Assembly (NCBI RefSeq): GCF_963675165.1
Contig: NC_087391.1
Location: 887,001-951,000 of the forward strand
Source of the DNA: Halichondria panicea
Taxonomy: Eukaryota; Porifera; Demospongiae; Suberitida; Halichondriidae
Direction of reading: 5' to 3'
DNA: 64,000 nucleotides
Shown here piece by piece: positions 1-64,000 of the stretch (position 1 is the first letter of the stretch; each line of letters opens with the position of its first letter). The position numbers and the translations under genes were made by a program. Below the pieces are notes generated by a model, which worked only from the letters and a program-made list of their open reading frames with translations, was not told the DNA's origin and searched no databases.

Positions 1-42
1 TGGAAACTAAGGTACTAATCGGACTACCAGCAACAAACATAC

Positions 43-2652
43 TTGAGAGGCCTCCTTCTCAAAAATCCTTTGTTGCAGACTGGCCTGCAGTTTTTCATTT
101 TTGGTCGACCACAGAGAGACCATTCTGCCCTTGACCAGCTCAATCTGTGAGAGCATCTTCTGTATCGTCTCCACTGTGTGCTGTATGTCCGGGTTGACGC
201 TCATTTTGCGTGCTAAACCCTCCACCATTTGGTTGTTGATACGAGAGCCCTCGCTCGTTAGCTCATCAATATGTAATTCATCCAGGGTCTTCCTCCTCAC
301 CATCTTGTGCTTATGGATGCTTTGTTTCACGTCTTCAATGGTTTCTGGGACTTCACTGTCTGTGAATGGCTCGATAGCACGAGCGAGGTGCTTGGAGATA
401 CTGATACAGTCACAGAGAAATGGCTCCACTTGCTGCAAGGGGTTAGAACACACTCAAAAAACAGTCGCCACGACATCTCTACAGTGAGGACGAGGCTAGG
501 GGCTCAATATAGTCAATAAAAGCTGTACCAATGGTATATATCAAAACACTACATGTAGCAACTGAATTATGCGAAACCAAAAACCACTGCAGCAGCTGCA
601 TGTATGCTTGCATGTGCATAGACAAACATTCACATATTCTAAGTACACACTTAGCTACGGCATATAGCGACGCTCACCATTCTAAACCGCACCCACTCCT
701 GATGGTTGTACGCAAAGTCACCGTCAAACTCTGAGGTCAGTTGGTCTTTGTCGATGAATTCCAGGAGCTCCAACCGATTGGAAATTTGCCGAAACTATAT
801 ACATAGATGTACGTGCATGAGGTGAGTCATGTGATAGTCATGTGACTCACTGGTAAGTTGATCTTCTCCTCACACTCCATGGTCCAGTCGATGGTGGTCA
901 CGTCGCGAGTTGAGGACACAAAGAAGACCTCAGTGAAAGGTTCGTCTTCATCCTAATAATATTTTAAATATCAGTGACAATTAACACAATTTCGGAGAAT
1001 TAATATGATAGCAGGAATTAAGCTAGACTGCTTCCTATATCAATCACACAGTTCGTACTGTGACAGCTCAATTACAGCCCCAACTATAATTATATGTCAC
1101 TTGGAGTAACTAAATAGTATCCGCCCACCTGTATAATGTTGAGAGCTTTGACAAGAGTCTTCATGAAGAAGTCATGGATGATCTCTGCATCCAACATCAC
1201 CACAAAGCCCAGGGCTCGACTCTCCTCACTACACAGGGGGAGAGGGGAGGGATTGTGAAACGCACCGTATCGCTAACTATGCTAGCACACAAACGGAAAC
1301 TTTCAGGATGGTCCATAACATTAACTCTCTATGGGTTGCAACAACAAGGAGGATTTGTTACTTCCCTTTTAAGGTAGTTCCTAGACTATATACAGAGTCA
1401 CTATTAGAGTACAAACTAAAGATAGCATTGTACAGTCAATATAAGACCTAGTATGGGTGCTTTAAATAAATAAATAAATGCCCCAGGCAGCCCCTCATCT
1501 GTAACAGTAGCAGTGTGCATTAGTACACACCTTTCTTCCCTCCTTTCTTCCCTGTGTTAATTTGAGACTCACTTTGGTACTGAGGTGAAGTAGGCCAGCA
1601 TGTCAATGATCTCACTCACTCCAATCTCTATCAGCCAGTCCACTTGGAGGTTCTTGGGCTGTGTCAGCGTGACCAATGGGCACCCACGCTTGTCTCGACC
1701 ACCTGAGCAGAATAGGTATGGGATACAAGAGGAGAGAGCTATAGTCTCGGCATGAGGGTTTTTGCCCATTATTAGTTTAGCATTAAAAGGTGTTAATAAG
1801 TAAAGCATGGAGTGGTGCATCACTCATACACGGGGGGGGGGGGGGGGGGTGAATCAGCTAGAAAGTGCTGGTATCTCTCAACTACTGTAGAGTACATAGT
1901 TGAAATTGCTTTGATGTTGTTAGTTCTAAGCTTTGCAAAACAGTGTGTCAACTAGGAAGAGGAGTGTGTTGAACATGACCACACATGTTCTTATTTACCT
2001 GAGGCAGTTTATTTAGTGCTAACGAGTGTGTGACTAGTGATAATAGGGGACTGTACACACACACACCTGACAGGAAGATGAGTCCACTCAATAGATTGTC
2101 CAGAGGGATTTCCAAAGATTTGAGAGACTTCTTTCGACCTGTATGTAACCAAAACATGACATAACATGGCAAAACATGATGAAATTAACGAGTTAGGCTC
2201 AGTGTTGCAAATACAAGGTAGTGATTAAAAACAAACAGACAGTGAATACTAGATACAAGTGGAAACCATACTGTCATACAAACCTGGGTCGGAAAATGTC
2301 CGGAATATTCTGTGCTCTTCATCATCATCCATAATGTCATCGATAATGTTTAAGTTGAGTTTGTCACACACGCTCAGTTGGGTCGCGTCCTTTGGCCCAG
2401 TGTCCAAAGCAGGAGTGGGAGTAGTCTGGTCAACCCTGGCCTGTGCATGCAACAAGGGGTTCAACATCATTGCACAGCTACAGCTAGCTAGCTACTATAA
2501 AATTGTAAACTGCAAACTGCGAATGTACAGGTACGTAGCTAGCTAGCTAGCACATGGTAATTGAGCTGTGTCATGCATGATGTGTGTGCATGTGTACGTG
2601 TGTGTGATGTCTTCATACGTACCTCAGGGTCTATCTCTTGATCTTGACTCAT
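43..2652 (-). CDS. SEC14 (CRAL-TRIO)/spectrin-repeat protein, Dbl/Trio/SESTD1-like, 5' part
   Basis: Partial gene that continues beyond the left edge. Coding exons, listed 5' to 3' on the minus strand: 2623-2652, 2284-2440, 2067-2138, 1573-1702, 1129-1228, 851-952, 678-794, 43-432. All have GT-AG ends and consistent phases, giving 366 codons so far. An acidic low-complexity N-terminus is followed by a SEC14-type lipid-binding domain at about residues 65-225, recognisable from GGRDKRGCPLVTL, ALGFVVMLDAE and LELLEFIDKDQLTSEFDGD. The last exon is helical and resembles the spectrin repeats that follow SEC14 in Trio, Kalirin, MCF2L and SESTD1. Such proteins link phosphoinositide membranes to Rho-GTPase signalling or scaffolding. 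Whether a DH-PH exchange domain follows cannot be seen here. The start was chosen as the only ATG giving a clean first exon (MSQDQEIDPE). The family call is firm; the subfamily is not. Confidence 0.8.
1831..1850. repeat. poly-G tract
   Basis: A run of about 18 to 20 G on the plus strand inside the intron between the third and fourth exons of the SEC14/spectrin gene. Its length may be unreliable in the assembly. Confidence 0.8.
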
Positions 2653-3092
2653 TGCAACGTATTTATTAGCACTGTTAAACTACCTATGCCGAATAAAACT
2701 GATAATCTGTTAGCTTCTTTATGGGTACGGGTACGTACGTGTACGTGTATGGTACACTCAACACTAATATCAAGCTACAGATGACACTGATGGAAGTTAC
2801 TGATTACATTTAATTAACCTAAACTTCCGCTCATAGCTAAACCATTACAGGAAGTCATCTATCACGTGAGAAAAGCAAAAAACTGACATCATTATATCAA
2901 TTTTAACATTATTGCATTAGAAAAACACTACACAAACACATACACATACTAACCAGCTAGTAATTGTACACTAAAATCAAACGGCTAAAGCTATAGCCTT
3001 GAAATAACAAAGAATTGATCGTATAATTATAATTTGCTAAAACTATATAAAGTTCTGTTTTAAAACAATAATTTAAGTCCTGCAACCAACTC
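2653..3092. other. intergenic gap, SEC14/spectrin start to Arp2 end
   Basis: About 440 bases between two minus-strand genes. It should hold the promoter of the SEC14/spectrin gene and the 3' end of Arp2. It is AT-rich, with a run of GTACGT-type repeats near 2725-2750. I see no coding exon or clear TATA box. Confidence 0.5.
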
Positions 3093-6000
3093 TCATTTTA
3101 CAGCCACGCCCAGTTTCTCGAGGACCTTGACCCCTTTCTCTAGGTACTCTTCTCGGGACATCCAGAAAGAGTCACGATCCTTCATGATATCAGCCAGCAC
3201 TGCTCCCCCCAAAAACACCATGTGCTTACGTCGGGGGGGATCTTCAATACGGATCTTGAATTTCTGTCAGGGAGAGAAAAACAACAAGGAATTATCGAGG
3301 GATCAAAATTTGTATACAACAAAAGCACACGTGTCATGCACAAGTACATTACTCCAATATCAACACAAAGCTGTAAAGATATCTATTTTTGCCTGATTTC
3401 AAATAATAATCGATCCACAGCAAAAACTTTTTCACCCACCGATAGTTTAGCAGTGTTTCCCTTGAGGACCCTCTCCAAGTAGAGCTGCTTGATCTCCCTC
3501 TCCAGTCTAGAGGGCAGTCCAGGGTACATGGTGGTGCCCCCTGATAGTACAATGTGCTTGTAGAACTCCGCCCTTGTGTCAATATCTGCTGCTTGTATTG
3601 TGTTGAAGAGAAGCTCCGCCATTCCTGCACCCTCAATGTTGATCAGGTGAGGTTGGAACAGTATTTCTGGAGCCTCAAACCTCTCTCCTCCAACCTTGAC
3701 CACTCGACCGTCGGGAAGCTGTTGCACGGGAGAAGAGAAACAGTGTAGCAGACAGACAACAAGACAATATACATGCATTTCTGAACTTCTGATGTAGTAT
3801 ATAAACCTACAAGAGCACACGAACAGCCATGGCTACAGATATACAGATTCACAATGCTATGAGTAAACTGTGCTATTGTTTACAAGGGAACGCTGCTATT
3901 AATCTACAAAACCATAGGCTGTGATTTAGTTGAGAGGGTGACTTACGGTGTAGCTTTCTACCAGAATAGTTGTTTCCAGAGCCAGTTTCTGTTCTTGCCC
4001 AATGTTGTACCTGTACACACGCACACAACCCCCGTGAGTGAATGTCCTAAGATAACATTCTGTACACACAATAACAGTTCAGATACAAACAGTAACATAA
4101 ATAGATTCTGAGTACTCCTAAACTGAAAACTATAATAGACAAAGCCCACCACACACACACATCCACTATTGTATGCAAAACGTAACTCAAACCCAAACTT
4201 AACTAAAGCTGCAAAGCGGTTGCAATGTACTCACCCTACATAACAGAGCCTTTCCTTCATCATTCGTATGGTCTCAAAGTCTGCTGAGTGGTTGAAGGCA
4301 TAGCCACGCAGTAGGAGGAGCTTGATGAGGTAGCGAGTGATTTCACGCCCGGCCACGTCCAGACGACGGGTCAAGTGGGGGAGGGCGAATCCCTCGTACA
4401 CGGGGCAAATATGAGTCACCCCATCTCCACAGTCGATTACAATACCTGTTAGTAGACCTACAAGGGACAGTCAACAACAACACAGTCATGCAATGTACGT
4501 AGTCATTGATCCATGGTAATTGCATTAATTAAGCAATTAGTTACATAACCAAATAAGGGCAATATGTATCAAAAGGTTTCAAGCTGCTCTTCTTCGTCAG
4601 TCCTGCTGCTAACAGCCTATTAGCTGTACTCAGTATGACCAAATAAGGGCAATGTGTATCAAAAGTAACACAAACACACAAATTCTCCCTAAATGTACTG
4701 ACATCATCAACCATCACAGATGTTTGGTCATGTGAGCCAGCCAACCTCACTAAAAACAGAGGCAACTGATTTTCACAAAACAACCACTTTCTCTCCTCCC
4801 CATATGGCTGTACTCCATATAAAAACAGCTATGGAGTACTGTAAACTGAGGAGTGTGTGTTGCTATCACATGACAGTCATGTGACCCACCTTGTGCATAC
4901 AGTGTCAGTACGGCCTGTATGGCAATATACACTCCAGCACATTGGTACTCTTCAAACATCACCTGGGAGGGATAAAAAACTTTGTAAAACGATGCACCAG
5001 TAACGAGAGCTACGGAAACTAGACTGTCTTGTGAGGAAGAACTTACTTCAATCATCTTTTGTCTGTTCTTGGTTGGATTCATAGGTGGCTCTGTGAGAAG
5101 TACCTGAATGGAATGGAGACAGTAACCATGGTAATAGCTGATGTACAGGTTCCAATACAGCATGTACGATAACAATGTTAGGTCGAGCAAATGAGCTGAA
5201 CACACGAGTGCACAATGTCCAGCATCTGCCTCCCAACCTCTCTCTCTACTCCACCATGGTTACACCCCACGCTACAGAGCACAGCTAGGGGTGCCGTATA
5301 TAGAGGAGAACAAATCAACCACTCATAATCATATCAGGCTTAAATCATACAAAAAAGGAACACTTATCTAACACGCAGCGTATCGCTACACGTATGTATG
5401 TATATAGCCTGCTTACACAGCTATGATTAAAAGATGTACACATTGTACAAAGCCATTATTACCACTTTCTGTTTTTATTAAGTCACCATAACTTTGTATA
5501 GGCTTTTAGTTTAGTTTAGTTTTACCACCACAAAGACAAGAGGTAATCTATCTATTAAACCACGAAACAGATAGTCCAAGATGTTCTCACTTTAGTTTTC
5601 TTTGTGTCGATCTTGAGCTTCTCGTGGAAGGTGTAGTCCCAGACATGCTTCATGTCGTCCCAGTTCCTTACAATGCCATTCTCCATCGGGTAGTTGACCT
5701 CCAACATGGACCGCAGCTTGCTGGCCTCGTCTCCAACCATCAGGTCCTGGGGGCAAGTACAACACACACTCTAAAACCAACAATACATACGTAATGTACG
5801 CCTAATTTAAGTAAGGAAATGTGTATCAAAAACAACACACTGATTATCACTAAATGTACTGACATCATCAATGTTTGGTCATGTGAGCCAGCCAACCTCA
5901 CTAAAACAGAGGCGATTGATTTTCACAAAACAACCACTTTCTCTCCTCCCCATATGGCTGTACTCCATGTAATAACAGCTATGGAGTACTGTAAACTGAG

Positions 6001-6492
6001 GAGTATGTGCTAGCAGGACTTCCATTAGCAAAGACGGTACCTCTCGATCTCAAACAAACAAGATACTTTACAACACACAATTGGACAAAAAGTGTTTTTG
6101 TATGCTGTGTCCCTCACCTTGACCTCTATACCCTCGACCTTTGCGGAGGAACGAATGATGGGTCGTCCAACCAGAGAGGGGAAGATGTGGGAGGGGAAGT
6201 TGGATCCAGCATAGCCACACTTGACAAACTGACAACCAAAAAACATTCACATTAGCTCATAGTGTTTATATATGGGTCAGGGTAGTACATAGGCTAATCT
6301 GTACCACTTTACTGTAATAAAGAAAAGCTATTTCTCTGGCTAAGACTTTGAACACATGACTATGTTGATCACAAGTGTGTCACTGTGTGTGTGTGTGTGT
6401 GTGTCTCATAGACAGCTTTGTAATGTAGCTCTGACACTCACCCCTGTCCCGTTGTCACACACAACTACTTTATTCCCCTTTGCGTCCGTCAT
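3093..6492 (-). CDS. ACTR2: Actin-related protein 2 (Arp2/3 complex subunit)
   Basis: Complete gene. Exons in transcript order: 6442-6492, 6118-6228, 5591-5746, 5047-5103, 4890-4962, 4235-4457, 3947-4010, 3440-3718, 3093-3263. They encode 394 residues, the usual Arp2 length. Similarity to animal Arp2 is very high throughout: [18 protein letters not shown] at the N-terminal nucleotide loop, [28 protein letters not shown], the phosphate-2 loop region [26 protein letters not shown], and the C-terminal WM...[13 protein letters not shown]. Arp2 pairs with Arp3 to nucleate branched actin filaments in the cytoplasm. The first exon is only 17 codons. Two introns carry copies of a dispersed repeat (4639-4862 and 5815-6014). 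The start ATG lies 142 bp from the divergent EXOSC5 start. Confidence 0.97.
4639..4862 (+). repeat. dispersed repeat, copy 1
   Basis: Intronic. Shares a long block with copies at 5815-6014 (same strand) and 7515-7675 (opposite strand). Landmarks are TTTGGTCATGTGAGCCAGCC, a run reading ACAACCACTTTCTCTCCTCC, and an internal near-palindrome around AGTACTCCATAGCTGTT...ATGGAGTACA. A short block reading ACCAAATAAGGGCAATRTGTATC also occurs twice, at 4549 and 4639. No coding capacity; probably a small non-autonomous element. Confidence 0.8.
5815..6014 (+). repeat. dispersed repeat, copy 2
   Basis: Second copy of the repeat at 4639-4862, in another Arp2 intron. It lacks a segment of about 12 bases present in copy 1 just before TTTGGTCATG. 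Similarity runs from about TGTGTATCAAAA to the block ending near GAGGAGTATGTGCTAGC. Confidence 0.8.
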
Positions 6493-6634
6493 TTTCTTGC
6501 TTTAGGGTTCTCTAAGACGACTAACTCGCCACTACCACATAAGGTAAAAATGGCCGTCTCTCTTCTTGCAAGTTACTGCGCATGTGCAATAAGCTTATGA
6601 ATATTCATGAGCCACGTGGTCCTGAAATAAATAA
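6493..6634. promoter_or_regulatory. bidirectional promoter between Arp2 and EXOSC5
   Basis: Only 142 bp separate the two divergent start codons. The sequence holds TGCGCATGTGCA (6577-6588), close to the NRF-1 consensus, a perfect CCACGTGG E-box-type palindrome (6612-6619), and ATGGCCG near 6551, which resembles a YY1 core. Shared-promoter function is inference from spacing and motifs. Confidence 0.55.
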
Positions 6635-8046
6635 ATGGAAGATTCTGCAGGCAAGTTGAGGAGCTTGGAGTGTGAATTAGGACTGCTAAAGAGAGCCGAT
6701 GGCTCTGCCAGACTGTCTCAAGGCAATACAAGAGTCCTGTGTGCAGTGTATGGCCCAGCAGAAGTTAAAATCAACAAGGAGCAGTGTGATCAGTAAGCCA
6801 TGTCAATAAACTATAGCCAGTTTTATTCTTCAAACTTTTTTCTTGCAGAGCTACACTAGAGGTGACTGTCAAGCCAGAGAGTGGTATGTCCTCTCCAAAA
6901 GAGCGGTTGCTAGAAGAGCTGGTGACCAGTTGCTGTAAGAGCACGGCCCTGTCTCAGCTCCACCCACACACAGCACTCTCAATCACACTACAAGTTGAAA
7001 ACAATGATGGAATGGTTTGTGAAAACAAATTATGCGTTATGATTCATTATGAAACTTTCACACTTTCAGTTACTCTCCACATTGGTCAATTGTTGCTGTC
7101 TTGCTCTACTAGATGCATGCGTTCCCCTCTCCACTGTATTCTCAGCTATTACGTGTGGATACACTGAAAATGGCCAACTTGTAACTGATCTTAGTGCACA
7201 GCAAGAGGAGGTAAACATTGATCATTATTCTGCATTGTTTGTGAGCTCATTTCTTCTTCCTTTGCCATTTCTTGTATATCTTAATTTTTTATATTTCTGT
7301 GTAGGTTTGTGAGTCGGTCCTAACCTTTGTGTTGGAAGACGCTACAAGTAACATACTCACCACCTATGCTAAAGGAGCATTCTCAATTGACCAGGTAATC
7401 ACCAAGCTTTAGGTTTGGGTGCCCCCATAATGTTTTTTGATGGGGAAAGGTTTATTCTGTAACATTTTTTCATTCGTCTTTTCTGTTATTCTTGCCTATC
7501 TGTATTTGAGATGTACCCGTCTCTGCTAGCACATACTCCTCAGTTTACAGTACTCCATAGCTGTTATTATATGGAGTACAGCCATATGGGGAGGAGAGAA
7601 AGTGGTTGTTGTGAAAATCAATCACCTCTGTTTTAGTGAGGTTGGCTGGCTCACATGACCAAACATTCATATCTATCAACCTTCGAGCTGTTATGTTTCA
7701 AATCTAATTTCTGCTTGCAATTTGATAATCTTTCTGAAAGCTGGTTCCTGCAAAATGTTCTTATTGCATGTGGCCTATTTTGTAACATGTATGCTAAGAG
7801 TTAATTTAAGTTTCTTTTTGTGGTGTGTGTAATTAAATTTACTTCATTGTGCACGCAGCTCCAGCAGTCTCTGGCTGTAGCTGAAGAAGCCAGTAAAAAG
7901 GTTACAGCTTTTTATAGAGAGTCAGTTGAACGAAAGCTTTCTAAGGTACGAGGAGTTGTATGTGTGATGATCATTTCCTAATCACTGTATGTGTGATGAT
8001 CATTTCCTAATCACTACTTTCCCTCTATTAGGATGCTGAACATTGA
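6635..8046 (+). CDS. EXOSC5: Exosome complex component RRP46
   Basis: Complete gene. Exons 6635-6792, 6849-7014, 7070-7210, 7305-7394, 7859-7945, 8032-8046, encoding 218 residues with consistent phases. It is an RNase PH-fold protein: [20 protein letters not shown] at the start, [13 protein letters not shown], the [12 protein letters not shown] strand, LLDACVPL, and the C-terminal helix [13 protein letters not shown]. Human EXOSC5 has the same landmarks in the same order. RRP46 forms part of the catalytically inert six-subunit ring of the nuclear and cytoplasmic RNA exosome. The final exon codes only DAEH and the stop. The fourth intron carries an inverted copy of the dispersed repeat, and the last intron a perfect 29-bp tandem duplication (7958-8015). 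Confidence 0.95.
7515..7675 (-). repeat. dispersed repeat, copy 3
   Basis: Reverse-complement copy of the repeat at 4639-4862 and 5815-6014, in the fourth EXOSC5 intron. It begins near GCTAGCACATACTCCTCAG and ends at the GGCTGGCTCACATGACCAAA block. Confidence 0.8.
7958..8015. repeat. perfect 29-bp tandem duplication
   Basis: Two back-to-back copies of a 29-bp unit (7958-7986 and 7987-8015) starting GTATGTGTGATGATC. They fill most of the last EXOSC5 intron and end about 16 bases before its AG acceptor. Confidence 0.9.
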
Positions 8047-8624
8047 AAATATTGCTGTTCACACCACCCAAAGAGCCATAAACATTGCTAAACATTGTCC
8101 AATTTCTTTTTAATTTTATGTGCAAATCACAATAATTAATGTTCATGCATAAATATTTATTATACTCTTTAGCGATAATTTGCCAATATGCAAACAAACA
8201 CACGTACGTACATTGCACCCACTCCATTAGATTGCTGGGGAGGTATTATTAATTTTTATTACACTGTACATATATACATGTACAGGGTGTCATACAGGGG
8301 GAAAGGGGGGATATCCCTCCCCTATCTCCAATTTCCCCCCCCTTTTTTGCTGACTGAGGGTCCATAGCTGGCAATTTTACATACTATAAGGGTATTGAAA
8401 TAACAGTTGACCTTTTTTTAGCAACATTTTCTGGTTACTTTTCTTATTTCCCCCCTCTACTTCAAAATCCTGTATGACACCCTGATGTAGTGTGTTTCAG
8501 ATCAGAGTTACCATATAGATAAATATAATTATGGAGGTGGCTGGCACCTTTTCCTAAAATAATATAATTATAGGTATAAATTATATTAGTGGGACCAACT
8601 AGGCTTGAGTCCACACACACGTTA
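8047..8624. other. convergent intergenic region, EXOSC5 and GTPBP2 3' ends
   Basis: Holds the two 3' UTRs and an inverted-repeat element (8283-8484). No other coding exon seen. Confidence 0.6.
8283..8484. mobile_element. foldback MITE with CAGGGTGTCATACAGG ends
   Basis: A 202-bp segment bounded by perfect 16-bp inverted repeats: CAGGGTGTCATACAGG at the left and its reverse complement at the right. C-rich and G-rich inner blocks extend the pairing. The CAGGG end resembles hAT termini, but no convincing 8-bp target duplication is visible, so the superfamily is uncertain. Confidence 0.7.
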
Positions 8625-11610
8625 CTATCTAGAAGGTTTTCTTTGTTTAGTTCGTTCCTCTTCACCCACTATCAGCTGGATAATCTCTCCAATGCCTCGG
8701 GTCATCCCCTCTTGTAGCAGTACTCTTGTTCCCACCCGTAGGAACTCAGGATGCTTCAGGAAGTTGAAGCGGACAAACCCACTCTCACCAGCAGAGAGAC
8801 TCTCCTATAGTATACAAACACAAAATATGTCAACAAGAGTCACAGATCTTGTATCCTAAGCACACTAACACAACACAAGAAAAATGCTTAAGTTATGGAC
8901 ACAATAGCTACTGAAATGCCTGATGAATTTTATACAACAGCAAGGGGGTGACTAAGGCCTCTCCACTTGAGTAATGAATTACCTTGCCTACGATCTCCAC
9001 CACGTCTGCATTCTGCTTGCAGCTGGCCACAAAGACAGTGCCCTGGAAGCCTCTTTTAATGCCAGAGCCAGAGCTCGTGAGAATGTGGAGCTTGACTATA
9101 AACTCAAAACAACTGTTGCAAGTTTCGTTGAGTGTCAGTCGAGGGGAGAAGATGACAGTGCCCTGTATAAATGAGGATACGGTACCTAAGCATACGCAAC
9201 AGCACTTTTTCATACATGCAGCCAAGAATTAGCAATTGTTATGAGTTAAAATATCAGCAGAGCATATTCAATGCATAGCTACAGCTACATGCACATACCT
9301 TTCTGAAGTCGGCATGCTTGGTGTGGTCCAGAGTCACAGTGGCCGTTTGTCCAGCCCTTACTAGAGTACAGGGGGTCCTATTTCGTCGTATTGTAGCAAC
9401 CTTGGTCTCACAAAACTCCCCAGTTTCCGATGGTCCAACAAGCACTCGATCCCCCACTTGTGCCACGCCCCTTGTCAAGATCCCACCGACGACGGTGCCA
9501 ACCTCGGGTACGTTGAAGAGTTCGTCGACGTGGAACTCAGCCAGCTGCTGTTCGAGGCTCTCTTGAGAATGGCTTGAGTGGAGAGGGGGAACAGTGTTGA
9601 GGAACTTGTAGAGGAGATCCAGGTTCTCACCAGTCACACATGACACTTGGAAGATCGGGGCTATCCCACACCTAAGGTGTAACAACTATCTCTCATACAG
9701 TTACATTGTTTAACATGCCAGGTGAAATGTACACTCAAAACGGTAGCTATTAAATGACAATAACAACCTAAAATAGAAGTATGTTATGTATTTTGGCACA
9801 CTCACTGTTTTTCTGTGAATCTTTGAGCAGCTGTACAGGCATCAGACTCATTCTTCACTTTAAAGGCCACCTTTCTGCATCCTGCACTGGACAGTATCAG
9901 CTCCAGTTGTTCCACAGTGCGATTCATCTGCTGCCGTGAGCACAGGTCAGCTTTAGTCACCACCACAAAAGTAGGCACTTGAAGAGCAATGCAGAATCCA
10001 AGATGTTCTCTAGTAGTACCAACTGAAAAAAAAATAATTATAATAATTATGCAAAAAAAGTGGAGATGCCGGGGATTGAACCCGGGGCCTCTCACATGCG
10101 AAGCGAGCGCTCTACCACTGAGCTACATCCCCCACATTGCTGATACCAATCAATAATGTTGTAGTGACTGAGGAGGTAAGTTGTAACTATTGCACAACTA
10201 ACAGCAATGTTAGAGGGGTATTCACATATTCATAGTAAACACAACCTAGCTGATGCAACATTGAACAATGATATGGCAATTACCAATTCCTGAGTTAGCT
10301 CCGATCACCAGCATGGCAAAATCAGGCCTGTGGGCAGTCAGCCCAAAAATGGTAGTCTTCATGTACTTCTGATGGCCAGCAAGGTCAATAAATGACACAA
10401 GCTTGGACGACCTCTCACAGATCTCCTCGGCACTCACACACTTCGAATAATTCACCACCTCCCCTTTAGAATCGAACCCCAGAATCTCATGACTGATCGA
10501 GGATGTCCTTCCAGACTGTATCTCGTGAAGATGCCTGAACAAGTTGAGCCTTGCCTTCCCACGTCCGTTATCGAGCTCTCCCTGTGTGAGCACCCCCAGC
10601 AGGGTACTCTTCCCCGCCTCCATTGGACCAAGGACGGCCAGTCGCAGATCAAGAAACTGCTGATTGTCAGGCACCTTCCTAACCAAGACCTCCCTCACGG
10701 ATCGCCTCGCAGTCTCTCCATCCTCTTGAATGACAGTGGTGTCTAGATAAGTGAGGGCGGCTCCGAGTCTGTGTAGGAGGGAATGTTTGGGTTATATGTA
10801 AACTATATCCAATTGTCTGTGTTAGTCATTAGACATATCAATAATTGGGCATAAACACTAAAACAAAGTATAGAGAGATCACATTTCATAGCAAATGACT
10901 ACATTTCTATACATAAACTTCTGATATTACACTTTATATAATTACATCACTACGGACACTGTATCCAAACACGAGATATGATAGTTAGTAGAATACCTTT
11001 CAGCCATTTTCTTGAGTGTTGCTATGGAGTCCTCCATCTCTTGCTCACTGAGTCCCCTGAGGAAGCCACAATCAGTCACCCCAATCTTATAAATAGCCTC
11101 TCCTTGCCCCTCTTGTAGACGCCACTTCATCTGTGTGACCAGATGCTCGAATCTTGATGGATTAGGGTTGAGCAGCTTGAGCTTATACTCTACATTGCCC
11201 TCCTCAACCTGTAGCACAAACACACTCAAACACGTACACCATGTCATCACATTTATCACTAAAATTAATGTGTATACGTTGATCCTCAACCGCGCGCTAC
11301 TATACAACAGACCTAGCATACTTGTCAGATACTAAAAAATCCAATGGCACACCCGTTCATCTTCGTACTGTAAGAGATACTATTATTGCCGTACAATTTA
11401 TACAGTGCAGCAGCTAAGAGATCGAGACCCTCCTCTGCCTCAGTCAGCTTGTACAATAGTATGGTCAACATTAAGCTTACATGCTCAACTAGTTATATAT
11501 ATATACAGCCAACTCACCTCAGGAGGGAGGTTCTTCGGAGTGCTGGTGGTGACAGAGGAGAGTCTCTGACCACTGTCAGCTGGGTCAAACAGTTCCAACA
11601 AAGCTTCCAT
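8625..11610 (-). CDS. GTPBP2: GTP-binding protein 2 (GTPBP1/2 family translational GTPase)
   Basis: Complete gene. Exons in transcript order: 11518-11610, 10997-11208, 10284-10768, 9806-10022, 9299-9671, 8983-9162, 8625-8804, encoding 579 residues. The G domain shows a P-loop GPMEAGKST at 149-157, the effector region FRHLHEIQSGRTSSIS, Walker B/G3 DLAGHQKY and G4 TKAD. EF-Tu-like beta-barrel domains follow (VPEVGTVVGGIL, LVRAGQTATVTL, FSPRLTLNETC, FLKHPEFLRVGTRVL). The N-terminal GNVEYKLKLLNP and FEHLVTQMKWRLQEG blocks and EVLVRKVPDNQQFLDLR match GTPBP2 more closely than GTPBP1. The family acts in ribosome rescue and quality control. The N-terminus is much shorter than in vertebrates. A tRNA gene sits in the third intron. 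Confidence 0.95.
10053..10059 (-). terminator. Pol III oligo-T terminator of tRNA-Ala
   Basis: Seven consecutive A on the plus strand (T on the transcribed minus strand), one base beyond the tRNA discriminator position. Confidence 0.75.
10061..10132 (-). tRNA. tRNA-Ala, anticodon CGC
   Basis: A 72-nt cloverleaf on the minus strand. The acceptor arms GGGGATG and CATCTCC pair with a G3:U70 wobble, the classic alanine identity element, and the discriminator base is A. The anticodon loop is TTCGCAT (anticodon CGC). The A-box-like TAGCTCAGTGGT and B-box GGTTCAATCC are intact. A run of seven T follows one base after the discriminator, a good Pol III terminator. No intron, and CCA is not encoded. 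It is nested in a GTPBP2 intron on the same strand. Confidence 0.95.
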
Positions 11611-12142
11611 TTTCTCTTTTTTCGAATTTTTTTCTGCTTTTTGCTACAAAGCCATTTGTTGGGAGATGAGCCCCTACGAGTCTTGGATAATTGTAGCTAC
11701 TCCATTGCTCCAAATTCACTGCGAATGATGGTTGATTGTGTACTGTACTGTTGCCTAGCTTCCTTGTTTATATGCCCTGTATAGTAGACGTCATGGAAAT
11801 TGCCAAAATGACTCTATTTTTAGCAGGAATGTGTTCTTGACTTATCAAAATTCATGGACATTATAAATTTCACAACCATTAATTTTTTGACACAATAAAT
11901 TATGATAATTATACAGAAGTTTGGATAAATATATATTATTATATTGTTATTATGATACAGAGTGCAATATAGGAGTTGTGGCTAAAAATAAAAGGAATAA
12001 AACATGCAAGCGATTCCATCCTGGCCTGGAAGTGAATAAAAGGAGACAAAAAAGTTTGAGAGAAAAGCACAAAAAAGATTCACATGATTGTAGCAGACTG
12101 ATAAGTGCAATGATAGCTACATGAAATTGAGCAGATAAAAAA
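11611..12142. other. intergenic gap, GTPBP2 start to SERTA gene end
   Basis: About 530 AT-rich bases between two minus-strand genes. It should contain the GTPBP2 promoter and the SERTA 3' UTR. Nothing else recognised. Confidence 0.5.
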
Positions 12143-13998
12143 CTAGGTTATCAAAAGACTGACTAGGTCCTCAAAAAAATCATTTTCCGGAGTTCCTTCG
12201 CGACTACACCCCAGTTTAGTAGTGCTCGTCAGAGGGCTACATGTAGTTTCGTTTAAATGTCCATTTTGAGTGCTCACAATTCCTTCCATTGAGCCGGAGA
12301 ATTTCCCATTCTTGCATGGGGAGTCTTTGCAGGAGGTATCTATGCAGGGGGAATCTGTCTGTGCTGCCTTTGAAGTCAGGGGTTCTATGGAGATGATGGG
12401 TTTAGATACGAGCGGTGTACTAGAAGATGGTTGTGCTTTGGTCATTATGGGTACTGTAATTACTGTAGGTCCGTGCGAGACAGAAGTGAGCGAATGAGTA
12501 GTTGGGGCTGGTGTGAAGAGGGGTAAGTTCGAGGAGGGTGAGAGTATTGGACTATTTGAGGGGTCTGCCGAGAGGTCAAAGCCATACAAAGTAGGATCAA
12601 CTTTGGTGAAATCAATTGGACTAAGTGTAGAGGATTCGTCTTCGCTGTCCGTATCAGAGAAGGGGCTGGTGGTCAGCCCTGAGGGGGGGAGGAGATCCAG
12701 AGGAGCATGGATTCCATTCACTAGCGGTAATAACGTTCCATTGATGGATGGGGTCACACCATTGATGGGTTTACAAGTGTCGATTTTCTCAATATCTTCT
12801 AAATTGTCGCTACAAAGTCTCTTAGTTTTCGGACTTGAGAACTCCTCTTCTGAAAGTGAATGCTTTCCCAGACAACCTCTTAAAACAGTTTTTTCTTCAC
12901 CACCTTCGACAGCATCACCAGCCTCACAAGCCCCGCCTTCTTCCCTCACAACACCCACACTCTCAACCAGTCTACCAAAGTCAGCTGTATCGACGGAATC
13001 ATCCAGTACTCCGGTGGACGCAACCAGAGGGCTAAGATCCGATAGCAACGATCCGAGCGTCTTCACCTTGATGGGCGTGGGAGGGCTTTGTGGGGAGAGA
13101 GAGAGACCGCCATCTTTGAAAGTATTACAGATAAAAGACTCGACGATTTCGTCTTGTTCTTCCATGAGTGGTAACGGAGGCTCATCACTCTTCATCATGT
13201 GATATTGTAGTGTCCGCAGAGCATTATTAATGAGGACAAAACGTAGTAGGCGTGGTTCCATGCCTGGTCGAAGCTGCTCCTTCTGAAGTTTCCCAACGGT
13301 GAGCTCGAACAGATTTCTTTGTTCATACTCGACATCAATGTGCTCCAACGGCGATGTGAAAGTTTTCTTGACAACACAGTGCATCATAGTGCTGTACGTG
13401 GTGTGTGCATGGGGTATGGGATAAGGGTAATATAGAGGGTATGGGATAAGGGTAATATAGAGGGTATGGGATAAGGGTAAGTATAGAGTATGAGGATAAG
13501 GGTAAGTATAGAGTATGGGGATAAGGGTAAGTATAGAGGTACGGGATAAGGGTAAGTATAGAGGTACGGGATAAGGGTAAGTATAGAGGGTGTGGGATAA
13601 GGGTAAGTATAGAGGGTGTGGGATAAGGGTAAGTATAGAGGTATGGGATAAGGGTAAGTATAGAGGTATGGGATAAGGGTAAGTATAGAGTATGGGGATA
13701 AGGGTAAGTATAGAGGGTGTGGGATAAGGGTAAGTATAGAGGGTATGAGATAAGGGTAAGTATAGAGGTATGGGATAAGGGTAAGTATAGAGGTATGGGG
13801 ATAATGGTGTGTATGTGGTAGTTTGTTTTTGTATCAGACAGACGTGTACACACGTTAAGTGGCATTGTGTATATTGAGTAATTACACGCAGTAGACAGTA
13901 CAATATGATTACTAGGAGGCTCAGTTGCCAGGACACAAGAATGCAGATAATTACCTGTCTTGTGGTACCACAGCTATGTCTCGGTGTACCTCAACCAT
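12143..13998 (-). CDS. SERTA-domain protein (SERTAD/CDCA4-like)
   Basis: Two coding exons, 13955-13998 and 12143-13391, give 430 residues. The first exon (MVEVHRDIAVVPQD plus AG) joins the second in phase, so the protein starts in the small exon. A SERTA domain lies at about residues 36-80: RNLFELTVGKL followed by EPRLLRFVLINNALRTLQ, matching the family pattern of a leucine-rich helix then VLINNxLRxIQ. The rest is low-complexity, Ser/Thr/Pro-rich and acidic, ending in ENDFFEDLVSLLIT, a hydrophobic-acidic tail reminiscent of SERTAD activation domains. SERTA proteins are nuclear cofactors of E2F and PP2A-linked cell-cycle control; that role here is inferred. The 563-bp coding intron is mostly minisatellite. 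A stretch with an AG acceptor just upstream (14003-14004) implies further 5' UTR exons. Confidence 0.85.
13413..13803. repeat. minisatellite, about 15 copies of a 25-26 bp unit
   Basis: Unit on the plus strand reads about GGTATGGGATAAGGGTAAGTATAGA. I count 15 copies plus a partial one, and most contain GGTAAGT. It lies in the SERTA coding intron. The minus strand happens to stay open through the array, but the predicted Tyr/Pro/Leu repeat has no domain and splicing removes it. Confidence 0.95.
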
Positions 13999-14508
13999 TC
14001 CTCTATAAAAACACATTGCTAGAATAACTTTTGCATAAGCTCATTGAAATAACTGCTTCACTTAGAACAGAGTACCAAATCTTACTAAGCACACACGCCA
14101 ATTTAATATTCAAACAAGGAATTTGTAGACTATTGAGGGGGACAAGGAAGTAACAAGGAGAGAAAAGACAGGGTGAATGAAAAGGTTGTACAGCTACAAG
14201 CTGTCTCATTTCCTAGAGAGAAAAAATATGAACAAGATGGACATTTGATAGTCAGCCTAGGTTACCTCAAGTACAATTGTTGTATGTCTATACACACAAT
14301 AACTTACACTTGATAAGTAAAGTTGTCAAACAAAGGAACTTTAGTGAGATGGGGACAGGACCAACATTCAAAACAACCATATAAAGAGGACTTGGTTCTC
14401 CTTATACAGGGGACACAAACATGGCTTCAATTTACCGACTCTAAGCTTAGTAATCTGCCACAACAACAGAAGCCAGCTCACACCATCCCAGCACACACAG
14501 GTGGATGT

Positions 14509-14511
<3 letters not shown>

Positions 14512-14563
<52 letters not shown>

Positions 14564-14585
14564 CTCTCTCTCTGTCTGTCTCTCT
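14512..14585. repeat. (CA)n then (CT)n microsatellite
   Basis: About 25 CA dinucleotides from 14512 to 14561 followed by CT/TCTG repeats. Short frames through it are artefacts. Confidence 0.95.
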
Positions 14586-15646
14586 CTTTACAAGGGACTA
14601 AAATGAGCTTAATGTCAGAACACTAAATCTAACAGTCTAAGACAATATCTGGGGTATGTTAAATAAAGCACAATTATTATTCTGAACAAAAATTTCGCAC
14701 ATACATGTAAAAGTATAAAGTTAGCTTTAAAGCATTATGAAAGGCACATTTTTAATCTACTCACACCATAGATAATTTTATGGCTAGAATCCTTACAAGG
14801 GTGGGGTGTTAATGAGATTATGCTGAGAATCTGAGAGGCTAGGTAATTCACTGTGGGAGGTTCAGTGTTGTGTAGAAATAGCTCTCTCCCACATGCAAGA
14901 AGCTAGCTCAACACAAGTGGAAAGATGACAAATAACAAACTAACTATTTGCAGGAAACACAACAAAAAACAGAAAGTCTTCCACAAACTATAATTATGTC
15001 TCAGAACTAATTACATAATGCTGTACTCCAGCATGCAAAATGTGGTCTTAACCACAATAGGGCACTTGACTTTATGAATACAGTTGCTGTACGCTCAAGT
15101 ACTTGCTAAGTAAACATAGTTTGGCCAGACACTGTGAATTCACTTCATGTAGCTATAACAAGGGGACAAGTGCGTACACACCGATCATCAGCATTCATTT
15201 TCACATACTCATACTCAAAAGGGAAGCAAGGATTGGCTCTTGCCAAAAATCTAGGCTTTAGACCTTCGAGCCAAATGATTTTACGAATACCTTACTGAAA
15301 GCTCTACGCCATGTAGGGACCTCACATACACACACCTTTCCCGAGCTTCCAATTTAGCACTAGCTCACAAAAAATTTTTAGCCGGAAAACCGACAAAGAT
15401 GTTGTGTCGCAGTAATTCTCAGTGTCTCTATGAATTATTTCTCGACTTAATCAACAGACAAAACAAGTACAGAACTCACAGGAAAGCAGTAATAGAAGCT
15501 GGGGTAACGCCCTCGGGGTATATATACACTGAAAGTATATCTAAGTGCCAACACACGCCATTTGACCACAAAATCATTGTCAAAAACCAACCAAAATGCT
15601 TGATTTAATTGATAAGTGGCTGTCATAATACAATGACTGGTAACGA

Positions 15647-15671
15647 GTGTGTGTGTGTGTGTGTGTGTGTA
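15647..15671. repeat. (GT)n microsatellite
   Basis: About 12 GT dinucleotides in the presumed SERTA 5' intron. Confidence 0.9.
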
Positions 15672-16388
15672 TTGTACACACAAAGGACCTAGTTGACACT
15701 TAAGACTACCCACACAACATAGTTAGGTCTGTAGCAATGGCCCAATGGCCGCTCTCTAAACACAACAACTGTGGCTATACAAACAACCGCAGGGTGATAA
15801 AAACGGCACATGTCGACGTAAACAATTAGTTGGCGCTTAATTGGAATCTATAGTAATTTCGAACACACTTCTCGTTGTCATTAAAGCTTAATGGCCTCTT
15901 TCAGAATAGGTGTAGAAACAGTTTACAGTCGGTCAATTAAGATTCCATAGACACGAGTGCAATATGCAGTTGGCTAGATATGTGTACCAAAGTACCGAAC
16001 GGTGATAGAGATCCACTTATGCCTTAGGTAAACATAAGCCTGAATTCAAAGCACGAAACAAGTACTAAATAATTTGGTGTGAATCACATTATATAACGGT
16101 TTAGCACACTCTCTTGAACTAACAAATGACATCATAGAATAGTACTTGTAAACCGAGGATGTACGGTTGCTACAAACCTAAAAAATAAACTTTTAGAAGC
16201 CTTCTACAATTGTGTTCATAGGCACGAACAAGTGTAACCTTACAAGATGTTTATGTGTTTGTGGATTGAAAGTCAAATGAGATTTGTTACCTTACATTCT
16301 AGTGTAAGCTTACAGAGCTTTAAACAACAAAAGAAAGGTCTCACTTCATTTACTACAAACGAAGACTTAGATAGGACGCTTACATACC

Positions 16389-16660
16389 TTATCATGTAAG
16401 AAGTCACCCCAGTATAAGCTTTTCGGTGGCTTTAGACGTCCGACGTAGCTTAGTTCTCTCAATAGGCAACAATCTTGATGGATCTTGCCTAGGGTAGATG
16501 TAGTCAAGGCTGGCCTTTCAACTTCTAACTCGAGCGACAGAAATGATCGGCTAGCGCTATCAGCATTATCCAGGGGAAGAACCTCTAGACAGATCACAGA
16601 GGCAGAATGTGTAATCAGCAAAGTAGGGCTTCTAGGAATTTCCTCTAGAGCTAGAGAGCT
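16389..16660 (-). other. candidate non-coding first exon of the SERTA gene
   Basis: Minus-strand segment ending in GATAAG followed by the donor GTATGTAAG. Its reading frame does not join the SERTA frame at the next plausible acceptor, so if used it would be 5' UTR. It starts roughly 110 bp from the divergent PGP-like start codon, suggesting a shared promoter. The 5' limit is a guess. Confidence 0.35.
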
Positions 16661-16770
16661 ATGCCTATGAATGTAGTTTAGCTGTCGATTTGGGGGGCGG
16701 GGCTGCTCGATGCCGTCACCTCGGTCATCACAGGTTACAAGTTAATCAGTACTTGTATGGTGGATGCATC
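16661..16770. promoter_or_regulatory. candidate promoter with GC box, upstream of first PGP-like gene
   Basis: Contains a GC-box-like block GGGGGGCGGGGCTGCT (about 16690-16706). The second PGP-like gene has a nearly identical block near 18960-18974, so the promoter was duplicated with the gene. Confidence 0.5.
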
Positions 16771-18748
16771 ATGGAGCTAAAGAGTGCAGATCAGTGGAAG
16801 GAGCTTCTTGCAAGTGTGGACAACTTTATTTTTGACTGTGATGGTAAATTAATATAGCCTATAAACCATGATTGTAGCTGTCATACCTCCTTTGCTGGTT
16901 ATGTACGCCGGGATTTAGTGGGTTTGCAAACGCCCGACCCTTGAGGTAGCCTCGAGACCAGACGTTGTTATCTGAAAGAACGCCTGATGTCAAGTTCTAA
17001 TGTCGAACTCGTTAAGCTGAGTCAGCGAGTGGTTAGGCTTGAGTAGTTGTGAACATGATTGCGCACGGTAACCGCAAACACAACAATACTATAGCTAGCT
17101 GTACGTTACTGTAAGCATCATAATGATATTCATGGGAAGTATGGTTGTTGCGGGCAATTATCGGTCTAAGAAATTCCTGGACCAATTAGATAAGTTCTAC
17201 ATTGGAACTTGACCAGTTCAGATAACGAACAGCTGGTCTCGAGGCTACCCTTGGGGGGCCTCATTGAAATTAAATCCCCGCATCCCCTCCCATACCCCGC
17301 TTAATAACCCCGGGATACTTTTTGTATTCTGAGGAAGTCAAATTCCCTACCCATTCATATCCCGCACTACTTCGGGGTTACTTGCTGAATCAAAATCCGA
17401 CTATGTCCCCACTATGCCCCGCAGGAGAGGGGGGGGGCGGAGGAAGGGGGGCTGACATTGATAGGTGCATAACATGTTATTACATGCATTAGGAGTGTTG
17501 TGGTTAGGAGAAGGAGAAGCTGTTCCTGGAGCACAAGAGGTCATCAAACTTCTCAGAGAGAAGGTACGGACAGCCTCAGTAGTAATGTGTGTGTGATGTG
17601 ATGTCTCGTCTCTGCAGGGTAAGTCTATCTACTTTGTCACAAACAGCAGTGGCAAATCAAGAAAAGAGTATTTGGTGAATTTTGACCGTCTAGGATTTGA
17701 GGCGTACAAGGTATAAGCCTATTATCCATCACACTTCTGTATAATCCGTACAATCACAGAATGAGATCTATAGTGTTGGTTACGTAACTGCCCATTACCT
17801 GAAGCATGTGCTCAACTTTAAGAAGAAGGTCTACCTGATGGGACTGTCTGGTCTTGCCCAAGAACTGGACCTGCAGGGCATACCTCACGTCGGTGTTGGT
17901 CCTGATCCGTTGGTGGGTGGACCGGCTGAATGGCCCAAGATAACTCTGGACCCTGAGGTAAGTGTCCCCCACTCTTTCCACCCACTCTCTTCCCCTTTGT
18001 TTCCAAAGTCACCCTGTTCCCATATCTCAGTCTGTAACCTAGTGATTATTTGATAGGCCCAATCCCCGTGTATACTAGCTGATACTCTACGTTTGTATGC
18101 TTATGTTCTGTGTAGGTGGGAGCTGTGGTGGTCGGTGCTGATAGAGAATTCAACTGGATGAAGTTGATAAAGGCATGCAGTTATCTACACAAGCCAGACT
18201 GTTTGTTCATAGCAACCAACGAGGACACTAACCTTCCCATGAAATCTGACACCATTATCATTCCAGGTGAATGCTCGATCTGAATTCTTTCTGTAACTTT
18301 ACATGAAAGGTGTACCTCTCTTCCCTGTCGACTAAAACACATTGTATACACGTACAGGTAATGGATGTATAGTGAGCAGCATTAAAGTCGGCTCTGGCAG
18401 GGAGCCGATAGTTGTGGGAAAACCACACTCACCCATATTTCAAGTAATGCAAGACAGGTGTGTGCAGTCATGCGTTTAATATATAATATTTGTTTTCTTT
18501 TCCTCAGTGCCAAATTGGATCCGGCTAGAACACTGATGATTGGAGACACGTAAATAAACGTGTGCGTTCTGTTCACTGTACCATGTACCACATTCCACAG
18601 GTTGTCCACTGACATAGAGTTTGGAATCAGGAACGGAATGAAAACATTACTCGTTTTGACCGGGCTTTGCCAGAGGAAGGATCTAGAGGATCAGAATGGA
18701 ACCAAACCAGACTTTTTGTGTGAATCTGTAGCTGCGTTTTTGACATAG
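16771..18748 (+). CDS. HAD phosphatase, phosphoglycolate/pyridoxal phosphatase family, copy 1
   Basis: Eight exons: 16771-16843, 17493-17563, 17618-17710, 17760-17957, 18116-18266, 18358-18457, 18508-18549, 18601-18748, encoding 291 residues. HAD motif I FDCDGVLW carries the nucleophile and general-acid aspartates. Motif II is [10 protein letters not shown], motif III lysine is in [10 protein letters not shown], and motif IV is [11 protein letters not shown]. The C2-type cap lies between motifs II and III. Length and motifs match animal PGP (2-phosphoglycolate/glycerol-3-phosphate phosphatase) and PDXP/chronophin; the two cannot be separated safely by eye. Cytosolic metabolite repair or cofactor dephosphorylation is the expected role. 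The first intron holds a foldback element at 16947-17247. A near-identical copy follows 350 bp downstream. Confidence 0.92.
16947..17247. mobile_element. degenerate long-TIR foldback element
   Basis: 301-bp segment in the first intron of PGP-like copy 1. It starts TAGCCTCGAGACCAG and ends with the inverse CTGGTCTCGAGGCTA. Inner arms (GTTATCTGAA, CAAGTTC, AATGT) still pair with mismatches. It is flanked by CCCTTGAGG and CCCTTGGGG, a 9-bp direct repeat with one difference. Similar in size and end motif to the element at 24658-24951. Confidence 0.65.
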
Positions 18749-18755
18749 TTGGCAT

Positions 18756-18896
18756 ACAGGGTTTTGCAGAATCTTTGCAACCTCAACAATAGAGTTGAGG
18801 GTTGATATGGAACGCTTTATACCACTGGTCTTCCATATAAGGACCGCTCAACCCTCAACGCTTTTTGTTGTTGCAAAGACTCTGGCAAAACCCTGT
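18756..18896. mobile_element. MITE with ACAGGGTTTTGCAGA ends, copy 1
   Basis: 141-bp foldback starting 8 bp after the stop codon of PGP-like copy 1. Left arm ACAGGGTTTTGCAGAATCT, right arm ends GGCAAAACCCTGT, with further pairing around GTTGAGGGTTGA and TCAACCCTCAAC. A second copy lies at 33571-33700. Confidence 0.85.
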
Positions 18897-19096
18897 AACC
18901 ATTATTTTTTTGACAGCAAATAATTTTAGCTGAGACATTTCCGGTCAGTTGGTAGTGGTTGGGGGCGGGGCTGCTGAGCTCACAGCACATTATGCTCACA
19001 TCCACTGTTCAGATCGTGGATAGCTAACTAGCTGGTGGTACTAGCATAGATGGTACTAGTACTGTGGGATCGTCTGAGAGTTATTATTCAAGCATC

Positions 19097-20775
19097 ATGG
19101 AGCTAAAGAGTGCAGATCAGTGGAAGGAGCTTCTTGCAAGTGTGGACAACTTTGTTTTCGACTGTGATGGTAAATAAGTACAATCATCTGTATAGCTAGC
19201 TGCTGCAACGTGCAACAGTGAGTGCAGTGAACAGTGACAGTGACAGTGTGCTGTGAGATAATGATATACTACAGGAGTGTTATGGTTGGGATCAGGAGAA
19301 GCTATTCCTGGAGCACAAGAGGCCATCAAACTTCTCAGAGAGAAGGTATGGACAGCTTTAGTAGTATAGTAGTGATGTGATGTCTCGTCTCTGCAGGGTA
19401 AGTCTATCTACTTTGTTAGTAACAACAGTGGCAAATCAAGAAAAGAGTATTTGGTGAATTTTGATCGTCTTGGATTTGAGGCTTACGAGGTATATAAACC
19501 GTTACACTTCTGTATAATCCATATACAACCACCAAAATAATCACAGAATGAGCTCTACTGTGTTGGTTACGTAACTGCTCATTACTTGAAGCATGTGCTC
19601 AACTTTAAGAAGAAGGTCTACCTGATGGGACTGTCTGGTCTTGCCCAAGAACTGGACCTGCAGGGCATACCTCACATCGGTGCTGGTCCTGATCCAATGG
19701 TGGGTGGACCGGCTGATCTGGCCAAGATAACTCTGGACCCTGAGGTAAGTATTCCCCACTCTTTCCACCCACTCTCTCCCCTTTGTTTCCAAAGTCATCC
19801 CGTTCTCATATCTCAGTCTGTAACCTAGTGATTATACGAGACTGTACTTGTATACTAGACTGTGTGCTTGTGAAGTAAGCCATGCATTCTGTGGTTCTGA
19901 CTATGTACACCTAATCACATGCAAGGTGTGTGATCACCCTTCTTATTTAGCCTTATATAGTCTTTGGAAGTGAATATATATGGCTTGTGGTATATGTGCA
20001 GGTGGGAGCTGTGGTGGTCGGATTTGATAGAGAATTCAACTGGATGAAGTTGATAAAGGCGTGCAGTTATCTACACAAGCCGGACTGTTTGTTCATAGCA
20101 ACCAACGAGGACGCCAACCTTCCCATCAAATCTGACACCATTGTTGCTCCAGGTAAGTAATTTTAATTGCCTTAGAATTTTATCACATGAAACCTGTCGT
20201 TAACAGCCATTAATGGGGCCCCAAAAATCTCCATAGCATGTGTTTTAACCAGTGTTAGTAAACCTCTTTATTACAGCTATACTGCTGGTCTGCCCAAGGG
20301 TGACCGTTATAGACAGGTTTTACTGCATGTATCACCAAATCTGATGCAGGGACTGGCTGTATAGTGACCAGCGTTAAGGTCGGCTCTGGCAGGGCACCGA
20401 TAGTGGTGGGCAAACCACACTCACCTATATTTCAAGTCTTGAAACAGAGGTATACTTATTATGTGCCTCCATTAAACCCCCAATAATTATTTTCTCAGCG
20501 TCAATTTGGATCCGACAAGAACAGTAATGATTGGAGACAGGTAGGCCTATGTATATATGTAAAATTATCCTAAATATTCAATATTCATTTCACTGTATAT
20601 TTCTCATTCCACATACAGGCTGAACACTGACATGGAGTTTGGAATCAGGAACGGAATGAAGACAATACTCGTTCTGTCTGGAATCAGTCAGAGGAAAGAT
20701 CTAGAGGATCAGAGTGAAACTAAACCAGACTTCTTTAGTGAATCCGTAGCTGGTTTATTAGCATGCAAAGACTGA
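19097..20775 (+). CDS. HAD phosphatase, phosphoglycolate/pyridoxal phosphatase family, copy 2
   Basis: Eight exons: 19097-19169, 19275-19345, 19397-19489, 19547-19744, 20002-20152, 20350-20449, 20499-20540, 20619-20775, encoding 294 residues. The first seven exons have exactly the lengths of copy 1. Motifs: [39 protein letters not shown]. All catalytic HAD residues are kept, so it should be active. Differences from copy 1 sit in motif II (SNN for TNS), the motif IV loop (RLN for TLS) and the C-terminus (GLLACKD). Exon similarity is far higher than intron similarity, consistent with a fairly recent tandem duplication under selection. The 3' end converges on the first BK-like gene. Confidence 0.92.
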
Positions 20776-20971
20776 ATTATAGAGAATCAGACATTCAAAA
20801 TTGAACTACCCAGACTCTTTAGCAAATCCGTAGCTGATAATTATAATGTCAGCATGCCAACTTGAATATATTATTATAATTATAAACTTGATTATTATAA
20901 TTATAAAATTATAGAAACACTTGATACAAAAATAATATAAACATAATTATTGAAACGACACTACATAATCT

Positions 20972-23959
20972 TTAACTCAACTCCACACAAGTGGGTGTGT
21001 TATTGACTAATATGAATGCAATATCACTAGTGTCCAGTACAGTACCATGATGAGGGGCTGTGATCACGTAGTGCTTCTCTTGACCCAGTCCAACATATCT
21101 CTCATTCCTAGCAGGCAGCTTGCGATACAATCCAAGGACAAGGTTTTTCTTGTCCAGCTGGATGTTGAACAAGTCTTGGAACGTCTTGCCGACATACTCT
21201 TCTGAATTGAGGGGAACCCCCACAATCTGACAGGTTGCCTTCGTGCCTGTACGCTGGATCAGGTCTTCCACAAGGTACAAGGTGCCTGGACTGTGGAATG
21301 CAGAACTTGTCACAGAGTCCATCATAGAAACTGAAAATGCTTCTCCACAAGCAAACGGTTGAGTTTTGTAGATTCTCTCGTCTGGTTCGTCTTCATCTCC
21401 AAAGTCGAGGAACTGCACATTAGATTCCTGTCGAAGGTCAGCAATAATCTGGACTTGCTGTGTGGCATTTTTCTTGAGGTACTTCTGGATGCTCAGACTG
21501 CAGAGGACCACTTCTTTGTCATTGATGGCTGGTTCGTCACTGTCGGTTGAGAGCATGGTCGTGATGATGCACACACTGCAAGAGTTGATGGAAGCAGCTT
21601 CAAGGTTTTTAAAATACAGTGGACACCCTTCAACCACATACACTTCAGGAAAGTTTTGTAAGAACGGCCATTCACGTTTCAGAAAAGTTTTCTTGCTCAC
21701 AATGACAACAGGCTGTATAGACTCTCTTGAAATACTTTTAGCTCTGAGAGGAATGAGGAAATTTTGCAGCCCAAGTAGTGGAGACTTTTTATCAGCAAAC
21801 ACGCACACAACAATGTGATTTTCCAGGCTTGGTATTCCTTCTGGGCTCTTCATAAATGCATTCGAATTAAGAGTGACTTCTTCCAGTTCAATTGGCTCAC
21901 GACTGTAGGATTCACTCGCCTCTTCATCATCATCGTGGTCGATTGTGAATGAAACTGGACAGTGTGATGGCCGCTTAGAAAATGTACCTTGCCGCTTAGA
22001 AAATATGCCTGTAGGTACAGAAGCTTCATCAAATTCCACCAACTCAGTTCCCTCCAATCTACCGGTAGTGACCACTTTAGTTAAAACTGGACAATTGCAA
22101 TTACGACGAGAGACCCTTCGGATAAGATATTTCAGTTCTATATGGTCAACTAATTTCAAATTTTTATCGCAAGTCTCACAGTAGCTACTCACAACGGACA
22201 CATGTTTGACATCCTGCCCAGCAAAGTACCCTCGAGTTCCAAGGAGACCACTTTGAATAGTGATCTCAGAATTAGGAGGGTTAATGTCAAATTTGCGGAG
22301 CTTGCCTTCAGGAGATTCAAATGCTAGCAGAATTAGTCCAAATTGATTATAGCAAATGTGAGCGGCTTCTTGAAAGTTTTTTCCTTCAAAACTGGATGAG
22401 AAATGAGTTGCATATATTTCATTGGAAGCGCCCATTGTGTAATCTTCTTTCCAAGCATTCGGGCCTTCAAAGGATTTGAGAGCTGAAAAATCAGACGTGT
22501 AGAAGAGGTTGGCAATTAGAGTGGAGAATCCGGGACACAGACAACTCTGAGCCAGTAATCCAAGCTTCAGCTCGTTCAAACAGACAGCAATGTCTCTACC
22601 AGGATTCCACCCTTCAATGTTCCTGACCTGTTGTTTACTCAAATTAAGAAGAAGCTGTGTTATCACTGGTATCTTAGTAGTTACGTTCTTGATAGACACC
22701 AATCGCAGAAGGTTACCATTGTCTTCCTCCTGTGGATTGTTTGTGTACTTGTCTGCAAGAATGAAAACAGCAGAAGAACTCAATAGCTTGCTGTTTAGAA
22801 GATCACTTCTGTCCAATACAGACCCGGCAATATACTGAACTCGAGTGTAGAAGAAACGGAACACATTCCGCAGTTTCCTACTAGGCCGAGTTGGGTGGAG
22901 GAAAAGGACATGTGTGTTTGAGTCTCCTCGATCAGGGTGCAGGAAGTCCTTGAGAAATGCTTGAGCGGAAAATGCGGTGATGTGGCCACAAACAATCACA
23001 TGACGTGGGACCCGTGATCTATCAAAACTGGAATATTGTCTATTGAAATGAAAGTATTGAAGTACATCACTTATGAGAGGCAGTAGTGCAGCAAAGAAAA
23101 CCAATCCAATAATAATGTACCCAAACATAAAGCCTCGGCCAAAAGCTGTTTTGGGGGTTATATCGCCATACCCAACAGTAGTCACGGTAACGAGAATGTA
23201 GTATCCATACGAGAAGATATTATGTTCGGGAGCATTGTGGTTATTGATCCAAGGATCTCCAGTGTACTCTAAAAGATGAACTATTCCAGCACCGAAAAAA
23301 ACGAGGGTCAAAAAATAAATGGCAAGAGCAATAAAATCGAGGAAGTTCTGTGACTTAATCCAAGGAATGAATCTGAAAACTGTAATCAGCTGAGTTAGCC
23401 AGAAGAAGCGAGCAGATCTTAGCCCCAACCAATCCACACCCAGCGCCACAGACACAAAGATATGAGGGAGAGTCAGTACATCAATTATTGTGTAAAAGTC
23501 AAACCAGTGCCAGACAATATTGTTAGAAGCGAGTAACCGAGCAATGGAAAAGCATAGGAGTTCCAGAACAATGCATAGTTCAACTATTCTTGTTGGTTCT
23601 TGAGTGATGCTGTAGCAATACTCAACCAAAGGAGGTTCAATACTTCTGTATAAGGCTAGGATTATAAACGTAGTGTTGCATGCAAATGTCACTAGAATCA
23701 AGGTCTTGCTTAAGATGGAGTCCCCAGACAGAAGCAAACGAACGGTCTCGTTGAACTTTCTGTTAGCCTGTTGCCGTTTTGTGTCTATTGACTTTTGTCG
23801 ACACTTCTTTGTGATTCTGGTGAGTCCATAAGTAAACAAACTGAGGCCTAGATACGTAATGTAGAGGATGACGAATACAACGATGTAGATCCACCACACC
23901 TCTTGACCAGGAAACGGATCGCCACGTTCACTGCAACGAGTGCTTGTATTGTTGGTCAT
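20972..23959 (-). CDS. BK (Slo1)-type calcium- and voltage-gated potassium channel, copy 1, intronless
   Basis: One uninterrupted 995-residue frame. The N-terminal S0 segment (about 22-42) is a BK hallmark. S1 to S6 follow, with the selectivity filter TVGYGD at 261-266. RCK1 begins RHVIVCGHITAF near 319 and retains the two calcium-site aspartates in FLKDFLHPDRGD (338 and 343, equivalent to BK D362 and D367). RCK2 contains a calcium-bowl-like acidic loop GDEDEPDERIY at 854-864, aligned with QDDDDDPDTELY of BK. In S4, WLGLRSARFFW keeps arginines equivalent to R207 and R210 but has W187 where BK has R213. The BK M513 position (LFSMRSF) reads LFYTSDF, while the E535 position (SNEIY) is kept. Absence of introns contrasts with all neighbours. 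Tetrameric plasma-membrane channel by homology; calcium gating is likely, voltage gating may be weakened. Confidence 0.93.
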   Translation of the reverse strand: MTNNTSTRCSERGDPFPGQEVWWIYIVVFVILYITYLGLSLFTYGLTRITKKCRQKSIDTKRQQANRKFNETVRLLLSGDSILSKTLILVTFACNTTFIILALYRSIEPPLVEYCYSITQEPTRIVELCIVLELLCFSIARLLASNNIVWHWFDFYTIIDVLTLPHIFVSVALGVDWLGLRSARFFWLTQLITVFRFIPWIKSQNFLDFIALAIYFLTLVFFGAGIVHLLEYTGDPWINNHNAPEHNIFSYGYYILVTVTTVGYGDITPKTAFGRGFMFGYIIIGLVFFAALLPLISDVLQYFHFNRQYSSFDRSRVPRHVIVCGHITAFSAQAFLKDFLHPDRGDSNTHVLFLHPTRPSRKLRNVFRFFYTRVQYIAGSVLDRSDLLNSKLLSSSAVFILADKYTNNPQEEDNGNLLRLVSIKNVTTKIPVITQLLLNLSKQQVRNIEGWNPGRDIAVCLNELKLGLLAQSCLCPGFSTLIANLFYTSDFSALKSFEGPNAWKEDYTMGASNEIYATHFSSSFEGKNFQEAAHICYNQFGLILLAFESPEGKLRKFDINPPNSEITIQSGLLGTRGYFAGQDVKHVSVVSSYCETCDKNLKLVDHIELKYLIRRVSRRNCNCPVLTKVVTTGRLEGTELVEFDEASVPTGIFSKRQGTFSKRPSHCPVSFTIDHDDDEEASESYSREPIELEEVTLNSNAFMKSPEGIPSLENHIVVCVFADKKSPLLGLQNFLIPLRAKSISRESIQPVVIVSKKTFLKREWPFLQNFPEVYVVEGCPLYFKNLEAASINSCSVCIITTMLSTDSDEPAINDKEVVLCSLSIQKYLKKNATQQVQIIADLRQESNVQFLDFGDEDEPDERIYKTQPFACGEAFSVSMMDSVTSSAFHSPGTLYLVEDLIQRTGTKATCQIVGVPLNSEEYVGKTFQDLFNIQLDKKNLVLGLYRKLPARNERYVGLGQEKHYVITAPHHGTVLDTSDIAFILVNNTPTCVELS

Positions 23960-24239
23960 CTTGAAGCATGTACCTGCATGTATACTGTTACATAAATATG
24001 GTATTTAGATTATGTAACAAGTATAATTATGCATCAATTCAAAATTGATCGAGTGGGCATAATTATCGGTGCAAAAACATAATTATGTCATGCTAGTAAA
24101 ATTTATGGTTTGAAGCACACAAAAAACCCTAATTGCACCTCAGATAACCATTCCTCAACAAATTTTCCGGAGGGGGACCCCAAGACCCCCCTCAATTAAA
24201 CGTTTCCCCCTCCCAGCTAAGAATCCTGTCTGATATATA

Positions 24240-24425
24240 CTACTGTATAGCTGGTAACTTTTGTACGGCAAAATATTCGTGGTTTTCGTGGTTGAAGCTT
24301 TGACCACGAATATATGACCCACAAATGAAGCAACCTTGCCTACCTTTACCTGCAGTGCAAGCAGCAACCACGAAAGTATTATCCACGAAGTGAATAAATA
24401 CTGCTCAACCATGAATGTTTGGCCC
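24240..24425. repeat. degenerate foldback rich in TTCGTGG/CCACGAA
   Basis: Several inverted copies of TTCGTGG (ATTCGTGGTTTTCGTGGTTG near 24270 against CCACGAA near 24305, 24370 and 24385). It looks like a decayed MITE related in style to the segments at 28840-29070 and 40845-41045. Confidence 0.45.
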
Positions 24426-24657
24426 CCCCCCCTGAAAATTCCCCGCTATACGGTAATCTAGATCTGTTGAGAGTAGCTCGCCAGAGCTATTAAAAGCTAG
24501 TGAGGTATTAAGTCATATCACACTACTAATAATAGTTCAGGAGGCAAGAGCCTCCTCTGCCTAGTTGCTAGCTAGTTACGCCCCTGTGAATGATTCCTTG
24601 TTTGGCAAGAGGTAAGTAGTACTCTTGGCGACCTGTTTACCACACCCTATAATTGTC

Positions 24658-24951
24658 TAGACTCGCAAGCCGTCACTGTTGCAGGCGAACAGTAGACTGG
24701 TCAAACTCCGTGTTGAGACTTGTGTAACGTTTGCCACGATATTTGTGGCAACTAACCGCATGCGGTTACCACAAGATCAATGATAGTGACGTTTCACTAG
24801 AAAACTCTACATATCACATGCAGTATACTGACGTCACGAAAACCGCAGCCACTTAAAATACTTTCTGATATGCTGACTGTGCAACACAAGTCTCAACACG
24901 GAGTTTGACCAGTCTACTGTTCGCCTGCAACAGTGACGGCTTGCGAGTCTA
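24658..24951. mobile_element. long-TIR foldback element with 9-bp target duplication (MULE-like)
   Basis: 294 bp. The outer 68 bp at each end, starting TAGACTCGCAAGCCGTCACT, are perfect inverted repeats. It is flanked on both sides by ATAATTGTC (24649-24657 and 24952-24960), a perfect 9-bp direct repeat. Long TIRs with 9-bp target duplications are typical of Mutator-like elements; with no transposase it would be a non-autonomous copy. Confidence 0.88.
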
Positions 24952-25590
24952 ATAATTGTCTTGTGGGATACATTTTAACTTACACGTTTAACTTAGGTTA
25001 TTATTAAACTAATCTACCGTCTATATTTGGACACTACATACGAATATCTAGTTTCTTCGCATACGGTGCAACAAATACATATCCAACTGAACACTGACTG
25101 CATAGCTAAAAGACAATAACAGATACCAAGCTTTACTAAAGATATTTATAGCCTAGGTGTGGTGAATCAATATTAATTAAGTCAAATGCGCAGCTACATT
25201 TAGTTATAGCTGAAATTCCACAGGTTTTAATACAGGGCGATTTCAATTCCAGCACACGTACCCCAGTACACGACTGTAGTACTACTATAGATCTAAATAA
25301 CACTTACCAGGCTGTCAGAAAGGCGGACAAGTGTTTTGTCTTGACCAAGTGACCTTTTGTAACTAATTAGATGATCTCTATAACAATATTCATTGGTTCC
25401 CACATCTGAGCCAAGCTGGAGAAACCCCAAAATATTACGAAGTAACAAACACAGCACATTAAATCATAGATCTATGAACAAAAAAACAAGCAATTAAAAT
25501 AATGATTGTACATTAAACGTACAATAGTCTTTTGCGTGCACACACAATGTAGCTAACTGTCTGCATAATTATACGAGGGGGCAAGTCATC

Positions 25591-28539
25591 TTAACTTAGT
25601 TCTACATGTATTGTTTTGTTTACCAACACAAATGCAATGTCGCTTGAATTCAGCAAACTTTCACGATTGGGCGATGTGATCACATAGTGTTTCCCTTGGC
25701 TTTCTTCACTGCTGGAAATTGAAGCACCACTGTTGACGTACACCTCTTGAGTGCCTGGTAGCTTGCGATACAGTCCGAGAACGAGGTTGTTCTTGTCCAG
25801 CTGGAGGTTGTACAAATCTTGGAACGTCTTGCCGTCATACTCTTCTGAATTGAGGGGAACGCCCACAATCTGACAGGTTGCCTTGGTGCCCGTACACTGG
25901 ATCAGGTCTTCCACAAGGTACAAGGTGCCTGGACTGTGGAATGCAGAACTTGTCACAGAGTCCATCATAGAAACTGAAAATGCTTCTCCACACGCAAATG
26001 GTTGAGCTTTGTAGATTCTCTCGTCTGGTTCGTCTTCATCTCCAAAGTCGAGGAACTGCACATTAGATTCCTGTCGAAGGTCAGCAATTATCTGGACTTG
26101 ACGTGTGGCATTTCTCTTGAGGTACTTTTGAATGCTGAGACTGCAGAGGACCACTTCTTTGTCATTGATGGCTGGTTCGTCACTGTCAGCTGAGAGCGTG
26201 GTGGTGATGATGCACACACTGCAAGAGTCGATGGAGGCAGCTTGAAGATTTTGAATTCGCAATGGGCATCCTTCAACCACATACACTTCAGGAAAGCTTC
26301 GTATGAGCGGCCATTCACGTTTTAAGAATGGTCTTTGACTGACAATGACAACAGATTTCATAGATTGCCTTGGAATATTCTTGTTTCTGAGTGGAAAGAG
26401 AAAGTTGTGCAGGCCTAAAAGTGGCGACTTGTCATCAGCAAATACACAGAGCACAATGTGATTTTCTAAATTGGGCATAGATTCTGGATCTTTTTCGATT
26501 ATATCGAAATCAGATTGGAGGAGTGAATCTTGCAGCTTTTTAGGCTCGTGGATGTAGGTACTGAATTGATCGTCAAGTTCTTCGAAATTATCGTCCGTTG
26601 AAGGTGTAAAACTGACTACCATGTAGCTCTTGTGTCTGTTCAGGGGGTACTTTCTCGGTAGAGAAGCAACTTCTTTAAGGGGTTCATAACCACTACATAG
26701 CTTCGGATTCGCTGCGATCACATTATGCATGCAATTTGTCATATCTCCATTACATACTTCACAGTAGGAATTGACAACAGCCACTTGACGAATATCCTGT
26801 CCAATGAAATAGCCACGAGTGCCATGCAATCCACTTTTCACAACGATGCTGACATCTGAAGGATTTACATGAAATTTACGGAGTTTACCATTTGGTGACT
26901 CAAATGCTAACAAGATAAGTTTGAGCTTATTGTAACAAATGTGAGCAGTTTCTTGAAAGTTTTTTCCTTCAAAACTGGGAGAAAAATGTGTGGTGTAAAT
27001 CTCGTTTGAAGCACCCTCGATGTAATCTTCTTTCCAAGCATTCAGACCTTCAAATGATGTGAGAGCTGGGAAATCAGATGTGTAGAAGAGGTTGGCAATT
27101 AGTGTAGAGAATCCAGGACACAGACAGCTCTGAGCCAGTAATCCAAGCTTCAGCTCGTTCAAACAGACAGCAATGTCACTACCAGGATTCCATCCTTCAA
27201 TGTTCTTGACCTGTTTCTTGCTCGAGCCAAGAAGAAGCTGTATTATCACTGGGATTTCTGTAGTAGTGTTCTTGATAGACACCAATCGCAGAAGGTTGCC
27301 GTTATCTTCCTCCAATGGATTGTTTGTGTACTTGTCTGCAAGAATGAAAACAGCAGAGGAACTAAATAGCTTGCTCTTTTGGAGGTGTTTACTGTTAAGA
27401 ACAGACCCAGCAATATACTGAACTCGAGTGTAGTACGATCTGAGAACATTTTTCAAGTCTGTTTTTGGCCAAGTTGGATGGAGGAAAAGGACATGTGTGT
27501 TTGAGTCTCCTCGATCAGGGTGCAGGAAGTCCTTGAGAAACGCCTGAGCAGTAAATGCAGTGATGTGGCCACAAACAATCACATGACGTGAAGCTTTCTT
27601 TTTGTCAAACTTTGCATACAGATTTTTAGCTTTAATGCTAGATGCCACATCACTCATTATTGGGAGGAGTGCAGCAAAGAAAGCCAAGCCGATAACAATG
27701 TATACCACCATGAATACCTGTCCGAATGCTGTTTTGGGCGTTATATCACCATATCCCACAGTAGTGATGGTAACAATGATGAAATATGCGTAGCTTAGGA
27801 ACGCAGTGGCATTTTTAGCATCGTGAGGTTCCCAAGGATCATTCGAGTACTCCAATAGATGAAAAATTCCAGTTCCAAACAAGAGTAACACAAAGAAGTA
27901 CACACCAATAGAAAGGATATCAATGTTATCCTGAGATCGAATTCGAGGAATGAATCTGAACACTGTAATCAACTGAGTTAGCCAGAAGAAGCGAGCAGAT
28001 CTTAGCCCCAACCAATCCACACCCAGCGTCACGGACACAAAGATATGAGGGAGAGTCAATATATCAGTGATGGTGTAAATATCCAGCCAATATCCAGCTA
28101 TGTTATTTGTAGCAAACAGTCGAATTACAGCGAAGCCAATGAGTTCAAGAACAACCAAAAGTTCGATGATTTTCTCAGGTGACTCAGAAAGCTCAAAACA
28201 GTACTCTACTAGATGAGGAACATATGCACGATACACAGTCAGTATCAAGAAGATGATATTGCAGGCTAACGTTGAAGTAATCAAGATTTTACTAGGGATG
28301 GTGTCACCAGAAATGAGCAGTTTGAAATAGCTATTGAATTCCTTTAATCTCTTTGATTTTTGTTGTCCATGAGATGGTCGTTTGTATTTGGTGAAATAGT
28401 AGAGGCCGTATACAGAAGAACTGAGACCGAAGCCCACTGCGTAGAGTAACACAGATGCTACAATATACACCCACCAAAGCTCGTATCCTGACAACACTCT
28501 ACCAATTTCATCGCAGACAATAGTCCGATTGACTAGCAT
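25591..28539 (-). CDS. BK (Slo1)-type calcium- and voltage-gated potassium channel, copy 2, intronless
   Basis: One uninterrupted 982-residue frame, clear paralog of the upstream copy. It has S0 (ELWWVYIVASVLLYAVGF), S1-S6, filter TVGYGD, RCK1 with FLKDFLHPDRGD, and RCK2 with the acidic loop GDEDEPDERIY. S4 again reads WLGLRSARFFW, so the R213-equivalent tryptophan is shared by both copies. The RCK1-RCK2 linker (residues after about 600) differs strongly from copy 1 in sequence, while the calcium-bowl region is almost identical at protein and DNA level. Next to the linker, copy 1 reads GSVLDRSDLLNSK and copy 2 GSVLNSKHLQKSK. It is intronless too, so the duplication probably followed intron loss or a retro-copy. 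Transcribed away from ACTR10. Confidence 0.93.
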   Translation of the reverse strand: MLVNRTIVCDEIGRVLSGYELWWVYIVASVLLYAVGFGLSSSVYGLYYFTKYKRPSHGQQKSKRLKEFNSYFKLLISGDTIPSKILITSTLACNIIFLILTVYRAYVPHLVEYCFELSESPEKIIELLVVLELIGFAVIRLFATNNIAGYWLDIYTITDILTLPHIFVSVTLGVDWLGLRSARFFWLTQLITVFRFIPRIRSQDNIDILSIGVYFFVLLLFGTGIFHLLEYSNDPWEPHDAKNATAFLSYAYFIIVTITTVGYGDITPKTAFGQVFMVVYIVIGLAFFAALLPIMSDVASSIKAKNLYAKFDKKKASRHVIVCGHITAFTAQAFLKDFLHPDRGDSNTHVLFLHPTWPKTDLKNVLRSYYTRVQYIAGSVLNSKHLQKSKLFSSSAVFILADKYTNNPLEEDNGNLLRLVSIKNTTTEIPVIIQLLLGSSKKQVKNIEGWNPGSDIAVCLNELKLGLLAQSCLCPGFSTLIANLFYTSDFPALTSFEGLNAWKEDYIEGASNEIYTTHFSPSFEGKNFQETAHICYNKLKLILLAFESPNGKLRKFHVNPSDVSIVVKSGLHGTRGYFIGQDIRQVAVVNSYCEVCNGDMTNCMHNVIAANPKLCSGYEPLKEVASLPRKYPLNRHKSYMVVSFTPSTDDNFEELDDQFSTYIHEPKKLQDSLLQSDFDIIEKDPESMPNLENHIVLCVFADDKSPLLGLHNFLFPLRNKNIPRQSMKSVVIVSQRPFLKREWPLIRSFPEVYVVEGCPLRIQNLQAASIDSCSVCIITTTLSADSDEPAINDKEVVLCSLSIQKYLKRNATRQVQIIADLRQESNVQFLDFGDEDEPDERIYKAQPFACGEAFSVSMMDSVTSSAFHSPGTLYLVEDLIQCTGTKATCQIVGVPLNSEEYDGKTFQDLYNLQLDKNNLVLGLYRKLPGTQEVYVNSGASISSSEESQGKHYVITSPNRESLLNSSDIAFVLVNKTIHVELS

Positions 28540-29735
28540 TCTTGTGACTCAATTGCGCGTATTAGTTATTAGTTCTGTGTGTGAGAAAGAATGTCTGACA
28601 TTTACATTTACAACTATAGTTACTAATTGAATCTTTTACATGGGGGGCCCAAAATTTTATGACACCGGCTGTCATCTTTTGTTAGTGCATAATTATGGTA
28701 TTTAGAGGGTCACATTTATTAATTATTGGTCTACTTGGTCATACCACTGGGAAAAACCACAGCTGAGAGACGTACTATACAGGACAGAAATGATTTGATA
28801 ACAAGGGCAGTAGTGTCTGTTATACATCATTCAATGCTAGTTTGAATATTAGCTGCTTTTTGCTGACGAAAAACCTTAGCGAATGAGCCAAACCAGTAGA
28901 AAATTGACCCTTTGCAATCTAACTATTGCGTTCTATCAAGGATCGTGTATAATTACCAACCAGTCATGCAGTATTAGGTACCGTTTTGCACATTTATTTT
29001 TGCAAAGTGATCAACATTGGCAAAGTTCGCATAATTATGTATAAATTCGCCTAACCGTTATAAAAGCGAAAACTCAGCCTGGGATCAAGGCTAATAATTA
29101 TAGTGCTCGAAAAACATTATAGTAATATAATACAGTATATGCATGCATGGTAAATAATTAATGGCAGACACCATTGGAAGCTATCATGCAAGGCAGTACA
29201 CAAGCAAGTGAATACATACTAGCTATAATAATATTCTCATTCACTCACCCACTATAGCTATAGAGCCAAATGATTCACTTGTTAATTGACAGCAGGCGTC
29301 GTACTAGACTCTAGCAGTATTTGAGCCAAATAATTTCTATGTAGGATTGAAACAAACAGTTAAGCTATAATACTGTACTGTTTGTGATATGTGATACTTA
29401 TGTAGGTACTCAGATAGGTAGCTTGTCAGCATGCCAACAGAAATATCCCACACATGCTCTCCATGGTGACTTTAGATCTAGTTCTAGAGAAATTTGATAG
29501 TTTTGCTTGATAGTAAAATCCATTAGACCACAGATATAGGATTACCATCTTACTATGCATGTAACTTGCACATGCTAATGCATCGCGCAAACATGCATGC
29601 CGTGTTCCTCGATTAAACGCCGCAAAAAACAAAACTGACCCTACAAGTTAAAAATAATAACGACGACCTTTCCCCTGGCCTTATTTCAATCAGATCAAGA
29701 TCAAGACCATAGACACATTGAGACTTGGGCTAGAG
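28540..29735. other. divergent intergenic region, BK copy 2 and ACTR10
   Basis: About 1.2 kb, AT-rich, with both promoters somewhere inside. Contains a degenerate repeat at about 28840-29070 sharing GCAATCTAACTATTGCGTT with 40845-41045. No coding exon recognised. Confidence 0.5.
28840..29070 (+). repeat. dispersed degenerate repeat (GCAATCTAACTATTGCGTT family), copy 1
   Basis: Shares the 19-bp block GCAATCTAACTATTGCGTT, then AGGATCGTGTRTAATT and GCAAAGTTCGCA, in the same order with the segment at 40845-41045. Non-coding. Confidence 0.7.
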
Positions 29736-32700
29736 ATGTCCAGGTCTATTAGTGAGCCCACAAGGAGCCGCTTGTCTGCCTCCACAGACAAAGGTGCCAT
29801 TATCCTGGACATAGGGAGAATCTACACAAGGTTTGTTACATCATAAGAGAACTTAGTCACTATAGCTACCACAAATCACCCTTTTTCAGGTGTGGTTTCT
29901 CTGGAGAGGCTGCCCCGAGACACATCATACGAAGCCAGATCACTATGAGACCTCACAGACAGGTGCGGCAAAGAACGTAGCTATGGTCCAATGTTTTACT
30001 GTTTATTTTATTCAGCTTCAAGAAGTGTGGGACCCTAAGTACATCAACAGGGAGGAGCTGTATCTTATTCTGTGCCGATTCATTAGACACGTCTATCTCA
30101 AGTGAGTGCAATGACTAGTGTAACTAGACATTATTGTCGTTTGCATAATGTACGTAGTTCATAGATATAGATTAGGTCACAGATTAATGTTAGCTCTATT
30201 AGCTATTTTCTGGTGTACCTTTGCCTCATGCATAAACTTGTTTAAAAAAAAACTAGTGAGATCCTCGTTCCTATGCATTCGTGGCACACGCTCCCACACC
30301 CACAATGCGCTGAAGAATAGTGACATTTCAATTGAGCTGGCTCTTAGCGAGAGCCACTTCAATTAACAGTTTTGACATAATTATTGCTTATATAACCTAC
30401 ATGCCTGCCATCTAACATGTGTACAATTGGGACCTTATTCCAACAATTCCAATTGGCCATATTGTATAGGTATCTCATGGTGAACCCCAGGGAGTACCGA
30501 GTGGTGGTGGTGGAATCGCTCTACTGCCCCGCCCACTTCAGAAACACCCTCGCCAGAGCACTATTCAGCCACATGAATGTGAGCTTCATTGTTAGAAGCA
30601 TTGTTGAGTTGTCATGCAAGCTCAGAAAAAATATTTTTATGTTACGTTCCGTTCCTGATTAGGTTTCATGTATATCAGGTATGAATGTTCATTGTGCCTC
30701 TCTGTATGTTCAGGTTCCATACGCAGTGTTCATTCCCAGTCACCTGGTCAGCACCTTCACTATAGCGCGATCCACTGCTCTGGTCGTGGACGTGGGGTTC
30801 ATTGAGACCACCATACTACCGGTCAGTTGCAGGTCTACTCTGTTGCTGAGCGTCGTGGTTATCTTTGAGGGCTCATAACATTGATTGGATTGTCCAAATA
30901 GGATCAGTTCTATTGCATACAAAATGATCTTTAGGGTAGACTTTTGAATGGCTTTAGAGCACTGTGTGTCTGTTCTTTACATTGGTACAGAGTTGGACCC
31001 TAAGATCATCTTTCCTTAAGAATATCTAGCATATAATTGAACTCCCCTCCCCCCCTCTCCTGCCATTGTATCCATCATGTCCGGTGCCCTTGGTACATAG
31101 TGGACCCTAAGATCATCTTTCCCTATCCCCACCTATGTGCAGGTGTGTGAGGGTATTCCCCTAGTGGACGCCTGGCAAGCAACCAGCTTCGCCACACAAC
31201 ATCTGCAAGAGTGAGTGGCAAGAAATCAACATATTTATATGGAGCTGTACGATACTAGAGGCTACTATGTAGCGGAGATAACTTTTACAGCTACTCAGTA
31301 AATGTTTGTACATGTATATACAAACGGAAACACAGTGTACGCGGTTACATCTTTATCATGTGTTGATCTGTTGGTGTAGAGCTGTGCTGAGACTGTTGAT
31401 GGAGAGAGCCATGATTACTCTGACTGACACTGGGAGCAAGAAACCACTGGCGGCAGTGCAAGGTGGGTGGAGTCTAGGTGTGGCTGGCTTGAGAAATTTA
31501 TGTCTCTTTTTCTATACAGTTGAAAAACTCTTGAACAAAGAACTCGAAGACATTCTAGGTACGGTCACGTGGAAACTGTGTGGCATGGAATTCTATGCTA
31601 TTCTATTACCCCCCCCCCCCACACACACACACACACACATGCACACACAGTGCGGACATGCTTCGTACGCTCCAAGACCACACCTGAAGACAAGGTTCCC
31701 CCGGACACTGACTACCCTCTCAACTCACAGTACACACTACACATCGACGGCTATATCAGGTACCGTTTGTGCATTGAAGAGGCATTCAAAGAGAGTACAT
31801 GATAGTTATTCTGTGGTATGTTTGTGTTTTGAAACTCTGCTCACTACCGTGTTAGGGTTGTGCCATACTACAGTGTACATTGAAAAGTGTGTTTTTGAAA
31901 GTGATTTTGTGATCTGTGTACAGTGTTCATTGTTGCTTACCTGTTTAATCTCGTGCAGGGATCATGCAGCTGATGTACTGTTTGAGGATGAGGGGGAGGA
32001 TAGTCCCATACCTGCCTGCATCCTCAATGCACTCATGAAGGTATCTCTATAGTGTGTGTGTCCAATACACTTCATAATATTGTTTGTGCAATTGTGATTG
32101 TAAAACCATCAAAGTTGAAATCTACCTCCAGTAGAATACCTTACTTTGGTGGTCTATGGCAATTCTGACCCACCTTGATATGCATTTACATGACGTAGTG
32201 CCTCTGATTCTCTGTAACCCACTAACAGTGCCCTATTGACGCGAGGAGGGAACTGAGTGAGAACATCCTGGTCATGGGGGGATCAGCATCACTGATCGGG
32301 TTCAAGTACGTTGAATGATAATTACTGTTGTGTATAGCATGGCTGGCAGCTTGCTTGTTGTGCATGTAGTCTCAGTAGAGTATCATTGTATACATGTATT
32401 AGATATTAGAGTGTGCTGATCTTTACTATTCATCTAGAAGTAAGAAGACTTGTATATTGTATGGTAGTATGAATTAAGGCAAATTCCATGTCTGTCCAGT
32501 GGTTATTATGGTACGATTATTGTTTAGAGCTACAGTAACTGATTAGAGGTGTACCTTTCCTGTATCTGCTCGAAGGCACTACATTTTCTCCACTCGTACA
32601 GTTACCGTTTAAAGCAGGAACTGGAGGCGTTGGTGGGTGACCAGTGCCAGCGCTACCACTCCTCTCTGGGGGCGCTCTCCTTCAAATTCCACGACCCACC

Positions 32701-33025
32701 CTCACACCCCAACTGTGTGGCCTGGTGCGGAGGTGAGTATCATAACTCGTAAAAGGAGTTCGCTTTTTCTTAGCAATGTTCTAGATTTTTATCCCGCAAC
32801 TCTTCCTTTCCATTTGTAGCCTCCATCTTCGGGTCGTCTGAAATAGCCATGATGGAGAGAGCTATCACTAAGGACAAGTTCAAAGAGCTCAAGCAATTAC
32901 CCGAGTGGATGTCATGTGACCCGGAGCAACAGGAGCAACTCAAGACTGTATCGTTACGTAAAATGTTGCCCTCTGCACCATCAGCTCTTACTAGGAGAAT
33001 GGCCTCTCAACCTGGGAAGGTGTAA
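29736..33025 (+). CDS. ACTR10: Actin-related protein 10 (dynactin pointed-end subunit, Arp11)
   Basis: Complete gene with 13 exons: 29736-29830, 29890-29962, 30016-30101, 30470-30578, 30714-30821, 31143-31210, 31380-31462, 31520-31558, 31651-31759, 31959-32040, 32229-32305, 32602-32732, 32820-33025. Phases agree throughout and give 421 residues (human about 417). Landmarks: GAIILDIGRIYTRCGFSGEAAPR at the actin-fold start, LMVNPREYRVVVVES, CPAHFRNTLARALF, IPSHLVSTF, PLVDAW, RTCFV, CPIDARRELSENILVMGGSASLIGF and CVAWCGASIFGS. Arp10 caps the pointed end of the Arp1 filament in dynactin and helps cargo binding of dynein. The 39-bp exon 8 is unusually small. A poly-C/(CA)n tract abuts the acceptor of exon 9. 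Confidence 0.95.
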
Positions 33026-33256
33026 CGAGAATTGAATCACCTGAATCTCCTGAATATTTTCTCTACAGTGTATTGCAATCTTATAGTGTAATCAATAGTA
33101 TACACTCCTGATATTATGTTATCCACATAATAACTATGTACAGTGTAACCTAGCCTCCTTCACAAGAGCGGCCTGGAATTGAGGCTAAGTGTAACCTTGT
33201 TGTAACTGAAGGGGGTGGGGCTGAGCCTGCACGCTAACGATCTTTACCGAAACAAC

Positions 33257-35336
33257 ATGGCCTACGTCTTGGAGTGTCTAGCTCTCTTGGCCCTGTATAC
33301 AGGCCTGGCAACAAGCAACTGTCCTCTCCACGGCTGCACCCTGGCCTGTTCTTACATATCTGACGTTCAATTTCTCTCACAGAGCCGTGAGCCCAGCCTC
33401 TCATGGAGCTGGAAGGGTGAGAATGGTATCGGACCCTCCGGTGCTGGCTGTGTCACCAATGGATTTAGGATAGTGTGTCCTGTGATCAATGATGATGGAA
33501 CGTAAGTTGCTACGATACATGGTGCATACTTTCTTCAAAGATGTGCCCTATAATTTATATATTCGGCAATACAGGTTTTGCAGAATCTTTGCAACCTCAA
33601 CTCTGTTTACGTTTATAATGGAATGCTTTCTTCCATAATTATAAGAAATGCTCAACCCTCGATCGACGCGTGATGTTGCAAAGATTCTGCAAAACCCTGT
33701 GCATCAAATGCATTCGGAATGGCCATAAATAGATATATCTTTAAAAAGTAAAAAAGTGTATGAACTTTATTCCTTGCATGTGCAGTCATGATTGCTGATT
33801 GCTCTGATACCTTCAGATCATTTCTGTTTTCCTGGGGCACAGCTGATGTTGATCGAAGGCCATGGAACGTTTCCTTAAAGGGCAATGCTGTGCTACCTAC
33901 TGTGGATTTTTCTGGAGACTTTATAGGATCTGACGGCCTCGTCCTAGTGGGGTATGGTAGCACTGGTACTCCGTTTGGGGAACCTGTTATCCTCTTCCCT
34001 GTGAACGGACAGCTGTTTGATTTGACGCTCGTGGCCTCTAAGGTTGTTCTGCTCTACAAGTGTGGATTCCTTGTGACGTATTTTACAAGTGAGTTCTGAG
34101 TACAGAAATGTATGCCTGGCATACCGTAGATTCTAAATATAATGTAACGCTACAATTGTGAGACTAATGTACTCAAAACGGTGACATAGGTGAAGTATCT
34201 CATAATTTAGAGGGCCCTTAACATTTTTTACTGATGAGCTATTCCAATATGATAGTGCTATTATAGCGCTAACACATTCTACCCCCCCCCCCCCACACAC
34301 CCCTACCCATCCACACACACTCCCCACACACCCCTACCCACCCACACACACTCCCCACACCCCCACCCACATACACTCCCCACACCCCCATACACATAAA
34401 CATCCCACACACACATACGCGCCCTCCACAGCTGGGATCCCCGATGCTAGCATATGGCTCAACGACACAGTGGATGGGGAGATGGGCACATTCATCCCTC
34501 TCAATAATCCTGCAGCACAGGGGAACAGATTCTACATTCTAACAGCGTTCAGGGCACATTCCAAAACCTCATTACAAACCAGTCTGAAGTTGAGGTTGTT
34601 TGCAATCGATATAAACAATTCCACTGTGTTGAGGATTTCCATTGCCTGGCACTATGACTTCACCATAACTAATACGTCCCTACCTTACTTGGAGAGCAGT
34701 GAAACAATGTGCACACTTCGACCTCCCCCCGAAGGTGTCAGGGCCAATCAAAATGGAAGGAATTCTCTCGCCCAAGTGGCAGTCTCTGGTGATAATCTAG
34801 TGACTGTTTTATTTCGATACAGAGACCCGAAAATCTTCGTTGATCCTAACCTGTATAATCACTCTCGAATGATGATAGTTGAAGATATGGGAAAGATGTT
34901 CACTGTAAGATTTAGTGGAGATACACTAAACTCATTTCAAGCCCTTGCTTTTAAAGATGACTCCTCCTACTGGACTGCTTTTTACTACCTTCGAACAAAG
35001 CAATCAACACTTCAACAACACATGTTCCCCCGAGGGGAAATGACGGCCGATATAAACATTGCACAGTTACTGGGAGTAGGAAGCAAGCAAGTGAATATTA
35101 CTAGTGATTTAACATTTCTGAATAGAGATGCAAGCTCTCCTCTCGTGTTTTGCGTGCTCGTGGAGAATGCAGACTCTAAATTATTGGCCGTGGACGTTTC
35201 TAATGAGAAGCTACTGTGGACTGTTAACTTAGGCTCTGAACTTTGCACCGGACAAATTAGCTCGGTTGATGGATCTAAGGACTCTTTTCTAGTTGTGACC
35301 ACCACTTCACAGTTGTTAGTGTACAGTTTAAATTAG
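33257..35336 (+). CDS. Secreted protein of unknown function, possible beta-propeller
   Basis: Three exons, 33257-33501, 33817-34088 and 34432-35336, encode 473 residues. An upstream in-frame ATG (33215) exists, but starting at 33257 gives a typical signal peptide (MAYVLECLALLALYTGLATS). A short Cys-rich segment follows (NCPLHGCTLACS). The rest alternates hydrophobic strands with glycine/aspartate turns, for example SDGLVLVGYGSTG and, near the end, LLAVDVSNEKLLWTVNLGS and SFLVVTTTSQLLVYSL. Those last blocks resemble PQQ/quinoprotein-like beta-propeller blades. There is no transmembrane segment beyond the signal peptide. I recognise no named family. The second acceptor was placed at CTTCAG because the nearer CAG leads to a stop. 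A MITE copy lies in intron 1 and a CA/CCCCA-rich tract in intron 2. Confidence 0.7.
33571..33700. mobile_element. MITE with ACAGGGTTTTGCAGA ends, copy 2
   Basis: 130-bp foldback in the first intron of the secreted-protein gene. Ends ACAGGTTTTGCAGAATCTTT and AAAGATTCTGCAAAACCCTGT. Same family as 18756-18896, with a different loop. Confidence 0.88.
34280..34415. repeat. low-complexity C/A-rich tract
   Basis: Poly-C run followed by irregular CACACTCCCCACACACCCC units in the second intron of the secreted-protein gene, ending just before the exon 3 acceptor. Confidence 0.9.
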
Positions 35337-35526
35337 TTTTTGTGTATGTGTTCATTCCAAGACGAATTTTCTCTAGATCTACCTGGTTCCGGTATATTAA
35401 AGAAAAATCGGCCTGTTTACTGTGCTGACTCATTAAAAATACTGAAAGTCTCTGCCATCCAAAGAAGTCAGAGAAAGAGAAACTGTTTCTCTGGCTAGCT
35501 AGCTAGACACATGTATACGGGTCAAG

Positions 35527-37372
35527 ATGTCCGAAGAGTGGAAGGCCAAACTTGATTCACCTATACAAAGTGTTCAAAGTAAGTTTGCAGCCTATGGATC
35601 TATAAACTACAAGTAGTAGTCACTAGTGTAGATCTACTAGCTATGTGTGTGTCTATGGCTGTGATATAATATCTCTCCACACCTCTTTACACACAGAACA
35701 GGTAGGGCACCTTGAGATCAACATAGAGGATATAGCGTCCCTACAGACCGAGCGGTGTGGTGTATGCTACCTCGAGAAGCCGAGCTCATCATTCCACGAG
35801 TATACCAGCTGTCAGCATCGATTCTGTGTTGACTGTATACAACGTGCTTACCATGACAACATAACAAGCTCGATGATCAGCATTCAGTGTCTAGAATGCA
35901 AGGGGCAGGTACATCCTGAAGAAGTCAAGAGTCTAGTCAACCACGAACTATACGAACGATATCTAAATCTCTCATTACGTAAGTGTCTATCAACCATCCC
36001 TGAAGTACGATATTGTCTCTCGCCTGATTGCCCTTATGCGTGTATTTTGGCCAAAGTCAAGTCAAAATCTGTTTCCGAGGAAGACAGACATTTTATTTGT
36101 CAGAGAGAAGAATGTAAGAGAGAGTATTGCAATGATTGTAAACTAACATGGCATCCGGACAAGACTTGTGCACAAGCAAGAGCTGAAGCGCCCGAGTCAG
36201 AAGCTATACCGGAGGCCATTCTCAAGCAACTAAACGCTAAACCGTGTCCCAGTTGCAAGTCTATGATTGAGAAGATGGAGGACGGTACGTGTAACGAAGT
36301 CAAGTGTGTCGTGTGCCACACCTCCTTCTGCTGGCTGTGTTTGAAGCCTGTGTCTGAGATGCACTTCATGAGGTATGTATTTAGACAGTGTACATTTTGT
36401 AGACACTTAGCGGATTCAGTTTCAGTTAAACTTTCAGTTAACCAATGTCCTTAGTTCCTGTTTCACATAAATGTTTCCCATAAATGCATCCTTATATAAT
36501 AAATCAATTCATGTGTACATAAATCAACTGATCTTCAATACATCATTTTTCAAGGTTACGTAGTGACTTTCTTAATTTATAATCACGCAAGCAATCTATC
36601 TCCCATAATACCCCCCACCCTTCCAGTCCTACCGGCTGCCCCATGTTCGGCAATCAGAGGTGGAGTCGTAAGAAGCGTTACTGTTGTCGACTGTGGCTAT
36701 GGATACTCGCTCCGTTTGGTACCCTCATAGTTGCTCTACTACTCATTCCCGTGATCATTTTAGCGCTTCCCATCGTGTTTGCATATTTTGTGAGTCAGGG
36801 GGGTAGATGTAGGTTACATATTTGGTAAGTCAGGGGGGGTAGATGTAGGTTGCATATTCAGTAAGTCAGGGGGTAGGTTGCATATTTGGTCAGTCAGGGG
36901 AGTGGATGTAGTACTAGCTTCCCCAGGCCTTGATTCGAGGTTTAGCTTTAGTGAGGGAGAAAGAGGAAAGAGTGAGGTATAGTGGGGAAGAAAAGGAAGA
37001 GTCGAGAATTTATTCACATTTGGGACTTGCTTTTATCAACCTACTATTGGAGCTATTTTACCATCTTCCAGTTGTCTATAACAGTTTTTGGAGCTGTAAA
37101 TACAAGCTTCACTAAAAGACAGTTGTGTACATGCAGTGCAGCTCTATTGTCTTTAATATGGCTATGTCTCTCCATCCCTACAGGTGTATGATTCCAAGTG
37201 CGCCCGCAATCGCTCAAAACCCTGTCGAGTCATCGTGGTGATTATCTTCACAATCATATCCATCCTCCTCTCTCCACTCATAGCCATACTCTGTTCTCTG
37301 CTGGTCATACCTATACTCATATTTTATGCCTATTGCTTTGTACCAGTTCACATCTGTGTGCAGAGCACGTGA
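35527..37372 (+). CDS. RBR-type E3 ubiquitin ligase with two membrane spans, RNF19-like
   Basis: Four exons, 35527-35578, 35697-36372, 36627-36789 and 37184-37372, encode 359 residues. RING1 starts ERCGVCYLE with later HRFCVDC and LECKG. The IBR carries CQREECKREYCNDCKLTWH. RING2 is CPSCKSMIEKMEDGTCNEVKC...CWLC, where the cysteine in DGTC matches the catalytic thioester cysteine of RNF19. The family-specific tail follows: PTGCPMFGNQRWSRKK, then two hydrophobic hairpins (LWILAPFGTLIVALLL and VIVVIIFTIISILLSPLIAIL) ending VPVHICVQST. This matches RNF19A/B through the second membrane segment, but the long C-terminal tail of vertebrate RNF19 is absent. A donor-like GTGAGC overlaps the stop, so a longer form is possible. 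Expected at ER or other membranes. Confidence 0.9.
36781..36905 (+). repeat. tandem array copying the exon 3 splice donor of the RNF19-like gene
   Basis: The exon-intron junction GCATATTTTGTGAGTCAGG (36781) is followed by three diverged copies: ACATATTTGGTAAGTCAGG (about 36818), GCATATTCAGTAAGTCAGG (about 36852) and GCATATTTGGTCAGTCAGG (about 36880). Unit about 28-37 bp with GGGGGTAGATGTAGGTT spacers. Confidence 0.9.
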
Positions 37373-37777
37373 GCCTTTTTGAACACATAATGTTTTACAG
37401 TAATTATACCTCAGTAGCTAGAATTCATTATTTATTTCATGAATTTAGTGCGTATAATTATTCTGCGTGCGTGTGACTGTTTTTTGAACACACAAATTGT
37501 TATTTATGTGAACATAATTTTAATTAATACAGTAGCTACCGGTGTATACTTATAGGGAAGCAGAAAAGCTTTCAGTCTCTTCATCGTTCTATTAAAGAAA
37601 AATTGGAGAGCTAGCCTCGATTTCAGGCCGCAAGGAAGAGAGAAACATGCTCCAAAGATAACAGTATATAATTATCTACCAACTGCTATACTGAATTGAG
37701 AGAGGGATAAAGACTCCTGACTACCTGGTTCTTGAAAGTTAGCGGTATATGACATCTGAACAACGTGTGTGAGTGCA
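37373..37777. other. intergenic gap, RNF19-like end to kinesin start
   Basis: About 400 AT-rich bases that should hold the RNF19-like 3' UTR and the kinesin promoter. Nothing else recognised. Confidence 0.5.
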
Positions 37778-40700
37778 ATGAGCTCTGTGCAAGTGGCAGT
37801 CAGAGCCAGGCCTCTCTCCCAAAGGTGAGGGATGAGCTGCCAGCTACTAACTGCATGGAGACACACACTGCACCCACACACAATATATAATGCAGTCTCA
37901 CTGTACAGTACACAGATCTACTGTATACTCTCTACGTACGTACACACATGTAGTCTCATGACGTCAAGATAAGAATGTGCATTGTAAAATGTATCCTTCT
38001 GATCGAGCTGGTACACATGGTTTTGTGCACAGCATTCATGTCTGTATAAACTGAAGTTTTGCATCCATCTAATTATGATGCTATGATGTAGTGAGTGTGT
38101 GGATAGTTCACTGCTAGAAAACTGAACGTGTTGACACCGATCTCACACCTCTACCACCTTGTATAGATTGATTATCAGATACTCTCCTAACTATAAATGT
38201 GATAGCTATGTACACATTGTACCTATTCCCAGCACTTTGAGACTCTGTTAGCACTTTTTGCATTGCAGCACCACACAGATAATTTCGCACGAGGCATGGC
38301 TGCATTGTTTGTGTGTCTAGCTGTTTGGTTATCAAAGATCCAGGCAGGGCAGAGAGTCAGAGACCCAATAGTACAGTGTGCCTATTATTGCATGTACAGT
38401 ATGTAGTTAACATCTCTCAATAGTTGCATTACATCCCGACCTCTCCCTTCACACCTATAGAGAGCTGGACAGTGGCACTCCATTCTCTACTGAGATGAGG
38501 GGACACTCCACCATTCTCTACAAGGTCAGCATATGCAATAATTATTGCTATGTAGCACTCTTGCATTATGTATAGTACAAGCATCCATTATTTATTATGC
38601 TGCATGGTGCAACATGCTATATGCAACAGTGACTGAAACTTGGCCGGCTTTTCTGCACCACTAGGGCATACACTCCTGGGTTTCCGGTCACTAACTGACC
38701 TAATTTCCCTGTACGCTACATGTGGGGTGAGGTGTGATTTCCATGTAGACTTATGTTACTCTTTCCCCCCGGCTCTTCATGTCCCCCCCCACAGAGCTCT
38801 GGTTCCCTGGTGAGGAGTCCTACTGGTGGGCGGAGCTCCGCTAAGGAGTTCCAGTTTGACCACTCCTACTGGTCCGTGAGTGCCAACGACCGACAGTTTG
38901 TACGACAAGAGAACGTGAGTAGTCCAGATGGAGGTACAAGAAGCCATACACTAGCACAACTGTACAGTCATGCAGTTATTGTCACCTGGTAATCTGCCGA
39001 GTACTGCAGTATACCATTATACTAGCAAACGATAGTTTTCCCTGATGTTTGACTGCCTTAGGCTACACTGTAGGTTTCGTTGTGTTGTATTCTGCCATGT
39101 TGGCAGAATAATGAATCATCAGCAGTCAAAATTCAAGCCAACTAACACAGTGCAGAGTCTAAGACAACCAATATAATAATATTCTTTGGACTGCACCAAA
39201 CAACAGTACACTAGCTATTTTGAGAGGTGTGAAGTCTCCCTACAGCTGTGTACTGTATTGTTCCCCCTCAGGTGTTTACTGATCTCGGAGTGCCTGTGCT
39301 GGAGGCGGCCTTCCAAGGTTACAATGCCTGTGTATTTGCGTACGGGCAGACTGGATCAGGGAAGACTTACACCATGATGGGCTCCGAGGTCAGTTGCCAT
39401 AACAACCTGTAGTAGTCACCTTGTGTGGTGTGGTTTTTTATCAGTGTGTATGGGAAGGGAGCATATGGTGTGTTTGTGTACTAGCAAGTCGTAGATACAT
39501 TTAACAAGTCCATTCATTGATCTGTCCTCTTGTTCTTTTAATTACTCTTCAAATTGTGTATTTTTTTCATTGTGTATGTGTCGATCTCTGTACTTGAAAC
39601 ATCTCCTTCTGCCTGTGCAGGATTCTCTGGGTCTCATCCCCAGGATTTGTGAGGTGAATTACAGCTGCTGACACAATGCAATCACATGACCGTGTTAGGT
39701 CGTGCGTACAATGTGACTATAATATTATAGTAGTGTAAACACGTGTAATTAACAGCGTTGTGCTAACTTGTGTTTTGTACACACGCACACTTAACCATCA
39801 GTTAATCCCCCATTGTTGTTATACATTGTTCATTTGCCCAATATTATTACTGTCTATATAATTAGGATACCATAATCAATCTTTGATCTTCAGGGCCTGT
39901 TTTCTCGGATGGTTCAAGAGAGAGTCAAGAATGGTGAACAAGTCTCCTTCCACACCACGGTCAGGTGGGTTTACCAGTTCATACCATTCAGAGTATAGTC
40001 CCAATTTAACAATTTTATAAGTTTGAGACTGATTCTGGTTTCAATGTTAATGATTTTCTGAAAGCTTAAAAGGAGCCCGTTTAGATGGTATGCTCAAATT
40101 CCAAATTTGGAACGGGCCATAATTTCTAATAGAGGACGTACTTGACAATGTTTTTAATTAGTTGAGCTTCGCTAGTTGGGTCTTCGCTAGTTGACAACCT
40201 ATTAATTACCATAAAGCTCCACCCAGGTTACATGTGTTATAGAGCTTCTTAATGGGCCTGTTTATATTTTGAAAATCGATCGTTCTAGACTGATGTTATG
40301 GCCTTGTTGTAAGATGGTTAGCAAAATTCCATCCGTGCTCGATCATTTTCCATGATATTTTCTTGCAGTTACATGGAGATCTATAATGAAAGGGTTCGTG
40401 ACCTTTTGAACCATGGAGGGTCCTCCGGCAGCAAAGTGCACAGTCTGCGTGTGAGGGAACATCCAACAGAGGGGCCGTATGTGGAGGGTAAGTGGGTGTG
40501 GTGTCTGAAATAGGGGGCGTATGTGCATGGAGGGTGAGTGGGTTGGGTGGGGTGTGAGAGGTCTGAAATAGAGGGGCGTGAGTGTAAAGTGAGTGGGTGG
40601 GGTGTGAGGGTGAGTGGGTGGTGTGTCTGAAATAGGGGGGTGTATGTGGAGAGTAGGGTAGTTGTCTGTGGCCACAATTTCAGGGCCTCCAAAAATCTTT

Positions 40701-42608
40701 CATTAGCCAATTCCAGAACTGCATCTTTTTTGGCGTCCTCTGCCACCACAGGTGTTGAATTAACTATCACCAGATGTGCTTCTTGTATGCAGGGCCGTAA
40801 CTAAGGGTATTAAGATTGTAGTTATGGATTAGATGATACTGATTCACCAGGTACCGTATTACTATAATATTTTGCGGGGGAACATTTTTGCGAATAATTA
40901 ATCCAAATCAGCCAAAAAAGCAATCTAACTATTGCGTTTTGGCGAGGATCGTGTGTAATTTTACCAGTACTAATTTTTTGTTGACGCTCGCAAAGTTCGC
41001 AAATGGTTTGATGCTCACAAAACATTCTAGTCATATATACGCTTGACATTGTACTCTTTCCCTAGAGCTGAGCAAACACGAGGTGACTGACTATCAGGGC
41101 ATCTCTCGACTCATTCACACAGGAAACTCTCACAGGTGCACAGCAGCTGCCTCTACAATCTCATTGTGTGCGAGTGGTTACATGTCTCTGTAGCCAGAGA
41201 TACAGAATTTTATATTTTTCTCACTCTTAAAATATTCAACTAGCTAATCTTCTGTTTACGTGAAGCCAATTAATAATATGATAGAATGGTTGTTGCATAC
41301 AATTACCAATATTTTCTCTCAAGTGTCATTCATTTTTCTTCGTACTCAGGGTTACAGCTGCTACTAAGATGAACGATTCGAGTAGTCGTTCCCACGCCAT
41401 CTTTACCATCAAGTTCACTCAAGCTACCTTCAAAGATGGCCTCCCCAGTGAGATTGTGAGCAAGATACACCTCGTGGACCTTGCAGGAAGGTGTGACCGG
41501 GGGTGTGGTTAGTCTCGTCCCACACACACACACTTCCTCGATCTCCTTAAATGCCTTAAATGCCTGTGTAGGAGGCTATAGAGTGTTAGTGTGTGGGTGT
41601 AGTGTGCGGGTGTAGTGTGCAAGTGTAGTGTGTGGGTGTAGTGTGCGAGTGTTAGTGTGCGGGTGAGGGAGTGGTCATGCGTGTAATGATTCTTCTTAGC
41701 CCAACTTTTAAAACTGAATAACTGGACTGCAAATGCACTAATAAAAGAAATTACTGACTAACAATATATTAATAAATACATAAAGTTCAACATAACACGA
41801 TTAGTTGTACATCTCTTTATGCATAACAGCAGTCACGATGCTACTCTCCTGGTGTGAATGTTTGCCTGGTACTATCAAAGGGGAAGATAAACAAACTGAC
41901 ACGGGAGCACAGACTAGCTACAGCACAGGTGGACACTTAAGGGTACAGACTCCTCCGTTGTCTTATAGCCTAGCCTCGAATAGAAGGGTACTCCTGGTTG
42001 TGAAGCAAGGACACCTATTCGTGGGTATCCCTCACTCAAAGCTGTCCCCATCTTTGATACTCGAGTGCAATATACAAGTTGAAGCTTGCATTTGTATTTC
42101 CCTGGTAGAGGAGTGTTATAAAATACAATTCTACTTTTAATAGAGACTGGTAAAGGATCACTTCAGCTGCAAATAATTATGTTGCTCTATCTCGAATAAA
42201 GGTCGCGTGTAGAGCTAGCCAACGTGCAAATTCAGGCTTCTTAGTTTTTGCTCGCTTTGATACGATGACAAAGCTTTAACTAATAACTTGGTGTGTGGAT
42301 GTTGTGTGGAGGCTATCTATGCTGTAAACGCAGTGCTATGGCAGCCAGGTTAGTAGACTCAGATGTCACAAACAAACCAACCGACTACTATGCCTGTGGC
42401 CGCCCATGCGCGCCTCGGGTATTGCTGCTGGTGTAATAATTTCAAGGATCATTACCTTATCCCTTTCAGTACGTTTGCAACCATGGGGAAAAGGGTCATC
42501 ACTTTAGTTTGAATTTGTGGTCAGCCCAACCTACCAACTTGGCTTGATTTGATCGCCGCCCCCCAATGAAGACTTGGCATAGAAGATGAGCGTGGGTCAA
42601 TGGTTATG

Positions 42609-42640
<32 letters not shown>

Positions 42641-45600
42641 CCAGTCGATTATGCCTTGCTGATGCCTCGGTGGAAGTATGTGTGGCCTTTAAAGCTGTAG
42701 CTGGTCTAAACCTTCAATTTGACCGGTAAAGGGATGCAGTAGGACACACAAAAAATGAGTTGTGTCTGGAGAAAGTATAACTTAGCATCTTTAAAGGTGG
42801 TGTAGATCTAGATGGGAGCAGTAGCCACAGACAATGGCTGAACAGGAGAATAAGCAGTTAAGATCACCAGGAGAAGAAAAAAAAAAGAGTACAAAGTTAT
42901 AGTGCTTCCAGAGCCAATCCTCAGCAAAACTTCAAGATAATCGCATTCATGACACTCCAATCTACCACACAATCCAATATCAATATTGACAAGTTGATAG
43001 CATGCTCCTTTGTTGTTGTATTATTTACAACAATTTGACCGGTAAAGGGTTATGGACCAATCAGATTGCAGAAGTTGGGTGCATTGGGATTCGCCATGCA
43101 CTCCAGTTTCTTATCAAAACAATGCAAACTAATGATCATTAATAGGGTGATGGGTGATGCTTTAATTATGTTGAATGGTTTGCATTCTGGGTGATATCAA
43201 TATCATTCAGGTACATTTGTTGTATATTGACCACATCCTGGGTGATATTGATATCACACGCAAGGCATGTGTTTACAACAGTGGTACAATCCTTTGATGT
43301 CTGACCACAATGTCTGACCACAACAAACAATTATTATGCCTCGGTGCGCATGCGCAAGCAAGGTATACGGTAGTGTGTTTGTGTGTCTGTCTGTCTATGT
43401 GTGTGTGTAGACTGCTACAGCTGCTCAAGGATGAATCAAGTGCAAATAAGAGTTTCTATAGGCTTCTAGTCATGTTTACTTGGATTTTAATTTGTGGATT
43501 TGCAAAATAATGCTTCGTTCTCGAGCTATGCCTAGTTTTGCTTACTTGGAATGCCATTGCAGCCTTTTCAGAAGAGCACGTAGCCACACTTGTTTACTGA
43601 GTGTTGCTACTCTACTTAGTAGCTAGCTCTGCACTAGAACGCTAGCTATGGGTAGCTGCAAGAGTGAGAAGAGAGCTGCAAGGCTCTGCTAATGCAGCCA
43701 TTAATTTTAGACTTGAACGTTTGGCATCGATCGTTTTTAACAACAATCATGGTCGATCATTACCCACTCTCTGAGTTTTTGCATGCAAATTGTTTATCAT
43801 AATGTGTATAAAAGCTGTTTAGTAACTTTATGTTATGTAGCTTAGGCATCTCCACCGAGACATCAGCACCTGCGGTGCTTTCATTTCATTCATTTTTCAG
43901 ATCATATTTTGTAGCTTGGTGTAAGGGAATTATCTAATTTGTTCTCTGAGAGTAAGCTTTGATGCTATTCCTTGAATTCTCTTATGTGGCTCTAGTGTTT
44001 AGGTTAATAGCTGTTCTTGAAATTAGTTGCCTAGCAATTTGATGTGCTCATATTTCCAAGTAGTAATTGATGTGTTATGTTGAGCACCATTAACCTAGAA
44101 CTGCTTCTATGACTTCTGAATAACTGCTTCTTACTTAGAAAATGAAATTGTTAACACCTAGAAAATGTATGCTCTTGTTAATGTTTAGTGACTATGGCCC
44201 ACATAGCCTCTACACATACACATGCAGTGTAACTGGTGTAACTGCTACACTCACACACACACACACACACACCTTCCTCTGCAGTGAGCGTGCCACTGCG
44301 ACTGGTGCCGAGGGTGAGCGACTGAAGGAGGGAGGGAGCATCAACAAGTCCCTCGTCTGTCTGGGTACTGTCATCTCTTCTCTGGGTGAGCTTGCACTCT
44401 GACTTACAGGCTCTAATAATGAGGGTGACAACCTGCATTTGAGCTTAGGACACTATTTGCAGCACTATCAAAACTGCAGTGTACACAGAATAATTATACA
44501 TGTGAATTATGTACTAGTTAAGCCTTTGAATGCTGCAGAATCTATTGTTAGTCTCCATAGTGTTTTTAAAATACAAGTGTTCAACTCTATATCTCTTTCG
44601 CCCACTCAGCTGAGATGTCCAGTCACAGTCACAAGAAGCCATACATTCCATACCGAGACTCAGTCCTCACCTGGCTGCTCAAGGATAGCCTGGGGGGGAA
44701 CTCAAAGACCATCATGATTGCAAGTGAGATATAATGTTTATGTGTGCATGTATGCCTACTCTAATAGCGCCTGTACTGTAAACGTAGATTCAATAGCCTT
44801 TGTTTTGGCCAAAATTGATCGATTTTGAGTAGTCACCAGATAATATTATGTCCTGTGATAGACCTCTGTTTAAGCTACAGAATACATGTTTCATTGTAAA
44901 TGCCGTACTATGCAATGTAGTGGGATGGGGGGATTGGATAGTTTGTAACTGTTATCGGTAATCCCCCACTTTTCCTCCCTAACTCCCACAGCTATCTCCC
45001 TTACCCCCCACACCTTTCCTCCCTTATCCCCACCTCTCTCCCTTACCCCCCACCCCCCTCTCTTACTCCCCACAGCTATCTCCCCTGCTGAGTCCAGTTA
45101 TGGTGAGACTCTGAGCACTCTTCGCTACGCCAGCAGAGCAAAGAACATTGTCAACAGACCAACAGTTAACGAGGTACAGACTTAGTGTTCCAAATTTAAC
45201 CATTTTAATGATATTATGGGTATTTTTGTGCGTGCGTATTTTAATAGCACTTTAAATCTGTAACTAGAGTTCTGCCAGTGTGTGTGTGTGTGTGTGTAGG
45301 GAGGTGGGGTCAGTAGTCCCTTATAAGTGAGCTTTAGGTTTATTGCTTTGGAAATTTCCTCTGTCCTTTTGATCGTGATTGCTTGTTCTTTGCAGGATCC
45401 TAATGTGAAGCTGATCCGAGACTTGAGGGCAGAGATACAGCGACTGAAGACAGTCGTTGTTAGTGGAGATCTGGTACTTATTCTAACAGCTGCTTTCACA
45501 CAACTTTGTGTTGGAAGTGTCAGCAAAGTGGCTCATTGGCCGGCCCCTTCATTCCAACTTTAGTTCTGTGAAGCTTAATCACACACTTAATTAGCGTGTA

Positions 45601-48224
45601 ACGGTTTTGATTACAGCCCAAGGCCATGCTGTAAAGTCAAGGTTTTATGTGCTCAATAGTTAGTGTATATATAGGCCTTTCTCAGGTAGTGTCTGGTTTT
45701 GTTGCTTTTTGAGTCACTTATGACCTCACTGCTACCCAATGAGCTTTGTATCCTGTATATTACCCGCCCCCCTCTTATGTAGAGTCCCGGCTCTCATGAG
45801 GTGAGTCGTCTGAAGCGCTCTACGAGCATCTCTCTGGCAGAGGACCTCTACAAGAAGGAGGAGCAGGTACGTGGGTGTTACTATAAATAACTACCTGTTG
45901 TTATGGTTACTCGTACTGCAGTGTGCTGAGCTGACCAAAAAGTGGGCGGGGAGGTGGAAGGACATACGAAGGATTGTTGAGGTCCGTCATGTCGGCTAAA
46001 CTATAATTAATTGTTTGTTTATACTTCGACGTTTTGAAAGGACGTAAGAAATAATATTATTATGATGGTTACACATACATATTGTCATGCATCCTATTCT
46101 TAAGCATAAGGTCTGTTACTTCGCAAGCAATTGAAGTTTGAGGAAATAGTCCACTCGCTTCATGTATATTGCTACTCTGGTCAAGTTTTAGTTTTCGACA
46201 GTATACATTCAACGAGCAGCTATATATTGATGTACATGTTAATTTATCTTTTGATATTCGCTGATTGTCTCCGTGCAGGAGAACCACTTGGCCCTGCGCA
46301 GTGAAGGTGTGAAGATGGTGGTGGACTCCATGAGACCTCACTTTGTGGGCATTGATCCCGACGTCTTTAGCACTGGACTCGTCTTTTATTACCTCAAGGT
46401 ACGGAAGGATGTGTCAATCATGTCAACAGGATTTCTCCTCGTAATGGCTACATACAGCTATTATATGTGTGTGACTGTTTTGTTGTTATGTAGTAATTGT
46501 TTGCAGGATGGCCCCACCACTATTGGAGTGAGATCAGAGCACATCATTCCTGACATTTGTGAGTGTCTGCAGTACTTTAGTATCATTGATTAGTCTAAGT
46601 TCAAAAAGACCTTTCAATGATGTGTTTAAATCCCAAATCTTGTCTGGGGCCATAATTTGTCATTTTTCTGCCTTGAACCATCTATGGTATTTGGCCGAAA
46701 TTTGCAAATTCTTTCATCTCTCAAATATGAACATTGAAATATTCACTTTGATGACACCATTTGAAAGGCTTTCAGAAAATCATGAAATTGAATTCAAGTA
46801 ACTTAGTTACTGTTGCTAAACACACAGTGTATAAGTATGTAATAGTTGTTACACAGCCACGAGTGCCACATGGATATGCACATACTAGCAACAGTAGATT
46901 GATAAAGTGTATGATTGTGTAAATGTACAGTACTGTATTATTTCCACTCTTAGAACAACTCGACAATACCTCCACCACACACACGCTTTTGTCTGCTTTA
47001 ATGCCCCTCCCCCCACACACTCACTTACACTAGGCATAAGCAACAGTGACCTGTGTGCTGATCATTGTCAGGTGGAGTGCACTGGACAGCGTGTAGTGCT
47101 CCGCCCACTTTCCGGACAGTGTTTCATCAACCACAAAGTCATTAGGAAAGTAACTCGGCTTTCTCAAGGTCATTACATCATCAGTATCTCATCCGATTGG
47201 TTGGGAAGATTGACCCCTGTGTTACTTTATAATGCAATCTCTTCTATTATTCTGCATTTAGAGTTTTTCCATCAAATTAAGAACAATTTCATCTCAAAAG
47301 GCCCTGTATGTAGTAGCTACAGAGATCCTACACGTACATGTATTGTAATTGATTTTGTAGGTGACTTGATTCAACTGGGGACTTCTACAGTGTTTCGTTT
47401 CAACCACCCCCACCAAGCTGCCAAACTCAGGAAGAGGCATAACGTAAGTGCATGGCCATTGCCTCATTCCATCTCAGTTGTTGACCTCACTTGTTTCACA
47501 GCAAGGACTTTTGGTGCCTCGAAAACTAGACCTTCACCAATTATCTCAGACAACCACAAATTCTGTATCGGTAAGCCCACATTTAGTTTTACTAGTCAAC
47601 TTCGTAATTTGAATTTAAATGGATTTTCGTGGAACCTGTTAAATTGAGTATACGCATCACTTGTCTCAATAACGCTAGAGGGCAAGTAATCTCTGTAACG
47701 GCATAGTGCTTTCATGCACTATCTATACTGTACAATGTATATAATTATACCTGACCCTCATGACCACCCCCCTGCAGCTGCCCAGTAGTCCGACCACCAC
47801 CACCATGACTGTGGAGCTGCAGTCCAGAACCAGCCTAACTACTAACAGGAGACGGTCCAGCTCTTCCTCACTGACCATCAACAAGTTAGTATATTCAACC
47901 ATTTCCATAAATTTTTGTACGAAGCTATAATTATACATATATTTTGCCTTTTAATTATAATTACATGTATTTTACCTGAGGATTTAGTTCTGACTTTCTA
48001 TCTGAGCTTTAGTCAAATGGTTAGTTGCTCCAGATATCTGAAGGTTTAAAGAGAGTTGCTATTATGGGTGTGTTTTGACCTGTGTGTATGTGTGCAGACA
48101 CCACCAATCTGAAGGTGACATTGAATGGAGAAAAAGTGAGTCACCATCTGAAGTGTTCTTACTGGACAGAGTTGGACCAGTGGCTCTCAGTCACTCACCA
48201 GAGGGCAGAAGGTGTGCTTCTTGA
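37778..48224 (+). CDS. Kinesin-3 family motor with FHA domain, KIF16B-like
   Basis: Twenty-two exons: 37778-37824, 38461-38524, 38795-38914, 39272-39388, 39621-39653, 39894-39964, 40369-40487, 41066-41135, 41350-41490, 44285-44385, 44610-44723, 45076-45173, 45396-45473, 45783-45866, 45922-45981, 46279-46398, 46507-46558, 47034-47168, 47361-47443, 47502-47570, 47778-47884, 48098-48224. All phases agree; 669 residues if the frame ends at TGA 48222. The motor starts [13 protein letters not shown], with P-loop GQTGSGKT (102-109), switch [10 protein letters not shown], switch II DLAGSE split by the 2.8-kb intron, and [20 protein letters not shown]. The KIF16B-like signature [18 protein letters not shown] is present. 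A neck coil and an FHA domain (about 440-565, ending [15 protein letters not shown]) follow. The PX lipid-binding tail of KIF16B is not seen. Alternative: splicing at 48211 into the exons at 49514 and 49979. Confidence 0.9.
40465..40665 (+). repeat. tandem array copying the exon 7 splice donor of the kinesin
   Basis: The junction GGGGCCGTATGTGGAGGGTAAG is followed by diverged copies, for example GGGGGCGTATGTGCATGGAGGG then TGAGTGGGT near 40513, GGGGCGTGAGTGTAAAGTGAGTGGG near 40575, and GGGGGGTGTATGTGGAG near 40635, separated by GTGTCTGAAATA-type spacers. Confidence 0.85.
40845..41045 (+). repeat. dispersed degenerate repeat (GCAATCTAACTATTGCGTT family), copy 2
   Basis: Intronic in the kinesin gene. 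Shares GCAATCTAACTATTGCGTT, GAGGATCGTGTGTAATT and GCAAAGTTCGCAAA with 28840-29070. Begins near ACCGTATTACTATAATATTTTGCG. Confidence 0.7.
41491..44284. other. 2.8-kb kinesin intron
   Basis: Largest intron of the kinesin gene, interrupting switch II. It contains a GTGTGGGTGTAGTGTGCG minisatellite (about 41580-41665), a (CA)n tract (42608-42637), two direct copies of CAATTTGACCGGTAAAGGG (about 42715 and 43031), and a paired GGTGATATnnATATCA segment near 43190-43256. No further coding exon recognised. Confidence 0.6.
42608..42637. repeat. (CA)n microsatellite
   Basis: About 14 CA dinucleotides in the large kinesin intron. Confidence 0.9.
44945..45080 (+). repeat. C/T-rich array that duplicates the acceptor of kinesin exon 12
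   Basis: The true acceptor reads ACTCCCCACAGCTATCTCCCC (about 45068-45087). A near copy, ACTCCCACAGCTATCTCCC, lies about 80 bp upstream near 44983-45001, with CCTTACCCCCCACMCC repeats between. Confidence 0.85.
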
Positions 48225-49513
48225 TAGTGTTAATTTCAGCTATCGTGGTGTAAATAGTGCGAATGATGTAATGTGTGCATACAAGCAAGGGCTTATAAAG
48301 AGAAGAGGGCATGCAACTCAGACTATTCTCAGACTCATCATTGGGGCGAGCGAAGCGAGTCCCTTCCTAGTGATGAACGTTGCAATTTTGTCTGTGTGTG
48401 TGTCTGTGTGTGTGTCATGGACCGGCACGATATTTGTTTTTTGTACTTGTGACCCTTTACCAAATTTTACGTGAAAGCTGCGCATGGGCACAAGAGCTAG
48501 CTACACTGTACTCAGGAACAAAGGGTCAGACAAGACACAGAGACTCTTGAGGCTACAAGCACGCCTACAGCAGGTCAGAGCAGCTCAGATGGGGACCTTC
48601 TGAGCCTAAGATCACACAGGCACGCCTGCAGGAGGTCACAGCAGCTTACTTGCCATGTTTCACTTCCAAGTCTTGTGTTTTTGTGATAATAAACCTGCTA
48701 GCTCAACAGGACAAAACAGAGATCGAGGCCAGTCACTAGGACAGGTCAGAGCAGGTCAGAGCAGGTCAGAGCAGCTCAGATGGAGACTTCTGAAGTTGCA
48801 CAGGCACCTTTAGACAATACAGCACTACGGCAGGTCAGACCAGCTCAGATGGAAACTTCTGAGGCCACACAGGCACGCTTACAACAGGTCAGAGTAGCTT
48901 TAAGGATTGTTTACACTGACAGTATACTATAGCCTTGTAATTTGGGTCCAGCAAAAAGTGATAATATCTCCTTGCTTAGTTTGTACAGCCAGCTCTTTCG
49001 TGTTGAACTTTCACTCATAGATATAATTATGTTTCACTCTTAGTAAGTCAACTTCATGTTACACCATGCACAGTCAAAGACAACAATCCTACACCACTCT
49101 TACAGAATAATTGTCACGGGTATACAGCTGGCACAGGAAAGTCGTATCTACATGGACTAGATTCTACTCGGTTATTCACAATCACTGTTCATTTCATTCG
49201 ATTCATATAAACAATATACTTAAAATTACCACATTGTACCAAATGTCTGTACAACAAATACAAATTTGCTCGCTCGCCCCAAACATGCTCTGTATGCTCC
49301 TAGTTATAGTATATCCTGCCTCTAATATGAAGTTTGATGATTACGTAGGATAGATGATAGTTGAGTTGCATGCCCTCTTTTCTTTATAAGCCCTTAATTG
49401 GTACATATACTAGGCCTCCTTTTGGCATGTAGATAATTACAATTAAAAGCATTTTACAGTGTTCTTGTGGTAACTAGTGCTAAAGGACTCAATGTTTCTG
49501 TGCCCATTCGTAG
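48225..49513. other. region after the kinesin frame, mostly occupied by an inverted-repeat element
   Basis: Either kinesin 3' UTR and flank, or an intron leading to the exons at 49514 and 49979. Most of it is the element at 48287-49395. Confidence 0.5.
48287..49395. mobile_element. 1.1-kb inverted-repeat element with internal tandem repeats
   Basis: Left end AAGGGCTTATAAAGAGAAGAGGG, right end the inverse of AAGGGCTTATAAAGAAAAGAGGG; about 34 bp pair with one mismatch through GCATGCAACTCA. A second inner pair is GGGGCGAGCGA (48343) against TCGCTCGCCCC (49272). Inside are several copies of CAGGTCAGAGCAGCTCAGATGG (48574, about 48760, about 48834, 48886 partial). No transposase; no clear target duplication. 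Confidence 0.7.
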
Positions 49514-50170
49514 CTATGCTGTGAGCATGAAGAGACGATCATGTTGTGGCACTCTGTGCCTGTGGATGTTCGCTCCCCTCCTACTGAGTCTGGCGGGAGT
49601 GGTCACTATACCTGCTGTGCTCGTACTGTCTGCACTGCTTGTGTGTTTCAAGGTACCGTAAACATGCATGTACTAGACGAATTAGTGAACTATCACTGCC
49701 CATATTTCCGTGTATTCCAAGGAAATATGGCCATTCCTCATGAGTGTATAGTTTCGTCCAGTGATGCACACAGTGCACAGTTTGTATAACAGTATTTCAG
49801 TGCTGTATATGTTTGTCTGTGATTATTTCCAGGTCATGCCATTTTTTTCTAATAAATAGTTCTCAGTATAACATTGCATACTCTATCAAACTTATAATTA
49901 TACTTTGGCTATATACATGTAATATTATATCTGGCCCGATAGACGATCCCCTTGACAACCTATTGGCCATTTGTACAGGTGTTAGGAATCTCACAGAAGT
50001 TCAGAGTCACCCGGTGGATGAGAGCGCCATTCTCTGTCAGTGATTTCCTCGTGTCTCCTATAAATGGTTTGCAATCGCTGGTGTTTCGAGTTACGTTTAG
50101 TCTGCTGAGACTCATAGGATTGTTTCAGTTAGACACATGCATTGAAGAACCTAATAAAGACATTTTATAG
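49514..50170 (+). CDS. putative membrane-tail exons (RNF19-like hairpin segment)
   Basis: Two candidate exons, 49514-49652 and 49979-50170, with good AG/GT ends. The first contains MKRRSCCGTLCLWMFAPLLLSLAG and a long hydrophobic stretch, resembling the RNF19-like exon 3 segment KKRYCCRLWLWILAPFG. Entry phase (needs two bases) and exit phase (0) also equal those of RNF19-like exon 3. The second exon continues in frame for 64 codons (ending PNKDIL). The entry phase also fits the kinesin exon 22 donor at 48211. It could therefore be a membrane anchor of the kinesin, a duplicated fragment of the RNF19-like gene, or a separate protein of about 105 residues starting at ATG 49527. Function unknown. 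Confidence 0.45.
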
Positions 50171-50470
50171 GGGCATTGTTTTTATTTATTTAAAATCACA
50201 CTATTTTTTGCTTTGACATGTTTATTTACAGGAATGTATACATTGCTACACTTGACTGTACCCCATAAGCTAGTTGAAAGGTACGTATATATAGTCATAC
50301 ATTTGCATGCAATAAAATAATTCACCATGCACCCTGCATGGGTATAGACTTGTGTGAAGTGCAGCTGACCAAACAGGAGTATTGTATAATATTATTATAG
50401 GAATATGCGTGAGTATTGTGTTTTCACATTGATGATTTAAAAACAATAATTATTGCGGGAAATGTCTTCA
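50171..50470. other. short convergent gap before the GNAT gene
   Basis: About 300 AT-rich bases; contains the 3' flank of both sides. Nothing else recognised. Confidence 0.5.
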
Positions 50471-51022
50471 TTATATTTTTGAGAGGTTTTTAACGAGTAC
50501 ACCAATGTTAACACTATACTCGCTCTGTTGATACGTGTTGCTGTGAATATCGAACCAAGAGTCTTCGATGATAGATGTGTATCCGAGTTTCTGGTAGAAA
50601 GGCACAGCTACCGATGATGACAGCACCCAGAGCTCCCTACAGTTCTCACTCATTGCCTTTAACTCAATCGCCTTCATTAGCTTTTGTCCGATTCCACAGC
50701 TTTGATGCCTTGGGCTAATGTACAGTGAATCTATGTGCAGAGAGCAGTTAAACTGCTCCGGGATTCTTGGGGGATGAGATTCGTTAGTGTTTAAGTAGCC
50801 AAATCCAACAATTTCTTCAGTATTCTCCAGCACAGCAACATAACACCAGCCAGAGGTCTGTGTCTTGGCTACATAGTAGTCCAAGTGCAGCAAGCTTTCC
50901 CACATGCTTAGTGCAGTCTCAGTGTAATGCTCAGCATAGACAGTGTTCAGACAAGAGATGTGGGTGGCCATCATTGCAGAGGCATCTTCTGCAGTGGCTC
51001 TCCTAACCTTAATGCCTGCCAT
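50471..51022 (-). CDS. GNAT-family N-acetyltransferase, intronless
   Basis: Single uninterrupted frame of 183 residues, MAGIKVRRATAEDASAMMAT to LVKNLSKI. It is a single GNAT domain: beta1-alpha1 KVRRATAEDA, beta3-beta4 WCYVAVLENTEEIVGFGYL, the acetyl-CoA pyrophosphate loop in motif A SLYISPRHQSCGIGQKLM (pattern Q/R-x-x-G-x-G/A), and motif B ELWVLSSSVAVPFYQKLGYT. Such proteins transfer acetyl from acetyl-CoA to an amine; the substrate cannot be told. Intronless in an intron-rich neighbourhood, which would fit transfer from bacteria or retroposition, but base usage looks ordinary. A perfect 30-bp palindrome lies 37 bp upstream of the start. Confidence 0.88.
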   Translation of the reverse strand: MAGIKVRRATAEDASAMMATHISCLNTVYAEHYTETALSMWESLLHLDYYVAKTQTSGWCYVAVLENTEEIVGFGYLNTNESHPPRIPEQFNCSLHIDSLYISPRHQSCGIGQKLMKAIELKAMSENCRELWVLSSSVAVPFYQKLGYTSIIEDSWFDIHSNTYQQSEYSVNIGVLVKNLSKI

Positions 51023-51426
51023 GGGTACTTGCTGATATCAGGCTTGCTCAGTTTGATTATAGATTGAAGAGTTAACTCTTCAATCTATGGTTTGATTTGG
51101 TTGTCCCCTAGCCAGACTATCTTATTATGATATATAGATCTAGCTACTGTACTAGTAGTTTAGTACCTAATTACCTAAAGCTCTCGGTGTACGTTCTCCT
51201 CATGCCTCTGACAATAAGCATAATTCTATAATGCATGCACACTGATTCTGGGAAAATCATCAGCCGCCCACACCTCGTTAATTATAGATCTAATCAGATA
51301 ATAATAATCTAATTAGTATATTACTAATCTAGTATAGAATGAGAATACCAGTAAGAACCCACACAATGACAATTTGACAAAATGTAATAATGATCAAAAG
51401 CCTGTTTGTCAACAAAAGCATGAGAA
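51023..51426. other. gap between GNAT start and transporter A end
   Basis: About 400 AT-rich bases. Contains the 30-bp palindrome at 51059-51088. No coding exon. Confidence 0.6.
51059..51088. repeat. perfect 30-bp palindrome upstream of the GNAT gene
   Basis: Two 15-base arms without spacer, centred on GTTAAC (arm ATAGATTGAAGAGTT). It lies in the likely promoter or 5' UTR of the minus-strand GNAT gene. It could form a hairpin or bind a dimeric factor. Confidence 0.8.
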
Positions 51427-54400
51427 TTAGGGACTGTGTTCGTTCACACAGTTTTGTTTGCTAACAATTCTAGACTCTGTCACATATCGTTCCCAATCTC
51501 CCCAGTCTTTGTCACTCTCCTCCACAAAATCACTCTTTTGTTTAGTGTCTTGAAGCTCTACAGAGTTGTCCTCTAGCATCACCACACCATTGAGAGCATT
51601 ATTCTCACTCTTAGGGATACCATTTTGAGTGGATACGTCCACACCTCGGGTATGACTAAACCTGCATCAAAGCAACAGCACTGCTTACATATCACCCAGT
51701 TAGCATGAAAAGACGCACGACAAACTAGTCTTAGGGTATCGATGTACGGTTCATACCGTATAATTATACTAGCCTTGTTCCCGGCCCACTTTTCTCTATT
51801 GAAATGCTAGGTCAGCATCAGAAAAATCGGCCTGGGAACGAGGCGAGGCTACTTGTTAGGGTCATATACCTGAAGCAACAAGATATCCTTATCCTCTCAC
51901 GCCACGATTTTTCAAATTGTTGGTCCATCTCCTCAAGACTAAAGCCCTGAACATAATTATTATAAACAGATATTCAGAATAACTTTAACCCACTTTTGTC
52001 TCGGGCAGTAGGAAAAAAAAGAACAGAGCTGCAGCCAAGTCGATAATGCTGATCATGTAGAGGGTGCCAAATGTTTGAATGGAAGCCAGAAAAGAGGGAA
52101 AGGCTTGAGTGAGTACGTATGCCATCAGCCAGTTAAGTGCAGTGGAGATAGATACAGCAACTCCTGTTACAATTTAAAAACGAGAAAAATAGTTAAAAGT
52201 TTACATTGCACTCTTAGTGTCTGTATTTCACCTCGTCCCTCCAAAGGGAATATCTCACTGGTAACAACCCATGGAATCACACTGGATAGGAAACACACTC
52301 ATGCGGTAAGAGAGCAGTATAATGACAAAAGATCTACTTACTACCAGGTGGATGAGTAGACTAACATAAAGAGGCAGACCAGACACACAACAATATAGCC
52401 GACGACATCATTCTTATCTTCCTCCAACTTGAAGGCATAGACTAGTGTAGCAGCTGCTCCAGTGAGGAGAAACATCATTAGACCACCTCCCACCAGCATC
52501 GGCTTTCTACCAATCTAGGAAAAAAGCAAGAGTTGAATTAAATTTTTCGACAAGACCATCGATTTGCTGGTGATAACCGAATGTGTAGTAATGCATGAGC
52601 ATGACTATATTGTACCTTGTCTATGAATATGGTCGTGAAGGTGGTTCCACAGAGAGTCAATCCTCCAATCACAAGAGCAGTCACAAACGGAACTATCCCC
52701 AGAGAACAGAACAACGGCTCAGAGTAGAAACTAGCAGTCAAATTGTTAACATAATTATACGAAGAAATTAATGAGCTCACTCACTATATAGCAGTTCCAC
52801 AAGCAGCTGATAACAAATGAAGAGCAACTCCCAATAAGACCCTACATAGATGCAGTGAAGACATATACACAGGAAACATGTGGTTAGTATACAGTTACTG
52901 TACCGTTTAAGGTTTCTCCATTTCAATAATAATTTGATCTCTTGTACAATATTTTGCTTTGTTGCTGATTTCAAAGTCTGTCTAATATCCTCTAGCTCAG
53001 ATTCAATTCCCTCCTGTCCCAGCTTGGAGGCAGTTTTTCTCAACACCTCTCGTGCCTCTGACTCTCTCCCCTTCAACATGAGCCACCTGAAAAAAACTGA
53101 ATTCCTGAGGCTCCTTTACATGCAATGAAATGTTAATAGTCTGTATTTCAACACTTTTATGTTAAAAGTTTAGCCCTGAAATGGAACCATACACACGCAC
53201 TGTATACCTTGGGGTTCTGGGCATCAAGGCCATGCCGACAATGTAGACAAAACCAAAAACACAAGCCAGTACACGAGACACTCTCCAACCAAACAGCTGA
53301 TTGTACAGCAGGTAGTTGGTGATATAGCCAGTCAGTATTCCCATTGCTATGGTTGGCCCGACAAGAGATGTCAAGGTTCCTCGAATATGCATGGGAGCAA
53401 TCTCAGCAATGTACACAGGGCCAGCCATATAAAATGAGCTGTATAATCAAATATAGTAGCATGCAGATACTAATACATGACTGAATCTTAGCAATGCATG
53501 TAACGCATAGCTTACCCATATCCAATTCCACTAATAAGACGACCAAAGATCACCATCCTACATTAATTAAATGTAAATTCTACTGAACTAGCTATAGTTA
53601 TAGGTGACATAAAAGAACAACGATATATACCATGGTGCTCCCTGTACTGCAGCACTCTGTATTGCTGTTCCAACAACCACCAGCACTCCTGACATCGCAA
53701 GAGTAACTTTACGGCCCAAAAAATCAGTAGTTCCTATATATAGTGCAGCAAATTTAATATGAACTATAATTGGATAATGGTTGTATTGAACTTACTGCCA
53801 GCTAAGAGACTACCAATTGCTCCTCCGAGATTTATGATTGAAATTATGGCTCCCTGTAAAGACAAAATAAGAATGACGACCATCAAGGTACTACATCTTA
53901 CCAGAGCTATTCTGTCATCTTCCTTCAAGTGTGACGTTTCAGTGCAGCTAGAATTTGCAGAGCTGTTCCCCATATCAAAATACTCTAGATAACCAGCGAA
54001 GTTTTGCAGTCCATTGGAAGACCTATAATAATACATTTTTATAACAATAATTATCTGGCATAAACATGCCATGCTGAAGCATCTATTGGACCTAAAGCTT
54101 CATTGTGATAATTGTCATTGTGATAATCTCAAGCTGACATCCATAATACTCATCAAAAATTATAGGCCTAGTATATGTGACAGGCTCTGGGAAAACCAGA
54201 CTATTGGAGCAGAATTTAGTATTGAGCTACAGCTAAATTTATGCCTACAGTATAAAATCTCAAATAAAATGTTATTGATGTATAAGTATCTACAGTCCTT
54301 CTACTACCTCTCTGTAAAATCTGATGCTCTAAATCCAACTCTTTCCATCGAAACGCTTCGTCCAAAGTTTCGCTATTACCTTATTTTTCCTAATTAAGCA

Positions 54401-54707
54401 ATCTTTGAGAGTCGTTTTTCTCGATACTACATTTTACGGCTTTGAGTTTCCAACGCGCATGACTCGGGTATGAAACTAGGTATGTGAACACTAAGCATAT
54501 CATTGTGTAGGCAATGCTCTGCTCTATTATTTGGTACATTAATCACACATATTTTAGTCTGCTCCAATAGTCTGGTTTTCCCAGAGCCTGTCACATATAT
54601 TCTAGCTTGTATTTTTCGACCTACCCAATGCTGTATCCAGACAGGAAAGCACCCATGGCAGCAAAGAATGCCACAAAAGAAACGTAAACCCAGTCTCTGG
54701 CTGCCAT
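51427..54707 (-). CDS. SLC2-like sugar transporter A (MFS sugar porter)
   Basis: Fourteen exons in transcript order: 54625-54707, 53902-54022, 53796-53853, 53631-53733, 53516-53557, 53208-53438, 52904-53086, 52785-52841, 52616-52730, 52342-52514, 52232-52281, 51994-52163, 51870-51946, 51427-51661, encoding 565 residues. MFS sugar-porter signatures: first helix WVYVSFVAFFAAMGAFLSGY, GRK after helix 2 (DFLGRKVTL), GRLISGIGYG, PVYIAEIAP, PRTPRWL after helix 6, IGRKPM, IPWVVTSEIFPLEGRG and PETKG. Twelve helices are expected, with facilitated hexose transport as family function; substrate unknown. The acidic C-terminal tail ends CVNEHSP. Intron 1 holds a 424-bp MITE, and a mariner-like transposon is inserted 27 bp upstream of the start codon. 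Confidence 0.93.
54174..54597. mobile_element. 424-bp MITE with 40-bp TIRs, TA-flanked
   Basis: Ends TATGTGACAGGCTCTGGGAA, with 40 bp identical in inverted orientation at both ends and flanked by TA dinucleotides. In intron 1 of transporter A. TA targets and size suggest a Tc1/mariner-type non-autonomous element, with ends different from the transposon at 54736-56951. Confidence 0.82.
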
Positions 54708-54845
54708 GTTTGCCTTCTAATGAGAAAAAACACTACAGAGGTTTTCAGGTTGCTTGTCACAAGCCTTTGTGAAGGTGAAGTGCGCATGCACATAGATTAA
54801 TTAAATTATATTTGAACTTACAGTGCTGAAGGATTGCATGTCAAC

Positions 54846-55812
54846 ATGCCTAACCCGTACTCAAATGATCTTCGTTGGAGAGTAATTTGGTTGTATTTAG
54901 CTAAGAATCTTTCAATAGCAGAAGTATCTGAGCTCGTTTGTGTCAGTGAAAGAGCTATTAAACGATATATTACACAGTTTAATCAAACTGGTGATGTTCA
55001 TCCAGCAACTCATCAACATGGACCTCCTAAGCTCTTAGGCGAATTTGAGCAACTTGTCCTGCTAAGATTGATCACTGAAAACACAGGAATCTACCTGTAT
55101 GAGATACAGACCAAACTAGTGGCACGGTTTGGTGTGACTGTAAGTGTAGCAACCATTTGCAGAACATTGAAGTTTATGGGGTGCTCTAGACAAGTGCATC
55201 AAACATATCCCTATCAGACGCAGTGAAGAACTCAGAGCAAAGTTTATGGCTGAAATCTCCATGTATGACCCTTCTATGCTAATTTGGCTAGATGAAACTG
55301 GATGTGATAGACGTAATAGCACAAGAAAATGGGGGTATAGCATACGAGGTATACCACCAAAAGATCACCAAATACTTGTGAGAGGAACTCGATACTCCTG
55401 CATACCTATCATATCTATGAAAGGAATACATGATATCCATATTATTACCGGAACAATGGATAGTGCGAGGTTTGAAAACTTTCTTACTACAACTCTTCTA
55501 CCTATATTACAACCATTTAACTATCTTAACCCCTGTTCCGTTGTTATAATGGACAATGCTTCAGTCCATCACGTAGCAGAAGTTGAAGACTTAATTGAGA
55601 ATCAATTCGGTGCTCGATTAGTGTTTTTGCCTCCTTATTCTCCAGACCTAAACCCAGCAGAGGAAGTGTTTAGTGAAGTAAAAAGCATAATGAAACAAAA
55701 CAATGCTTTATTTCAAGTCACTACTAATCCAAGGTTTCTGTTAGCTACGGCATTCAGCATGGTCACCAAGGAGGACTGCTTAAAGTTCATTACACATTCT
55801 GGATATTTATAA
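54846..55812 (+). pseudogene. mariner/IS630-type DDE transposase, frameshifted
   Basis: Starts MPNPYSNDLRWRVIWLYL, a paired-type HTH region (SIAEVSELVCVSERAIKRYI), then the DDE_3 domain: first Asp in IWLDETGCDRR, second in VVIMDNASVHH, and the third acidic residue in PYSPDLNPAEEVFSEVK, about 35 residues after the second. The frame shifts near 55195-55200 (after MGCSRQ), consistent with a single extra base; the downstream frame resumes with RRSEELRAKF. All three catalytic positions remain visible, so decay looks recent. Residues after the DDE core end HSGYL. The earlier TTG in this frame is not used as a start. Confidence 0.88.
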
Positions 55813-55886
55813 TTATCATACAGGACAACAATTATTAATACGTACAACTATTATACATGCACTGAAATTCTGTTAACTGGAAAAAA

Positions 55887-56836
55887 TTAAGAAACAGTTT
55901 TGTTCAGATGATGAAGGAGACTCATGATCGACTCTTTCTCGGAGCAAAATTCACTTTCAGACAAAATTCCTGTGCTCTTCAAATTTTGAAGTTCTGAAAG
56001 CTGTCTATACAGTTTTGATCGACCTTCAATGACCTTTGCAGGACTACTACCAACTGCACTTGTCTCTTTTGGAGAGAGAGCAGAAGTTATGGCTGTTGCA
56101 GCTTCACTCATCAAATGAGATACAGAGTTTTGACTTTTCTTGCGATAAGGAGTTCCTCCTCCAGACCTAGCAAACATTGTTGTATTTGGGGGATCATCCA
56201 ACCCCTCGTGTAAACCACCAGTAATCATTTCTCCCCAAATGCGATACTGCATCAATGTGAATTTCGACCCATACTTTTCTTTTAGATTTTCCACAGTCTC
56301 CTGGACCTTGTCTTCTTTACTGGTGTCACTTTTCTTTTTCTTTTTAACACTGTCTTCATTTATAGATGCTGTTTTTTTCCTCTTATTTCCTCTTGCTGTG
56401 GTAACTGGAATGCATTCTTTAAGACCATCACACCATAGTGTTAAACTACAATTGGGCTTGTTTAAATCAGACAAAACTTCATACACGTCTTCTTCACTAC
56501 GACTCCGTATCACAGTATAGATCCACGTACGTAGCCAACATCAAAGTCTTCCTGTGTAATATCTTGACACAGTTGGCTTCTTATTACTATCTTCAGATCA
56601 TCACATGAACAAACTAGAGCAGTATCGATATTACGAAGGGTAAAAGATCGACACACCTTACTATCATCCTTACACACTGCTCTCAAAACAATTTTGTCCA
56701 GTTTGGTAGACTTTTCATTCGACAAAGGGTGACCTTGGCATCCTGACAGTGGAGTAACCCTAACTCTACCGCTGTTTACTGTCACACTGTGTTGTACTAA
56801 GTTTCTAATAGCACTTTGACTAAGATTCATCATCAC
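55887..56836 (-). pseudogene. transposon companion protein of unknown family, frameshifted
   Basis: Convergent to the transposase and inside the same inverted repeats. Two overlapping frames, 56836-56510 and 56513-55887, read as one protein of about 315 residues broken near 56513 by a shift consistent with two extra bases. Visible parts: an N-terminal region MMMNLSQSAIRNLVQ, a middle lysine-rich segment (RKKTASINEDSVKKKKKS), a conserved-looking block TLMQYRIWGEMITGGLHEG followed by DDPPNTTMF, and a C-terminal coiled-coil-like stretch (LYRQLSELQNLKSTGILSE). No catalytic motif I can name. Its position suggests a role in transposition or host interaction; that is inference. Confidence 0.7.
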
Positions 56837-57139
56837 TCATTCATTTTCCAAGCTAGCCTAGCCACGTGTCTCAGTGGAGTCCAAAGTTCATACAGTAGAA
56901 TAATTGATACGCATGCGCGGCTCTATGTGACAAGCAACCTGAAAACCTCTGTACACATTCCACAATTCCGAATCCATCATCTGATGCGCATGCGCATCAC
57001 ATCAAAGTCGCTCTCTACTAGTACCAATCGTAGTAATTTGGAACAGGGTCATTAACTATACAAATTTAAATAATGAGGTCATAATGATTAATGATTAAAA
57101 ATGAATAATGAGCTGAGATGGAATGCAACAGAACACCGG

Positions 57140-59676
57140 TCACAAAATTGTTTCTCTGTGTCTAATGGCATCATTCACTTCATTTTCATAGTGTTCCCAA
57201 TAGTCCTCCCAGTCTTTGTCATTCTCCATATCACTTCTTCTCTTAGGACTTGACTTCTCATCTTCCCTGGGTTTAAGCTTACCACCTGTTAACACTACTC
57301 CATTGTCTGTCCTGCTGACATCAGTTGAGAGGCTTTCAGGTCTTCGGCAAAACCTGTATGTGCACACAGGACGAGGAAGCACTGCTTAATTAGATTGCCG
57401 GTCTGGATTCATACAAGTTAAGTATCGTGGTATACAGAACAACTTCACACCTGAAACAACTAGCAAGTCCAATTCTTTCCAACCAGGGCTTAGCAAATAT
57501 CTTATCTGCTTGTTCAAGACTAACACCCTGTAAACAACAGAATTAATGCTGTATTATAATAATTATATACAATTATAGTACACAAATACCTTGGTCTCGG
57601 GTAGAAAAAACAGATAAAACACAGCTGCAGCTATGTTGATTATACTAATCATGTAGAGGGAACCAGAGGCTTTTAAAGAAGCTAAAATGGCGGGGAAAGA
57701 TTGTGTGAAAATATAGATTGATCCCCAGTTCATTGCCGTGGTGATAGCAACCGCAATACCTGTATGAATGATAGACTTGGTAGTGTATGTTCGACTGTGA
57801 GCTCACCTCGTCCCTCCAAAGGGAAAATCTCAGTAGTGACAATCCATGGAATGGTACTGCATATAGGAAACACACTCAGTAAGTATCTGTAGCAGTATAA
57901 TGACAAAAGATCAACTTACTACCAGGTGGATGAGTAGACTAACATAAAGAGGCAGACTAGACACACAACAATATAGCCGACGACATCATTCTTATCTTCC
58001 TCCAAGTTGAAGGCATACACTAGTGTAGCAGCTGCTCCAGTGAGGAGAAACATCATTAGACCACCTCCCACCAGCATCGGCTTTCTACCAAGCTGTAATG
58101 ACATACGTTTTATGTAATAAATCTCGATAATTATTTCTGCACCTTCTCAATGAAGAGTGTTATGAAGATACCTCCACAGAGACTCAGTACTCCGATCACA
58201 ATAGCAGTGACAAACGGAGCAATCCCCAGAGAACAAAATAACGGCTCAGAGTAGAAACTGTACAAAAAATTAAAATGAAACGGTACTATACAGACACTGC
58301 TGGCTATGGTGTACTTTAACCAGTCCGACTCACAAAACTGCTGTTCCACAGGAAGCAGCAAATACATGAAGTACAATCCCAAAAAGTATTCTGTAACAGT
58401 TACAGAGGGAATAATTATCATGAAAACATTGATACGTATATCAAGACTACTAAGCAATCACCTCTTCAAGATTTTCCATTTTAATATGGCTTTAATCTCC
58501 TGAACGATGCTTAAATCCTTTGCTGACTCCAAACTCTGTCTAATGTCCTCTAGCTCAGCTTCAATTCCCTCCTGTCCCAGCATTTTTGTCAGCACCTCTC
58601 GCGCCTCTGACTCTCTCCGCTTTAACATGAGCCACCTGAATTATTGATCATTAACTCAGTGTAATAGATTGAAAAACGAATACCTTGGGCTCCTGGGCAT
58701 CAAAATCATGCCGAAAATGAAGACACAACTAATCACACAGTCTAGAAGACGAGACACCCTCCAACCATAAGACTTATCAAAGAATAAGATGTTGGTGACA
58801 TAACCAGTTACGACACCCATTCCTATGGTAATACCAACGAGAGAGGTCAAGGTCCCTCGGATGTGCTTGGGGGAAATCTCGGCAATGTACACAGGGCCAG
58901 CCATGTAGAACACGCTGTGGAGTATTGTACTAGCTCTGAAGTCATTAACAATACAAACTTACCCATATCCCAGTCCAGCAACAAAGCGACCCAAAATTAA
59001 CATCCTGGGTAAAGAACAATGAGATATAATGTTGGGAATGGAATGTGTTCAGTAAATATACCAAGAAGCTCCCTGAATAGCAGCACTCTGTATCGCTGTT
59101 CCAAGAACCATTAGCACTCCTGACATCACTATAGTTACTTTACGGCCAAAATAGTCAGCAGGCTCTGTATTGTGGATGCGTAAACTTGTCAATGTGCACT
59201 CATTTTAACTTACTGCCAGCAAAGAGATTTCCAATGGCTCCTCCGAGATTTATGATGGATATGATGGTCCCCTGTACGGTTAGATTATAACGAATAAACA
59301 ACGTTTCATTGATTCCAACTAGACTCCACTATAGAAAAAAAGGAGTATCAACACTAGCACTATAAACTACATGTATAATGATGAAAGGAGCCTCACCAAA
59401 ATAAGACGATTCTCCTCAGTGAGATGCGACGTCTCTGTGCAACTTGCGTTCGTGGAACTGTTCCCCAGATCAAAGTACTCCAGAAATCCTGAGAAGTTCT
59501 GCAAACCATTGAGAGTCCTACACAATAATTTATAAATAAACACAAGCTCCCAGTTGAACAAACAATCACTATCAGATCTAGTTTAATAGTTACCCAAAGC
59601 TGTATCCAGTCAGGTAACCACCCAGTGAGACAAAGAATGCCACAAAAGTAACGTAAACCCAGTTCTTGGCTGCCAT
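57140..59676 (-). CDS. SLC2-like sugar transporter B (MFS sugar porter)
   Basis: Fourteen exons in transcript order: 59594-59676, 59397-59517, 59214-59271, 59062-59164, 58963-59004, 58684-58914, 58462-58635, 58334-58390, 58143-58257, 57920-58092, 57807-57856, 57590-57759, 57451-57527, 57140-57353, encoding 555 residues. Exon lengths match transporter A except exon 7 (three codons shorter, LTKMLGQEG) and the last exon. Signatures: DYFGRKVTI, GRFVAGLGYG, PVYIAEISPKHIRG, PRSPRWL, LGRKPM, IPWIVTTEIFPLEGRG, PETKG. The C-terminal tail SLSTDVSRTDNGVVLTGGKL and KRRSDMENDKDWEDYW is shared with C, not A, so B and C are the closer pair. Same expected function as A. Spacing to A is taken up by the transposon. 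Confidence 0.93.
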
Positions 59677-59909
59677 TCTGATCTGATTTACGGCACCATA
59701 GATCTACATCATTGTGTGAGTTTGACCAGACTCAAGCTTTTAGGTTGAGGCAGGTATTCGAGACTACTCATGCCACACATCCCACACACAACATCTGCAA
59801 TTTCATTTCCGCACACAACTTTTCTGATTTGGAATTAGGAACGGGTCGTCTACAGGAAATTTAATGACCAAAAATAAAAATAGATTTTGCAACAGCACAA
59901 TGACACAGT

Positions 59910-62593
59910 TCACACAGTTGTTTCGTGTTTCCAATATTCCTCCCAGTCTTCGTCTTTCTCCATATCACTTCTTCTCTGAGGACTTGACTTCTCATCTTCC
60001 CTGGGTTTAAGCTTACCACCTGTTAACACTACTCCATTGTCTGTCCTGCTGACATCGGTTGAGAGGTTTTCAGGTCTTCGGCAAAACCTGTGCGTGAATG
60101 CAAATCAGTGCTTAAAACACATGTAGGTATGCATTCAAAACATACAAGCAAGCTATAGCACTCAAAAAATAACAACAACTTCACACCGAAAGAAACTAGC
60201 AAGTCCAATTCTTTCCAACCAGGGCTTAGCAAATATCTTCTCCATCTGCTCAAGACTAACACCCTGTAAACAGAACATTCAGTTTAGAACAAAATTATCC
60301 ACCTTGTCACAAATACCTTTGTCTCGGGTAGAAGAAACAGATAAAACACAGCTGCAACTATGTTGATTATGCTAATCATGTAGAGGGAACCAGAGGCTTT
60401 TACAGAAGCCAAAATGGAGGGGAAGGATTGTGTGAAGAGGTATGTCGCTCCGTAGTTCATTGTCGTGGCAATAGCAACCACAACACCTATACAAATGATA
60501 GACTTTGGTATAGAAGCGTACACTCGACTGTGAGCTCACCTCGTCCCTCCAAAGGAAATATCTCACTGGTGACAACCCACGGAATCACACTGCAAATCAA
60601 AGAGTAAAGCCTGTAGCAATATTGACTAAGTGATCAACTTACTACCAGGTGGATGAGTAGACTAACATAAAGAGGCAGACCAGAAACACAACAATATAGC
60701 CAACGACATCATTATTCTCTTCCTCCAAGTTGAAGGCAAAGACTAGTGTAGCAGCTGCTCCAGTGAGGAGAAACATAATCACAGCGCCTCCAACCAGCAT
60801 CGGCTTTCTGCCAAGCTGCAATAATAATTATATATCAAGTAAATACGGTACATTGATTTTTTGACAATCTACTTCTGCACCTTCTCAATAAAGAGTGTTG
60901 TGAAGATGGTTCCACAGAGACTCATTACTCCGATCACAATTGCAGTGACAAACGGAGCAATCCCCAGAGAACAAAACAACGGCTCAGAATAGAAACTGTA
61001 CAAAAATTTAAGGGGCAATATTGAAAATAGCAATAAAAGGAGGCTGGCTGTCACTGGCATGGTGTACACTAACCAAGACTCACAAAACTGCTGTTCCACA
61101 GCCAGCAGCAAAAAAATGAAGTGGAATCCCAAGAAATACTCTGTAGCAATTTACAGAGGTAATATCAATGAAGACACTGCAATTATTATTATACTAATAC
61201 ACAATCACCTCTTCAAGATCTTCCATTTTAATATGGCTTTAATCTTCTGAATGATACTTAAATTCTTCGCTGACTCCAAACTCTGTCTAATGTCCTCTAG
61301 CTCAGCTTCAATTCCCTCCTGTCCCAGCTTGGAGGAAGTTTGTCTCAGCACCTCTCGTGCCTCTGACTCTCTCCCGTTCAACATGAGCCACCTGAAAGTA
61401 ATACTTTATGTACGTATGTTAGATGAGACTAACTAGCTCACCTTGGGGTCCTGGGCATCAAGGTCATGCCGAGAATATAGACACACCCAAATATAGAAGC
61501 CAGTAGACGAGACACTCTCCAACCAATAGGCTTGTCAAACAATATGATGTTGGTGACATAACCAGTTAAAACTCCCAATGCTATGGCTGGGCCAATGAGA
61601 GAGGTCAAGGCCCCTCGGATGTGCTTGGGAGCTATCTCAGCAATGTACACAGGGCCAGCCAAATAGAACAAGCTGTGGAAAAATATCACGTTAGCTCTAA
61701 GTTTAAATACTACAATGCAGGACAATAAGATCATAATACACAATAACTATGAAGTAACGAGACTCAGTACACAATGCAAACATACCCATATCCCAATCCA
61801 GCAATGAGGCGACCCAAAATTAACATCCTGGACACAGAATAAAAAGAATGTGTTAACAGTTTCAAAGAAATGAGTATTCAATAATTACCAAGAAGCTCCC
61901 TGAATAGCTGCACTCTGTATGGATCCTCCAAGAACCACAAGCACTCCTGACATCACAAGAGTTATTTTACGGCCAAAGTAGTCGGCAGGCTCTGTATTGT
62001 GGACAAGTACAAGAATTGCATGTGATCTGTACTCCTATGTTACTTACTGCCAGCAATAAGGATTCCGATGGCTCCTCCGAGGTTTATGATGGATATGATG
62101 GTCCCCTGTATGGTTAGATTGTGGCGAGTACGATTGCGGTGAATGTAATATAACATGCATGTTTCATGGCCAGCTATTATCTAGATACCATAAATTAAAA
62201 AGCATAAGGTATAAGCACTAAACATGTACATGAAATAATGATGAAAGGAGCCTCACCAAAATAAGACGACTGCCTTCCGTGAGATGCGACGTCTCTGTAC
62301 AACTTGCGTTTGTGGAACTGTTCCCCAGATCAAAGAACTCCAGAAATCCTGAGAAGTTCTGCAAACCATTGACAGACCTGCACAATACACATAAAATAAA
62401 TTATATACCTAGATAGTAGAGGAGGTACTCTAGTCTACTATCTATGCTAGCTAGTAGCCTAGTACCTGCGTTCAAGCATGCAACACCTATCTACAGTATG
62501 ATTATGTTACCCAATGCCGTATCCAGCCAAGTAAGCCCCCAGGGCAGCAAAGAATGCCACAAAAGAAACGTAGGCCCAGTCTCTGCCTGCCAT
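59910..62593 (-). CDS. SLC2-like sugar transporter C (MFS sugar porter)
   Basis: Fourteen exons in transcript order: 62511-62593, 62257-62377, 62048-62105, 61889-61991, 61786-61827, 61442-61672, 61209-61391, 61084-61140, 60881-60995, 60643-60815, 60540-60589, 60317-60486, 60187-60263, 59910-60087, encoding 546 residues. Signatures: first helix WAYVSFVAFFAALGAYLAGY, DYFGRKITL, GRLIAGLGYG, PVYIAEIAPKHIRG, PRTPRWL, LGRKPM, IPWVVTSEIFPLEGRG, PETKG. Exon 10 was ended at GTAAGT, giving WYVIPW, rather than an earlier GTAGTA. The long extracellular loop after helix 1 (GLQNFSGFLEFFDLGNSSTNASCTETS in pieces) has N-glycosylation sequons in all three paralogs. Function as for A and B; substrate unknown. 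Confidence 0.93.
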
Positions 62594-62819
62594 TGAGTTG
62601 ATCAGACCTAGCTACCTAGAACACTCTGCCTAGAACAAGAGATTGAACAGACCATGAAATTGACAAAGGGACACATTTTAAGTGATCATGCGAGGTCGAT
62701 CATAGATCTACCACTAATTACTGAAGTACCACGCCCCCTTTGCAAGGGTCAATTTTCATTTGCATAACTTTTGAGCTGTTGTTGAATACACATAATAACG
62801 AATGCATGCTATGTAAATG

Positions 62820-63932
62820 TCAAATGTCCTGAGGCTTCAACAGCAGACAGGAGAATGCGTCCTGCAGCACTCTCTGACAGGCGTAGGCAGGGACAAACCC
62901 ACTGCCAATGTGGTGTTCCTCTAGACACCTCATATTCAACAAGTACCTATTAAACACACAGCATCAAAAATGAATGGGTAATTGTCTCAAAGAGCATGAT
63001 TTACGAAATTAATTGAGGCTTGTACTAACAGTGTAGGCTTCGTCCCACGAGATATTTACAGCACAAGACTACTTATGCTGCTTACCCAAAGCTCTCCATT
63101 TCCTCTAGCTCTGGAACGCCCGGCCCCCATGTTGACAGAAGGAGGGGCTGGTAGCTGTATACTTTCCCTTGACTCATAGGTAGTGGGTCAAACACTGTCA
63201 TGCCCTGTGAGCAGCGGAAATGTTGAGCTACATTTAACACCCATTGTGAGCATTCTATAGCTATAGAGCTATAGTGCATCTTAGTTGGTTGAACGGAGCA
63301 GCCAACCATGACCACTAATTGCATTAGTGAAGTAAAAATGTATACATAGTTAGTGTCCTACGCAGGCCTGAAGGGTCTATTGACTGAGTAATTAATTAAG
63401 GAGCGAAAGTGGGTGTGGGGACGAGGCTAATACACAGTGTGTGGGTGTGGGGACGAGGCTAATAGTGTGTGAATGAGGTGTTCATGGTTAGCTGCACTCT
63501 AACTTGTACGTACAACATTTTAAAGTCCTCAGTAATAACGATGTACTACTTGGACTGATACAATATGAAAATACAACAACAACAAAAAACAAATTGCTAC
63601 CCCCTCAGGCTACAGAGCGTAGTACGAACACACTGCGTTAATCAACACAATTGCATACTTAGTAACGGAACTAATAGATGGGTGGTTTTTGTAGTATGTA
63701 GAGTGGTATTGCAGTGTGGGTGACCGTGTATAAGAGATAATTATTATGAAAATGTGTAGCACTGCTATCCCTGAAAGCAACAACAATAACAACATACCAC
63801 AAGAGCGTGATGAGAGGGGAGTAAGGTGTCCTTCTTAGTGGCAACAGTCTCTGATGACTCCTCCCCTGCTGTGTTACCAGAGACAGCTGCATGACTGGCC
63901 AACACTTCACTGGCAGGTCGGTCAGAGTATAT
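62820..63932 (-). CDS. C-terminal exons of an unrecognised gene
   Basis: Three exons in transcript order, 63798-63932, 63086-63204 and 62820-62946, joined in phase and ending at TGA 62820-62822; the gene continues past the right edge. Visible residues (about 126) include IYSDRPASEVLASHAAVSG, GMTVFDPLPMSQGKVYSY, STWGPGVPELEEMESFGYLL and VPAYACQRVLQDAFSCLLL. The first part is Ser/Thr/Glu-rich and the rest looks like a folded helical-strand domain. I cannot name the family. The acceptor of the exon at 63798-63932 is tandemly duplicated just upstream (63926-64000). Confidence 0.6.
63380..63460. repeat. tandem duplication GTGGGTGTGGGGACGAGGCTAA
   Basis: Two copies of a unit of about 30 bp in the intron of the right-edge gene. 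Confidence 0.85.
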
Positions 63933-64000
63933 CTGCAGGGTAGTGTGGGTATGTGTGTGTGGACAGAGTATATCTGCAGGGTAGTGTGGGTATGTGTGTG
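63926..64000. repeat. tandem duplication covering an intron acceptor
   Basis: Unit beginning AGTATATCTGCAGGGTAGTG occurs at 63926 and again from 63965, about 38-39 bp apart, running to the window edge. On the minus strand it duplicates the polypyrimidine/AG acceptor plus the first 6-8 exon bases of the right-edge gene. Confidence 0.88.

Follow-up and report, generated by a model that had tools for sequence, protein, structure and literature searches.

A two-gene IS630/Tc1-type transposon lineage with a convergent, co-diverging second gene in the sponge Halichondria panicea

The window, the whole 64-kb stretch of DNA analysed here, corresponds to C15:887001-951000 in the 131.5-Mb, 39-contig genome of Halichondria panicea, and Slo-type potassium channels, in keeping with an animal host, are also encoded in it. 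The only COX1 sequence recovered was a nuclear fragment containing two TGA codons. At 54734-56953 it holds a 2,218-bp element in which a DDE transposase of the IS630/Tc1 type and a convergent second gene (ORF2) lie inside one pair of terminal inverted repeats (TIRs). The sequence and a repeat search placed the left and right copies of the TA target site duplication at 54734-54735 and 56952-56953. The left TIR (26 bp, forward strand, 54736-54761) is complementary to the right TIR (26 bp, reverse strand, 56926-56951) at 26/26 positions, and the perfect inverted repeat is 28 nt when TA is counted in. The transposase gene (ORF1) occupies 54846-55812 on the forward strand in two frames with one frameshift near 55.2 kb, and ORF2 runs from 56833 to 55887 on the reverse strand, also in two frames, with one frameshift near 56.51 kb. 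The convergent stop codons are separated by a 74-bp spacer (55813-55886). This is the layout that the first-pass annotation had described, with a second gene on the other strand within the same TIRs.

Both genes are open from Met to stop in a sister copy on contig C1 (transposase 321 aa, ORF2 314 aa, the latter close to the earlier estimate of about 315 residues), to which the window copy is 98.4% identical over 2,215 aligned positions. The window transposase pieces match sister residues 1-122 and 112-321 and the ORF2 pieces match residues 1-107 and 106-314; each gene therefore carries one frameshift, as had been read from the window alone. Because the window copy is so close to an open sister copy its decay is recent, in keeping with the earlier view that the second gene was probably intact until a short time ago.

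The first transposase piece contains an N-terminal helix-turn-helix (54867-55013, forward strand; HTH_23, 5.7e-8; HTH_29, 1.3e-6; residues 12-60 of the ORF at 54834) and the second contains the DDE_3 catalytic domain (55279-55704, forward strand; PF13358, 5.4e-27). The sister transposase matched the NCBIfam IS630 model NF033545 at 9.3e-45, above its cut-off, and a PDB search with the intact transposase found nothing among solved structures with E of 0.1 or less. In the window copy 35 residues separate the second D from the E. Across the lineage this spacing pattern was matched in 10/14 families, the remaining four falling outside the measurement, with 35 residues in four families and 34 in six (two single copies were off by one). 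Mariner proper is defined by a DD34D triad, whereas the pattern matched here ends in E in each of the 10 families. Because the element combines TA, TIRs, a DDE_3 domain, the IS630 model match at 9.3e-45 and a 34/35-residue spacing, we classify the transposase, from its sequence, as a Tc1-like member of the IS630-Tc1-mariner group and not as mariner proper. The Tc1/mariner identity first proposed from the 26-bp TIRs, TA and DDE transposase stands, while the label "mariner-type" gives way to IS630/Tc1-type on account of the 35-residue D-E spacing. The ends are TA with varied adjacent bases and not the TTAA target site of Kolobok.

ORF2 copies align as one protein family, and the scans turned up no Pfam model dedicated to it. 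Its features in the window all lie on the reverse strand. A PB1-like region, split by the frameshift and with approximate limits (56424-56698), was delimited by alignment and a weak Pfam PB1 match found in 2/12 ORF2 sequences (best E 0.002). A PDB profile search with the profile of this region gave no PB1 structure, designed TIM barrels being the only matches. Downstream lies a basic, NLS-like stretch (56331-56384) recognised by counting K and R per eight residues; at least four K/R in eight residues were found in 12/14 families, with the upstream border outside the same piece in three of these 12. A central conserved motif (56172-56297) has an invariant W and PP in an alignment of 13 sequences, and the C-terminus forms a putative SHOCT-type helical hairpin (55890-56045). 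Pfam SHOCT matched 10/11 ORF2 sequences (best 9.4e-7), and one member with a full table scored 26.1 bits against a Pfam cut-off of 27. The predicted model of the window ORF2 fragment was poor overall (mean pLDDT 55.6), with two helices in the central motif (pLDDT block means 68-84) and two in the SHOCT region (block means 81-85 over most of their length).

Searches for relatives of known function gave little. Domain scans gave no consistent match of ORF2 to a DNA-binding or enzymatic domain, and the stray Pfam matches were confined to single sequences (S6PP_C, 1.2e-4, 1/9; Exog_C, 0.074, 1/9). Nine ORF2 sequences matched 12 families with E of 1 or less, and neither Myb/SANT nor YqaJ was among them. 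PDB searches with the ORF2 fragment and the full profile yielded weak matches only, and the SHOCT-region profile reached a best E of 0.069. A likeness of the central motif to 8-oxoguanine glycosylase (E 4.5e-4, 31 residues, one helix) was set aside as a short helical resemblance. In one family a GT-AG intron precedes the ORF2 frame, with identical borders in 5/5 copies. An ATG-starting upstream exon was read in three of these five copies; in the other two the final 120 bases before the frame were covered, and the searched start was not found there.

We located both genes across this one genome. Matches at E up to 0.001, with repeat rows for places already entered left out and eight transposase and two ORF2 rows above the threshold dropped, formed 94 transposase and 83 ORF2 clusters; these counts are lower bounds because one transposase search scored 121 of 195 candidates. 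A convergent ORF2 lay within 2.5 kb of 67/94 transposase clusters, against ~0.4 pairs expected by a simple density estimate. Four further clusters had ORF2 within that distance in another arrangement, so that 67/71 clusters with a nearby ORF2 were convergent, and the remaining 23/94 showed no ORF2 match at this range. Bias toward ORF2 is smallest among the 30 loci that were chosen as the best transposase hits. Each of them contained ORF2 sequence (one holds only its last 52 positions) and thus departed from the textbook single-gene arrangement. By eye and by match, no ORF2 was found beside two other Tc1-like transposases (L079 and L080), where no TIRs were found either; these served as weak single-gene controls, a comparison that did not extend to four further DDE_3 places (C8:2829580, C12:2990723, C1:6748316 and C1:5705861).

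Among 45 fetched elements, 41 matched both genes and four ORF2 alone. Each gene lay in one uninterrupted frame in 14 of the 45. Their transposase frames span at least 311/317 profile positions, and their ORF2 frames, 248-350 codons long, span 193-296 of 296 positions; in only four of the 14 is there an in-frame ATG before the match in both genes. The other single-frame copies may start in an upstream exon or may have lost their start. The complete C1 sister and these single-frame copies answer the check for copies with both frames open that the first-pass annotation had proposed.

The two genes moved as a unit. In many of the copy pairs listed (at least 700 bp, 88% identity) the identity extends to the TA|TIR junction on one or both sides and then ends in unrelated flanks. 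The window copy and a copy on C7 are alike from TA|TIR to TIR|TA with unrelated flanks, which agrees with the earlier claim that the second gene travelled with the element. Examples are the pairs C1:12902772-12905255 and C8:3917987-3920468 (99.5% over 2,484 bp) and C1:14212910-14215348 and C4:5258177-5260603 (99.2% over 2,439 bp). Because the copies at C1:12.90 Mb and C8:3.92 Mb are both single-frame and 99.5% identical TIR to TIR, two-gene copies moved recently.

The ends of the elements were compared in three families. The first 16 bases of the window's left TIR, with TA, recur at 12 further loci. Genome-wide the TIR core TACAGAGGTTTTCAGGTT with TA had 21 occurrences, spread over 13 loci, and the reversed control pattern had 0, which speaks against chance. 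ORF2 was present at 12/13 of these loci; the thirteenth, at C1:4490341, is a single end with neither gene (by eye, with no match in the searches for either gene). It had been reasoned that the second gene would lose its standing if most copies with the same TIRs lacked it, and with ORF2 at 12/13 TACAGAGGTTTTCAGGTT loci that outcome was not seen in the element's own family. A second family, with ends TACAGCAGATTGCAGTTAAC, gave 10 matches at five loci, with both genes at all five. The third family (TIR CAGGGTTTTGCAGAAT, ends TACAGGGTTTTGCAGAAT) does consist mostly of short copies. Its ends had 159 matches in the genome, and among the 100 of them listed, on which the pairing rests, there were 24 facing pairs and 52 unpaired ends. 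Twenty-two of the 24 listed pairs span 151-897 bp, with 16 in the range 387-407 bp, and the two longer ones (2,504 and 4,034 bp) both enclose matches to both genes. The third family therefore includes a large set of short derivatives too small for two genes. Many Tc1/mariner families have such derivatives. Elements of the lineage are mostly 2.2-2.8 kb. A script, for which not every pair was checked, reported an inverted pair of at least 16 bp at 24/39 stretches and of 11 bp at S15, the pair at S12 being an outer repeat, and none at 14/39 (S05, S06, S09, S13, S16-S19, S23-S25, S29, S32 and S38).

We compared the divergence of the two genes at 37 loci with enough of both; a 25% cut on transposase distance split these into 14 families. 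Identity between family representatives was 35-70% for the transposase and 20-46% for ORF2. The two distance matrices were correlated (Mantel r 0.78), and 0/9999 permutations gave a value as high. Maximum-likelihood trees had 6/11 internal splits common to both genes, compared with a mean of 0.23 under label shuffling (0/2000 reached 6), and there was one well-supported topological conflict, among the three closest families. Across no fewer than 14 families of this genome, the transposase and ORF2 have thus remained paired while diverging in parallel.

Between families the median dN/dS was 0.28 for the transposase (35/91 pairs calculable) and 0.44 for ORF2 (47/91), both rough values because dS was saturated, with a median above 2. 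These values, like the intron border conserved in one family, point to constraint. Within families the ORF2 median was 0.57 (17 non-independent pairs with dS above 0.05), mildly below 1 as expected for decaying copies, and the transposase value was near 1 (only two pairs with dS above 0.05). In one family ORF2 was often more diverged between copies than the transposase, which may reflect halves exchanged between subfamilies or misaligned columns.

Extra genes within Tc1/mariner elements have already been published in ciliates. TBE of Oxytricha has a Tc1/mariner transposase (42 kD) and extra genes on which purifying selection is reported, and its 22-kD gene, like ORF2, is in reverse orientation; the element differs in having three genes, one of them a 57-kD zinc-finger/kinase, where the sponge element has two, the accessory proteins being compared by description (PMC4724952). 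In Paramecium, Anchois is 3.6 kb with TIRs of about 22 nt and two extra hypothetical ORFs, and Sardine has up to three further ORFs. Anchois, Sardine and Thon share with our lineage an IS630/Tc1 transposase, described as DD35E in Sardine and Thon, but, again by description, they have more ORFs and, in Sardine and Thon, a tyrosine recombinase (PMC3464196).

Other two-gene designs are known outside Tc1/mariner. The PHIS elements (PIF/Harbinger, ISL2EU) are likewise two-gene cut-and-paste elements with a DDE transposase and a second protein; they belong to other transposase groups with other target sites, their second protein, when it has a known domain, has Myb/SANT or YqaJ, and what their additional ORFs do is described there as unknown (PMC4482050). 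KolobokP shares the opposite-strand design but belongs to another superfamily, and differs by its Kolobok transposase, His-Me finger nuclease and long terminal direct repeats (PMC9587614). A 2-kb element in a Lambdina fiscellaria baculovirus, with nearest relatives in pea aphid, also places two genes (a transposase and a FLYWCH protein) between inverted repeats, but these are 118 nt long, the second protein is a FLYWCH-type zinc finger, and the description compared neither names a superfamily nor refers to a TA duplication (PMC4447894). Among single-gene animal elements, Intruder DD38E is a short member of the IS630-Tc1-mariner group with one ORF in 1.5-1.7 kb, in contrast to the second conserved gene and mostly 2.2-2.8 kb found here (PMC7731502). 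A 4.4-kb autonomous Tc1/mariner family is mentioned for the brown alga Ectocarpus (PMC12477816). Literature titles and abstract openings named no two-gene Tc1/mariner element in an animal; Repbase may hold such families.

Sequence collections were searched for relatives of both proteins. No ORF2 relatives were found in viral contigs or prokaryotic genome contigs (two ORF2 alignments each) or in phages (tblastn), and no transposase relatives in viral contigs (one window piece). A degenerate motif scan of viral contigs gave five loci, none with an ORF2 or transposase profile match. Because the collections searched were viral, prokaryotic and phage, these absences say little about other animals.

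The same two genes recur in dozens of related copies in the genome, which suggests that ORF2 has long been a functional component of the element and is not a passenger. The element in the window is an inactivated copy of a two-gene IS630/Tc1-type lineage, and ORF2 is probably an accessory protein, encoded by the element itself, that transposition requires or from which it greatly benefits. Its PB1-like head and SHOCT tail would let ORF2 oligomerise, the basic stretch would carry it into the nucleus, and there it might hold the transposase and both ends in one complex, through synapsis or end recognition, a role also proposed for the second protein of PIF/Harbinger elements. Several observations count against this reading: the weakness of the PB1 match, the lack of a recognised DNA-binding domain, within-family dN/dS only mildly below 1, the one supported tree conflict, the family in which ORF2 is the more diverged gene, the 23/94 transposase clusters with no ORF2 match nearby, the small number of single-frame copies with an ATG ahead of both genes, and the short copies of the third family. 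Convergent transcription from promoters presumably near each end would express both genes from a compact unit.

A further step is possible, and we take it only tentatively: the lineage may be a distinct animal branch in which transposition is obligately two-protein, the DDE transposase working only with a PB1/SHOCT scaffold, ORF2, that multimerises and builds the synaptic complex.

ORF2 might instead belong to the element but act outside the transposition complex, regulating the transposase or countering host silencing, which we regard as less likely. Conservation, co-divergence, a basic stretch and probable oligomerisation domains suit a regulator equally well, and the same evidence fits cofactor and regulator alike. 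Transposon-encoded regulators have precedents in the VANC proteins of plant Mutator-like elements and in TnpA of Spm. A Sola1 element of Ectocarpus is described as carrying an opposite-strand accessory protein that modifies DNA (PMC12477816). Against regulation, domain scans revealed no chromatin-related or known regulator domain in ORF2, and we favour a part in the reaction itself, since ORF2 is retained by most copies that bear a transposase and two-protein cut-and-paste systems are described in other superfamilies (PMC4482050).

Host genes do get picked up by transposons, and 14/83 ORF2 clusters had no transposase match within 2.5 kb, as might be seen if ORF2 were a captured host gene or passenger of no use to the element. 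By their coordinates, however, three of these 14 solo clusters (two on C9, one on C14) have a transposase cluster 4-7 kb away, although the remainder may include a host copy; with the pair present in 14 families and its divergence correlated, this origin is very unlikely, and the same families rule out a recent capture seen only at this locus, which the first-pass annotation had named as a possible refutation.

It is also improbable that the element was once a two-gene unit whose present copies are relics moved by proteins made elsewhere, so that ORF2 no longer matters. Contigs C3 and C12 carry two 1,350-bp copies that are 100% identical in different flanks and have lost most of the transposase while keeping an interrupted ORF2; these copies were, most simply, moved very recently by a transposase from elsewhere, and the numerous short copies with the third family's ends point the same way. 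Single-frame two-gene copies nevertheless occur in several families, two of them being the pair that is 99.5% identical TIR to TIR. Nested insertions do occur in general, but that an unrelated mobile element landed by chance in a mariner element, the TIRs belonging to only one of the two, has a negligible probability and is ruled out by the recurrence of the convergent layout at dozens of loci with different TIRs (67/94 against ~0.4 expected) and by the close spacing of the matches, just 51-298 bp apart in 48/60 transposase-ORF2 pairs.

Tc1/mariner elements are the model of the self-sufficient transposon, with one gene and no host factor strictly needed. A diverse and recently active branch that keeps a second gene would offer a natural test of why a partner is needed by some cut-and-paste transposons and not by others, and the complete sister copy and several single-frame copies make that question directly testable. 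Relatives of ORF2 may already be listed in animal annotations as host proteins yet to be characterised. If transposition in this lineage is indeed obligately two-protein, single-protein cut-and-paste, the basis of the portability of Tc1/mariner elements between species, would fail for this branch.

Short derivatives carry the ends of one family of two-gene elements, the transposons in which a DDE transposase gene and a convergent second gene (ORF2) lie between terminal inverted repeats. The TIR pattern TACAGGGTTTTGCAGAAT had 159 exact matches across the source genome, and the 100 of these matches that were listed included 24 facing pairs, 16 of them spaced 387–407 bp (for example on contig C1 at C1:4037701-4038106). 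These short copies are a MITE family that borrows the ends of one two-gene family. Two 1,350-bp copies, C3:2400243-2401592 and C12:2903091-2904440 (matched loci L005/L008 and L004/L009), shared 100% identity with differing flanks; both had lost most of the transposase and retained an interrupted ORF2.

The stretch of loci L003, L010, L018, and L038 (C7:5211452-5214905) placed an element copy within a larger perfect inverted repeat, with arms of at least 60 bp and ~3.45 kb end to end; this outer repeat may be a palindrome or a different transposon. On C5, a segment duplicated over at least 2.4 kb at 97% identity (C5:5630824-5633231 and C5:5743597-5746031; L020, L017) contained an ORF2 fragment and no match to the transposase, and may have been carried by some other repeat. 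Within the family of C1:7001837-7006373, ORF2 was often several-fold more divergent between copies than the transposases (in one example, dS 0.109 vs 0.022), hinting at subfamily exchange or an alignment problem.

The COX1 search of the source genome found no match beyond a nuclear fragment of mitochondrial origin containing two TGA codons (C1:5280527-5280718; L066), and the assembly may lack a mitochondrial contig. In the window, a minisatellite of 25-bp units (13413-13808) fell within a long open frame, and two adjacent genes for Slo-type potassium channels (20972-28539, minus strand) had long uninterrupted frames of 995 and 982 aa.
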